A DNA stretch of 64,000 bases from positions 18,726,001 to 18,790,000 of the forward strand of contig NC_079876.1 of the NCBI RefSeq assembly GCF_029227915.1, read 5' to 3'. Source of the DNA: Hydractinia symbiolongicarpus (taxonomy: Eukaryota; Cnidaria; Hydrozoa; Anthoathecata; Hydractiniidae). A program made the position numbers and the translations under genes. The notes beneath the pieces are model-generated. The model was not told the origin of the DNA. It worked only from the letters and a program-made list of their open reading frames with translations, and searched no databases. Shown here in pieces: positions 1 to 64,000 of the stretch (position 1 is its first letter; each line of letters opens with the position of its first letter).

Positions 1-774
1 GGAATAAAAATATAAGTCATAGGTTAGAGCTAGCCATGGGATGAGAAGAGCAGGCATTGGAGGCCAACATTAGCTAGCTAACAGTAGCTAAGACCCCCAG
101 TTAAATATACTTAACCTGGGAACACTTAGCTAAAACTAAAGCTAGCTATTTATGCTTAGTAAAACACATATAAAGAGAAACAATAGTAATGTAAAAATAA
201 TAACATAACAGTGAGCAGTAAGTTCAACAAACCAAAGTTTTCCGTTTGTTAGTCAGCTAACAGCTTTATGTAGCATTTTGAATTTTAGGACAAACACATT
301 AGTTACGCACCAGGGGATACATTAATTATGCAACAAAAACATAAACAAATATGGTGGCTAGGTTTGTTTTTAAAAAAGCGCTAAAATATAAAACTTCAAG
401 AATTTGAGGCTTTTCTTGGAAAATGCGAGTCTGCTTGCTCCAGTGACATAAAAACTAAACGTCTAAAAACATCAAAGTTCTTACTATTATTGATTTTAAA
501 TCCACTTCAAACTCTAGCCTTTATTTTCTAATTCTAACTTTACTACTTTACTTCTAGCTCTAGCTACCACTTCTTAATTCACTTCTTGGACTTTTCTTTC
601 TCTGAATTACTTTTTGCACTTTTTTCAAGACGAAGGGACCGTTCTTTTTTTGTTGTTGTTTTCGGTGTCGAGGGACACCATTTTTGTACAGAAAGCCGTT
701 AAATTTATTTCAGCAAATCAAGTTGATCCATTTTGATCACGTGATGTAAACAAAGTAAACCTGCTAGCAAAATG

Positions 775-893
775 GATATAACTTTTTCGGAGACTTGAAA
801 GGAAATTTCGGCTACATCAAAGGAAAATGAACACATCCACTTTGCCTGTCACAGACAGACGGACACACTTAGCGTATTATTATAAGAGATGAC
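775..893 (-). repeat. Helitron-like 5' end fragment
   Basis: Read on the minus strand, the segment starts TCTCTTATAATAATACGC and runs into a GTCTGTCTGT-rich stretch. Plus-strand element starts at 25876, 32460 and 33402 have the same layout. A related copy in the same orientation lies at about 45720-45813 and shares the blocks TTTCGGC, ATCAAAGGAAAATGA and ATCCACTTTGCCTGT. The 3' end was not located. The family assignment rests on the end motif only. Confidence 0.4.
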
Positions 894-2247
894 AATATAC
901 GACGGTCTGTGTACGAAATTGCATTTTTACAAGTTTTCTTGGTTCTCATATTTTTCAAATTTCTTTATTTTTAGATGACGAGCGAACCCATTTTTTTATT
1001 ATAATTATAATGTAAATGAATTTGTACATATTCATACCAAAACAATACTAAATTTGCAGAATATTCGCTGACAAAGTTATAAAATATTTGCTCACGTTCT
1101 GATTATGAAATAAATTCCTTCGCAGGAGGGCTTTTGGCGTCACCCCCTGACTTTTAATTTCGCTGGCAAATAGTGGTTTTACGTGTAATTTTTGGTAAAG
1201 AATCACAAACCAGCTCAAAACAAAGCCTTGTAAAAATGAAAATTTATTTACTGGCACCTTTGAAACCACAAAATTAGCAAACTAAAAAATGGAAAATGTT
1301 TTAGCGGTGTATATCGCTCGATGGAGTTACATTGGTCACCATTGGTCACCATTTTACGGCTGGCAAGTGAAAAACTTTACCTTGAGGGGGTAAATCGAAA
1401 GAAATAATAAATTAGAAATATTTATTAGAAACCCATAAAAAATCACTATTTAATGGCCTTTTTATAATCCTATTTGGTAGGGGAATTGAGGGAGGTTATT
1501 GGAACAGTTGTTACGAAACTTTGTGAATATTAATATGCTTATAGCAAGCAACATTTCCAAAAATATCGACTCTATCTGTTGACGTCGTCACAAGTTATGA
1601 TGCATTGTTTAAAACTACTATACTAAACGTTCTCAGCAAACGCAAAGTGATATAAATTCTCATATAGGCATGAACATTTCACAAGGGTTTGTTTATGTTA
1701 TTACAGGATTTTCACGATTCTATTCCACTATATAAAACATATGGGATTTTTTAGGGTGTTGCCAATAACTATCTATCTTTATGGGCATAAACTTCAAGAT
1801 ATGTTATGAACCATTGTTACTGCTAACAGAAAATCTAAATAGAATGGAAAATCAATCCTTAGAACGTTCTCAAACGCGTTTATAAACAAAAAGCTGTTGC
1901 TACCACTTTGTTGTTTTATACTACATAACATACCACAACATAGCCCGGGTTCCTGACGCTCTCATCGGCATTACGGCGACTACACGGTTCAGGGCCGCAA
2001 AAAGTAGAAAAAAAATTCCAAAGTCTTTTTCCTTTTTCTGTTTATTTTTTGTTTTTTTTTCTTTAACGCAGGACACAAATTAATAGCAGTATATACTTAC
2101 AAACTGAATTGTGCATATCCTGGGTAAAAATTCATGAATAATAATCGTTTTAATAAATAATTCTGTTTATTGTCATTTATTTCATTCTATGTCATATTCC
2201 GTACTTCATAATTCCATTTTATTGCTTTTAAAATGTCCATAAACACC

Positions 2248-2289
2248 CTACCTCCTGTAAATAGCTCTCGCTAATTAAGCAGGAGGTAG
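2248..2289. repeat. Perfect 10-bp inverted repeat (hairpin)
   Basis: CTACCTCCTG at 2248-2257 is repeated as its exact reverse complement CAGGAGGTAG at 2280-2289, leaving a 22-nt loop. No gene adjoins it. Confidence 0.6.
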
Positions 2290-2820
2290 TGTACAACTAA
2301 AATTACCTTTTCCACAAGCTTTCTTATTTACGTTCTTTGTGACCTCACATGCTCACATATACTATGAAAAAACAACAAAAGTTTCTTCAAAGAAATACAC
2401 CTATAGCATGTCCACAACGTTAAAAACAAAGTGCTCAACAAACAGAGCGGACGATGTAGCGCAGTTAAAAATGTGTTTTGAAAAGGAAAGATAAAGAGGA
2501 GATTTCTCAGAAAAGAGAGAAAAAGTCGACACAAGCACATTCAATGAGGTAAATCTGTATAATCCTATCATGTTGAGGTGTCTTCATATGCTTGCTCTCG
2601 AAGCTTTGGTTCGTTAAACATGTGAATAACATTGCATTTGGTATAAAATTTCATTTTAAGCGCTGGAAGGCCTTTTTAGGGTAAAAGCATCTTCTTTTTC
2701 TGATCACCGCTTCTATTACCCCTACCATTTTTAAAGTAACGTTTAAATTCGCATAATTATGAGTAATTAATCGGGAAAAGTTCGTTTTTTTTTAACTGTC
2801 AAAAATTCAAATCAGGGTCC

Positions 2821-2885
2821 ACCTGACTTTTTTTTCTTCCCTCACTCAAAAACTGCAGAAGAAGAATTAGAAAAAAAAGTCAGGT
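2821..2885. repeat. Perfect 15-bp inverted repeat (hairpin)
   Basis: ACCTGACTTTTTTTT at 2821-2835 is matched by AAAAAAAAGTCAGGT at 2871-2885. This could be a folded short element or the terminal repeats of a tiny remnant. No target-site duplication is evident. Confidence 0.6.
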
Positions 2886-3733
2886 ATGCCAGGCTAACCA
2901 CAACGTTGCTTTGTTTGAGTTTATAGACGCGGCCTGCAAAATGTTCATGCTCCCTGAAAAAAAATTTCAGTCAACATTGTGTGAACACTAAGAAACTGAA
3001 ACGTAACACATAACGCTGTCGAAAACAATCAAAATGTTATCGGTCATAACATGTTCAAAACAGTGTCAGAGAGTCAACATTATATATTAAGAGACTTAAA
3101 AGTAAGTCAAAACGTGGAAAATTATATAGGAAGTTAATAGAAGTGTAGATTGAAAAGGTTTTTTTTATTCTGATTGATTAAAAATTTCTAAAAATAAGCA
3201 TGTTTGAGGAACGGCCAGAAAAGAATGAAAAAGAAAAAAGATACACCATACTACTTTTCAATCCAACATTCACCGTTTTAGGCTTGAAACGCTAAAAAAA
3301 GTTGGGTTTTTTTGCCTATTCAAAATTCGAAATACATACAGCGTTTCGTGTGTTTTGCTACTTGCGGAGTAATTTTGAGCAGACAAACAGACGTATACGG
3401 GTATTGCAATGAAGATAGTTTGGTCAATCGCTAGTAAGAAATGGTAAGGCAAAATTGCTGGCTAAACAAACTCATACTTTGCTACGCAGTATGACTGAAT
3501 GAACCACAGACGTTTTTAAAGGAAGAGCAGTGTTTGTGTTAGCCCTAGGAATGTATACATTTTCTAGCTAGAATATTGAGAAAGTTTGGGTGTCAATATT
3601 ATTTTCTGGTATTAATATGCTTAGGCGTGTTTTTGTATCCAGCACAAGACAATTATAATCCTTATAAATATAAATAACATGTTACAATAAAATAATTTTA
3701 TAAAATATAACTTTAAATAAAAAAAGATATAAT

Positions 3734-6700
3734 TTAATCTCTAATCTTTCCGGATTCAGGACTTCGAGGATTGTCAATGTGTTCATTTGAATCTAATGAC
3801 GTTTCCGTCTCTTCGTCAATAGTTTTTAATGTAGCTATATTTTTACTTCTTTTGTAAATTTGATTTATTGTTTTCTGTTCACCTTTCGTAGTGTCTTCCC
3901 GGACATTTTCACCATCCGAAATATCACTTAAGGATATAGATTGCTTATTTTCAGTAACATTACTATCTATTTCAATACTAATTTCCTGCAAGGCGATATC
4001 ATTCGATATAACCGCAGCATTGTTCACACTCTCTTCAGCGTTTGCTAATCTTTCTAGTGTTTCAGATGATATGGACAGTGTGTCCATATTTAGTTCTTCC
4101 CTGACTTGAAATGTATGCTCTGTTACATTGTCAAGAAAGATAAACATGAGGGCAATAGTCAATAAACAACTTAACAATGAAACAATTGTGCCAATCCAAC
4201 CAATCACACAGCTCCATCCAAATGTGAATTTGGTTTCTATGCCAACGATATCTTGACCGCGTGTTGTGGAATAAATTACGTTCGCCATACCAAGAACAAC
4301 TAAAGAGTTTAGGATATTGAATTAGCTAATACAAGAATTGTTTACACCACAATATTTTAATACTAGCCAATATTATTAAGAAGAAACTTATCAATTTTAG
4401 CCTTTGTTATTTCTCAGTCTTATTGATGAGCAATAAATTCAACTCTAAACGCTGTTGCACTACCCCTATTAAAAGATTAAACTACTTCACATTGTTCACA
4501 GTAAATCTCAGTAAAGTGGCGGTAAATTGCTTTGCGTGCATGTATAGATATTGAACGTACTTGCTCTATAAAAATTTAGGACGTGAGCCCATTCAACCGA
4601 ATCAGCTCTTTCTTGCAATATTTTACGAAACAGTCAATTTTTTGACTCTCGTTCTTTATGGACGTGGTCTATATAATGCTATTTAGTATCCAAAAGCCTA
4701 ACTTTTTACATTGGGAAAAATACTAACCCAACATATAAATACTACACAATAATCTTAGTTTAGTTTAGTTTTGAAGGAGATCAAATAACATCTCTATCAC
4801 TTAATCACATTCTGACACATTTGGAAACCATGTTCATGAGCAATGTTGTTTTGTTTTTCAAAGAACAAGAAGCCATAAACAAGCAATTACTAAAGTTATC
4901 TTGCGATAATTTACCAAGCATTTGTTTTTGTTATTTGCACAATTGCATGGTATATAGCTTGGCCTTTCTAAGATGATTTCAATATTAGAGGTTACACTGT
5001 AATTGATAGCGATTCCTGTACATATGTCAATGCCTACGTGACAGGCTGCACAGCCCATATGGTACAAGTATCCATTAAAGGTGACTTTTGTTTTGGCTTG
5101 TTCCAGCCTCAAATTGATATTTTAAAAACAACGAAAAACTGAAAGAACTTTCGCAATCGATTTGTTTGCTTTTATAAGAAGAGATTTTTCCCGAAAAAAA
5201 TCTTGTTTAACTAATTACGCAGTTCAAAACATTTAATTGCAAGTTTCGATATTAGATAGCCCTTGAAGATAAAATATTAGGCTTTTTAAGGTCAAAACCT
5301 TAAACTACACTAATAAATATAAACGACATACCTGTTGCAATGGCGAAACACACTTGCATGATAGTGATCTTCCTTGTAATCTTTCTACTCTGCATAACGC
5401 AATGGGTAAGTGCTAGTAGAAACGCTGCGCCAGCACATACTGCTATAGTAACACCAAGAACACGCATGATCCAAAAATCTAAAAAGTTGTTTAAATAAAA
5501 TACATAAATGCGTCGACATGGGCAGCATTTCTACTATATTGCACAACAACAGACATTCTCAGACCGTAGTTATATTTTTTGTAAAGATTTATGTCCACGA
5601 TGTTTCGGTAATTACTAGTGGTCGACAACAAAGTTTCTTTCATTAATGTTAAATTATCATTACATGTTATAATATGTTATACGAACCTGTAGAACAAAAT
5701 ATTTAAAAGTGTTTGGCAGAGAGCTAAAAACGAAGCAACAGCGTGGACGTTCGTTTCGAATAGCTCAAGCTTTTTAGTGTGTTATTTTAATATGAAACTA
5801 TCTAGAAAAAGAGCCCTTTGAATAAGTTTGTAAATAAAATTTATCACAAACGAACAACTTTGTTCTCCTGCTTAACTTGGACTCGATTTAACTACTAAAT
5901 AAAGGCTTGTAGTACTTAAAGCCAAAAGGGGTTAGCGGGACAAATGTAAATACTTAAAAAGGTTTATACCGGTAACGTAGATAGTTAAAGTCGTAAAACT
6001 TTTCTAATCGTAATTTCTTTTTAAATAGACAAATTGTTTTGTGCTGTTGGACTGCAAAGCGTCTGTCAGCAATTACTGTTAACATCTGAAAAACTTTAAC
6101 CTTTGGAAATAGCTTGTAAGGAATTCTGTAAGCAGTCTGTTAAAGAGTAATTATAAACAACTATTTACAATAATTAAATAGAAGAAATGATTTGACATAA
6201 AAAAATTATTTTTGCTCCAAAAAATTTATATTTAATAAATGACCGTTAATATGTCAAGGACACGTACATTTAGATTAAAAAAATGTTTTATTTGCAAAAC
6301 TCTATGTTAGAAGTGTCATAATAAGTGAATAAGTGTTATAATAAAGTATGTGTTATAATAAAAATTTTTAACAGGTTCCAAAATTGTTTTCATAATGGGA
6401 CTAAAACGTTTTAGATCTTCTTAAAATTGGGGAAAAATAAAAGTCATAAGTTTCCAGCCTATTGAAAATAAACCGATGTGGTGGGTAAAATAACCCTCCC
6501 CACCCTAAAAAAGGGTAACACATGGCTACTTTTAGTTGCATTTGCTTCATTGGGACAAAAGATCGCTTTTAAATAAGCACCACACCCCTACGTCACCCTT
6601 TTCGAGAAGTAATTTTGAAATAAAATTACAAGTCCTTCATGCTCACTAAGAAAGTTTTTGGAATGAAGTCGTAAAAACCATATACATTTATTAATATCTA

Positions 6701-6950
6701 TTTATTACATACCTAGCAGAACTTCTTTAAACTGTTCAGCATCATCGATGGAGGAGCAATCATACGTATTTTGTTTATTTATCTGACAATATGACCACAA
6801 ACTAAATATGATATCAAATCTCGCAGAATGTTCGTCCGAGCGACACGAATACCAACGTCCACCAATGAGACTTGCAACATATGTAGAGAAGGAACATGCC
6901 GAAAACAAAGCGACGAATACAACGACGATTTGTTGCGTTTCCTTCGACAT
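3734..6950 (-). CDS. Claudin/PMP22-like four-pass membrane protein, 3 exons
   Basis: Exons are 6713-6950, 5332-5478 and 3734-4299 on the minus strand. All have GT-AG borders in phase 1/phase 1 and join to 316 residues plus stop. Membrane segments lie near residues 8-28, 85-103, 118-138 and 152-177. The first extracellular loop carries the claudin-family pattern: W, then LW-x2-C, then C nine residues on (SLWSYCQINKQNTYDC). Family members form or regulate cell-cell junctions at the plasma membrane; for this protein that is inference. The cytoplasmic tail of about 140 residues is acidic and Ser/Thr/Glu-rich, longer than in typical vertebrate claudins. The start was placed at MSKETQ (6950). An upstream in-frame ATG at 6992 exists, but CTTCTTGTAG just before 6950 looks like an acceptor of a 5' UTR exon. 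A Cys-rich open frame sits in the second intron and is not needed for the gene. Confidence 0.8.
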
Positions 6951-9900
6951 ATTTTTAACTACAAGAAGAAAAAAGGAATTATTCATTATCATAGAGGACG
7001 TAATCTTTCTCGTTGCTAATGAAGTATATTCTTTAGATTGATTATTAATTCATTGAATTTGTAAAAATTGTAAATCAGTTTATTCATAAGAATACATAAA
7101 TATTAACAAGTGCGTTTGAAAACATCCTAAACTTGGAAAAGTATATTTCACGGATTATTAACGTCACTGATAAGCTAGCTGGTAACAAGAGAATAAATTT
7201 GTAGAAGTATTTTATTTATTTAAGCAGAAATATTCATAGGTAGATAGCTCGTTTTTTGAGAATAAGCATTGTTTTCCGCGTAAAAGAGGGTGGAAGCTGC
7301 AACTTCCTATTGTTCTCTCACAACGGCCAAAGGTAAGGCAACATCTTCATGTGTTCAACACATTTCACTGTTTTTGAAATAAAAATGAGTCACATTATAT
7401 TTTCCAAGAAAAAACAGTATACTCACACCTGTTTTAAACGATTAAATTTCTTCTTTATTTTAGATATTTCACACCGTTTTAAAACGCAAATAAAATAAAC
7501 ACAGCGGTTTTGATAAAACCCACTTTGTTTTTGTGAACTTTTGAATAACATATCCTTACTTAATTACAGGAGGTATTCTGTTATGTAATGTTATTTCCTT
7601 TCTCTTGATGAGCAATGTGTCGCCATTAATAACTGACTATTGTCTAAAGTACCACAAATTAATATTTTAAATTCAATTGTTAAAATTGATGCATTGAAGT
7701 CAATCGCGCTTGGCAGAGACACTATGTTAGTAGCACAAACCAGTAGTCATGTTTAAAATACAGGAAACATGACTAAATATTTTCTTTTTATGTACGGCTC
7801 ATTAATGTTTGACCTCTTTTAACCCAGAACGTCCTTCTTCCGCAATGCATATAATGACTTCGATTTCTCATCCTATTTGGACGATGTAGTTCAAATATTT
7901 CGATTAAGTAACCTCCCTAAAATAGCTTAAAGGTGGATTTCCACAAAGCAGCATTGCGAATAAATCGACCGGGAGATTTTTTTATGCATGCGCAATAGAG
8001 AAAGAACGCCGTTGGTTTACAGATTTTTGTGATACAGTTATAGAATAAAGCTCTGTCTCAAAGTTCAATGAATTCAGCTTTGTGGGGGAGCTTTTGAGCG
8101 ATAGCCAATCAGATCACTTGAAAATAAAATGATCTCATCAGTCTTTACACTGCATTTTAAAACAAAATGGCATATAAACCTAATAAAAATCACACAAGCA
8201 ATAAAATCGCCGTCCAAAAAATCTTCGTTGCATTTTGCGCTCAAGCGCAAAAATCTCCTGTATGGAAGTCTTCCTCAAGGCCGCAAAATAGCCAAATAGT
8301 TGAATAATTTAATCTGTTGCAGCAATGCGAGGTTGTTAAAGTTTTTAAATCATTTTTTTAAGGCACTAAAAGCCATTCTTAGAAAAAGAGTTCTACTTCA
8401 ATCAAGTGAAATGTAATTCAAAGACAATTTATAACATTAGACTCACAATGAACCGCAAGTCGCTCTAAATGCCACGACAGTAGTCACTACATATGTTAGT
8501 GTTATTTATTAAACGAAAATTGGTGCATTATTTAAAAATTGTTTCACTTTTTACTTATATCCGATAATAGCAATAAACACAATAATAAACGCCTTTATAT
8601 TATAAACTTCGCGGTGCAATTCAGTAAACTTAAAATTTGCGAAAACAAACACACAAACAAGCGAACAATAAGTGAATTGATAGAATAACAGGGAGGTCTA
8701 CACTTAGACAATTTTTAAATTTAAGAACGCGCACTTAAAAGCTAGTGCTAAGATTAAACGTGACACTGAAGTTAACTCACATTTCAATGGACAAGTTTTA
8801 TACCCAAAAGGGTAAAAAATTTATCACTGTGCTATTTTATCCTGTAACCGTGACTATTGAAGACTAATCGCTAGTCCGTGTGAAGGTCCACAGGAATGCG
8901 CCTGTTCTACAGGCAGCTACCATCGCTGGCTGACAAAAAGAAAGTCGCTATTATTATATTGATAAATTGGACATTAAATAAAAAAAATTATTAACACATA
9001 TAGCTGTTAGAAATCATATAGTGAACTGAAGTTAGAAAATTTGATCTTTTACGAATAATAACAACTCTTGCAACATTTTCCAAAGTAACAAAATGTTTAG
9101 CCACCACTACTACAACTTTCCATTAAATGTAAACCTTTGATACATTAATTTACTTAAATTTAATGCAATTTATTTCCATAGCAACGCTAATTATGTTGGC
9201 ATAAAAGGAATTATTGAGCAATCATGACGATGCAAAAACAGTACGATGTTGTGAAATTTTTAAAAAAGCTGGTGCGGTACTACAGACTAGTTGAAAGCCT
9301 TGGAAGCCTCGGACGGAAAACAGTGCCAAAATCTTCAAAACTTCAAAATAAACTCAGCAAGAGTTCAAGAACAAACAACAAACAAATAAACACAAAAATC
9401 AAGAAACAACCAACCAACCATATAAACAAACTCAACTACTTTTAATCTTCCTCCAGCACTTAGTATCTTTGAGTAAAATGCTTCGTCATGATTTTTATAT
9501 AATACATAAAAGCTACCATTAACAACAATAATCAATTAGTTCCTTTTTGTATTGAATAACTTAAGAGTTGTATAATTAATTATGTTGTGCATGAAAACAA
9601 TACAACGTAATCTTTCCAAGGTTACTGTGATGTGACTTTATCATTGTGTTTTTTGTTGTCCGAAGAACTTTTCCATAAGAAATGAATGTAACACTGTTTC
9701 GTTTTTTAAATTTTTGATACCATATAAAAATGATATAGCCGTAGAGGCTGTGTTAAACACGACATTTACCCTTTTTTGCTGATCCAATAAGTAAGCGAAA
9801 CAGTGGAAATAAATTTGTTTCCCTGACAACGGAGAAATGTTTCTCTTGTAACACAAATGTCTCCCACTCGTGCCTGTGAATAAGAAATCCTCGAATATGA

Positions 9901-10404
9901 TCAATGCTTTTTAAATTATACCCCGGGGTCATTTTTATGAGCTTCATTTATCTGTACAGAGGGAATACAATGGACACTCTAATTAACAGATTATCCAAAT
10001 ACGCCTGTAATTAGAAGACAAAACGTGATTCCACTAAAGATATCCGCTAACTAGATAGTAAACTGTAATTAATTCAGAACAAGGCAGTTAGTGAATCGAC
10101 ACGTTAACAACAAAATTAGATTTTTTAAAGTTTTTGGTGTCGGTCGGCGAATTCCCGTCGTGCTGAAAAATTCGTTCAGCTTTAGAAAACTTGATTGTTA
10201 GTTTTAAATTATTCTTCGTTAAAAGGTGAATTGCAAATAAAGAGTTTAAAAACCTTAGGTTTCACTAAAAATTTCATCTACTAAAACTACAAGTAAAACA
10301 AGACAGGCAATCAAAAGACACAAGTCAAAAACGGATGGGTATTCCCCCCTCTAACCTAAATAGGGTTAATTTAATGGGGACAGTACAATTACCCCGATAA
10401 CAAC
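6951..10404. other. Intergenic interval, nothing firm
   Basis: No exon with supported borders was found. A Lys-rich 73-codon frame at 9224-9445 runs into AAC/AAAC-rich low-complexity DNA and is judged non-coding. Scattered short palindromes and AT-rich stretches only. The first 100 bases may hold the 5' UTR and promoter of the claudin-like gene. Confidence 0.5.
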
Positions 10405-10850
10405 GCCCAAAATACACGGGATTTAGGTCTTCTTTTACTTAGTTTTTATATATTAAATTAATTTGTATTGTAGCTTATCATTTGCACGATCATACCTTAT
10501 CGACCTTGTTGTGACTTCAATAAAATAAGCAATTACCATATTTTTCGCAATGTCGAATTATTACATTCTTTGGTTCTAAAAGCTCATTTATTCTCTGTAT
10601 ATTTTGACATGTCGAGATAAATATATTCACAAAAAAGCTAAATAGCATAACATGGCTGGTATCCATAACTCATTAGGTTGCAACAGTATTAATTTACAGG
10701 CGTGCAGGTCAAGAAAACAACGTCGAAAATGCTCTATCAACACTTTCCACTTTAATCCGCTCTACGGTCAGGAAAAGTACAAGCAATCAGTGATTTGAGG
10801 CGGGTTAATACGGTGTTTCAGTTTTGACATAATGACGTCACATCCAAAGT
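10405..10850. repeat. Long direct repeat, copy 1
   Basis: This stretch matches 25145-25475 in the same orientation with many small differences. Shared blocks include AATACAC...GATTTAGG, TCTGTATATT and TCCGCTCTACGG, and both copies end in ACATCCAAAGT. It lies about 1.9 kb beyond the 3' end of the first MYND paralog; copy 2 lies about 3.2 kb beyond the 3' end of the second MYND paralog. That fits an old tandem segmental duplication, though a dispersed element is not excluded. No conserved open frame spans both copies. Confidence 0.65.
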
Positions 10851-10860
10851 CTCTCTCGAC

Positions 10861-11160
10861 CAGAAAAAGACGTCTTAAAGACGTCTTTATAAGACGAGTA
10901 AAATCTCGTTCTAAAGAAACGTCTTAAAGACGTCTTTATTTGGCCTCCGTTTGACCAGTTATATCACGTTCTAAAGAAACGTCTTAAAGACGTCTTTATT
11001 CGGCCTCCGTTAGACCAATTATATCTCGTTCTAAAGAAACGTCTCAAAGACGTCTTTATTTGGTCTCTGTAAGACCAGTAAAATCTCGTTGGAAGTAAAC
11101 GTCTCAAAGACGTCTTTATTTGGTCTCTGTAAGACAAGTATAATCTCGCTCGAAATGAAT
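10861..11160. repeat. 60-bp tandem repeat, 5 copies
   Basis: Five consecutive 60-bp units start at 10861, 10921, 10981, 11041 and 11101. Each contains the palindrome AAAGACGTCTTT and a variable half of the form TTTGGCCTCCGTNNGACCAG followed by TATATCTCGTTCTAAAGAAA. The first and last units are the most diverged, as is common in minisatellites. Each unit therefore carries a self-complementary GACGTC core. Confidence 0.9.
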
Positions 11161-12749
11161 GTCATCATTTCTTTTCGTTTTTAAGATAATTTCACAAGAA
11201 ACAAATAACTACGTTATTTCTTTGCCCATTCGCAATTATTGGCGTAGAAATAAACGTTCTTGATATTTCAGAATTTCTTATACAGAGATAGCCAAAAATT
11301 CGAATTAAATTTGTCCAAAAAAGGATACATTTTACAATGAAAACAGCGTTCGAAAGACCGCATAGAATAAACTTGTAAAGAACATCGTTCCATTTCAACA
11401 AATGTTACATTTGACGTTTACTTTTGAAGTTAAATGTGCTCCATAAAACCACTCCATAAAAAAAGTAAATAGCAAAGCAAAAGGCTGTTTTTACCCGAGA
11501 TATGAATGGACAATGAAGAAAATATTTTGGTGATTAAAAGTAAGTACCTTAGATTTTTTTTTGTACTTTCTCGGCCACGAACATTTATGATTTTTGGTCT
11601 TTCTAGGGGAGCTTTCATTAATACTTGGGAAAATAATACTTTTAATGCTTAGTTTTAGCTATCCATTCCGCTTCAAGTGCACGTCACACATGTTCGAAAG
11701 CTTTAGACCTATAAAGTTTGTTCTTGAAAAAAAAAGCAGTAGCTACTTTATATATTGGTGTATGACTGAAATGCATTTTATTAAAGGGTTGTTTGAATAT
11801 AACTTCATAGAATAAACACATCGTCCAACGTGCACAATATGACATATTTTACAAGCAGGGCTCAGACCAAAGTGTTACTGATTGGCGAAATAAAATGACG
11901 CTGTTGTTCAAGACAACCTTCAAAGATACTAACTGTTATTGTTTATGGTCAACAATTTTAATTTTGTAGTATTAACTACGCTGTATATTTTTTTGAATGC
12001 ACGCTTTTTTATAAGCAAAACAGCAGTTTAGCTTAATGCAGCTTAGGTTATTCTGTTTTAAATGGTTTATTGTTGCTTATCTGTTGCTCATTGAACATTC
12101 ATCTTTTAGAACGAGAAAAGTTTCCGAAAGTATATAATGAATTTGTTTTCGTTGTTGTTGCTTATAAAAAAGCTTGTATGTGATATTATTTTATTCTTAT
12201 TAAACTGTTTATTTATATAAATAATAAAAATATAAATTTTCTATTAAATTCTTCATCATCGTTTTCTTAACCCTTTTCTTGTTTTGGTTTGTCACACCTC
12301 AATCAGAAATAAAATTACTAAAATCCTAATACGCATAATATACATAATATACGCATAAAATTAAATTGTGTTCGATCGTCAATTTTCTTTCAAATTTCTC
12401 CAGGAGTTTCAAAAGAAACTGGTATGGCTGCCAAAATTATTTTTTTAAAACCCTACCTTTTTCTTGTCGAACAAGAAGTGTGCACTTTTAATATAATTCG
12501 TGTAAGCGCCTCGATGGAGCTACGGCATTCTAATTTTTGCCAAATAAAGTATAAAGATCAACATTCCTTTCTCAACTAACTGTTCATATTCAATCAACAG
12601 TGTCTGTTTTTTTATTTCCAATTATTAACAATGACTATGTACAAACAGTTTTTGATGATTAAGAAGATTGACTCGAATTTTCCCAGAGTTTTTTTGGTAT
12701 TTTTTTAAAAAAAATCTAAAAAAACACAATGTTCCTGTTTCTTTTCTTT
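11161..12749. other. Intergenic interval
   Basis: No supported exon. Several open frames of 60-75 codons lack domains, codon bias or splice signals. The last ~140 bases hold the presumed 3' UTR of the MYND paralog, with AATAAA on the minus strand at 12616-12611. Confidence 0.5.
12611..12616 (-). promoter_or_regulatory. Polyadenylation signal AATAAA
   Basis: A canonical AATAAA hexamer on the minus strand lies 134 nt beyond the stop at 12750. It suits the 3' end of the MYND paralog. Confidence 0.45.
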
Positions 12750-13945
12750 CTATTCGCATTGAAAAGTAACATGGAATATATAGCCGATACGGAGAAATGG
12801 ATTGCATATTTCCGGATAATCGAGTGTAATAATTTTAATTTCTTCGTCAAAGTGGTGCTCCACAAAATCATCCACGCGCTTATTTGCAATGCCACATAAT
12901 ACAAAATTTGAATAATCGCCAACATAGTTTTCTTTTCTGAGAAAATTATAATCTTGCAATTTTTCTATAATTTTTTGCTTCCACTTCTTTGTATCCAAGT
13001 CAAAATTGTTACAATTTTGAAGGGGTGCATCATAATAGTGTTTAAACCAATTCATAAAATGTTGGGAATGAATCGTTTCTTTTGTAGAACAAGCACTGGC
13101 TAATTCAAAAAACTTTCCTTTCTCCATATACTCTCCTATGTTGTTCCAATCAATGTTATCTGCTTTCAATGATTGAATATGATGTATTGCCTCATTGTTT
13201 TCCAAACTTCCAGAATGGAATTAACATCCTTCTTCATTTTCATCATTTCGTAAATAATCAACGAACGCGCCACACATAATTCAGATTGATCATATCCATA
13301 CATCTTTACTTTCTTACCTTCACCAGTAAATTCTCCCATCACGCACTCGAGTAAGTCAACATAACCAATGAAAACATACGTCTTTCCAAAAGCAAAGTTT
13401 GTTTTTGCTGCAGGTGTATTTCGAAACATTTGATAAGTTTTTTTTGGATAATTTGGTATTCCTCTTCTGGGGGAGGAAATTTTTAACTCCTTACTGCAAC
13501 CTTCTTTACATGTGATTTTATTTCCTACGTGAGATGCCATGTTCTGATAAAAGATATCTTTTAGAAAGCAGTAATGTTCTTTTTCCTTAGGAAATGTCTT
13601 ATTATATTCTTTATGAAAATCAGGAATAGATAAATCAGGGTCATCTTCATAACTTTTTACAAAAGCTATTATCTCGTTTCGTAGAGTCCTATTCTCCACA
13701 AATTGTACAATAGCATCATGCTTTTCCAAACTAGCAACTCCTACATTTGACTTATCACAACTTTTCTGTACGCTTGTTGTGCCAGACGATCGTGTAGAGC
13801 AGATAGTCTCGTGTCGCAAATACCAATCTCTTTTTTGACAAAATTTTCTGCAATACAATCGTTCTTTGCAGTTTCCACAACGAAACTTCGCTTCCGCATC
13901 GTAGCAACCATAACACAGTTCGAAATGTTGCATGTCCTGTTCCAT
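12750..13945 (-). pseudogene. MYND zinc-finger paralog 1, internally deleted
   Basis: The start is the ATG at 13945. Residues 11-49 are a MYND finger (CYGC, CGNC, YCRKFC, HETIC), a zinc-binding protein-interaction module. A body of unknown function follows, shared with the paralog at 28.6-30.4 kb: both have GKTYVFIGYVDLL, CVARSLIIYEM and NSILEVW. After NSILEVW the frame ends within 12 codons. The homologous C terminus resumes in another frame at LENNEA (13205), continues with HFMNW and stops at 12750. Against paralog 2, about 502 bp are missing, joined at a shared TTGG (13202-13205). The missing part is plain coding sequence in paralog 2 and no GT-AG register fits, so this is a deletion, not an intron. 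A truncated 259-residue protein could still be made. Confidence 0.8.
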
Positions 13946-15059
13946 TTGTTCATGTACAACACAAGTTTACCTATTTATGTCACCAATGTTGCTTTTGGCA
14001 ATCACCACAACAGTAATCTGACAAGCGACAGCAATTCTTACTAGTGTTGAATATATTTAAAATTAAAAACGTATTTTTCCTACAAACTATGAATTGTTTT
14101 GCTGTGGTTAACAGTCATACCATTTTCTGCACAGTTTCAAATTTTGTATAGATCATCATCAATTTTAATAAACCTTTTCCATATTCATTTTTTACAAATA
14201 TTTTCATTTCCGTACTTCTTATTTGCACGCATGAGGATTAAGTTTTTACATAAGGATAACGTTTTTTGCATAGATGTGAACCTGGCTGTATAATTGGTCA
14301 ACACATATTACATTAACGCTAAGATTGATAAATTATTAACTCAAAGCAACACATACAACGGGGTCTGACTCAGGATTTCTCAAGTATAAGCTCGAATAAA
14401 AATTAATTTCTGAATGCAAAACACCCTAATTCCGCCAATACGGCACATTTTAAAACAACTGAAGTTTTTGAAATGGTTACTTAGGATCCTCCACTAGGAC
14501 TTTGGATGAGTACTGGAAGCCAATGATTTTAGAGACTCATCGTAGACATTAAACAGCTTAAAATTAATAGATAGTATGACTGTTTTTAGAGGCAAAATAC
14601 ACAAAATTAAAGGATTATAGAAAAAAACCTTGCGGCTTGAGTGTTTTAAAGAATAAACATAAAAATACGTAACCCACGGTTGTTAGTAACCTGGAAAAAT
14701 TAAAAATTAAAATAGACCTTAACCAATTATAACAGAGAAAAATTATTGAAAATCTGGAATTTCCAATAATAAACCCGCGAATATCTTCCTAACCGTTTGT
14801 CAAAAGATTATGATCCTATAATTCTCTTTATCAACGTTTTAATTTCTATGCCATAGAGGCAACAAATTTTTTTCCGTACTTTACTATTTTTGCTGGTGTC
14901 CACAAAATTATTACCCTTATATCTTCTTAACCGTCCATCAAAAACGCATTACTTCTACATTTTATTCATCAGCTTTTCACGCAATTAACGCAATAGGTAA
15001 ACAAATTTCTGAATAATTTTTTATGCACATTTTTTTCAAATTTTCAAACCGTTATATCT
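13946..15059. other. Intergenic interval with a dispersed repeat
   Basis: The first 100 bases would contain the promoter of the MYND paralog; no motif is clear. From about 14750 to 15059 lie imperfect units of a dispersed non-coding family, each with a TATATCTTCTTAACCGT-like block followed by CATCAAAA and TTCATCAGC. Related copies occur at 34.86-35.15, 41.34-41.83 and 45.28-45.64 kb. Confidence 0.5.
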
Positions 15060-15065
15060 CATTAG

Positions 15066-15150
15066 GCGTTCCTGTTGCCCTTGTGGTAGAGCGTTCGCTT
15101 CAAGTGAGGAAAGTCTTGGGTTCAAACCCTGGCCCAGTCATGTCAGAGTA
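15066..15150 (+). repeat. tRNA-derived SINE-like head
   Basis: TTGTGGTAGAGCGTTCGCTT followed by GGGTTCAAACCC resembles the D-arm and T-arm (A-box and B-box region) of a tRNA gene at roughly the right spacing. The stems are too poor for a working tRNA. A SINE head or decayed tRNA copy inserted in the dispersed repeat is most likely. Confidence 0.4.
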
Positions 15151-17724
15151 TAAAAAGGTGCATTTATTCTTTCAACTTAGCGTTTACCATAAGAATAGGA
15201 TTGATATTTTAGGCGATTGTATAGTTGGGCAATTGCTGTGCTTGTACGACCTTTGTAGCACAAATAGGAACTTTAAATGCAGTAGGACCACCTTCGCAGG
15301 ACCTTCGTTGTTAGCAGTACCAATAAGAACTGAAGAGGCCATCTTGGGACAATAATTTTAAAAATAAAAGGGTTTGTGATATACATTTTCTTGATCAGCG
15401 CTTTAGGCTCCATTTTTGTAATGCGGTTGGTTTTACATCCGACATATATAAACTTTTTCTCACGTCATATTATGTGCAACGATTTACTATAAATTAGCGG
15501 ATTTTGTTACAAAACCATTTAAATTTAAGAGAATTGCTGAATAATGTCAATAAAGAATGACTAAAAACACAGTGAGTCAAACAATAGATATGGTTATGAT
15601 AGATGTTATTGTCATTGTTGACATTTTTATTTGTTATTTTTTTTAAGACAATGTAAGAAACATGACCTTTGGCAACGTAGCTGGATGAGAAAAGACATGT
15701 ATACATATATAGCCAACTAGCCAGCTATCTTGCTTACATGTACACAGGTATCTGAAAAGATACAAACTAAAAAAAAATATGTAGCTGGGGACGTTTAACA
15801 CCGGAGAGGCGGGGGTATAATTCTTTTTGTTACGCACTGTTATGAATATTCAAGAAGGTGGAGTGGCTAGTTTTTGTGTAAGTTGTAATTTTAGCAAAAT
15901 ATTTGATGATTTAATGGAATTTGTAATGCCGAAAGGGCTTTGGGGTTGAGTTGTTGACAGTTGGGCGGGTAGGCGTAGAAACGCTCTGGGACGTGGTTGA
16001 TATACATGTATGCCTTGGCCTGCCTTTATGACTCTCTTGTACGCTGCACCTTGTTTGTATGCTTCTTACCAGTTTCCGTCCTTAATTGTTTTGCTTTGAC
16101 AAGCTCTCCGCAACACTTTCTACATTGATTCCACTGTCAACATAATTTTTGTGTGCTAGTTAAGGGGATATTGTAAAACATAACTGCCTAAAATTAGGTA
16201 AGCACAACGCTGTAAAACCTTCAAGTTCATTTTTATTATTTAAAAATTTAAAAAAGCATAGTTGTATCATTTTTCAAATGCTGCGTGTTCAACGAATTTT
16301 TCAATGTGGGTCAGTTTAATTAAAATTGAAAAAGTTCCTGAACGGATGATTAACCTAACCTAATTATTATTTATACTCTCAAACTAAAATAACAGATGCA
16401 GTAGACGTCCGTTAATTCGAATGCCGCCTAATTCGAACTTTCCGTTATTTCGAACAAATTGCCAAGCCCCTTGAGTTTAGTGTAGGGCAAAATCCACTCC
16501 AAAACAACATGCCAGATGTTATGGGGAAGTTGTTTAGTTATGTCAAAAACCTGGAGGATTAAAAATGCAAATAGATACAAAATACCATATGTTGTTTGAA
16601 GTTCACTCTTTATTTTAAGATCAGAAGTTGTTTTCAATACGTTGGCAAATGTTTATACGAGAATCGTGATTGCGCGAAACAAATGATTGGGGGTTAAACT
16701 TACCACGCATATCTTTGACTGTTGCATAAAATAATTTAAATTTCCAAAAAGCCCAGCCCACCATTACTTTGAAAGCACCAATTTGATGCTAGCCATCATT
16801 ATCCCCAAACACAAAAAAAAACTTCCATAACTTTTTACCTTATTTTAATTGATAATAAAGTCAATGCCATCGGTTGACCAACTTCATCAAAAATGTCTTA
16901 AGCACAGCATGGAAACTGTAGTTATCTAATACTTTTTTGTCATTGGAAAAAGTGTAATCCCGGCGGGCACACAACGTCACTTTAACGTTAAACAAACGTT
17001 GTATTTTCGTTATAACGTTTAAAAACGAAACCGCTATTTTAATGTTGTCGTCGTTGTCTGTAATTTAAATAAAAGCGAAAAACCCTGGGGACGTGGATGC
17101 GGTACTGTTTTAGAACGGCTAAACCAATCAATAAATAATCCTAATAAAAACGTTGTTTTACGTAAATTTTTCGATGTCTAAGGAATTCACAGCCAGAAAA
17201 AGATTTCTACGTAAAACACAATAAATCTATTTTTGTTTCGGTTTACACCGACCTCTAACTTCTCCGACCACCCACAACAGAAGGTTTGACAGAAAAGTGA
17301 TCTAAAAATACTAATTTACCGAACTGTTACAAACAACTGTCGCCAAAGATTTTAACTTTTATTTATTTATTGGACCGCATTCGACCCAGCGCGTACTCTT
17401 GCCAAATAGTTGAAAAGGTAAAACGTTCGCGCGTATTAAATACGATTTGTTTTAAATCGTGCGTGAAATCTTAGTAAAATGGACACAGAAAGGCTAAAGG
17501 TGATGGTGGACTTAAAACAGAAATAGTATGGAGGAGAATTCATTGTTAATCGAAATTAAATATGACCTATTTATACTACGTGTGTAATATGACCAAGCGA
17601 ACGGAAGAGATATAAAATTAGAGGTCTGCGAATGTAAATATTTTTAACTGTACTATGATAACTTTATTAAAAATTTCCGTTTTGTTTCATTAAGAGTTTT
17701 TGTCTGTGACGCGTCCACATACTA
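15151..17724. other. Intergenic interval with transposon ends
   Basis: No supported exon. At 15380-15430 there is a further piece of the dispersed repeat (TTTTCTTGATCAGCGCTTTA). Near 16400, GTAGACGTCCGTTAATTCGAA followed by repeated AATTCGAAC blocks resembles the terminus of a pogo/Tigger-type element; the other end was not found. The rest is AT-rich. Confidence 0.45.
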
Positions 17725-18175
17725 CATTATACTCTCCTTAGTTGTAAAACTCAAGGGACGGAGGAAAATGTACTACTTAGCGGGCGTTCTACGTGAATGA
17801 ATCTCCTCATATGTAGGATTTTCATCATATAGCTCAATTTGTCCCAGTTAGCGAGAGATGTTTTGAAAGACTTAGAGAGATGTTAAAGGGAGTCGTAAAT
17901 TCGAAATCACGATATGGTGATAAGTAACTGTGCTTAATCTTTCTCTTTTCAGAAAAATAAGAAATCATTCCAGTGAATGTCCCACTAAGGTGAATATTTT
18001 GCTCCAAGAGACGGAAAAGAAATATACTACTTAGCGGGCGTCCTACTTATATGGGGTCTCACTTAACTCAAGTTCTTTTTGCTTGAAAATGGTATGGTAG
18101 TTAAGGGACGGAGAAAAAATGTAAAATATGTGGGCTTCGTATTTCTTTGGCGTCCCACCTAACGAGAGTATACTG
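17725..18175. mobile_element. Non-autonomous Tc1/mariner (pogo-like) MITE
   Basis: The left end is CATTATACTCTCCTTAG and the right end is the inverse of CAGTATACTCTCGTTAG. Both are flanked by TA (17723-17724 and 18176-18177), the target dinucleotide of this superfamily. Internally, GGGACGGAGGAAAATG and TACTACTTAGCGGGCGT motifs recur two to three times. There is no open frame of transposase length, so it depends on a partner. Confidence 0.6.
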
Positions 18176-19546
18176 TATTTAGACAAGAAGTTCCTGTATT
18201 TTTATATCACGTATCAGTACCAGGGGCATGTTTATATAAACGATCGCGTTTTTTATGCCAAATCAAGAATTGGGAACGTAAATATTTGCTTGCACTAGAA
18301 TTTGCTTGTTTACTATCCAAACTCGATAAGGAGATGGAAAATACCGGTTTTACATATTCCACATTAGAACGACTGTGTGGTTGTGATGGGGCTCTTTGTC
18401 TACATAAACGTAAAGAATGATCTGAAATTATAGCATCGATATAGCATAGCATCGAAAATTGTTGTCTTTCCCCCATTCGAACGGCCTGTGTACATACAGC
18501 TCCGTATTGTCGTTCGTATTTTCAAAATAGGATCGAAATTTCACGTCTTTTATGTTCAATTTTCATACAGTCTGCTTTCGTACACGTCCGCACTTACTTT
18601 ATCCACTAAGAAATCGGATCGAAAACTCCCGCCATTGAAGTAGTACTATATCGGCTATTTCTCCTTAATTTCTATTTTAGATCAATATGGAAGCATTCAT
18701 GTATGCATCTAGGCACGTCACTATTACATTTTATTTTAAATGCCTCTCTTCACCTACGCTATACTCCTAAAGTCTTCCTTTGTTTATTAATTTTTATTCC
18801 TCTTTATTTATTTAAAAAAATGATTCGCTGAACTTGGGTCAAAAGATTTCATAAGAACATAACCTCTATAAAAATGAACTGGTAAGTGGGGTTATTCTTA
18901 ACCAAAAATACCATTTCTAAAAGCAATACCTGCCATTTTGTTTCTAATACATTCGTTTTTTTATTTTGATATAGGCTTTTGTGACAAGCACGTTAAAAAA
19001 AATTGCAGAGTATTCAACCTTGTTAAAAAACAATTAGTGAGTTTATGCTTATTATTTACATTTTTATTTGCAAATACAACAAATAATATGCCGGTTTACA
19101 TTTTTATGTGTTTTTTGTGTGCACTTATTTGTTGCTATTTATTTGGGAGCAACTTTCGTAGCTTTTTTCAATTATTTAGTTACCTTTCTTAAATTTTTTA
19201 TATATATTATAATACCTTCCACACTGCATAAAATCGACATTTTTGACCAAGCCACCCCGACCATTAATCCGGACTATTACTCCGGAGTTTTAAACCTGTC
19301 AACGCGTTTGCGCCGGACAACCCGGCGTTTAATTTTACGCCGGGGCGTCCACAAGATCACCAGAATATACATACGCAACCACGAGGCCACGAGGATTGGT
19401 TTTACATTGCTTTTACACACTTAATCTTTTTCCAACCTTTTCCGATCTTCTTTGAAGCACTTAGCTACACCTTAACGTTTCACCCCTTTCTATTTCTCAT
19501 GATAGCTGCTCATCACATAACTGTATAGGAATATGATAAATATATT
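18176..19546. other. Intergenic interval
   Basis: No gene supported. A 118-codon plus-strand frame (19068-19424) spans a local GC-rich patch with an inverted CGCCGG...CCGGCG motif near 19310-19355. It shows no domain, and its first half is low-complexity hydrophobic sequence. Confidence 0.4.
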
Positions 19547-19981
19547 CATGTGCGGATCCAGGGTTAGTCAGATAAGTCGCGTGACTAAGTGTAAATTTGA
19601 CGAAAAATGTTAGCCAAGCGAAGATGTCGACGATCCAGGCGTTGCAAACGGAGGGCGTTAAAAATTGTAATTTTTTTACGGCGAAAAGCCATGGTTCACA
19701 GCCCTCTCCAACTCGCCTATAGCGATGTTGACGTCAAAGTTGTGACGTCGCTACCATATAGACTGAGAGGGTTGCAAATTATAGCTTACAGATTTTGACT
19801 GATTCATTTTGACTAATCAGTCACTCAGTCAGTCAAAAATCAAATAGCTATGGCCCGCAACCCTCCCCATCTCACCTAAGGGACCTGTGACGTCAAAATC
19901 GTGACGTAATTTTCACACTCTATGCGTAGTCCAACAATATGTGGCCCGCAGCCGGCGAAGGAAATTTAGGTTCCGTACTGC

Positions 19982-21572
19982 GTGGTTACTGATAACCTGT
20001 TAGGCTATAGTTTTAACTCCCATCCGTCAGGAATAGTCGAAGACTCACGCCTTTTGGCTTGGATTCTTTCCGTACTATTATTGATTATGGCTGCAGCAGA
20101 TATGTTGGCGCGGGTGCTTACTGATTTAAAGTGTGATAATTTTAAATCTGTTCGTAAAATGCAAAAAGAACTTTTAGAAAGTGTTTATTCTCGAGCATTT
20201 TTGTTGTCTGGGGATATTTATCCCTTGGTTGGTAAAAGTCTTCATCGGAATTTAGGTCCAGATATATACTTTCCATCTGAGGCGAGGTGTGAAGATAAAG
20301 GAATTATTGCTTTAAGGTGAGAAGTATGTTTTTTACTCTCCAACACACCTTGCATTTATTTAAAGGTTTTCAGTATATCTGCTACGAAAAGCTAGTTGGG
20401 GAGAGCTTTATACAACAGACTGTTAAAACCAAATACAAAAAGATTTAATTAGCTAATAGCTAGGGCTAATACACCTTTACGATAATTCAGAAAAAATAAC
20501 ACTCCATCGCAGCTTATTTTGCAATCAAAGGAGGTAAACATTACACTTTTATAAGAGTTTATTAAGGAGAAAACACGTTTTTTCGTGATAACTTTTCTTG
20601 CCACGTTTTCTTTTTAATGAAAAGTACACATAAGTTGTTTCTTATTATTATTAACGTTTCCTGAAAATTTGAAAGAAATTGATATGACAGAAGTTAAAAA
20701 ACTGGAGAAAAAACGCTTTCGTCTCTAACAAACTCTCATAAAAACACGAGTTTTACCTCCTTTTTTCCGATATTGTAAAACGATGGAGAGCCGTAGGAAC
20801 GCATGTACAATTGAATTATCATAAAGGTGTATTGTTTTTGTAATATGAGCTTTGAACAGAATTTTCAGCATTAGGAATTCTTTCTCAATTAATATTTGTG
20901 TTGTTATTAGAAGCAAGAACTTGACATCTGGATAAGTAAGGTTGGTGATGAAAAAAAACAACTCTTCGAATGACTATTAAGAAACAAAGTTTGTTGAGTA
21001 AAAGGTCATGGTAAAATATATTATTTTTAGATCCAATCCATCAGGAGACTGTCTATACAGCTCAGCATCGTTGGTATAGGTATAGGTGATAATTCTCTTG
21101 TTGATGTTTTGAGAATCCTGACATCCATAGAACTTTTCTTGCATCCTTCCTTTTATTCCAATCATCTTTGTTTTCAATTTGCTTTTAAAAACCAAAAGGC
21201 AAATATTTTTATATAAGTTTATTAAGATTTTCTCTTTCCCATATTGTTTGTGATATGACTCTTTCTCCTGAGGAGGCAGTTAAAGCAGAAGCAATCAACA
21301 ACTGTACCCCCAAGACATGGTTTCCTTTTTTATCAATACTTGCCTTGTCAACAGTAATAAAGAGAAAAATTAACACATTTTACCCACAATTCGGTTTGTT
21401 ACAGTTTGTTACAACTTTCTTTACACAGTGTATATCGCCACACCCATCTATTTTACCTGATGAAGATCAGTTAAAAATTTTATTTTGTTATGAAGATATT
21501 GTTAAGTCTGGTGTAGACTTCAAGCCAAATCATTACGTTCCCCTTTTTCCAGGTTGCAACTTTCTTAACTGA
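19982..21572 (+). pseudogene. OTU-like cysteine-protease gene in element A, broken
   Basis: Exon 1 (about 19982-20316) codes for a helical stretch ending CEDKGIIALR, with a GTGAGA donor. Exon 2 starts at 21031 after TTATTTTTAG in matching phase and gives SNPSGDCLYSSASLV. GDCLYSS has the form of the OTU catalytic-cysteine motif. Two TAG codons in a short GTATAG repeat (about 21068-21080) interrupt the frame. The homologous reading resumes one frame over with a LVDVLRILTSIELFLHPSFY segment, then TLSPEEAVKAE, CTPKTWFPFLSILAL and a YP motif, the order I associate with OTU/vertnin-type genes in animal transposons. Copy B carries the same lesion. The role in the element is unknown. Confidence 0.55.
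20468..20833. repeat. Nested 366-bp MITE with long inverted ends (copy A)
   Basis: AATACACCTTTACGATAATTCA at the left is matched inversely at the right (TGAATTATCATAAAGGTGTATT). A second inverted pair further in is built around AGGAGGTAAA (20529) and TTTACCTCCT (20753). An identical-length copy lies at 37945-38310 inside element B, so it was present before the two elements separated. Confidence 0.6.
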
Positions 21573-22172
21573 AAGTTGCATTTTCCTATTTCAGCATGCA
21601 AAAAGCAGTAAAAAGCCCTTCTTAATTCTTCTTTTAAAGTTCAAACGAAACTTGAGTTTAGCCGTATGAATAAACAAATATATCTGAACAAATACGTGGG
21701 TTGAGGTGTGTTTGTATCATATCACATGTATGTATATTTCATTTTCATTATCCTGATCTTTCCATATTCTTATTGTTTTTGTTATTATTGTGTTTTATTT
21801 TGCTGTCCATGGCTGGTGTGATCATTTGATTCACCTAGTCATGCTGATGAAGCCTGATATTGGCAGAAACAGCAGGAGTTTATAAATAATGAAATATATT
21901 CGCAATTGTCTCACTTTATTGTAGTTAATCCCTGTTAATTTTAGTGGTTTTATCTATCTAAAATAAGACGTGTAAGACGGAGATTTGATTCTTATAAAAG
22001 ATGTTCTTAGGAGATTTTGTTATAGCTTAGCGTTTCTTTTGGTCAATTTTATTAATAACTAGTTAAATCGGAAGACGATTTTTGTACCCGCAAAGCTTAA
22101 AATTTAGCCCCCAGCTGCTAAATTCAAGACTCAGTCTTGACTAAGTCTTGAAAAAGTCTGGATCCGCCCCTG

Positions 22173-25144
22173 TTATTATCACGTTCTATAGCCATGTACA
22201 AATCTTAAACAAACCAATTTTAAGATTTAAGCTAGGAACGTAGATTTCGAGGCAGAGCGCTAACTATACCTAGTCGTATTTATTCCCATTCGTTTAAAGT
22301 TTGTAATAAGATTGGTATATATTAGCTATATTATTAGCTCGGTAGCTAGCTCTTGACCTACCCCTGGCTAAAACGTGAAAGTAGTCAAATGCAGTTTTTA
22401 GCTAAGCTACAACAAATTTCTTATTCAATAATTTTTGTGATCTATATATAGTTAGGTAAATACATAATTTACTACTGTCATTGAAAACTTAATCCAAAAA
22501 GTAAATTTTTTTAGCTGTACACAGTAACGATGGGCTGTTTCCTGTGTTTTTTTTTTACCGTTGTGATAAAGTTCTTTTTGAAAAATGGTAATAGGCCTAT
22601 AACACATGCGTGACAAGATTTACCTGTAATAAATGTTCAACCTGGTGTTCACAACGGGCTGTTTTGTGTGCTTTTATTTAAATTGAAGTTGTGATAAGTT
22701 ATTTTGGGAAAAGGCTATTACGCCTATAGACATGTGTGACACAGTTTAACTGTACTAAAGTGCTTATTCTGGGGTCATGATTATTTTGTTAAAGGAGAGG
22801 CGTACAGCGCTGGCACGGCTGCGGATTGAAAATTCATGATTCCAGAGTTAATTTTAAAGACCAGATATGCTGGTCTGGAATGTTTCGTAAAACATCTGTT
22901 CATAGGAGTTTTTTACAAAATACCATCTCTTCTTTCATCCATAAATGCGAGTTATTTTTTTAGTTCACCATTTTTACACACTTACAAACTGGTGGTTATA
23001 TTCAGAAACAATATTAGATCCACAGTAACAATATTAGATCTTTCTGTAAATTGTGATGGTCACGCTTCGATGATTACATTGTTTTATTAAAATAACAAAC
23101 AAGACAAAAGATATAGATCAAAATAGCTACAGTTTTGAATAACACGACCAAAATATATATGTTTTTATTACTGAATTAATTTATAAGTAAACATGAAAAA
23201 AATAAAGATTTGTAAACAAAGTTGAGACCGTTGTACGTTCGATTTTTTGTTGTCAGTTTCCGGTCTGTGTATTTATCGAATTTGGCGCCATCTCATCACA
23301 ACAAACTTCATCGTTTGAAGCTGGGAGTATGTTGTGAAAAAGCGAACCAAATTACAAAAAAAATGACACTTGTTGATAAAGTTCCAAGAATTTTTAACGA
23401 AGGTTATAAAATTCTGGAACTATCACTGTGTGTAATATATTTTGAATTATCTTCGGTTAAAGATCTTATTTTTTATATTTATTGGTAAGTACATCTTATA
23501 ATTGCTTCTTCTCGCCACATACAGTCATGAAAACTTTGTAAAATGTTATTTGTATGGAACATGGATATTCAGTTATGAAGCAGAGTTATTTGTGTGTAGT
23601 TAGAGTAGTTATTTTATTAGATTTTAGGATTTAGAAGTTCCTTTATTTTTGCTTCCTCGCTTAAAATTTATTTTGTGAATGCCACAAAATATTTTTTTGT
23701 TCGCTTCTCCTTTAACGTTTAATGAAACTTATTCCGCAGAATAAGATAATATGGACTAATTTTTTTGCTATGACGTAGTTAACATGAATAAACTGTGCTG
23801 AAAGGGTATTAAGCATAAACGCATGTGCAACGCCGGTTTACCTGTACTAAGCGACTGGCTGTTTTCCATGTTTCTGCTTAATCGAAGTTGCAACAAAAAG
23901 GTATTGTATCTACATGAATGTGCAACATTGTTTAAGTACTAAGCGCGCAGTCCGGAGTAACATTTATTTTTGAACTTTCACCGCAAACATTTTCTAAACA
24001 ATAACAAAACTTGGTCAGGACTTTTTACTGTGATGGAGTAACAACGCGTTGTAGACTAAGCTAATTGCGCAGGGAATGTTTTTTAAAAAAATATATTATA
24101 CTTGTGGCGCTTATCCCGGAGTACGACGCCAGATCCCCTCGCTAGTTTAGTAGAAAAGTAAGGATGTCCATTCTTACAATTCAAAACTGTGTGAATCTAG
24201 ATGTTTTGCTGTACTTGTTTGTTTACTCTCACAAAAACGTCTATAAATACGAACCTGGATAATTCTTGTAAACTCAGGTTGCTTTTGAACGTATGAAATT
24301 TTGTACAAATTTTAATTACCCCCATGAAGACTTTTACTAATTAGGCAGTTTCTATCATTTCATAGAATGAAGAAAGACATAAAAAAGAAGAGAAGTCAAC
24401 TTCTTTAAAAAATCAGTTAGTAAGTTTAAATCAGTTCAAGTATCAGCAGCACAAATAAACCGAAAACTTTAATCAATACCTGCTTACTTTTGATATTTCA
24501 TGTTTTTTCATAGAATGAACATGAGGAAGAAATAGTAAATTAAATTTCTTTTAATTAATTCAACTTAAGGCTTGTTCTTTTTACATCGCTAAACGAAAAC
24601 AAATAACAGTACCATAGTATATAAATATAAAGAATGGGCATTTGTTTTTCTTTATTTTAGAACAACCAAACAGAGGAAGTGAACTCTATATAGAACCGCG
24701 TAATTTGTCTCGAACCAACTTCGTCCTCAGGACTGGTTAGGCTTTTTATATTTGGATTGTTGTTTTGGATTACATTGTTGACTTTTTTGATACTAAAGCA
24801 CTTGCGACGAGGTTGATATACAAGTTTGCCTTGATTTTCCACGCCTGAATGTCTTCTTTCAAGTTGCTGTCCTGATTGGATTTGCCTTGGATCCTTTCTG
24901 CAACACTTTGCATATTCATAAGGGTACCATATATGTTCCATTTTGAAAAATTAAAACTTTAACGCAAACATAATTACATCTGAAATGCACCGTACTCCCA
25001 AAGAATTTTTTGTCATAAAACACACCAGTTCGAAAGCATTCTAGCTAATACTTTATCATACAAGATTTGCTGTAAAGAGTCTAAAACAGACACATATATT
25101 AATATTTCTGGGTTCTCTTACAGCATTATTATTGCGATACTCTT
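22173..25144. other. Repeat-rich interval without a supported gene
   Basis: About 22527-22770 and 23740-23960 hold units of a roughly 150-bp repeat with the core GGNTATTANGCCTATANACATGTG followed by TTTACCTGTACTAAGCGCTCA. The same family recurs at 32.95-33.3 and 52.43-53.1 kb. A plus-strand ATG frame at 23362 ends in TATTTATTGGTAAGTAC, which could be a first exon, but no partner exon was found. Frames at 22836-23090 and 24657-24941 have no recognisable domain. Confidence 0.45.
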
Positions 25145-25475
25145 ACAGCGCTGCCATTGCTCAAAATACACAAGATTTAGGCTACCTTCCTTGACACTAA
25201 AAGCTAATTTAATTTCTGTATATTCTGGCATGTCAAGATACATATATATTCACAAGACGGCAAAACAGCATGACCTGGCTGGTACTCAGCAGCCATTATA
25301 ATTGCTACAGTTTTAATTTCCAGGCGCATAGTCCAAGAAGACGACGTTGAAAATGCCCTAACTGCACGTTTCACTTTAGTCCGCTCTACGGCCAGGAAAA
25401 GTACACACAATCGATGATTTGAGGAGGGTTGGTACGGTGTTTCAATTCTGGCATAAAAACGTAACATCCAAAGTT
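25145..25475. repeat. Long direct repeat, copy 2
   Basis: Same-orientation counterpart of 10405-10850. A minus-strand frame of 87 codons is open here but not in the other copy, so it is probably not a conserved protein. Confidence 0.65.
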
Positions 25476-25875
25476 TTGATTCCGCTTTGAACAGTGACAG
25501 GTGGATTTTGAAACATTTAGTACAAAAGTACTAAATGCTTAGTCATTAGTTTTCTTAAAAGTAAGTGTTATTGTTTCTATAGTTGTTAACAAAGCGGGCT
25601 TTATTTTAAAGCAGATGTGGTCGAATAACATAGCCAGTGTTGTGCAAGATTACTTTTTAAAGTTTTACGGAAAACTTTCCGTAAAGTAAATGCTAGGGGA
25701 CTGTGTGTCATAGGCCGATGATGGGCGTAACCTATGTTTTTATCTGAAGTGAGGAGGAATTATTACTGTTACTGATTATTAATGTTATACAAACGGACCG
25801 TCGAACCTGTAATACAAAATGGTGTCTGCGACGGATTGCCTATATAATAAGTCAACCAGATGGTTCTGATACATA

Positions 25876-26171
25876 TCTCTTTAATACTAGCCGTATTTTG
25901 TCTGTCTCTGCGCGGACCCCCCGTTGAGTTAGAAAATCGTGCTACGGCAACACGAATATCAAATGCGATATATTTTTATCTGCTTTGTTGCCACGGGTAA
26001 ATTTAAAGGACGGGCGAACCCGTGGATTTTATCACGGGCTAACGACTTCTATATTATAATATCCGTGTGCGTCTGTATATCACGCAAAATAGTACCGTAA
26101 GTAGCGAGACCCGCTTAAGTGGTATAAAAAGGATGGGCGACCTGTGGATTCTTCCACGGGCCGTCGACTAG
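25876..26171 (+). mobile_element. Helitron-like non-autonomous element(s)
   Basis: Starts TCTCTTTAATACTAGCCG after an A and ends with the hairpin CGTGGATTCTTCCACGG plus a short spacer and CTAG (26168-26171) before a T. That is the TC...hairpin-CTRR layout with A/T insertion expected of Helitrons. An internal hairpin CCCGTGGATTTTATCACGGG (26014-26033), followed by a second TCTATATTATAATATCCG start, suggests two short elements head to tail. The segment 25940-26020 recurs at 52318-52385. Confidence 0.55.
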
Positions 26172-27525
26172 TTTTATTTAATAAACGTGTCTATTCTATT
26201 CTTGCTGGCCGATAATCTTGTCCGAAGAGAACGGTTGCAGACATTTTATGATAGCGACGGCTACACCATTAAACATTAAAGTAAATACTTTTACACATGA
26301 AAGTAAATCACGTTTTTGACCACATATAAATCATAAACACGCGAATTATAAGATTTGACTATAAACATGCCTCGTGGTAAGGAGCTACACTAGCCAACTA
26401 GCTAACTAACTGGCCGCATTTCCTGTTCTCTCATGTCCTACTTCTCTAGAATGGGTTGTTTTACGTCATGCCCATCAATCAGAATTGTACTAACCTATGA
26501 CTTTGGTTATATAGTTATTGTTAGAAAGTGAAAGACGAATACTAGTCATCGTTGGCTACAACTAATTAGTTAGTTAGCTATCTCGCTTTCTGAAATCTTA
26601 CTTATGTGATATGTGATACGCGCATAATGCCTCTCATCAACTGATAATGAGAAGCATTATGCGCGTAGGATGCAACAGCTGTTTCAAAAAGCAGTTGCAC
26701 TTCAAATCGTTCAAGCCCGGCTAAATAATGCGTATTGACTTTTGCAGATGAGAAAAATCGAAAATCCGCAGTCGACCGACCGAATCATTTTTTTACTTTG
26801 TTTTAGGTTTTTACTTTGAGCAGAACACATACGGAACACGTAAGTTTATGTTGATATGTATATCCTGCATAAATATTCGTTAAATAATAACATTTTGATA
26901 GGTATCTCTCTGTTATACACATAAGTTGGAAGCTAGTATGTATTGTCTAAATAAACTGTTTTGGCTGAATATCCTAAAAACCATAGTTATCCCTGGTTGA
27001 CAAAAATGGTAGTAGTGGTTGCTAGTTTCACTTTTCAGCACATTTGCTTACCGTGTTTATATTATGTACATTTTGACTGCTCGGTCTAGCTATATTTTAG
27101 CTACTCGGTCTAGATATATTTTAGCTAGCTAGCTTGCTATCTCTACCCATCTAATCAGTATTTAAGATAGGTAGCAAGCTGGCAATCGAAAAAAGTGGCA
27201 AGGATGTAAATGTTATCGATAATAGATAAAAGTATTATGTGCGTTATTTCTGAACAAATGCAAACAATGTGGGCAGAATGAAAATTAAATATGTTTAAAG
27301 AAATCACAAATGCTACGTATCTTTAATAATTCCCGTTGGTTATGCGCGCGTTAACGATTAAAAACTTGAAATTTACAACACAAACCATCAAGTAGAATTT
27401 GTTTGCATGATTTAGGCACGTGGTTAGTTCGATTTCTTGATCTTTTTCGGATGTTACCACAAAATCTAAAATACCCGGATTTTCGGCCACTTTTTGGCAA
27501 TTTGTTATGCGATTTATGTAAAAAC
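26172..27525. other. Intergenic interval
   Basis: No gene supported. The one notable structure is a long hairpin at 26618-26666. AT-rich sequence with TAGCTAGC motifs around 26380-26600 and 27090-27190. Confidence 0.4.
26618..26666. repeat. 20-bp stem hairpin
   Basis: ACGCGCATAATGC followed by CTCTCAT pairs with ATGAGAA and GCATTATGCGCGT, one mismatch in 20 positions, with a 9-nt loop. It is too short for a typical animal miRNA precursor. It may be a folded transposon relic or a cruciform-forming site. Confidence 0.6.
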
Positions 27526-27600
27526 CATAGGTTAATATTTATCATAGCATTCTCTTTTGAGAATGAAATACGGATGTGCTATGATAAATATTCACCTATG
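27526..27600. repeat. 24-bp inverted repeat with nested hairpin
   Basis: CATAGGTTAATATTTATCATAGCA (27526-27549) pairs with 27577-27600 with a single mismatch. The 27-nt loop itself contains TTCTC...GAGAA. About 40 bp of this unit (GCATTCTCTNTTGAGAATGAAA and on to CTATGAT) recurs directly at 27817-27855. Confidence 0.7.
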
Positions 27601-27630
27601 TATATACACCATTCGGATAAACTATCTGAG

Positions 27631-27741
27631 TTCATTGCTAATATATTGCCGCACGTAGTGTAGTGGGTTTGTCTGCGGATCCCAGTTCAGGGGACCGCGG
27701 ATCGAATCCCGCTCACTGCCAAGCAATATGTTAGTAATGAA
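27631..27741 (+). repeat. tRNA-like sequence flanked by 19-bp inverted repeats
   Basis: The 73-nt interior (27650-27722) has TAGTGTAGTGGG, a match to the pol III A-box, and GGATCGAATCC, one change from the B-box. The acceptor arms do not pair, so a working tRNA is unlikely. TTCATTGCTAATATATTGC and its inverse (two mismatches) flank it exactly. A tRNA-derived mini-element is the simplest reading. Confidence 0.45.
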
Positions 27742-28630
27742 CAAAGTAGTTCTTCTTCAATATGACTTGCACGCATTATACTTGCCCGTCATGATCAGAG
27801 GTCTGATCGTGGTGAAGCATTCTCTGTTGAGAATGAAATACGGATGTGCTATGATTTCACCTATGTCTATAAGATTTTCTTTGTCATCTGGGCGTGGCGA
27901 TCGGAATTCATTATTCCAGATAAAAAAAACTTCGTTTTATACACACTGCTAAGCATGAATATTTATTAATTCTTAACAACAACAACAACAATACAAGCAC
28001 GAAGGCACTTACCGGGACATAATGTGTGATGTGTTTTTCAAACACATAGCGGGACACATTTTCTATTAGAGATATCTTAAATAACTATACAGTGGGCTGT
28101 TCGAAATTACGAATAACAACGAAATTACGGCATAACAACAACAAAAACAACGACAACAACAAGACAATACACTTTAAAATAATACAATCACTTTTTTCTC
28201 ATTTCATCTATATCAATGGCCATAATATTACTATTAAAATCCCTCATAGGACCTCATAGGAGAATTTGGTATGTTTTATTAATGTATCACTTAAGATTTA
28301 GTTGACATAAGCAAATAGCAAAGTTCACTTGGCTAAGATACGCACTGGTAATGTTCACGGATAACTCATTGCTTCTTTAGTTTCCAATTCGCAGATTGAA
28401 AAACATGATTTAAGAACTTAACCCTATAATTTGAATCTCTCTCTCTGAACATGATTTCTTCTCAAAAGGTTAGAATTAGAAAAAGTCAACTTTCAAGAGA
28501 AATTAGCTGTTTACGTTTGACTTCTTAAAACTTTGTACATACAAAGAAAACGAGTAAAATGCTTAATAATTGTGCAATTTGGCTTTGACTTTTGTGTACC
28601 TTTACTTAAGTCAATTGGCGCAGAATATAC
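27742..28630. other. Intergenic interval
   Basis: No exon supported. Contains the second copy of the 40-bp unit (27817-27855) and AAC-rich simple sequence (27975-28000 and 28125-28175). The last few hundred bases may be 3' UTR of the MYND paralog that ends at 28631; no clear AATAAA was seen close by. Confidence 0.45.
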
Positions 28631-30384
28631 CTATTTCTTTTTAATGTCAAAAGACAGTGTAAATACGTTAGGTCTTTGAAGACAGTTACATATGTCTGGT
28701 CCACAAATGTCCGTTATGTTTACATCGAACTCATCGACGTCGAAGTAATACTCCAAAAATTTGTGGCGATACTTAAGCGCAAGGATGCGATTGCTTATAT
28801 CCAAGGGATATATAACAAAAGCATCTCTCCTGAAATATGGAATGTAGCCATCACTATGACGTTTCATGAAAAAGCCGTGTAAAACTTTCTTTTGCTCCAT
28901 GTGGACTTCCAACCGTTTTTCATCGTATTGAAGTATATGTGTTCCAAAGACAATTGTAGACCAATTCATAAAATGCATAGAATGGGTTGTTTCTTTATTC
29001 GAGCAAGCGTAAGCAAGTTTAAAGAAGGATTCCTTTCTAATGTAATCAGCCACGTTGTTCCAGTTAATGTGATGAGGTTCCAATGATTGAATATGTTCTT
29101 TGGCTTCCTTGTTTTCCAACTGGACTGTCATAACACGAAGCGTACATTTCACTTTATCTGCTGTTATCAACTTCATCAATGCTTGTAGTTTTGACTTGTA
29201 GTACGTTGTCACACTTCTAAGAAGGCTCCCATCGTACTTAAAGTCTTCACTGCAATTAAAGGATTCTAATAATGTACCTTCTTGTCGTCGGTAACGCCTA
29301 AAATGGGAAACCATCGAAAACATGGAGACATTGCCGTGACATTGTAACTTTAATTGACCGAATATCTGTCCGGTCAACTCGTATCGACACATTTCGATAC
29401 GATCTTGTTTTTCTAACAAAGAGCTAATAGCTTTGAGTGGATCGAATAATACAAATTGTGCTTGCCATCTGTTAATTGCTTCATTCAGGGTAAGTGTGGC
29501 GTCTCTCCAATGATTTATTAAATCATTTATATCTTGCGCGAGTTTGGTAGTGGTGATCACACTATCGCATGCCTTTCTAAATTCCTTTAATGTTTGATTG
29601 CACCAGCCTGTGGAAAACCAAACTTCAAGGATTGAATTAGGATTTAATTGCATTTTTATCATTTCGTAAATAATCAACGAACGAGCCACACATATCTCTG
29701 ACATGTCAAATCCATAGAAATTTACTTTGTCACCTGAACCACCTGTAAATACTCCCATTACAAGTTGAAGTAAGTCCACATATCCAATAAAGACATAGGT
29801 TTTACCAAAATCAAAATATTTTTCCTTTACAGGAGTATTGCGAAACAACTGATAAACTTCCTTAGGATAAGTGGCCTCAGGTCGGTTCTTATATATGTCT
29901 CCCAGGCGTGGGTTTGCATCCAAAAAGTGAGCTAATTCAGTTGTAATCATCTGAAAACTTTGCTTCAGTGAATGTGCATCCCATTCCATTATATCCAATG
30001 ATAGTTCTGTTTCACCAAATTTTTCATGCTGTTCATAAGCCCAATTTAAAAAAAAAGTGTTTACATCATCATTAGGATACGCTTGGCAGTACTCGAGAAG
30101 GAAATTAGGAATCGGAACATCTTTTAAATAATTTTTTTTGAATGGCAGGGTCATAAAAAAGTTAAGAGCTTTTCTTAAATTTTTTGCCGATAATTCTTCC
30201 CCTCTACCGCATTGAATTTGCGCACTCTTCTTGATGTTGAGAAGTACATGTTTGTTTATGTTGCTTCCAATGGTTTTTCTGACAATTTCTACTGCAGTAT
30301 ATTCGTTTCTTGCAACAGCCACACCGAAAGCTTGCCTCTTTCAGCAAACAGCCATAACAAACTGTGAACTTCTTTTCATCTGAC
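28631..30384 (-). pseudogene. MYND zinc-finger paralog 2, frameshifted after the finger
   Basis: The body (about 30210-28631, some 520 residues, no intron) is the full-length version of the family seen at 12.7-13.9 kb. It has GKTYVFIGYVDLL, CVARSLIIYEM, ILEVWFSTGW, a helical middle and HFMNW near the end. A complete MYND finger (CYGC, CGCC, YCSRNC, HWKQHKQTC) is encoded at about 30363-30250 but one frame away. It hits TAG at 30206-30204 where the body's frame takes over, so one small indel separates finger and body. The long open frame covering this region therefore begins with out-of-frame residues. CTATAG at 30385 looks like a splice acceptor, so a 5' exon is expected upstream. The function of the body is unknown to me. 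Either a recent pseudogene or a sequencing error in a live gene. Confidence 0.75.
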
Positions 30385-32459
30385 CTATAGTTAAATAATA
30401 AGATTTTATATAAAGTCTAGAACTCTGTTAATATTTATTTCTATTTACACTGATGAAGGCAAAGGAGATCGCAAAACAGTTTGCGATAAGGATCCTTTAA
30501 GGTGTATCTTAGGAAATATTCATGTTCTAAGATAGCAAATGAAATAGTAAAATTTGGAAAATATTCATCCTAACTAACCCAGCATTAGTACTTGTATGAT
30601 ACACATGTTCTTTTTAAAGAAAACCTGAAATATTTGATCTTTTAATGGCAGGAAAAAAACGAGCTTTAATGTTCACACCTAGATGTAAAAATATGGTCAG
30701 TTGTAATAGCTGTTCAAAAAAATTAGAAGCGTTCTTCTCTGATTTTTTTACAGGTGCCTGTGGTCAAAATATGTTATTACCTAGGTATTCAACAAAAACT
30801 AATGTGGTAGCATATTTTAGACAAAACTGTGCTGCGCAAATAGATATTAATTTTTTAACTTAGTTTCCAGTACTTTGGCATTTTGCTTTGTCATTTAGCT
30901 TTTTTCTTTATTACGATATTTAACACTTTTCAAGTTGCCAGAACATTTATGTTAAAACTCGTTGGATGTTTTTGCTTATCTATGAGATTGTTCCGCGAAT
31001 AAGGTATTCTTGCTATGCAACGAAAGGATATATTTTTTCAATGCAGACTTTTTATTCAACTTTCAAAAGCTACTGGATCCGTGTATGTATACTGCCCAAC
31101 ACATTTAAATTGAACACAATCACATCAGTTGTCATCAGTAAACGGCCAGTAGGCATATATTATCCCAATGACGTCATTAATTGGTCCTGTTTTGGTCTAG
31201 AAGTCCCCCATCAAGATAGAATATTCTATTGTTGACATTTTTTGAAAGAAGTAGAATGTCTTTATTGATTCGTCTGCTGCAATTTTCCTTATCTTAATGG
31301 CGTCTATTTATGATCGTTTAAAGTACACCCAATAAACGTCAAACAAGGAAGTCCTTTTTTACCATTTTCAGGATGAATTATTAGTGAAGTCCGTAGATTA
31401 TGCCATTAATTACGTCCTAAAACAGACGTTGCCATTCGAAAGTTGCTTGCCGTTGATTGTGGGATGTCTATTGAAAACCAACGCGATAAAACTCTTTATT
31501 TATTTTCCGGAAGGTCAAACATTAAGATTCAACTAGTACCAAGAATTGTTGAAGATAGATGTGAGGGATAATGTAAAAAAAAGATTGAGAAGGTAAGTAT
31601 AGAAAAACATTACTGCTCACCATTATTTCTTGTGCCAAGTTATAATAAGTATATCGAATTCACTATCGTACAGATTTTTATAAGCATATCCAGGTTCGGA
31701 TAACATATTGCTCACTGTTAGTGCATTCTTTTTTTGTATTTTCTTATATTTCTTGTTTCTTTATTCACAATTGGATATATTCATAGACACTACCATTCCG
31801 TCTGAACATGGCTTTATTTCTTTGTTATATGGACGGTATTGTGCAGTCGAAACAAACAGCCGAAATGTAAGCAGCTTAGTGCATCATCCCGAATCTCCAA
31901 TGCTCAGATATTTTTCAGCAAATAGTTTACTACATATTTGAATTTAAATATTTTGGCTTGGATTACTACTTGTACGTGAGAAATGAAAATACTTTTGTGC
32001 TAATTGTAAAATAATTTTTAGTGACGACGGTTATTAGTAGCACGTACGCGCAAAACTTTATGTTGTGCGGTAGAAACCATTACGTTGAAATTTATAGTGT
32101 AATAGAAGTCAATTCAAAGCATTATATTTGTTAGAGAAATTTGGAGGACTTGAAGGGGCTACAAAACGTGCCATTGATTTTTGACTTTAGTGACTTACAA
32201 GAAAGTGCAGCTTATGGCGGAGGAAATAATTATGAGGAATATGAGGACAAAAACAACACCTTTATCATTCTTGGATATTTACTGACGCCAGATATAACTG
32301 AAAACGAAAGAAAAGTCTTACAAATATTCAATATACATATTTTTTTTCTATAAAAGCTAAAAGTTTTAAGCTTCTAAATTTTGCACAGAAACGTACCAAA
32401 TTACTACATATAAAGCCAGTTGAAGCAAAAACAATAACGTTAAAATCATTTTCGAAGTA
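30385..32459. other. Intergenic interval
   Basis: Should contain the first exon and promoter of MYND paralog 2, but neither could be fixed. A 72-codon plus-strand ATG frame at 30645-30863 has five cysteines but no known pattern. Other frames (31708-31941, 32141-32353) show no domain. Confidence 0.4.
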
Positions 32460-33401
32460 TCTCTTTAATAATAACCGTATTTTGTCTGTCTGTCTGCGAA
32501 AGCTGTGTTTCAATATATTTTCGCGGGTGAATGAACAAAGGCCATTTTGATTTTGAAAGTAGTCGGTGTGTGGAAGGTTTGTAGGCCTGTTTGACTTTTC
32601 TATCTTCTAAAAACTTTATATTTTTTTAATGTTAGTTTTCTCTTTGTTTGCAATGTTAAGATAAATATATTGTTACGATTTTTAGCTGTATACAGATCTT
32701 AAACGCACGAGTTTTGGATTTTTGGCTAGGAACGAAGATTTTGCTGGCCAGCGAGCTTATTACTATTTTGTATGATATGAGAGCACTTCATCCTTCAGCC
32801 AATTTATTTTTATGTTGAGGATGTAGCCATTTAGCTAGCTATTTGGCTAAAAAGTGAGAGTATAAAAATGCAGTTTGGCTACCACAATATTCTTAAGCAA
32901 TAATTCTTATGCTAAATGCTGTTAGCTAGCTAGGTAGCTACATCTTTTATTATTTTCCTGAAATCCAAGCGGTTTACCTTTACTAAGGGATCAGCAAACT
33001 GACAGTTAATTTTTAAACTTTCTCGGGAGTCACGGCTGTACGAATGTGCGACACTTTTTACCTGGACTAACCGCCCAGCCCGGTGTTAGCAATAAACTTT
33101 TTCTTGTGTTTTTATTTAAACAGGGTCAGCGAGAAACTTTTTTTTTAAAGTGTATTATCCCTCTATACGCGTCATCGTTGCGGGAAAGTTATTTTTTGAA
33201 AAATACGTTTCAGTTGCAACACTATAATGGTGTATGCGCTTTACTTGATTTATAACATACTGCATACCTGTACTAAAGCGCTCCACCTGATCGTGTGGCA
33301 GAGTTTACGTCTGTTATTAGGCGCTCCAGCGAGTGTTCACTGCTGGCTCACGCCTTGACTTGTGGCTTACCCCGCGTTTCGACGCCGGGTTTACCAGCTA
33401 G
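32460..33401 (+). mobile_element. Helitron/Helentron-like non-autonomous element 1
   Basis: Starts TCTCTTTAATAATAACCG after an A at 32459 and continues with TTTGTCTGTCTGTCTGCG. The interior has units of the ~150-bp GCCTATA repeat. The 3' end is an imperfect CCCGCG...CGCCGGG hairpin, a short spacer and CTAG at 33398-33401. It is followed without a gap by another element start. Central tandem repeats between a TC start and a 3' hairpin are typical of HINE-type elements. No protein is encoded. Confidence 0.5.
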
Positions 33402-34246
33402 TCTCTATAATAATAGCCGTATTCCGTCTGTCTGTTCGTGCGTCAAAAGCAACTTGTGTTAACCACGCACTAAATTGCGCATAACTCTTTGATCTTTTTG
33501 CTACGCTATTTTAAAATTTTATTTTATTTTGTCTTTTGCGTAGTTTCACAAAAGTTTAATTTAAAAATTTTCTTATACAAAATTTATGGTTAATTAACTT
33601 TTATTGTTCCTTCGATGCAGTTTCTTTGTTATAAATAACTACAGTCAAAGTTGCGGACAATTAATTTGCGTTGTCTATTTCATTGAGAAAGTTTTAATTA
33701 TTCGCGCCTTTTCAAGGAAATTAACAGAAACAAGTTTTGATAAGAGAAGGAGAACAATAATTTTAGAAAGATTTTGTAAGTGATTTTTGTTTGTTCTAAA
33801 CATAAATGTGGAATTTATTTTGTAAATTTTGTTTCATCTTCAAACCATTTATATTTTTAATGACAACAATAAACCTGTATGTGCTCATTTTTTTGTTGAA
33901 ACTTATTGTTTTTCAAACTGAACAAAAAGTGTAAGAAAATGTCAAATTTAGTTTTTTAAAAACTATTAAACTCAGGCCGTAAAAATGCACAAATTATTGT
34001 TAAACATGTGAATTTTACGAGTGTAGTTTACACTGCTTCCGTGTATATTTCCAGGGACCATGACTACCGCAGAGTAATTTAATAACAGATGCGCAAAATA
34101 ATTTCATAACAGATGCGCAAATTAATTTCATTAACAGATGCGCGAAATATTTTCATTAACAGATGCGCGAAATATTTTCATTAACAGATGGGCTAAATAA
34201 TTACGTCAGCTAATTCCCGTGGATTGTTCCACGGGTTAACGATTAG
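33402..34246 (+). mobile_element. Helitron/Helentron-like non-autonomous element 2
   Basis: Starts TCTCTATAATAATAGCCG directly after the CTAG of element 1 and carries GTCTGTCTGT close to the start. It ends with the perfect hairpin CCCGTGGATTGTTCCACGGG (34216-34235) plus GATTAG. A 25-26-bp minisatellite sits just before the hairpin. The head-to-tail order with element 1 suggests rolling-circle style tandem insertion or insertion at an element end. Confidence 0.5.
34075..34200. repeat. 25-26-bp minisatellite, 5 units
   Basis: Five units of the form TAACAGATGCGCRAAATAWTTTCAT lie end to end. The last reads GGGCTAAATAA. They sit inside the Helitron-like element, immediately upstream of its 3' hairpin. 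Confidence 0.8.
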
Positions 34247-36238
34247 TTAAGTATAATAACCTTAGAGCTATTTCAGTATAGCATGTTTAACAAGCATAGT
34301 ACAACCTGTGTTGTGTTGCCTCCATTGCAGAACAAACTTTCGAATTTACTGTTATGCATTATATTGTGCATCTTACTTTACCGCCAAAAAAAGAAAACCG
34401 AATGAAAATGTTTCTATTTTTGCATAAGAGCATTAAAAAGTAGAAAATCATAAAGAGGTCATATCTATGTGTCATTTGGAAAACCAAATTGATAGCTATT
34501 TGTGCAAACTCGAAACATGTTCTGAAAACGATGCACCTTGATTCGGTATTTAAAGAGAAAGCCAGTTCTTCTATTTCTATTTGTTTTGTACTTATTTTTT
34601 TCACGCTTGTTGGTGTTACGTGTGCCTTGGACATAATGTTTTCTTTAAGGGATGTCCTAAGAACACACATCACGTTAAATTTTCGTATTACATTTGTGCC
34701 CAGGACAGGCCTTCTTCCAACGTAGCTATTTTAAAAGATGCCCTGAAGATACAACAAAACTAATGCAATGTTAAGACCCCTTCAGCACGTTAAACATGTG
34801 CCTAAAAAAGATGTCCTTATGATGAATCTACTTAGGCAAAAAAGCAATATGAAATACCCGTCATTTGAATTTTGGTGACGTCAGGAAAAACCCACTAATG
34901 TAAAAAACTTGCTAGAAGTTTTTTAACCCACTGCATTTATTTTTGCAGTTTGAAATTTTGTTGGTAAAAATGTATTGTTTTTTGTCTTTTTGATAAGCTG
35001 TTACGAGGTATTGAGGTTTAAAGGTATCATGATGACGTCATTAACTTAACTATTCCAATACGATTGTTTGACCAAAGTTTAGGAAATTAGACCCAATTTG
35101 GTCTCAGATCCCCAGGTACCTAGACGCCAAATAAATGTCGCTTACTTCCATTTGTTTTTAAGCCATTTAACCTCACACTAAAAAGTACAATTTTGAAGCA
35201 ACAATGACTTTAAAAAAATTTTACAACTCCATTTGAAATTAAGTGTTGATTTGGTTACAAAAAAGGAACCATTGTTATTTTTATTGGTATTATTACTTTT
35301 TGGCATAATTATAGATCATAGCATCTTCGGTGGTGGAGAGCTGATAATAATGTAGGCTTGTGTCTTTAAAGTATAGACTATACGTATGCACTATATTATT
35401 ATTTTGTCCATAGAATCACAAAATACTGCTGTGAACACTAATGCTAAAATTTTCATTTGAAAATTCTTTCCTAGACTTTTTTTTATTCTTTTATATGATT
35501 TTTCTTATAAGATTTAGAGGTTTTATTACACAATACGTAACGAAGAAACCAGATTATTATTTCTATAGGAACTTTTAAAAACAGCTGGCTATCTAGAAAC
35601 TCAATGTTATTTGACTCATTTGTACACCAACCTAGGTCATATTCCTTTTTAACTTTTGACTTTTTGCTAATTAAACAAAAATAAAGTGTGTTAGGTTCTT
35701 CTTTTGAACTTAATGGCTTTGTGCTATAATAATTCCACAACTATATCTAGCAAGTCCCTTTAGCTAGCTAAAAACCTTAAAATTAATATATATAAGAGTT
35801 GTATGTACTATGCTAGCATGTTCTAATTAATGCGCTAACTATTGCTCGATCAAAACATCAATTCTTTTTTTATTAATCGTAAACATAAATTTCAAGGAGT
35901 TACACATAACCAGAAGAAACTGCTAATTAAAATTGCTGTCTGCAACATGCAACGGGATATTTTTAAGCAGAAGCTGAGCATTTTTGGCTAGCCTCTGTGA
36001 ATCTTTTTTTATTTGTATTCTTTCTTGCGTTATGGGTATTGCCCACAATAAGACGAATTAGCACTAGCTATTGTACTAATGTTTTCCTCTGTATTTATAG
36101 ATTTTGTTTTGCAAGCATAACGTAGGCATACACTAAGCCTGATTGTGTTTATTCTACAGGTATACTTCTTCTGATTTCGAATTTGTACTTGCTTATAAAA
36201 AACATGTATTTTTAAACGTTGAAAAAAATGTTGCTTAC
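34247..36238. other. Intergenic interval with dispersed repeat
   Basis: About 34860-35150 is a copy of the dispersed family also at 41.3-41.8 kb, sharing the order TGACGTCA, AAGTTTTTTAACC, GATGACGTCATTAA and CCCAATTTGGTC. A minus-strand frame at 35483-35740 (85 codons, non-ATG start) shows no domain, and its phase does not match the MYND exon upstream, so it was not joined. Confidence 0.45.
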
Positions 36239-36441
36239 GTCTCATTTTTTGCCCTCTGCGAATTAATTTTGTCTTCATTTTCTTCTTTTTGCTCCCTCAC
36301 CATACACGTTTTCTTGTGACCATTCTTCCAATGTTGTACTTGACATTCACGGGAGCAGTAAAAAGCGTCTTTGCATCGTCCACAATGCTTCGAGCCTTCA
36401 TTTATTTGACAGTTTAAACAAGTTCTAAAATTTGATGCCAT
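36239..36441 (-). CDS. MYND zinc-finger first exon (partial gene)
   Basis: The ATG at 36441 opens MASNFRTCLNCQ. Residues 8-46 form a complete MYND finger: CLNC, CGRC, YCSREC, HWKNGHKKTC. A charged Glu/Lys stretch follows, and a GTAAGC donor at 36238 leaves phase 2 just before an in-frame stop. The downstream exon was not found; the frame at 35483-35740 does not fit in phase. The finger differs clearly from those of the two paralogs at 12.7 and 28.6 kb, so it represents another branch of the family. MYND fingers bind partner proteins, and the role here is unknown. If the donor is not used, a 68-residue protein would result. Confidence 0.6.
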
Positions 36442-37194
36442 CGATTGAAGATTTAAAACTTACTAATATTAAAGTTTTAAAAGTAACATTCACATTTGAA
36501 TTTTCTTTTTGTCTTGGATCTCCTAAACTCATGATCAGAATAACATAAAGATATGACTTTTGTCATCCAAAACGTTTTAAAGTCAGGGGCGGATCCAGAC
36601 TTTTTCAAGACTTAGTCAAGACTGAGTCTTGAATTTAGCAGCTGGGGGCTAAATTTTAAGCTTTGCGGGTACAAAAATCGCCGAAAAATTGTCTTCCGAT
36701 TTATCTAGTTATTAATAAAATTGACCAAAAGAAACGCTAAGCTATAACAAAATCTCCTAAGAACATCTTTTATAAGAATCAAATCTCCGTCTTACACGTC
36801 TTATTTTAAATAGATAAAACCACTAAAATTAACAGGGATTAACTACAATAAAGTGAGACAATTGTGAATATATTTCATTATTTATAAACTCCTGCTGTTT
36901 CTGCCAATATCAGGCTTCATCAGCATGACTAGGTGAATCAAATGATCACACCAGCCATGGACAGCAAAATAAAACACAATAATAACAAAAACAATAAGAA
37001 TATGGAAAGATCAGGATAATGAAAATGAAATATACATACATGTGATATGATACAAACACACCTCAACCCATGTATTTGTTCAGATATATTTGTTTATTTA
37101 TAGGGCTAAACTCAAGTTTCGTTTGAACTTTAAAAGAAGAATTAAGAAGGGCTTTTTACTGCTTTTTGCATGCTGAAATAGGAAAATGCAACTT

Positions 37195-38856
37195 TCAGTT
37201 AAGAAAGTTGCAACCTGGAAAAAGGGGAACGTATTGATTTGGCTTGAAGTCTACACCAGACTTAACAATATCTTCATAACAAAATAAAATTTTTAACTGA
37301 TCTTCATCAGGTAAAATAGATGGGTGTGGCGATATACACTGTGTAAAGAAAGTTGTAACAAACTGTAACAAACCGAATTGTGGGTAAAATGTGTTAATTT
37401 TTCTCTTTATTACTGTTGACAAGGCAAGTATTGATAGAAAAGGAAACCATGTCTTGGGGGTACAGTTGTTGATTGCTTCTGCTTTAACTGCCTCCTCAGG
37501 AGAAAGAGTCATATCACAAACAATATAGGAAAGGGAAAATCTGAATAAACTTTTCTCAGATATAAAAATATTTGCCTTTTGGTTTTTAAAAGCAAATTGA
37601 AAACAAGTATGATTGGAATAAAAGGAAGGATGCAAGAAAAGTTCTATGGATGTCAAGATTCTCAAAACATCAACAAGAGAATTATCACCTATACCTATAC
37701 CAACGATGCTGAGCTGTATAGACAGTCTCCTGATGGATTGGATCTAAAAATAATATATTTTACCATGACCTTTTACTCAACAAACTTTGTTTCTTAATAG
37801 TCATTCGAAGAGTTGTTTATTTTCATCACCAACCTTACTTTTCCAGATGTCAAGTTCTTGCTTCTAATAACAACACAAATATTAATTGAGAAAGAATTCC
37901 TCCGCAATGCTGAAAATTCTGTTCAAAGCTCATATTACAAAAACAATACACCTTTATGATAATTCAATTGTACATGCGTTCCTACGGCTCTCCATTGTTT
38001 TACAATATCGGAAAAAAGGAGGTAAAACTCGTGTTTTTATGAGATTTTGTTAGAGACGAAAGCGTGTTTTCTCCAGCTTTTTAACTTCCGTCGTATCAAT
38101 TTCTTTAAAATTTTCAGGAAACGTTAATAATAATAAGATACAACTTATGTGTACTTTTCATTAAAAACAAAACGTGGCAAGAAAAGTTATCACGAAAAAA
38201 CGTGTTTTCTCCTTAATAAACTCTTATAAAAGTGTAATGTTTACCTCCTCTGATTGCAAAATAAGCTACGATGGAGTGTTATTTTTTCCGAATTATCGTA
38301 AAGGTGTATTAGCCCTAGCTATTAGCTAATTAAATCTTTTTGTATTTGGTTTTAATAGTCTGTTGTATAAAGCTCTCCCCAACTAGCTTTTCGTAGCAGA
38401 TATACTGAAAACCTTTAAATAAATGCAAGGTGTGTTGGAGAGTAAAAAACATACTTCTCACCTTAAAGCAATAATTCCTTTATCTTCACACCTCGCCTCA
38501 GATGGAAGGTATATATCTGGACCTAAATTCCGATGAAGACTTTTACCAACCAAGGGATAAATATCCCCAGACAACAAAAATGCTCGAGAATAAACACTTT
38601 CTAAAAGTTCTTTTTGCATTTTACAAACAGATTCAAAATTATCACACTTTAAATCAGTAAGCACCCGCGCCAACATATCTGCTGCGGCCATAATCAATAA
38701 TAGTACGGAAAGAATCCAAGTCAAAAGGCGTGAGTCTTTGACTAATCCTGACGGATGGGAGTTAAAACTATAGCCTAACAGGTTATCAGTAACCACGCAG
38801 TACGGAACATAAATTTCCTTTGGCGGCTGCGGGCCACATATTGTTGGACTACGCAT
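37195..38856 (-). pseudogene. OTU-like cysteine-protease gene in element B, broken
   Basis: Counterpart of the gene in element A. Exon 1 (38856-38462) starts at an ATG, reads through ICGPQPPKEIYVPY and ends at ALR with a GTGAGA donor. Exon 2 begins at 37743 after TTTTTAG and restores the PSGDCLYSS motif in phase. The TAG-containing GTATAG repeat then breaks the frame. The downstream frame is open from LRILTSIELF to the stop at 37195, longer here (156 codons) than in A. Because both copies share the interruption, it predates their spread or is bypassed in a way I cannot see. Confidence 0.55.
37945..38310. repeat. Nested 366-bp MITE (copy B)
   Basis: Same length and end structure as 20468-20833, in inverse orientation within element B. 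Confidence 0.6.
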
Positions 38857-39231
38857 AGAGTGTGAAAATTACGTCACGATTTTGCCGTCACAGGCCCCTT
38901 AGGTGAGATGGGGAGGGTTGCGGGCCATAGCTATTTGATTTTTGACTGACTGAGTGACTGATTAGTCAAAATGAATCAGTCAAAATCTGTAAGCTATAAC
39001 TTGAAACCCTCTCAGTCTATATGGTAGCGACGTCACAACTTTGACGTCAACATCGCTATAGGCGAATTGGAGAGGGCTGTGAACCATGGCTTTTAGCCGT
39101 AAAAAAATTACAATTTTTAACGCCCTCCGTTTGCAACGCCTGGATCGTCGACATCTTCGCTTGGCTAACATTTTTCGTCAAATTTACACTTAGTCACGCG
39201 ATTTATCTGACTAACCCTGGATCCGCACCTG

Positions 39232-41079
39232 AAAGTATAGTCTGACTCAACAAATAAACACATATTATAAATAGTACAAGACGGTTTAAAACCCCGGAAC
39301 CTTATTTTTTTTAAAAATATGAAATTATTAAATCGCTAAACAATCAACCATTATCAAATTAATAATTTGCTTTCATTTATTCTTGGAACTTATGAACAGA
39401 TAAAAAGAAAGATATATTTAAAAGGACTCTGCGCTGGCTCTTAGTAATCTTTTAGTAAACCTTATGAACACATCTGACACAACGTCACAAAAACTACGAC
39501 AACGATTGGAAGTAAAGGCTTTTTAAAACTCATGTTAACAAAATTATACCATTTATAAAAAAACTATTAACTCTTCTACTTTTTTTCATTTTTGACTCAC
39601 TGTTGATCATATTGAGCATATTCTGCTTCATACGAAAGGTTAGAAAACGAAATAATTCAATGTTGTTATGACCAATAGCAATTTGAATAGAATTTTAATG
39701 CGCACTGAGATGAGTTCGATCTCCTTCTCTATTTCTACCTCCATGGTCTTTTTTGCTAAGCTACATGGTTATAATACTTCTTAAATCTCCTATATTTATC
39801 TATTAGACACCTGGGCGCCAATTATTCTTTGAAAGTTTTAGATATTTTCTATTTCTCAAAACCACTCTTAAAATATTTATAAAATCATTAGACAAGGGAA
39901 AATACAATATCTCTCCTTAGGATTATTGTTTTCGTGTAGGTTTTGGAGTTATTTCGTGTGGACTATGTAAAAACCACAAAATATGTTAAATCATTTTTAT
40001 TCAGCTGTCAGAAACTTTAAAGAAAATGATAAAATTCGTTCTAAAACTAATACCATAGCGCCTTTTTTCAGCAGTAAGACTGGTTTTTCAACGACAAGCT
40101 TTAAGGAGCAGATATGTTTTCTCATGACGCAACCCAATCTTCATAACGTCATAACATACGCAGATAGTTGACTTAAAAGCAATTGTGACCATTCCGTTTA
40201 TGACTTCAACTATCTCGCAAGAAAATACTAAGTATCATTAAGATATCTAACGCCTTTTTGGTTTTAAGAGAACACGTCAGCAAAATGCATATTTTCAACA
40301 AAATAGATTAGGTGCGAAAAGCCGAGAACTATTAATTGTTATAATAATTTAATGAGATATACGGAGCAACACTTAACATGACCTTGTGTTATGAAGAAAC
40401 ATTTTTATTTCATAAGGCTCCTCCAAACCATATAACATTTCCAAAGCTACAAAAATTTAAATAAATTAACAATGGGTTGTTAAATCGAATTTAACATAAA
40501 GGAGCTACAATTTGTTTTAATTTCTTGCCATATAATGGTTAATGAATGTGCCATATATGTAATGCATATATAGCAACCATTTGCAATATTAACACGGAAA
40601 TCATCAACATCTTTTTAATTTAAAACCTTTCAAATGTGAACAATAAATGGTTTTTATATCATCAAGTCTTTTTTGTTTATGAAAAGTATAACAGTCTAAG
40701 CCCAATCTCTTTTCAAATTTTTACTAATCCGTTAGGTCTGTAAATGTTTTGACGCATTTTATTTATTTTTTTGACATTTCATTATTTGCTCTGAATGAGA
40801 TCAGCAATAATAAGAGATCTATATAAAACATTCGCCTTTTATCTTTTCAGGAAAAAGAGAGTCAGCAGGTTATTCAAATCAGTGATAAAAATAAATTTCT
40901 GTGTGGTTTGTGTTAGTACTGTGATTAAGTGTTTTTTTTATATTTAAATCTATAGTGAATGAATAAGTTACATTTGAATAAAAATATCAAGTCGTTCCGT
41001 ACATTCTTTAGGAAAGAAATAATGCTGTCACATACAAGAAAAGCATAATAAGAACTTTTCAGCTTTTTCTGCGTTAGCC
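39232..41079. other. Intergenic interval
   Basis: AT-rich sequence without a supported exon or clear repeat structure. A 62-codon plus-strand frame at 39983-40171 has no recognisable features. Confidence 0.45.
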
Positions 41080-41215
41080 TTTCTATTTTCTTCTATTTTT
41101 CTTTTTGTCATACAGTTTTGTTTGTTATCATTCTACTGATGTTGTACTTAATTTTCGCGAGTGCATCATAAAGCATTTTGCATTGCACTAAAGTCTCGGT
41201 ACTGTTTAAACAATG
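41080..41215 (-). pseudogene. Relic of a MYND exon
   Basis: On the minus strand this stretch aligns with the MYND exon at 36239-36441. Matching pieces include TGTTTAAAC at the first cysteines, GCAAA...GCTTT, AAGTACAACAT, AGAATG and AAAGAAAAATAGAAGAAAAT. Most zinc ligands are gone, and stops (TGA, TAA) and indels interrupt every frame. It is a dead copy of the third MYND type, lying 4.9 kb downstream of the live-looking exon on the same strand. Confidence 0.55.
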
Positions 41216-41339
41216 TTGCACAATAAAAAAACACTGTTACGACTTTGATGGAAACATTTGTTCTACTAGTCGATAAAGACCCGTGAAAAAATCCATTTAG
41301 GCAATAGGACATTGAAAAAGTTGGTTGTTTAAGAGGTTT

Positions 41340-41830
41340 TGCTGACGTCAGCATTGCAAATCCAAAAAAAAAATTGGTGAAATTTAGTTTATTAGTTGCC
41401 TGTAACGTGTAGAGGTTGAAACGCTGATCGAAATAATGTATAGGATCATATCTTTTCTACGAACGACTAATGACATATAAGAGTTTAAAAATTTTGCTGA
41501 CGTCAGCAATGGCCCGTTAAAACGCGAAAATTTTTTTCAGAAATTTATATCCCTGTTACTTTCATCGTATAGACCTGATAACGATGAACAAGGAAATGTA
41601 TAGGATCATGTACTTTTGACAAACGGTTGCAGAGATGTTGGGGTTTAGAAGTTTTTTGATGACGTCATCAACCCGTCCATTCTGAAACGGATTGGAGAAC
41701 CAGGTTTTGAAAAATTACCCAAATTGGTCCTAGGTGTTCCCTAGTTACCTACGTGGTAAAAAATCATTGACGTCACCACTTCGTTTCCAAGTTATTTGGC
41801 CTCAAAGTTTTAGGTGCACTGTAATGACTA
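41340..41830. repeat. Dispersed repeat, left arm beside RAG1-like relic
   Basis: Contains the ordered blocks GCTGACGTCAGCAATGGCCC, TATAGGATCATG, GATGACGTCATCAACCCGTC and CCAAATTGGTCC. The same blocks occur in inverse order and orientation at 45280-45640, on the far side of the decayed transposase gene. Solo copies elsewhere in the window show it is a dispersed family. Confidence 0.65.
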
Positions 41831-42397
41831 CATTAATTTAATGTAGGATATTGACGTTACACGTTCGCTTATGGTATGAAATTAATTATGCGCATGCGTC
41901 AAATTTTGGTTTTGATTAAAAATGATAACCATAGCAAACGTGGCCGTGCTGAACAGAGCTGAAATGTGTATGGCTTATTTTTATTAAAAGGAAGCCCTAT
42001 GGACGAATTTATAACGGTTGAGAAAGATTGCCGCATTATCTGATCCGTGGTCACTCTAGACAAACGTTTTTAATTTGTTCGGAGCCGGAAAGCGCTGTGG
42101 AAGTAGCTGAGAATACAAACTTAAAAAATTAGCCAAATTTTTCTCTGTGAGTTTGTCGACTTCGTTTACAAGGAAAAAAATTCTTATGGGCTATGCATGG
42201 TATATTTGAAAGGTGCAAAGGATCTAACTTTTTAGCAAATATATCCCTGGTATCCTACCACTTTTTAAAGTGATGTAAATGTGTTTTGAAAATGACCTAA
42301 ATTCACTCAAATCCAATGGTGGGCTTGATGTGGAAAAGAGGTAGGTACATGCTTCCAAACTGTTTTTTATTTATATTTTTCACATAAAGCTAGCTAT

Positions 42398-44802
42398 TCA
42401 CATTCGTTGTAAGGCAAGCTTCCTTTTTCTGGGCTTTACAACAGGCTTTAAAGTCTTTGCCGAAGGACTTACTCTTGCAGAATTCTCTTTTAACACGCTG
42501 AATAGTCTCCGCCGGTTTGGTTTTGTTCGACAGAACTGTCTGTGCAAGTCATTAAACTCAGGATGACTACCCTCACCAACTTGCTCGTTATGCAATTCTA
42601 GCCCCTCTCTTCATTTTGTGATAAACTGCAATACAGCGTACATTTAGCCAAGTCGAACGGAAAAAGCTCATGAGCTCTTTGATTGCACTATCTAAAATGT
42701 TGAAGAAAAGTATATACCTTACTATAAAAGAGAATTTAAAGTGTATGATTTTAAGGCCAACTCACCCAGTTGACTTAGTTTTTCATCATCAAACTTATTT
42801 GAAGAATTCATCAAATTATGACACAAAGAGTATTTCATGATTAACTTCTTAAAATCACCACACGCCTTAATTGCTTCTTCATGAACTTCTGTACCAACAA
42901 TTCCAAGCTGGCATACAGTTATTAGCAACGAATTGCACAGTTTGATTAGGTTTTTATGCTAAAATTGAAAAAATATATATGATGAATACATAAAGTCCTT
43001 AATACACATGCAAAAAAGAAAACTTGTAAAATTTGTTAATCTCTTACTTGCAACATTTTGTGAACATGATTTAAAATTTTACCATGACAAGCCTATCGCT
43101 CGACATTTAATGAACACAATGTTTCATCCAATTTCTTTACACATGGGCCATCATTCTTATCCAGTGGATTCTCCTGAGTAAGATAATCTATTTGTTTTAA
43201 GTTGTAAAAATAAAGAAAATGGATATGCTAGTTCATATGTATATATAACTGAAAATTAAAAATAAATATATATAAATTTTAACTAACTCTTTCATTCACT
43301 TTATCAGAAAGGTAAACAAGTCTTGGGTCATAAATACGTCTTATTTCTGTTTGATTTTCAGGATTATTCAAGATTGCAGTGTTGGTTGCATCGTGAACTA
43401 ATTCGATTTTGCTTCGGATGTCTGCACAACATATTCTAGCCTGCTTATTTCTTGGTGACTTTGGATATACTATCAAAAAATTTTTGTCAAAGCAATGTAT
43501 TATTTTTTGCAAGGGCAGCTGCTATTTTTGCATCCGTTGTGTGACAGAAGTCCTCAAGCTTATTAAAAAACTTCAAGTATGTTCCCAGCGATATGTGAAG
43601 TGCAAGTAGTGCAACCTATTGTATAAAACAATGTATATATACCTGATCAATTGGCACAATTAACATCCTATCATCGATAACATTGTTACACTGTTCAGCA
43701 GGCTTAATATCACTACTTCCAAGACTTTTAAACTGTTCCAAATCATTCTTCAGTGATTCTAACGTTCGTAGAGATGACATTCCTCTTTCAGCCAAGGACA
43801 GTTGCATATTTTGTTTGGTAGTTGTGCAGAAAAGACAACAATGGCAAACTGTAGATGTGTATATAATTAATAGTTATGTGTTTCAATTATGTTTAAGGAT
43901 AACAAGATATATATAGTACAAAGTTGAATTTACCATTTGCTCCAGTTATTCCATAGACATGACAAAGAAATTCATAATCACCAAACACAAATACACGGAT
44001 TAAATTCAATAGTTTTGTCTTCAGAACGTGCCATCTTTTGCTCAATTTTGAAAATATCTCTGATCTACTACTTGAAAAACTTGTTTGTAGGCCATTACAT
44101 ACTTTTTTCATGTGGGTTTATTTCAGTTACAGTTAGAGCTTCTCCACAATCTTTTCTGCACTTTAGTTTTAAGCACTGTATCATTGATGTCATATTTTTT
44201 GAAACTTTGAGCGACTCAATTTTCTTAACAAAAAAACAAGTGGGACATAAACTCTCAATTTCTTGCTTTACCAGTATTTTTGGTGCCAAGCAATTATAAC
44301 AAAAAGTGTGTTTTTTACATGTTGTTGTTATAGGTTTTCGCAAAATATTGTGACACAGCTGACAACCACAGAGGCTAAGATGTGGCTTAAGACTGGTGTT
44401 TAAGTGTTCCAGTGTTAATTCTGAGGGAACGACATCTTTGGTGTTTTCGAATATGTTTAACAAAATTCGTGTCCATATTGGTTTTTTTGTTGTTGGCCTG
44501 CCTGATTTGTGTTTCTTTGTTTTACGTCATCTCTTAGGTTTTTCGAAGCAGTAAGGACAATTTTCGGAGTGTGGCTGCCAACGAACTTCATGCATTACAG
44601 AAGTTGTTGTTCTTTCTCACTATGTGTCGGTTTTGAGACGCATTTTTGTTGGATATATCTCGTTTGAGTCTTGGTCAACATCAATAAAAAAGCATTTTAA
44701 TAATCTGCTTTTATGTTTAGATACTCAAACTGTGTCCTTTGATAGCAATTGTCCACAAAATCTGCAAAGTTTGTTTATTTTCTCAGAGTGATATTCAGCC
44801 AT
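42398..44802 (-). pseudogene. Decayed N-RAG-TP-like transposase: RAG1-N-terminal-like RING plus transposase
   Basis: Six exons on the minus strand: 43934-44802, 43643-43848, 43288-43615, 43048-43173, 42723-42958 and 42398-42687. Exon 1 opens at ATG 44802. In one frame it has LCRFCG, IDVDQDSNEIYPTKM, RWQPHSENCPYC, then a C3HC4 RING (CQLC, CKKHTFCYNC, CPTC) and a CRKDCGEAL zinc-finger segment. This is the motif order of the non-core N terminus of vertebrate RAG1. It continues into FGDYEFLC, CHCCLFC, LHISLGTYLK, and ends LHNEQVGEGSHPEFNDLHRQF with a basic tail, a conserved transposase-like protein of animal genomes. Lesions: stops at 44727, 44622, 44619, 44529 and 43095; frameshifts in the A-run at 44103-44108, in exon 3 and in exon 6. 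Introns keep phase, so the gene once worked. Confidence 0.75.
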
Positions 44803-45279
44803 ATTGGATAAAATTTAAGAGAAAACCATGATATAATAACATGATATAAGTCTTCAAAAAATATGGTACAAAAACGTGGTAGGGGTTAAAATAAGGTCTG
44901 TAGAAATAAAGTAAAGTCTTTAGAACGTTCTACATTAGTTTATAAGTCGCCAAAAAATTTATTTTTATAGATATAATGATTCAAAGTAGCTCAAATTTCG
45001 TAAACAGTACATCGAAAGTTTCCCGCTTTTTTTTAGTGTTTGTTTACATATCGAAATGTATCAAAGGTCAATTTTAAGTACCTTGGTCACTCTTTCTATG
45101 AAAAAATGCCCAGTTTTATTTTAAATGTAGTTTTGGAGTTTAAATGTAATGGGTGGTAGTGTGACCCTAGCTAGCGTTATCATACAAAAAACAAGATGAC
45201 GTAATCTGAAATACCGCACATGCGCATAATTAATTTCCACTCCCGTGGTGGCGTCAAACGAACGTGGTTAAAGTAGTGT
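44803..45279. other. Flank of the RAG1-like relic
   Basis: No coding signal. This would be the promoter and 5' UTR side of the decayed transposase, up to the inverted dispersed repeat. Confidence 0.4.
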
Positions 45280-45640
45280 TATTGACGTCGCGCAATAACG
45301 CCAGAAAATTTGGGTAAGTTCCCTAATCCTTGGTCACCAAATCCGTTTCGGAATGGACGGGTTGATGACGTCATCTAAAAACCTTCAAACCTTAATATCT
45401 CCGCAACCGTACATAATCCTATACATTTTCTTGATCAGCGTTTCAAAATCAACAGGTATACAAATTTATAATAAAAAAACTCGGTTTAAACGGGGCCATT
45501 GCTGTCGTCAGCCAAATTTTTAAACCCTTATATCTCATTAAATGCTCAGCAAAAGCACAGGATCATATGCATTTTCTTGATCAGCGCTTTAAGCTCTCCA
45601 CAATAGAGGCAATGTGAAAACAAAATTCTAAATTTATTTT
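45280..45640. repeat. Dispersed repeat, right arm beside RAG1-like relic
   Basis: Inverse counterpart of 41340-41830, with GGACGGGTTGATGACGTCATC, ATAATCCTATACATTTTCTTG and GGGGCCATTGCTGTCGTCAGC. Together the arms bracket the decayed transposase. Confidence 0.65.
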
Positions 45641-45679
45641 GGTGGATAGTTTCCTGAGGTCATCAAAATTTTTATCCTG

Positions 45680-45813
45680 CCTGAGTGGATTTTTCCATGG
45701 GCCTTATCGACTAATATTAGACATAAAATTTTCGGCGAAATCAAAGGAAAATGACAATATCCACTTTGCCTGTTACGCACAGACACAGTCTCTGTATTAT
45801 TATAAGAAATAAC
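45680..45813. repeat. Helitron-like fragments
   Basis: GTGGATTTTTCCATGGGCC followed by TTATCGACTAAT resembles a plus-strand Helitron 3' hairpin and end. Directly after it, 45720-45813 is a reverse-oriented 5' end (minus strand TTTCTTATAATAATACAG) matching the fragment at 775-893. Confidence 0.4.
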
Positions 45814-46285
45814 AAGGCGACATCACAGGTATCGCACAGCAAAAGTTGTAGGGGTACAATATTTTCTATCCCTCGGTATCGGTAAAAGTTTTAAGTTCGC
45901 CTAGGGTATTCTTAACAAACACTGAACCCTATTCACCACATGTACGCGCTTGATGAATGCGCAGTAATTTTATCCAGCCAGTACATCTGCAATTCCTATC
46001 GCAGCAAGTTAAAACTTTATGACTTTTAATATTTTTTTATTCCGGTCAAGGCGGTAACATAAATGATTTTACGGGTCCTTCATAATAGCAGATTTTAATA
46101 GGTTAGCCGCGTTGGCCGAAAATAAGGAAAAATGTGTTTCGCTATCGGTTCTAATATGTTAGAAATTAATTTGAATTGGAAGTGTCGGCTTGTTTCATTA
46201 AATACTTACTTAGTTTGCACCAAGCCTTGTTTCCGAATATTTATAAGAGTGTATGAAAAAACTTTTACTTACCTAGTAAAATAAT

Positions 46286-48212
46286 ACTATAAAAATTCCA
46301 CCGAAAAGACGAAGAGTTGCAAGTGACGCAGCTATTGCAGAAATTTTGAGAATTGTGAATAATGAAGAGGTTGTTAGTAATGATGCAGAAGAGAACGATG
46401 ATCTCACTGAATTGTGCGAGGAAGAAGGTATTTTCTGTAATTTTATTTCTTGACGAATTGCAAAAAATTCAAATATTGATATATTCCAAATATCGATATA
46501 AATCAACTATCGGTCTTATCATGGTTTTAGATATTGATGATTCGAATGAGGAGGTGGAAAGGAACGTGGAACAGGAACAAGGTGATGTCGAAGAAGATCA
46601 GAACAAAATACGTCCAAGATTGGTCCATGATATTGATAGTGTACTGTACATTGAAAATTTTGATAAATTTGAACTACCAGTAGAACACAAGTGTATCGTA
46701 AGTATTGTAAAAGTTAATGAAAACAAAACTAATAACATCACATACAATTACCTACCAAACAGAAACACTGGCCGTCAAAACAGAGCAAACATAATAACAG
46801 GGCTACAAGGTGTGCTACCAAAAGCTACAAATACTACTACACCACGCTAAGCGTTTGAGTTCTTTCTCATGCCTGGAATGATTTACGATGTTGTCAAACA
46901 TACGAATCAAAAGTTTGAGCGAACGATAGAGGAAATTACCCCAGCATTTATTGCACTAAAGCAAATCGGCACTGTTGTAACGTTGTGCATGCAAATCGAA
47001 GTGTTGGTTTACTTCTGTACTGGGGACTCTGGAGACAGAATACTCTTAGCATAGAAAAGCTGTTGCTGCTGGCCAGCTATTTATGCAGCAACTATGCTTC
47101 TGCATCGGTTCAAATTTATACTTTCACACTTAGCATTTGGCGACGATACAACGCATGGTGAAAGATGGCCAGCGGATCGATTCGCTGTGATCCGTGACCT
47201 TTTTGAATTCTTCAATAATGAAAGTACGAGTTGTTTGGCACCAGGAGATTATCTTTCATTAGACAAAACTTTGTACCCGATGCGAACTCAAATCGGCTTC
47301 ACACAATACAACCCTAAGAAACCAGCAAAGTGAGGGTTGTTGTTTAAGTCCATCAACGCTGCACGTTATCCTCATACATTTATCTCTGGTCCATATGCTG
47401 GTAAACCCGTGGAAGGTGATGGACCATGTCATGTACAAGAAACAGAGAATATTGTGAAGTATTTGATTGAGAGTTGGAGCAATGTTGCCCTTTGATAGGT
47501 TATACACTACACTTTCCCTTGTTTTGTGGATATACGAAAGAAATATAACCTCCATCGGAACCTTGATGCTAAGCCGTAAGGGCATACCAAATGATATGAA
47601 AAATGTGTATGAGAACTTATCTACCAAAATATACTGGCCAGATAACTGTCCGTTGTTGCTGTTACCATACATTGTAAAAGCAGCATCAGCAAAGAAAAAT
47701 GTTCTTCTCCTTTCTACCCCAACCACTATATTATGTACCACAAAAACGATAATAATCCCAAGCCAAGTTTGTACAAGCTATACGATTTCACGAAAGGCGG
47801 AACAAAAATTGTGGATCAACGTAAATAGACCAAGGTCGTATTTCCCTACCTTGTTGATATGTGACGAGTAAACTCTGCAACCATTCATGGAACGAATACA
47901 GGAATGAATCCTTGCTTGGTAAATTCAATTGAATATTTTCATGAGTTAGTCGATAGCCTGGTAACACTGCATATGCAACAGCGAGATCTGACAAGACTGA
48001 AAGGGTCTACAAAAAATAAGATGGAGCTTATTACTGGGAAAGTAGTCGTGCCTGAACAACAACGCGAACCTAGTCCCGCAATCAGTAAGCATGGGCACGA
48101 TGTCACATTTGCATGTTGGAAATTGCTGGCAAAGGTCACAGCAAGAAAACAGCGAGAAAAAAGCCAAAAAAATTTATACATGCCGCATGCACTTGTCACA
48201 AAAATGTCGTAA
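46286..48212 (+). pseudogene. Decayed piggyBac-type transposase
   Basis: Exon 1 (about 46286-46432) encodes an RRRVASDAA...EEE acidic N terminus and ends at a GTATTT donor. Exon 2 starts at 46533 after GGTTTTAG in the matching phase. The frame then continues through piggyBac landmarks: SLDKTLYPM with the first catalytic Asp, GFTQYNPKKPAK, PFDRLYTTLSL and SRKGIP with the second, and DFTKGGTKIVDQ with the third. All three Asp are still present. Stops at 46848, 47052 and 47331 lie in an otherwise continuous frame. Frameshifts fall near 47470-47500 and 47690-47760, and more stops near the end. The C-terminal region (to 48212) is poorly conserved. TTAA target duplications and terminal repeats were not identified. 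The element is dead. Confidence 0.75.
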
Positions 48213-50045
48213 ATGTTTGGCATAACAATTGAAAACGATTAAAATTAACGGTTATTCGATAAACAATTTTATAATAAATATATTAAAAAATACCCCCTTT
48301 TCTGTTCATGTAATTACTATGTTCGTTGACTTTAGCAGTTTGAAAAAATAAGGTGTATTGGTATTGTAATTCTTGTGTAAATAACCGAAAACCCCATTTT
48401 TTATGTAATTTCTTGATTTTTGACATACCACCAAAAATGGTAGAAATGAGTCCAAATTTCTTGAAGGAAAACTTTCGGGCAAATATCTCTCACTGGCGGG
48501 TATTTATTCCCTTTCAGCGCGCACATGTGATTTTCGTGCCTCAATTTACATGTGATGAATAGGGTAAAAAAGTACGCCTGCAAACTCGAATAGTATTCAA
48601 TTCCAATTCTCTAACTTAAAAATTATTTTATGTGCCTGCGGCCTACTGAAGGGATATAATTTAAATGCTACAAAAAACGCAAAAGAAGTGAATGAAATAG
48701 TGAATTATTTTGCTTTTAATGCAATTAACAGGTACAACGTACACTAACCTTTTAGAAAGTGCTCTAAAATGTCAATATATTGTTCGCGGTAAGTACATAG
48801 CGCTGCACATATACCTATCCCTACATGTATTTAACACTTTGGTGACAGTACGATCAATAATAGTTCGTGCAACGGCTTAGAATACCACTGACTCCGAATC
48901 AATAGGTTAGCGGTTCAAAGTACACAATACTCCTGCTAATGACAGGGCGAAACAAGTTTATGCTAAAACAAGTGGCATAAATTGTACATATACCTGTGCT
49001 AAATTGTCCAGCCGTTTAAGTAACCGTTTCCTTGGCTTTTAACACCATGTTACCAAACTGGTGTATATTATGAAGTCAACCTTCCGCCTGTGAGTCAAAA
49101 ATGTTATCTGCATGTAGCGACGAGTGAATAACCCGAAATTCATTACACGGGCTATTGACTAGTATTTTAAAGATTGTTTCTAGGTATTATTTTGTGACAT
49201 TGTTTTGCTCATAAAAGTGTTAGTGCTCTTCCGTACACAGCGAATATGAAAGTGTCCTGCATATTCTGGGTTTTTGCTTTAGTTTGTCGACCAGAGACAC
49301 GAGATTTTTTAACTATAATGTATCATTTATTCTAAAATCAATCAATTACATAAAAACTATAATTATATATCACCCCTGTTTATTTATTACAAATTTATTT
49401 TTTATTTATTTGGGACAAAAGTTTCTGAAGACATTGTCCGAGTAAAATATGCCGGTTAAAGAGTTTCCGTTATCAACTTATACTCCAGCACAAAACAAAA
49501 CTAAAAAAGATATTCCTAAAAAGTTTTCGTCCTGTCATTTATTAGTTATTAATTTTTGATTTTGAAGCATTTGCTTCAACATTCTAGTAAAAAAATTGTA
49601 ACTGCGCATTCTCGTAACACAAATAGTTTCCATTTTAAGGAATATTTCTTCAAGGGGAAATATATTTTTAAGATTGAAATGTAGCATAAGAAGTGTGTTC
49701 TGCTAAAACCCACATCTATAACAGCCAAAGGTGCTGCAAAAGTTACGGTAATATTCAAAGCGTCTACCAAATCATTAGGTAAGTGAATATTAGTAGAAAA
49801 CGAACAAACAAATAGACTAAAACCTTATTGTTCGATCTGATGGCAGTCCTGTTATTAACATAAAACAATTTACACCCGTTGGAAACATTGCCCTTTTTCT
49901 AAGCTGGAATAGAAAGGCCTAACAAGACAATTTAACCCGTAGTAATAAGAATTTATCTTTTTCTTCCAACGTCAATCCTTCTGTACGCCTGCTTTGATAT
50001 TTTATATTTTCACTCCATATGTTAGCTAATATGTACAAAGACTAA
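48213..50045. other. Intergenic interval
   Basis: No gene supported. At 49131-49162 there is a Helitron-like 3' end (ACCCG...CGGG hairpin, GACTAG) before T. A non-ATG 64-codon minus-strand frame at 49576-49770 shows no domain. Confidence 0.45.
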
Positions 50046-50051
50046 TTTATT
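50046..50051 (-). promoter_or_regulatory. Polyadenylation signal AATAAA of the receptor kinase
   Basis: AATAAA on the minus strand lies 48 nt beyond the stop codon of the receptor kinase (50101-50099), a plausible distance for a short 3' UTR. Confidence 0.55.
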
Positions 50052-50098
50052 CAAAAACATGAAAGTCTAGAAATTTAACTGTCACAATGTCACCATAT

Positions 50099-53000
50099 TT
50101 AGTCTGTGTCAACGGTTAAGAAGAGATAATCTTCAGAAGAGCCAGCTTCAATAACGTCGCTAGTTGAATCTTTTGTAGACGATATGTCAGATGTCGTGTC
50201 ATCTCTAAATAACAAGGTAACAAAAAATGTCTCAATTTTTTTAAACACAACACACAACGCCAGTTCTTTTAAGACCAGGTTTAATTACATTTACGATTGG
50301 CGCACCGGATAGGTTCATAGTCACATACACACTCGCCAAGAAACGAAAAATATAGTATCAAACATGAAAGGGTCATTTTAGACTAAACATTGTTGTTCAT
50401 GTGGAATTTAACTGAATATTTTTCGATGCAATTTCATAGCGTGGTCCTAAAATTTAGAGTGCATTTTAACAAATCAGGAAGCGCAGTAGGTTTCATCAAC
50501 GATGGAGTGTCCTTAGTTTTTTAATATATAAAAGTTTATGAGTTTACAATCTTGCCCCTTAAACCAAAAACCAGTGGTTATGCTTTCTGAAGAAAGCAAA
50601 GCGCGTTTGTACTTACTGTGTTTCCCCATATTCCACCATTGGTTCATTCTCCACTTCATCTTTCGTTTCAGCATGTTTTGGTGCAAAGTCCAATATTCTT
50701 GCCATAGACACGCCACCCAATGTGCTTGTTTCCTTAGAGATAATCACGAAAAGATTGTCAGTAATTATATGCTTGAAGGCGTCATGTACACAAATATTAA
50801 AAATTTAACTAAATAATAGTTTTGGCGCTTTTATTACCGTATTATAGCCTAATTGCATTGCAGCAAAAAAAAATTACTTCAGAAGAAGCAAAAACTTTAC
50901 ACTTAACTTTTGTTTCATGATAAAAATGTTACATATTTTATACAGTGCACAGTCTGGCTATGAAAGCTTTTGTGGAAAGTTATTTAGTGAAAATAATAAA
51001 GTTACTGGCCTGACGGGATATTGGTGCTCGATGTCTCAGGCTCGGTAGCACTTGTTGTTATTAAAATTAAAGCAAACTATATTTTCTTGACTGACAACAT
51101 TTAACAGGTAAGTGGTGTATTATGCGATTCCATTAAACTATGAAGTAAGGTGTTTTGGAAAATCTTGGCGGATAAGACCTTTTTTGTCTGAAAATTCGCA
51201 ACCTCTAGACTTATCAATTATATTAAAAATTAACAAAAACTGAATAAGGGATAACAAGATTGATTCTATTTCTGTGAAGTAAAGTTTTATGATCTAAAAA
51301 ATGAATTATTTTTTTTTTTTCATAATTAAACTGAGTTTTCCAAACATAGATATATTTATCTATATCGCTCCCAAAGAACCGAAAAGAGAGAGCCTTTTTG
51401 GCATCTAAATTTATATTGAGAATTGATGAATAATAGGCTCTTTATGAAACAGGAACAGGAAGTAATTGCTACGTCATTGTACTGTCACTAACTTTTCATG
51501 AAAGCCCGTCATATGAAAACCTCGCCATATTGACTACGAACTTTAAACGAAAGCGAGCGCATGAAATCAAATTAAAAAGAATATGTCTATTGTTCAAAGT
51601 GCAAAAGAATGTGAAAATGTCGAAGAAACTGTCAAAAAGCCGTTGCCAACACAAAATTTAGAGATAAAATAACTTATACTCAATTTTTCTGCAAGCTTTT
51701 ATCAGTAGTATTTTTAGATGACAGAAGTATTTCTATATGCACATCGAAAACATAATTCTACTTTGTCATTCGTTGATGTCCCTGGCTTTGTTTCATAAAG
51801 TCGTTAATATTGACAAAGTAACTGAACTATTTTAAAAAAAGCCTTAATATTCGATATAGAACATACATTTTGCAAAAGAATCTGATCCAGTTTATCTCTC
51901 AACTCAGCGAATGACATTCTCATATCTGGCAAGATGGACCAACACTGAAACATCAACTCGCGCACTGCTGCAGGACAATGTTTCGGTTTTTCCATGCGCT
52001 GACCGGTCTTGAGGTATGTCACTACACTTGAGTTTTTTAAAGAAGGGTACGGTACAGAACCAAGTGAATAAATTTCCCACATTACAATTCCAAATGACCA
52101 ACTACAATGAAAAAAGAGAAGTATTGTAATGTGATTAACTTTTAACTACATTGACGAGTCTTTTATTTGTGTTTTAGTGGCGAAAAGAGACAAAATGATT
52201 AAAGCCATAATCCCAAGATGCCAAACAACGGCTGGAAAAATTCAGTAGAATAAATATAGCGGTAAGATGTAGAAATAAAAGAAGGTAAGTCATTTTGTTT
52301 ATTTTTACGGAAACACGAATATCAAATACGATATATTTTTATCCACTTTGTTGCCACGGGTAAATTTAAAGGACGGGCGAAACCGTGCGCGGTGTAAACA
52401 ACGCACCGATTCCTATGATTTTATTTAAAGTAAAGCGGCCATAAAACTGTTACGCCTTTACAGATCTTTAACAGGGTTCTTTGAAAAGGGTATTATGCCT
52501 ATACGGATGCCCAACACGGTTTACATGAACTGAGCGCTCACCCTGGTTTGACAATTAGTTTTTCAATTTTCATGGATAAGATAAAATAATATTGACCGGT
52601 TTTTTTACTATGATGGGGTACTGTGGTTTTATTTAAACTGACCTTCCAAAAAAAGTTTTTTGGAAAAGCGTATTACTCCTATATCCATGTGCCACATGGT
52701 TTATCTGTACCAAGTGCTCAACCCAGGTTCACGAATACTTACGGAACTTACTTACGGAAACTTATTCCACGAAATAAAACTTCATGTATTTCCAAATCAA
52801 AGCTATAATTTAGTTAACAACGCACATACAGATGAATCCCTTTGTAACAATACTGACCGGTTGTTTTTTTCTATGAGAGGGTAACGACGGGTTATAGACG
52901 GTGTATTTGTTTCAGCTCAAGATGCAGTAACGTTCTTTACTAAATATATCACACCTGAAACATTATAAAGTTCTGTTTGGTTAACTTACTTTATAACATA

Positions 53001-56000
53001 CTGCAGGTCTGTAACTAAGCACTCCACCTGGATGCGCGGTACAGTTTACGGCTCTTATTAGGCAGTCCACTGAGCATTTAACAATGGGTCACGCAGGACT
53101 TGTGGCTTAAGCGGACTGTTTGATGCCAGGTTCTCGGCTAATCACGTAAATGTATCTGTACGATTTGTAATAGAATGAAGATGTTAAAATAATAGTCACA
53201 AATGTCTCAGAAATATGACCGGAAGTAAATTAAAAGTTAAATCCAAATGTTACTGATAATCCCTTTCCCAAAAAAGTCAAATAACAAAGAAACCTTTTAA
53301 CACATTTTAAAAAGTTTTAAAATTTCTCCTGACGAAAATATGTTTTTCCTTAAAAAGAAAATTAAATAAAAGAAAGAAAAACTTTATTACAATTTTAGTG
53401 AGGCTGTTTATATTTTCTCAGCTAGCGAAGTGCATTTCAGGATGATATCATTTCTACTTTTTGTGCTTATGTCATGACTTATCCTCAAGTAAGAAAGTAC
53501 CATGTCATAACCGTCTATTGTGTATTGTGGTAAGGGTCCATCGTTAATCTGTGAAAATTATGCTAAATACTGCCTACCAATCAAACTATCAAATCAATTA
53601 CCTGCTAACCGAAATTTTGATCATAGGCACCAAAGATCTCGGTAGAAGGGTAAATATAGTTTTTGTTATTAACAGAAAAGTAGTTTGCTAGCAAGGCGAG
53701 ATCTCATTCTGAAGTCATACTGAAACATATACCTCGTTCTTAACAAAATAATTCTCATACTAGCTGAATACCCGTGGGGGAATCCACTGAATCTCTCATT
53801 AAACCGATGTAAGGGATACCAAACAAAAACATACAACACAGTAATATGAATTTTTAAAAGTCACAATTTGTATTATTCTAGTTTATAACCACTAAAACAA
53901 AACGTCCAAAAAAATAAATATGTGCAGCAATAAAAAAATAACAATAAAGGAGAAAAAAACCCTGGGATTGAAGTTGCTCACAATCTGCGTTATATTTGTA
54001 CCCGCTGAAACAGAACGCTTAAAAATATAAGCATGTCCAGCAACATAAAAATGCAAAAAGTTTAACAAAATCGAAGGTGGCTAACAAATCTGTTAAAACT
54101 ATATACTTGCTTTGCCATGCCCGAAATATAAAAGGGAAAATGGTATACCAGACATTAGAAAAAATCGATAAGTCACACAAATAAGGTTATTGCAAAGTTT
54201 CCACAACGTACAGATTCTAATGCATCATACCAAATTAGCTATTTAGTCTATTACATATAGCAACCTTCCCAATGCGCAAACGTGCAGTGCATGATAACAA
54301 TGCAGTGTTTTCGAATTGAAGAATCGAATATTATTTTAAACGGTAACGTAACAGATGTAAACATTGATTTAACTTTGTTTACATTAAGGTTTATTATAAC
54401 GACATCAACCACTTCGTAGCGTTAAAAACAGTAACAACGAAAAAATACTTTCTACATTTTATATAAACTCTTCTCTATTATATACACGGTGTATTTTATA
54501 AGAATAGTGTTTTTTTTTTTTCGTTTCGGCCTTCATGTTCTTAGCTTTCCCTGGTGTACTTGCCCATTGTTTTGGAGAGAAAAAGGTTCAGTCATACAAA
54601 TTTTTATATTAAAAGAAACAACCAAGCTTAGACATATTCTTAGGATATTCTGACCCATTGTTTAGAGTATATTCTTACAAAAAATGTTAAATATGTTCAG
54701 GCTAAAGACAAAACATATTTAACTTCATATTAAAGGGAAAGTTTAGCTGGAAGCGTGTAAACGGCTTAAAAACGTCGCTTATAAAAATTGTGTCAAAAGA
54801 AAACGCATTTAAGCTCAAGACGCAACAAGGAACTAAAAATTTAAAGGAAAAGCTGAGCTCTGAAAGTTAAAACGGTTAAAAAAAAACGTTACACACCTAA
54901 ACTTATCTCTTTACCAGATAAACTAAACAACACACCTGCCTTTCTTTGGCTTTCTTAGTTAGCTAGCGTCTCTGGATAAAAGACCAATCAGTTTTTTACT
55001 TCGATTATTAAACTTCACTTCATCCCAAAGAAAACAAATTGAAAATGTATAGCTAGCTACAATTGTCTGATACATTTCCAATCAGTTCTCTTTTTGACGT
55101 TATATTATCGTACGTTTTTCTTCTTTATAACAAATATTTCTGGCAACAACATAAACTTTTTTTATGCTCGCTCGACATCAACAGTCGCTCTACAATGACA
55201 ACAGTTTTGTTCTTTACTTCTTAGATTCGAATTATCATTCGAATTCGATAGTTTTTTTAAAAGAAAGCAACTTCGGTCCCAGAACACAAAAAAGATAGAA
55301 GAAACAAATAAGCTTTAATCTAACCTCGTGATGAGTAAACCTTGTTTGAAATAACTTTTTTCAGGATTACTTTGAAAAAGAGACAACTTTTTTCGCTTCG
55401 GTTTTCATTTTTCAGTTAATAAACTTTGTTTCCGTGAGATAAGGCGCGCATATGGTAAACCGGGGGTAAAATTTAATTATTCTATCTTAAACGACCAGCG
55501 GGGCTTTTACAACAAAAAAAACAAATAAAACCATTTGAAATTAAAATAAAAATTAGTTTTAATGAGTAAGGAAAAAGAGTTTTATTTTAAAAAAATAATA
55601 AGAAAAGAGAATTAAATATTTATATAGTAACCCCCTGATTTGCGTTTTCTTTAACTTGGTAAATTTTAGCGTAACGCCACGTCGTAAGAAAGTGACCTGT
55701 GATTTGTGTGACGTGGCCTCACCGTGCGCACACACACACAAGGCGTATTAATATATAGATAAATCACATAAAAGTAAGCCACATACATTCATCTAATGCT
55801 TTGCCCCAAAACTGCAATGAAAGGTCTTTGTCTTTATCAATATTTTCTAGTACATCATACCGGCAGTCTTTGGGTTTGAACCTGACTTTTTTTATATTTA
55901 TAATGTAAAATAAAATGTAATAGTAAAATGTAAGGGGTAACTCTATTTTGTGTGCATGGTGAATAGAAGTAATTGTTGCATTAAGTGAAAAGATTGGGAT

Positions 56001-59000
56001 ATGGCAAAAGAAAGTATGCTGTAACTAAATAATAACTTAATAGTTCTGTCTGTCACAAATAAATTAAAAAACACACCACCAATACCTGTCACTCTTTGAA
56101 GTATACATTCGATCAACAATTGCTTCTGGTGCCATCCACTTGACTGGAAGCAAACCATCACTTTCTTTCAAGTAAAAACTTTTATTATCAGTATCCCTAG
56201 CTAGTCCAAAATCTGATATTTTCACTTCCATGCGCTCGGTTAAAAGAACATTTCTTGCGGCTAAGTCGCGGTGAACGCACTAAATAAAATGGATAAAACA
56301 ACATAATGTTAGATGGAAGGGAGAGTTCGTTTTCTCCGCCAGAATTCGTAAGACCCTAAATTATTTCTTATTAGTTTGTCCAAAGTGTCTGTTAGCATTT
56401 AAGTTCACTGTAACATAAGAAATTTTAAAGAGTGCTTTACCTTTTTCTGTTCAAGAAAATCCATCCCATGAGCAATTTGAACAGCAATCCATGTCAAATC
56501 ATACAGATTTAAATCTTCATCATCATGTCTTACCCAGGTGGGTTCGAATTGATCTCTGTTCAATCGAAGATATTCCAATAGGCACCCCTTTCCGCAATAT
56601 TCCAAAATTGCAAGCAGGCTTTCTCCTCTTGTGCAAGCACCGAGAAGATTAACAATATTTGGATGTTCACCAAGATGGATAAGCAATTTTATTTCATTAG
56701 CCAGATCCTTGTAGTCGTCTTCGGCTGCATTACCTATTGGAAAAGAGAAAATTTTCTATCTTATTTTAAAACTCGTCAAGTTCTATCAATGTTTTTCTAT
56801 AAATTTCTTTTGAATGTCACATTTTTTTGTAGATATAAAAGTTAATGTAGCATCAGTTGCGATTTATACTAATCTTAATATAATAGAGCAGTTACGCTGA
56901 CGTCATTACAGAGTCTGGATGCATAAGTATTTCCTCCCGATTTTAATATCTATGCTTTACTACATCATGTAAATATTCTAGTGCTATAGTAGACTCGTCC
57001 TTAACGTGAACATTACTTTTGTGAAATGTATAAAGACAGTAACAGCCGTTTAAGATTACTTGAAAAAGGACAATTATATCATGGAAAAATATTGTTTGCT
57101 AACGTTGTTATAGACGTTTAAGAATAATCACAAATATTTGGAAAAAAGATATTTTTGTTCATTTCCGAAATTTTCCCCGTCAGCAAATGTTTTTGCTACA
57201 CAAGGTTATCTTAAACATTCTTTATCGCACGTGCATTCGAACGAAATATTTGTAAGAAAATTAAAAAACATGAAAAGAATTCTCGATATTTGTCTTAAGG
57301 TAAATATTGTGTATTTTTGTGTATAAGGTAAATATTGTGTATTTACAGTAAAACGCAAAAATAATCATTACAACTCTATCTTGTACTAATTTTCGCGCGT
57401 ACTAATTGTGAATGCGCCTCAATTTTCAAGGGCAAAGTCCGACATATATACGCGTGGAGATAACTAACCTTTTAAGCATTTTATAGCCACCACTGACTTC
57501 TTGAGAACACTTCCTTTGAAATGTCTTAATATACTTCTCGACTTTTTTGTCTCTCTTGGTTTAAAAACATTCATCCCCTCAGCAGTCGCCATCCACATCT
57601 GACCAAATGCACCCTCACCAATAGTTCGAACTAAGTGTAATTTATTTCTTGGAAATTCGAATTTTAAATCGTAGTTGAGATTGTGACATTGCTCAAGGAT
57701 TGTTTTCGAAGTGTCGATCTTTAATGAATATAAAGTAAAATCAAATGTTTTTACGTAATTTATTACTGCTTTATTCCCTAAACTCTCCGACAAAATATTT
57801 GCCACTCCAAATTAATTCGTTGGACAATATATTCCTCACTCACAGAAGATTTTTCATGTTTGCCCAGTTTCAAAGCCTCTTGTTTTTACATTTTTTGAAT
57901 AACTTTTCTTAGAATAACATAAAATCACACTTAAAACTACAGAATTTAAGTGAGGATTCCAATAATAGTTTGGAGGAATAAACTTATCTCGCACAAAATT
58001 ATTACTTAAACTAAGTTTGAAGAAAAAGTCTCTGCTTTTGACAGAAATTTTTTGACCGATTTAGTACAAAAAATGTTTTTCATTCACACAGATCACAGGT
58101 GAAGTTGTAGTATTTCTTAAAAAGTGTAATGAGTTTAGTAGGATATAGTGTCAAATGAATACTGGCCGTTTTTTGAGTTTCTTATGCAAATAGTGGTTAA
58201 AGGTACAGACCTATCTTCCACCACGTGCGTTCTTAAACGACGGCTTTGTATTGTAGAGTGCAGCGTCAAACACAGTCAGTATCTGCTTATACCCCGACCG
58301 CATTTCATTTAAACAATAAAGTATCTTATGAGTTTCCGACATTTTTGTTCTTATCAGAAGTGTCAAAGTCAATTTTAAAAGTTATTCCCGAGCCACCAAA
58401 GAAAAAAAAAATCTATCTTGATACTTTCGGAATATAATATCGTTCCATTCTAAACTTTTGAAATTTCCCAAAACTAATTCGAATTGTTTTTAATCACAAC
58501 TGAAACGGAAATTTGATCTTAGGTCTGTGATGTTTATATTTCCCTGGTGTGTTATGGAAAGCTGTCTTTTACTTGTCTAGGTTTTTTGATACCTTTTAAT
58601 CACGGCTTCCCAAACCAGTTAACTCCGTACAGAGCTATGTTGAGATAAGCCGTAACCAATTAAATCATTCAGGTAACAAGAAATATACAAACTTTACCAC
58701 TTTATTACTTGCTGGCATTAAGTAGGCATCAAACTTCCGTCTGTGGCTTCTTTTATACCAAACAAATGCAAAGCTTATTATTCCAATTAGTGTAGTTGCA
58801 ATTGCGATAATGATGATCAGCTCAGTTGTGATATCGTTATCGTCATTGGGCAGAAGTTCTAGAAAACACAATTATAAGAAAGGTGATGTTTTCAGCTGAA
58901 AAGAAAACAAAAGAAAGAGAATTTAATAGTAATTAAGCAAGAGAGTACAGGAAGTCTTAACGTCCATGGAGATTCTACTCTAGCGGTTGGCTTTTTCTGT

Positions 59001-62000
59001 CCTCTGGCTGTGACTATGTTAAATTATAACCAGAGATACGTATAGCATTTTAGCAACTTTATTGTCTACCACACAAGCCTATTTATGGTTAGTAAACGCC
59101 ACCAAATGCACTGACTGAATACTATGTTTAAAGGACGCAGAAAAAGGGAATTGAAACTGGAATGCAACGACCGAAACCAAAAGTACTACCACTACACTAC
59201 GCTATACCTGAAAAGGAAAAATACCTACCACTAGTGAATATGTGCGAAGAATTGGCGACTGGTCCGAACCGGTCGTCAATAATAGGTACCACTTCTATAA
59301 TGTGCGTAGAGCCCACAAATCCAGAAAATTCGAATTGCTCTTGGCATGCATTTGTGACATTAACTTCCTCTTCCATTTCCATATTTCGTGTGTATTTATG
59401 GACAATCATCAGTTGACCAATGACCGTATCTAGCAGTAGATGCTCTGGTACTTTCCAATACGCAATTGCTTTTTCCGACGAGGTCTGTTTTATAGTTAAA
59501 TTATGGACAGGTTCTAAAAGTACAATATTATTTTACATTCAATCATGCAACTACGTTTAATGACTGATTGATGACTGATTTAAAAACTCTTATTTTTTCC
59601 TAAATAAAAAGAGAGGGATCTATGTTTGTAGATATGTGTTTGATTTCACTAAACAATATATTTTTGGGGACCGTTTTGACATTGTTTTGGAAGCTTTAAA
59701 ATCAAAATTCCAGTGTTGACAGAAATGTTCGTTTATAAAAGACGATGTTTAGAAACAAAATATTTTGATTTACTGTCCCATTTCTTTTTTCTCCCTAAAT
59801 TTGTGAGTATTATTACGTATATCTATACATTTATTGACAATTATCAGCGGCTCACAGGCCAAAGAATAAATAAAGTTACCTAAAGGAACACTCGAAACAT
59901 ATATAATTGATGGTTTCCCTGGCATAAAATAAAGACCACGTCTTTTTGTGTATATGTTAACTTGATATGTAATGTTTTGTTCCAGAGGACCAAGGATGCT
60001 GAACTTCGATCTATATACATATTTTGAAGAATGCCACTTTTCTGCAGCGTTTATGATAATGACAAAGTCTTTTGGATGTTCCATCAAGTAAGCATCTGAC
60101 ATATTATCCAAGTGTCTCCATTTTATACCAACATCAGTGTAGGTCATTGTTGCAACGTTTATATCGTATGGTGCATCTGATAACCATCGATCTACGGGAT
60201 AAAATGTATTCTTTTTACCTTTTTTATTGCTTTTCTTACTATTTTGATTCTTATATTGAAACTGCATGCTGCCCTATTTTTCCTAATCATATGCCTTGCA
60301 GGTAACATTGTACACAATACTTACCATTTATATTGCCTTCATCGTTACACATGTAAGAGCTCATAGAGAATATAAATTTTCCTTTAACTCCAATGTTCGA
60401 TCTATCCTCTAAGTAATAACTAAGAGTGGGTGTCCATTCTGTGTAGCGATTAAACGTCATCCAGTAGCAACGCTGTCCAGAGAAACCAGTCACAGCGTAA
60501 GTTCGATCAAGTCTAATATAATTGAAAATACTGAATGTGTCATTTTCATTAGTAACGATGGCAACTTGAAATGTATGTTTCTGTGTTGGTATGTCATGAT
60601 GGGCAACGTCAATGTAAGTTACAATTATGACTCGTGTACATTCAAATTCCAAGCCAGTTCTTTTAATGTCCTTGTTTATCAGTGACAGAATGCTTCTTTC
60701 TTTAGTTTCTCGATAGAATATTGAACCTCCTTGTAGTGTATCGAAATTCATATGATACGGTGCAATCACTGTTTCATGATATGGAAGACTGATGTTGAAT
60801 GTTATACCATTTTGAACAGATATTAAGCCGTTCGTACTAACCTGTAAACGCCAGATAAACAATTACAACATGCTTCGAACGATTATGAAAAGTTTTAAAT
60901 TCGTTGTCGTTTGCTTTGATTGAGCTTTTATGTTTAAATTAAACGTAAAAATTAAGCACAAAAGAAGAAAGAGTCGCTTGTACTTGTACATCTATGTGGA
61001 ATGTTTCATCAAGTTGGTTTACTTTACTATCTGAAACAACGAATACTTCTTCTGTGCTGTGAAAGAAATTAATGGAAGCAAAGTCATTTTTTATGCAGCC
61101 AAATGTTTGAAACCCACATTCGATGATTATATTGTTGAACGAAAATTAAAAAAAAAACACGTTCATATTTTTGCCATTTACCTGATAGAACTTTAACATG
61201 AAAATTAAAAAGAGATATATTTACCATCAAGTAACACCAACTAGAGTGGTTGGGCGCATTGTATAAAATGGTTTTTTGTATCACGTTGATTTTGATTTCT
61301 TAAACACTCAAGTTGCCTTTAAAACTTTTCATTTGTTTTATTTTAATTATAACATGTTTTGTAAGTTGTTCTATTATTTGATTTCATTGTAATTACGGTG
61401 TAAAAGGCACGATTCTGAGGAAAGGACATGGTTCTAAAATTTTGTTTTATTTCGAATACAAAGTGTTTGGTTTTAAATGCTATTTACTTGCATCTTGAAA
61501 TTTTGCAATTTGAAAACCGTTCTAAGTCTCAAACGTTTTTTATCGATTTCAAGTTTCTCTTTTTTTAATTGAATGGCTTGACAAATGCTCCCAAATGGTA
61601 ACACTTAACAGATTCATTTGGAAAGATGTGAACACAGGGTAAAATAGGTTTCTTATATATAAAAAGGGTTTAGACTGATCACATGATAAAAAAAACTCAA
61701 TGATATTTTTCATGAAGCCATGAGCATTCGAAAATTTTGATTACAAATCATATTAGTTAACTTGCGATAAACTTATACTTTAATTTGACTTACATAAATT
61801 TGAGTTACGTTATAAAAAAACAATGGTAGCGGTTCGCTGAGTGTAAAGTTCTCGGCATAGTTATCTCCCTTCTTAATTTCTACATCACCATTTTTGACAC
61901 CAAAAGGATATAATTCTGAAAAAATAGAGTATAGCTATAAAAAAGAATTCCCACTTTTACACAACATGCTATAATATTTATGTATGTTATTAACGGGTAG

Positions 62001-63966
62001 TTTAACGTTCCAGGTGTGATTCCATCCTAATAGCACTCTTTTCCTTTCGTCAGTCTGTAACCATGTTACCTTAAAGCCAGAGATAGGCATAGTATGTCTC
62101 CAATTTCGTTTTCTGCCACACAAACCGATTTTCGGTCAGTAGATGACTATAAATGAGCCAACAACACTATATTTAAAGTGCTCGGTAGGACGACACTCAA
62201 TCCTAAAACATTGAAGTTTTAAGACGAACGCGCTAGCACTACGTAATTTTCGCTAATCCACATATACCTGTTATGGAGCAATTATCTGAGCTCAGCAGGT
62301 ATACGTGCTTTCCAATCTCACCGACGTTTGTTTTCTTAACCAACGATGTACTATTTTTGAGAGGCTCAAAGTACTTCCAACCGCAAAATCTTTCAGAAAT
62401 ACCAACTACAGCTCCATTTGTTGATAGCGTTTTATAAATAAGTATCACGTAGGTCTTTCCTCCATCAGAAGCTAAGATAACTTGGAATGTATGACGGCGC
62501 TCAGGATGATCGTGTTCTGGAACATTTAGGTATGATATCAGGACACACTGATTGGCAACAAATGATGGGCTGTCAGGTAGTTTCCTTACATCTTTGCTTG
62601 CTTTTTGTAAAAGGGTTACGTCAAAGCTTTCGCGAAAATATATCGTTCCCCCCTGTGTAACATCTAAATCGACATTGTAACTTGCAAGAAGAGTGTATCT
62701 ATTTGGAATTTTGACTTTTCTCATGTTTAAGTATGCGTTGATGCCAATAACTCCGTTGGTGCTGATCTACAAATATAAAAAAATATGGATTAAGGAACAT
62801 TATCTTGGTAAAACTGTCTTGATCATTTTGTTAAAAGTTTCACGATAGTTTCTTGCATTAATTTTCTTTGTTTTTGTGTAAGACCATAAAAAAATGGTCA
62901 GAAGGTTGCTTGCAAATTCGTCATTATAACTTACCCACATTTTCTTTGCATTCCTGGTGAACAATGGCATTGATTTGCTAAGTGCAAACCCATATGCAGT
63001 GTTATCTCTTCGACGCATTTCTCTGTCACCATGAAGAGGACCATATGGATACATTCCTGAAAAAACAAAGAGTTGTTTTCAATAAAGTTAATTGCAAATG
63101 GACAACTGATGTAAACATCACATGTAATGTAATGTATACACAGTTATGCAGGACCAAAGATTAATTCGCATAGTAGCTAGCGATTTCATGACCTCCATGT
63201 ACGCATTGCAGGGAACTATTATACATTTATCTACCATTGAAACTCGGAATTGTTAAACTATCTTCACTCCAGTAAGTTTTAGGTATTAAAGCACCTTGTA
63301 ATGTAAATTATTAAATTGTTACTTTACACGCTTTTCCAAGACCTTCTTATGAATTATAAATCTGCACCTTTCATCGCAAAAGTTATTTCTGACAAACATT
63401 TTTAGAAAACGTTAATTGTGAAAATCTTTTCCTGGCTCATAAAAGTATCTTGGGTTGAAGTAAATACCTTTGTCTCCCTTGCAGTTTTCTACAGTCGCTA
63501 AATAAACAAACTTTCCCTTTATATCGACGTTGGTATCTCCAGCTAATGTCTGTATTCCCTCTGATGGTTTTAAACTCTTTACTTCGCAAAACTTCTCTGC
63601 AAAACCCGTGTAACCGTCATCGCTGTCAAGTTGTATGAAGTTGAAGATAAGATAAGTAGATCGTCCATCGGAAGCCAATATGACTTGAAATGTATGCCTT
63701 AGTATTTTTGTCTTTTTTGCAGGGACGTCGACAAAGGTTACTACAATGGCATGTTTTGCCACGAAAGGAGTTGTTGCAAAAAGTCGAATATCCTCTGTGG
63801 CTGTTTGTAGCACTTCTTTGTCAAATGTTTCTCTGTAAAATATTTTACCAGTCACTGTTAAATCCATCTCCTTAGAAAATACTGCCAATACAGTGTGTTG
63901 AGCGAGAAGCTTATTAACCGGTCCTTCTACAGGTACATCGATCGATACTACCCCATTCACGTTTAT
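50099..63966 (-). CDS. Receptor tyrosine kinase with NIDO and FN3 ectodomain (5' incomplete)
   Basis: Fourteen exons join in one phase (3,732 nt, 1,243 residues plus stop): 63468-63966, 62935-63056, 62268-62766, 61794-61915, 60325-60841, 59880-60191, 59208-59513, 58698-58858, 57469-57718, 56441-56733, 56086-56279, 51867-52101, 50617-50732, 50099-50204. Every border used is GT-AG. Order: second half of NIDO 1, NIDO 2, NIDO 3, two FN3 domains, a transmembrane helix, a juxtamembrane segment, a tyrosine kinase domain and a tail. It should sit in the plasma membrane and signal by ligand-driven tyrosine phosphorylation. The ligand is unknown; nidogen-type modules suggest extracellular-matrix or cell-surface partners. 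The signal peptide, first exons and promoter lie beyond the window. I give no gene symbol because no vertebrate receptor kinase I know has NIDO modules. Confidence 0.88.
52318..53140 (+). repeat. Helitron-associated repeats in the kinase intron 51.9-56.1 kb
   Basis: 52318-52385 repeats the interior of the element at 25.9 kb. From 52430 to about 53100 lie diverged units of the ~150-bp GCCTATA repeat, ending in a stretch like the 3' part of the element at 32.5-33.4 kb (TACTGCA, CTCCACCTGG, GGACTTGTGGCTTA). Confidence 0.55.
53757..53790 (-). repeat. Helitron-like 3' end, minus strand
   Basis: Read on the minus strand: CAGTGGATTCCCCCACGGG, then TATTCAG and CTAG (53763-53760), then T. It has the same hairpin-plus-CTAG form as the ends at 26171 and 49162. 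Confidence 0.5.
59208..63966 (-). other. Ectodomain block of the receptor: NIDO x3 and FN3 x2
   Basis: Each NIDO module is split the same way: a 122-nt exon (phase 1 to 0) with a YPFG/YPYG start, then a 499-517-nt exon (phase 0 to 1) starting with [IV]xxNG (IST, VST or, in module 1, IVN). Shared motifs are FYRET or YFRES, a VTxxDV/ISYLNV strand and HTFQV[IA]. Module 1 lacks its short exon because the window ends. Conserved cysteines occur near the end of each (FCEV, FCGW, RCYW; ENC, DNC, MCN). The two FN3 exons (59880-60191 and 59208-59513) are phase 1-1 and show VHNLTIKQ and IAYWKVP strands. N-glycosylation sequons such as NIS and NFT are present. Confidence 0.82.
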
Positions 63967-64000
63967 CTAGATTGAATAGAAACACACATTAATATAAACA

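Follow-up and report, generated by a model that had tools for sequence, protein, structure and literature searches.

A decayed transposon, probably of the Chapaev kind, with a transposase built like RAG1

The window, i.e. the whole stretch of 64,000 nucleotides that was analysed, contains a transposase gene of six exons (minus strand, 44802 to 42398), which is broken and is flanked by inverted arms. The same number of exons had been given in the original prediction, and all motifs named there were found as quoted; the strand is an addition. The element is composed of the following features:

41264..41725, plus strand: left inverted arm (terminal or subterminal repeat), outer end approximate; aligns locally with 45307-45716 in reverse complement
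45307..45716, minus strand: right inverted arm, outer end approximate; local alignment and blastn
44482..44802, minus strand: exon 1, RAG1-type N-terminal zinc ('Chapa'/RAG1_imp_bd) domain with four in-frame stops; Pfam PF12560
44236..44364, minus strand: exon 1, C3HC4 RING; Pfam RING, best PDB sequence matches BARD1 and the RAG1 dimerisation domain 1rmd
44098..44175, minus strand: exon 1, post-RING zinc finger (CRKDCGEAL ... H), like RAG1 ZFA; RAG1 alignment continuing past the RING
43934..44097, minus strand: exon 1 remainder, junction of the internal loss; beyond it the frame changes and FGDYEFLC carries the second catalytic Asp
43643..43848, minus strand: exon 2, CHCCLFC zinc pair (equivalents of RAG1 C727/C730) and following region
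43288..43615, minus strand: exon 3, containing one stop and one frameshift
43048..43173, minus strand: exon 4, with one stop
42766..42958, minus strand: exon 5
42398..42691, minus strand: exon 6, frameshifted; one zinc His and the catalytic Glu (HNEQVGEGSHPEFN) kept, second zinc His is G

LCRFCG, IDVDQDSNEIYP, RWQPHSENCPYC, the C3HC4 RING and CRKDCGEAL are encoded in a single frame of exon 1 (44802 to 44098), with four stop codons inside it and a fifth at its end. FGDYEFLC is encoded farther downstream in a different frame, and CHCCLFC as well as HNEQVGEGSHPEFN are found in later exons, in which further stops and frame changes occur. All five gaps between the exons start with GT and end with AG (the boundaries were chosen by the analyst), one gap being 27 nt long. 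Compared to the related protein P0001, 648 of 970 residues are covered by the element copy. A segment equivalent to P0001 residues 299-554 (256 residues) is lost internally, and the first catalytic Asp with it; G aligns with the second zinc His, and R and T with the second CxxC pair of the N-terminal domain. The second Asp, the core Cys pair, the first zinc His and the Glu are kept. The term relic, applied to the locus beforehand, is in line with the in-frame stops, the frameshifts and the internal loss. Since stops are present and the first Asp is missing, the element copy should not give rise to an active enzyme.

The two arms align with a local score of 261, compared to 30 or less in 50 shuffles, and are 72.7% identical over 396 columns (41337-41725 versus 45668-45307, blastn). 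The divergence of the arms, together with the stops in the gene, suggests that the copy is old. Chapaev transposons generate a target-site duplication of 4 bp. No convincing duplication of 3, 4, 5 or 6 bp was found at the ends of the element, the sole 4-bp candidate being palindromic and accounted for by the inverted repeat itself. A repeat of about 93 columns (79.6% identity) is shared by positions 803-895 and 45727-45815, the latter copy lying directly beside the right end of the element. The stretch at 803-895 was rejected as an empty site, as it shares the right-flank repeat only and has no match to the left flank. Partial matches to the arms are located at 14791-15410 and 34968-35122. An assignment of these stretches (14.8-15.4 kb and 34.97-35.12 kb) as MITE copies was rejected because the arm matches are only partial and no repeats are found inside either of them; they are perhaps other relics of the element's family.

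Exon 1, translated with X at the stops, matches Pfam RAG1_imp_bd (PF12560) with an E-value of 3.1e-5 (24.1 bits, gathering score 23.3) and, in addition, RING families. When the segments preceding the RING were scanned singly, all 13 (12 relatives and the element copy) matched RAG1_imp_bd (E <=1, best 5.4e-14), and five of the 13 also matched zf-AD (best E 0.0071). A profile built from the pre-RING alignment of 12 segments retrieved RAG1 first from the PDB (N-terminal structure 21wb, E 5.3e-15; full-length mouse RAG1, 6.4e-13), followed by L3MBTL3 as the next family (E 1.8e-5). With the profile alignment of 26 relatives, full-length mouse RAG1 (101-382) was again the first match (E 2.4e-34), the top RING outside RAG1 being found at 5.4e-15. 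According to these profiles, the front end of the element is homologous to the RAG1 N terminus, in the RING and beyond it. A RAG1-type N terminus extending outside the RING, as originally predicted, is thus corroborated by the PF12560 match above the cut-off and by the pre-RING profile.

Relatives were found by two protein searches in Hydra vulgaris (nine clusters), Hydractinia symbiolongicarpus, Diadema antillarum, Lytechinus pictus, Oculina patagonica and others, including one protein with the EukProt name scpid, which we take to be Sycon (sponge). A third search yielded seven proteins, namely the Sycon query, four others, a further scpid protein and a fungal RING protein that is not related; neither RAG1 nor RAGL was returned by it despite an added RAG1 row. 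Altogether, 28 proteins were found in all protein searches, and no mollusc was among the named matches of the three. One match, P0028 (a RING protein from Mycena), is unrelated and was excluded. The full-length relatives from Hydra, sponge (presumably Sycon) and sea urchin retain the zinc region, and the expectation that intact copies would carry it holds for these other genomes, in which it was checked. The coral relative is a shorter protein with the front half present, while P0008 and P0010 are without the front end. In a Pfam scan of eight whole relatives, P0001 and P0003 passed the cut-off of RAG1_imp_bd, P0004 was below it and the other five were not listed, although P0002 and P0009 hold a RAG1_imp_bd segment. 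RING families were matched with E <0.001 in P0001, P0002, P0004 and P0005 and with E 0.13 in P0003 and P0009; DUF1280 matched seven of the eight. In P0013 the zinc domain is followed directly by the core and no RING is present, which may reflect a natural loss or an artefact of the gene model. When the element copy was placed in a tree with 17 relatives, it paired with the Hydractinia protein (91% bootstrap), and the Hydra proteins joined these two in one group (76%). The tree makes an early-branching animal, as stated in the original prediction, and more precisely a hydrozoan, the likely host.

In a structure model of one relative, the core has the RAG1/Transib fold, and the catalytic and zinc residues of the relatives' core align with RAG1. 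The core profile of the relatives scored above 41 of 41 controls. The stretch between the ZFA and approximately residue 374 of the model, towards the nonamer-binding domain of RAG1, is covered by a single one of the listed structural matches (6cil, from 308). Judging by the modelled fold, it is not the front alone but each half of these proteins that is related to RAG1. The second half had been taken for an unrelated, 'non-Transib' transposase; it is distant in sequence, yet in view of the fold and the aligned residues this description is not upheld.

The domains are arranged in the order N-terminal zinc domain, RING, zinc finger and RAG1/Transib-type DDE core with zinc pairs. The best explanation, to which we assign a probability of about 0.85, is an old, dead cut-and-paste DNA transposon of the Chapaev kind with a transposase built like RAG1, the name being given by architecture. 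Of the traits of Chapaev elements with Chapa and RING, the RAG1-type zinc domain, the RING following it and the inverted arms are present in the copy itself; the RAG1/Transib-related DDE core is seen in the relatives, the copy having lost the first Asp. Elements of this architecture are already described in section 6 of PMC4411706 (Kapitonov and Koonin 2015), which treats Chapaev transposons with a Chapa domain, corresponding to the zinc part of the RAG1 N terminus, and a RING. That section names the lancelet and the starlet sea anemone; Hydra appears in a tree legend, where its clade is not stated. Compared by description, the zinc domain, the RING and the distantly RAG1-related transposase core occur in the same order in both, whereas in the copy described here the first catalytic Asp is gone, along with about 256 residues. 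A literature search, based on titles and abstracts and mostly outside subscription papers, returned nothing about this particular copy. By analogy with RAG1 and Transib, an intact transposase would bind the inverted arms as a dimer, and its D-D-E site would cut and paste the element; by a similar analogy, the RING might regulate the transposase as a ubiquitin ligase.

An element in which a RAG1 N terminus precedes a protein with no relation to the RAG1 core is highly improbable. It would resemble the N-RAG-TP transposon of Aplysia californica, reportedly described by Panchin and Moroz in 2008. The second half of the element yielded no match in the Pfam scan, and the RAG1 core was not significantly reached by sequence profiles of the relatives (the second stretch in HMMER was not significant; the hhalign probability of core versus RAG1 was 19%, weak by sequence), as would suit such an element. 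The core fold, the catalytic and zinc residues and the core profile argue against it. N-RAG-TP likewise is a transposon encoding a RAG1-like N terminus, but is characterised in PMC8355894 as wholly RAG1 N-terminal-like, and the element described here adds a RAG1-type core; this comparison, too, is by description.

The architecture and the fold, being the same as in RAG1, would also suit a true RAGL transposon (RAG1L-RAG2L, TransibSU/ProtoRAG type), of which the locus would be a relic. The core of 13 relatives, the element copy not included, is on average 17.5% identical to RAG1 over 415 columns, compared to over 30% for the core of TransibSU as given in PMC4411706. In a single-sequence search against the RAG1 core, ProtoRAG reached 274 bits; Transib reached only 18.5, so that a weak match to the RAG1 core would not exclude Transib. 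RAGL-level likeness was thus not found, and a RAGL origin is highly improbable. RAGL is described as RAG1L plus RAG2L and Transib as being without the RAG1 N-terminal region (PMC7204232), which is present here; the core fold and the catalytic residues are shared with both. RAGL elements in cnidarians are reported by Martin et al. (PMC7204232). Vertebrate RAG1 is collinear with the relatives in its N-terminal zinc region, RING, ZFA and DDE core, and differs in the low core identity.

The remnant of a domesticated host gene, to which the introns might point, is scarcely credible, given the inverted arms on both sides, the nine clusters in Hydra vulgaris and the decay of the copy. A generic RING/TRAF fragment resembling RAG1 by chance can practically be dismissed: the RING exon alone slightly favours BARD1 (7.2e-8) over RAG1 (7.9e-7) in a PDB sequence search, but the homology extends upstream of the RING, and the PF12560 match above the cut-off together with arms far above the shuffles argues against chance.

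The Chapaev-type reading has a bearing on RAG1, the V(D)J recombination enzyme that cuts vertebrate antibody genes and the N-terminal half of which is of disputed origin. Two origins are under discussion, namely fusion to a different transposon and an ancestral arrangement that Transib has since lost; fusion of a Transib with N-RAG-TP is proposed in PMC8355894. The full-length Hydra, sponge and sea urchin proteins and the shorter coral protein may help to trace the RAG1 front half. Identities and trees were compared with one RAG1 sequence (trees of 14 and 13 rows, regression of 8 rows, exchange test of 11 rows). The N-terminal identity between RAG1 and the family is 24.7%, compared to 21.5% between the hydrozoan-type and the sponge-type groups (difference 3.2, 95% 1.2 to 5.3), while the core identities are 17.5% and 34.6%, respectively. 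A fit over 28 family pairs predicts an N-terminal identity of 7.7 to 14.6% at the core identity of RAG1, where 25.0% was observed. Since the RAG1 N terminus is at least as close to the family as deep family members are to one another and the core lies far outside, a late exchange would suit this pattern. In the 19 deepest pairs, however, N-terminal identity does not vary with core identity: the slope is -0.02 and the predicted value 23.0 to 23.8%. The RAG1 N terminus exceeds these pairs by only 1.5 points (95% -1.2 to 4.1). The exchange pattern is therefore not decisive, because the N-terminal identity is at its floor (saturation) among deep pairs. In both trees RAG1 branches off between the hydrozoan-type group and all remaining sequences, the latter being supported with 43% in the core tree; as RAG1 attaches alike in both and the core-tree support is low, the topology does not discriminate. 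From sequence comparison, an exchange of the front half (zinc domain, RING, ZFA) between a Chapaev-type element and the RAG1 lineage after the cores had parted is a tentative and rather doubtful proposal. Of the bearing on RAG1 N-terminus assembly that had been claimed for the locus, the relatives stand as test material, but the saturated comparison does not yet decide the matter.

Several other genes and domains were recognised in the window. A broken piggyBac-like transposase (46359-48212, plus strand, extent by frame reading) adjoins the element; its confirmed part is a match to Pfam DDE_Tnp_1_7 at 47055-47333 (E 3.1e-13). Three consecutive nidogen-like (NIDO) domains are encoded on the minus strand at 60290-60862, 62242-62766 and 63415-63966. 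Also on the minus strand, a MYND-finger protein and another protein, which has no match in Pfam, are located at 12753-13966 and 28634-30340; they share stretches such as KTYVFIGYVDLL and perhaps form a small family.
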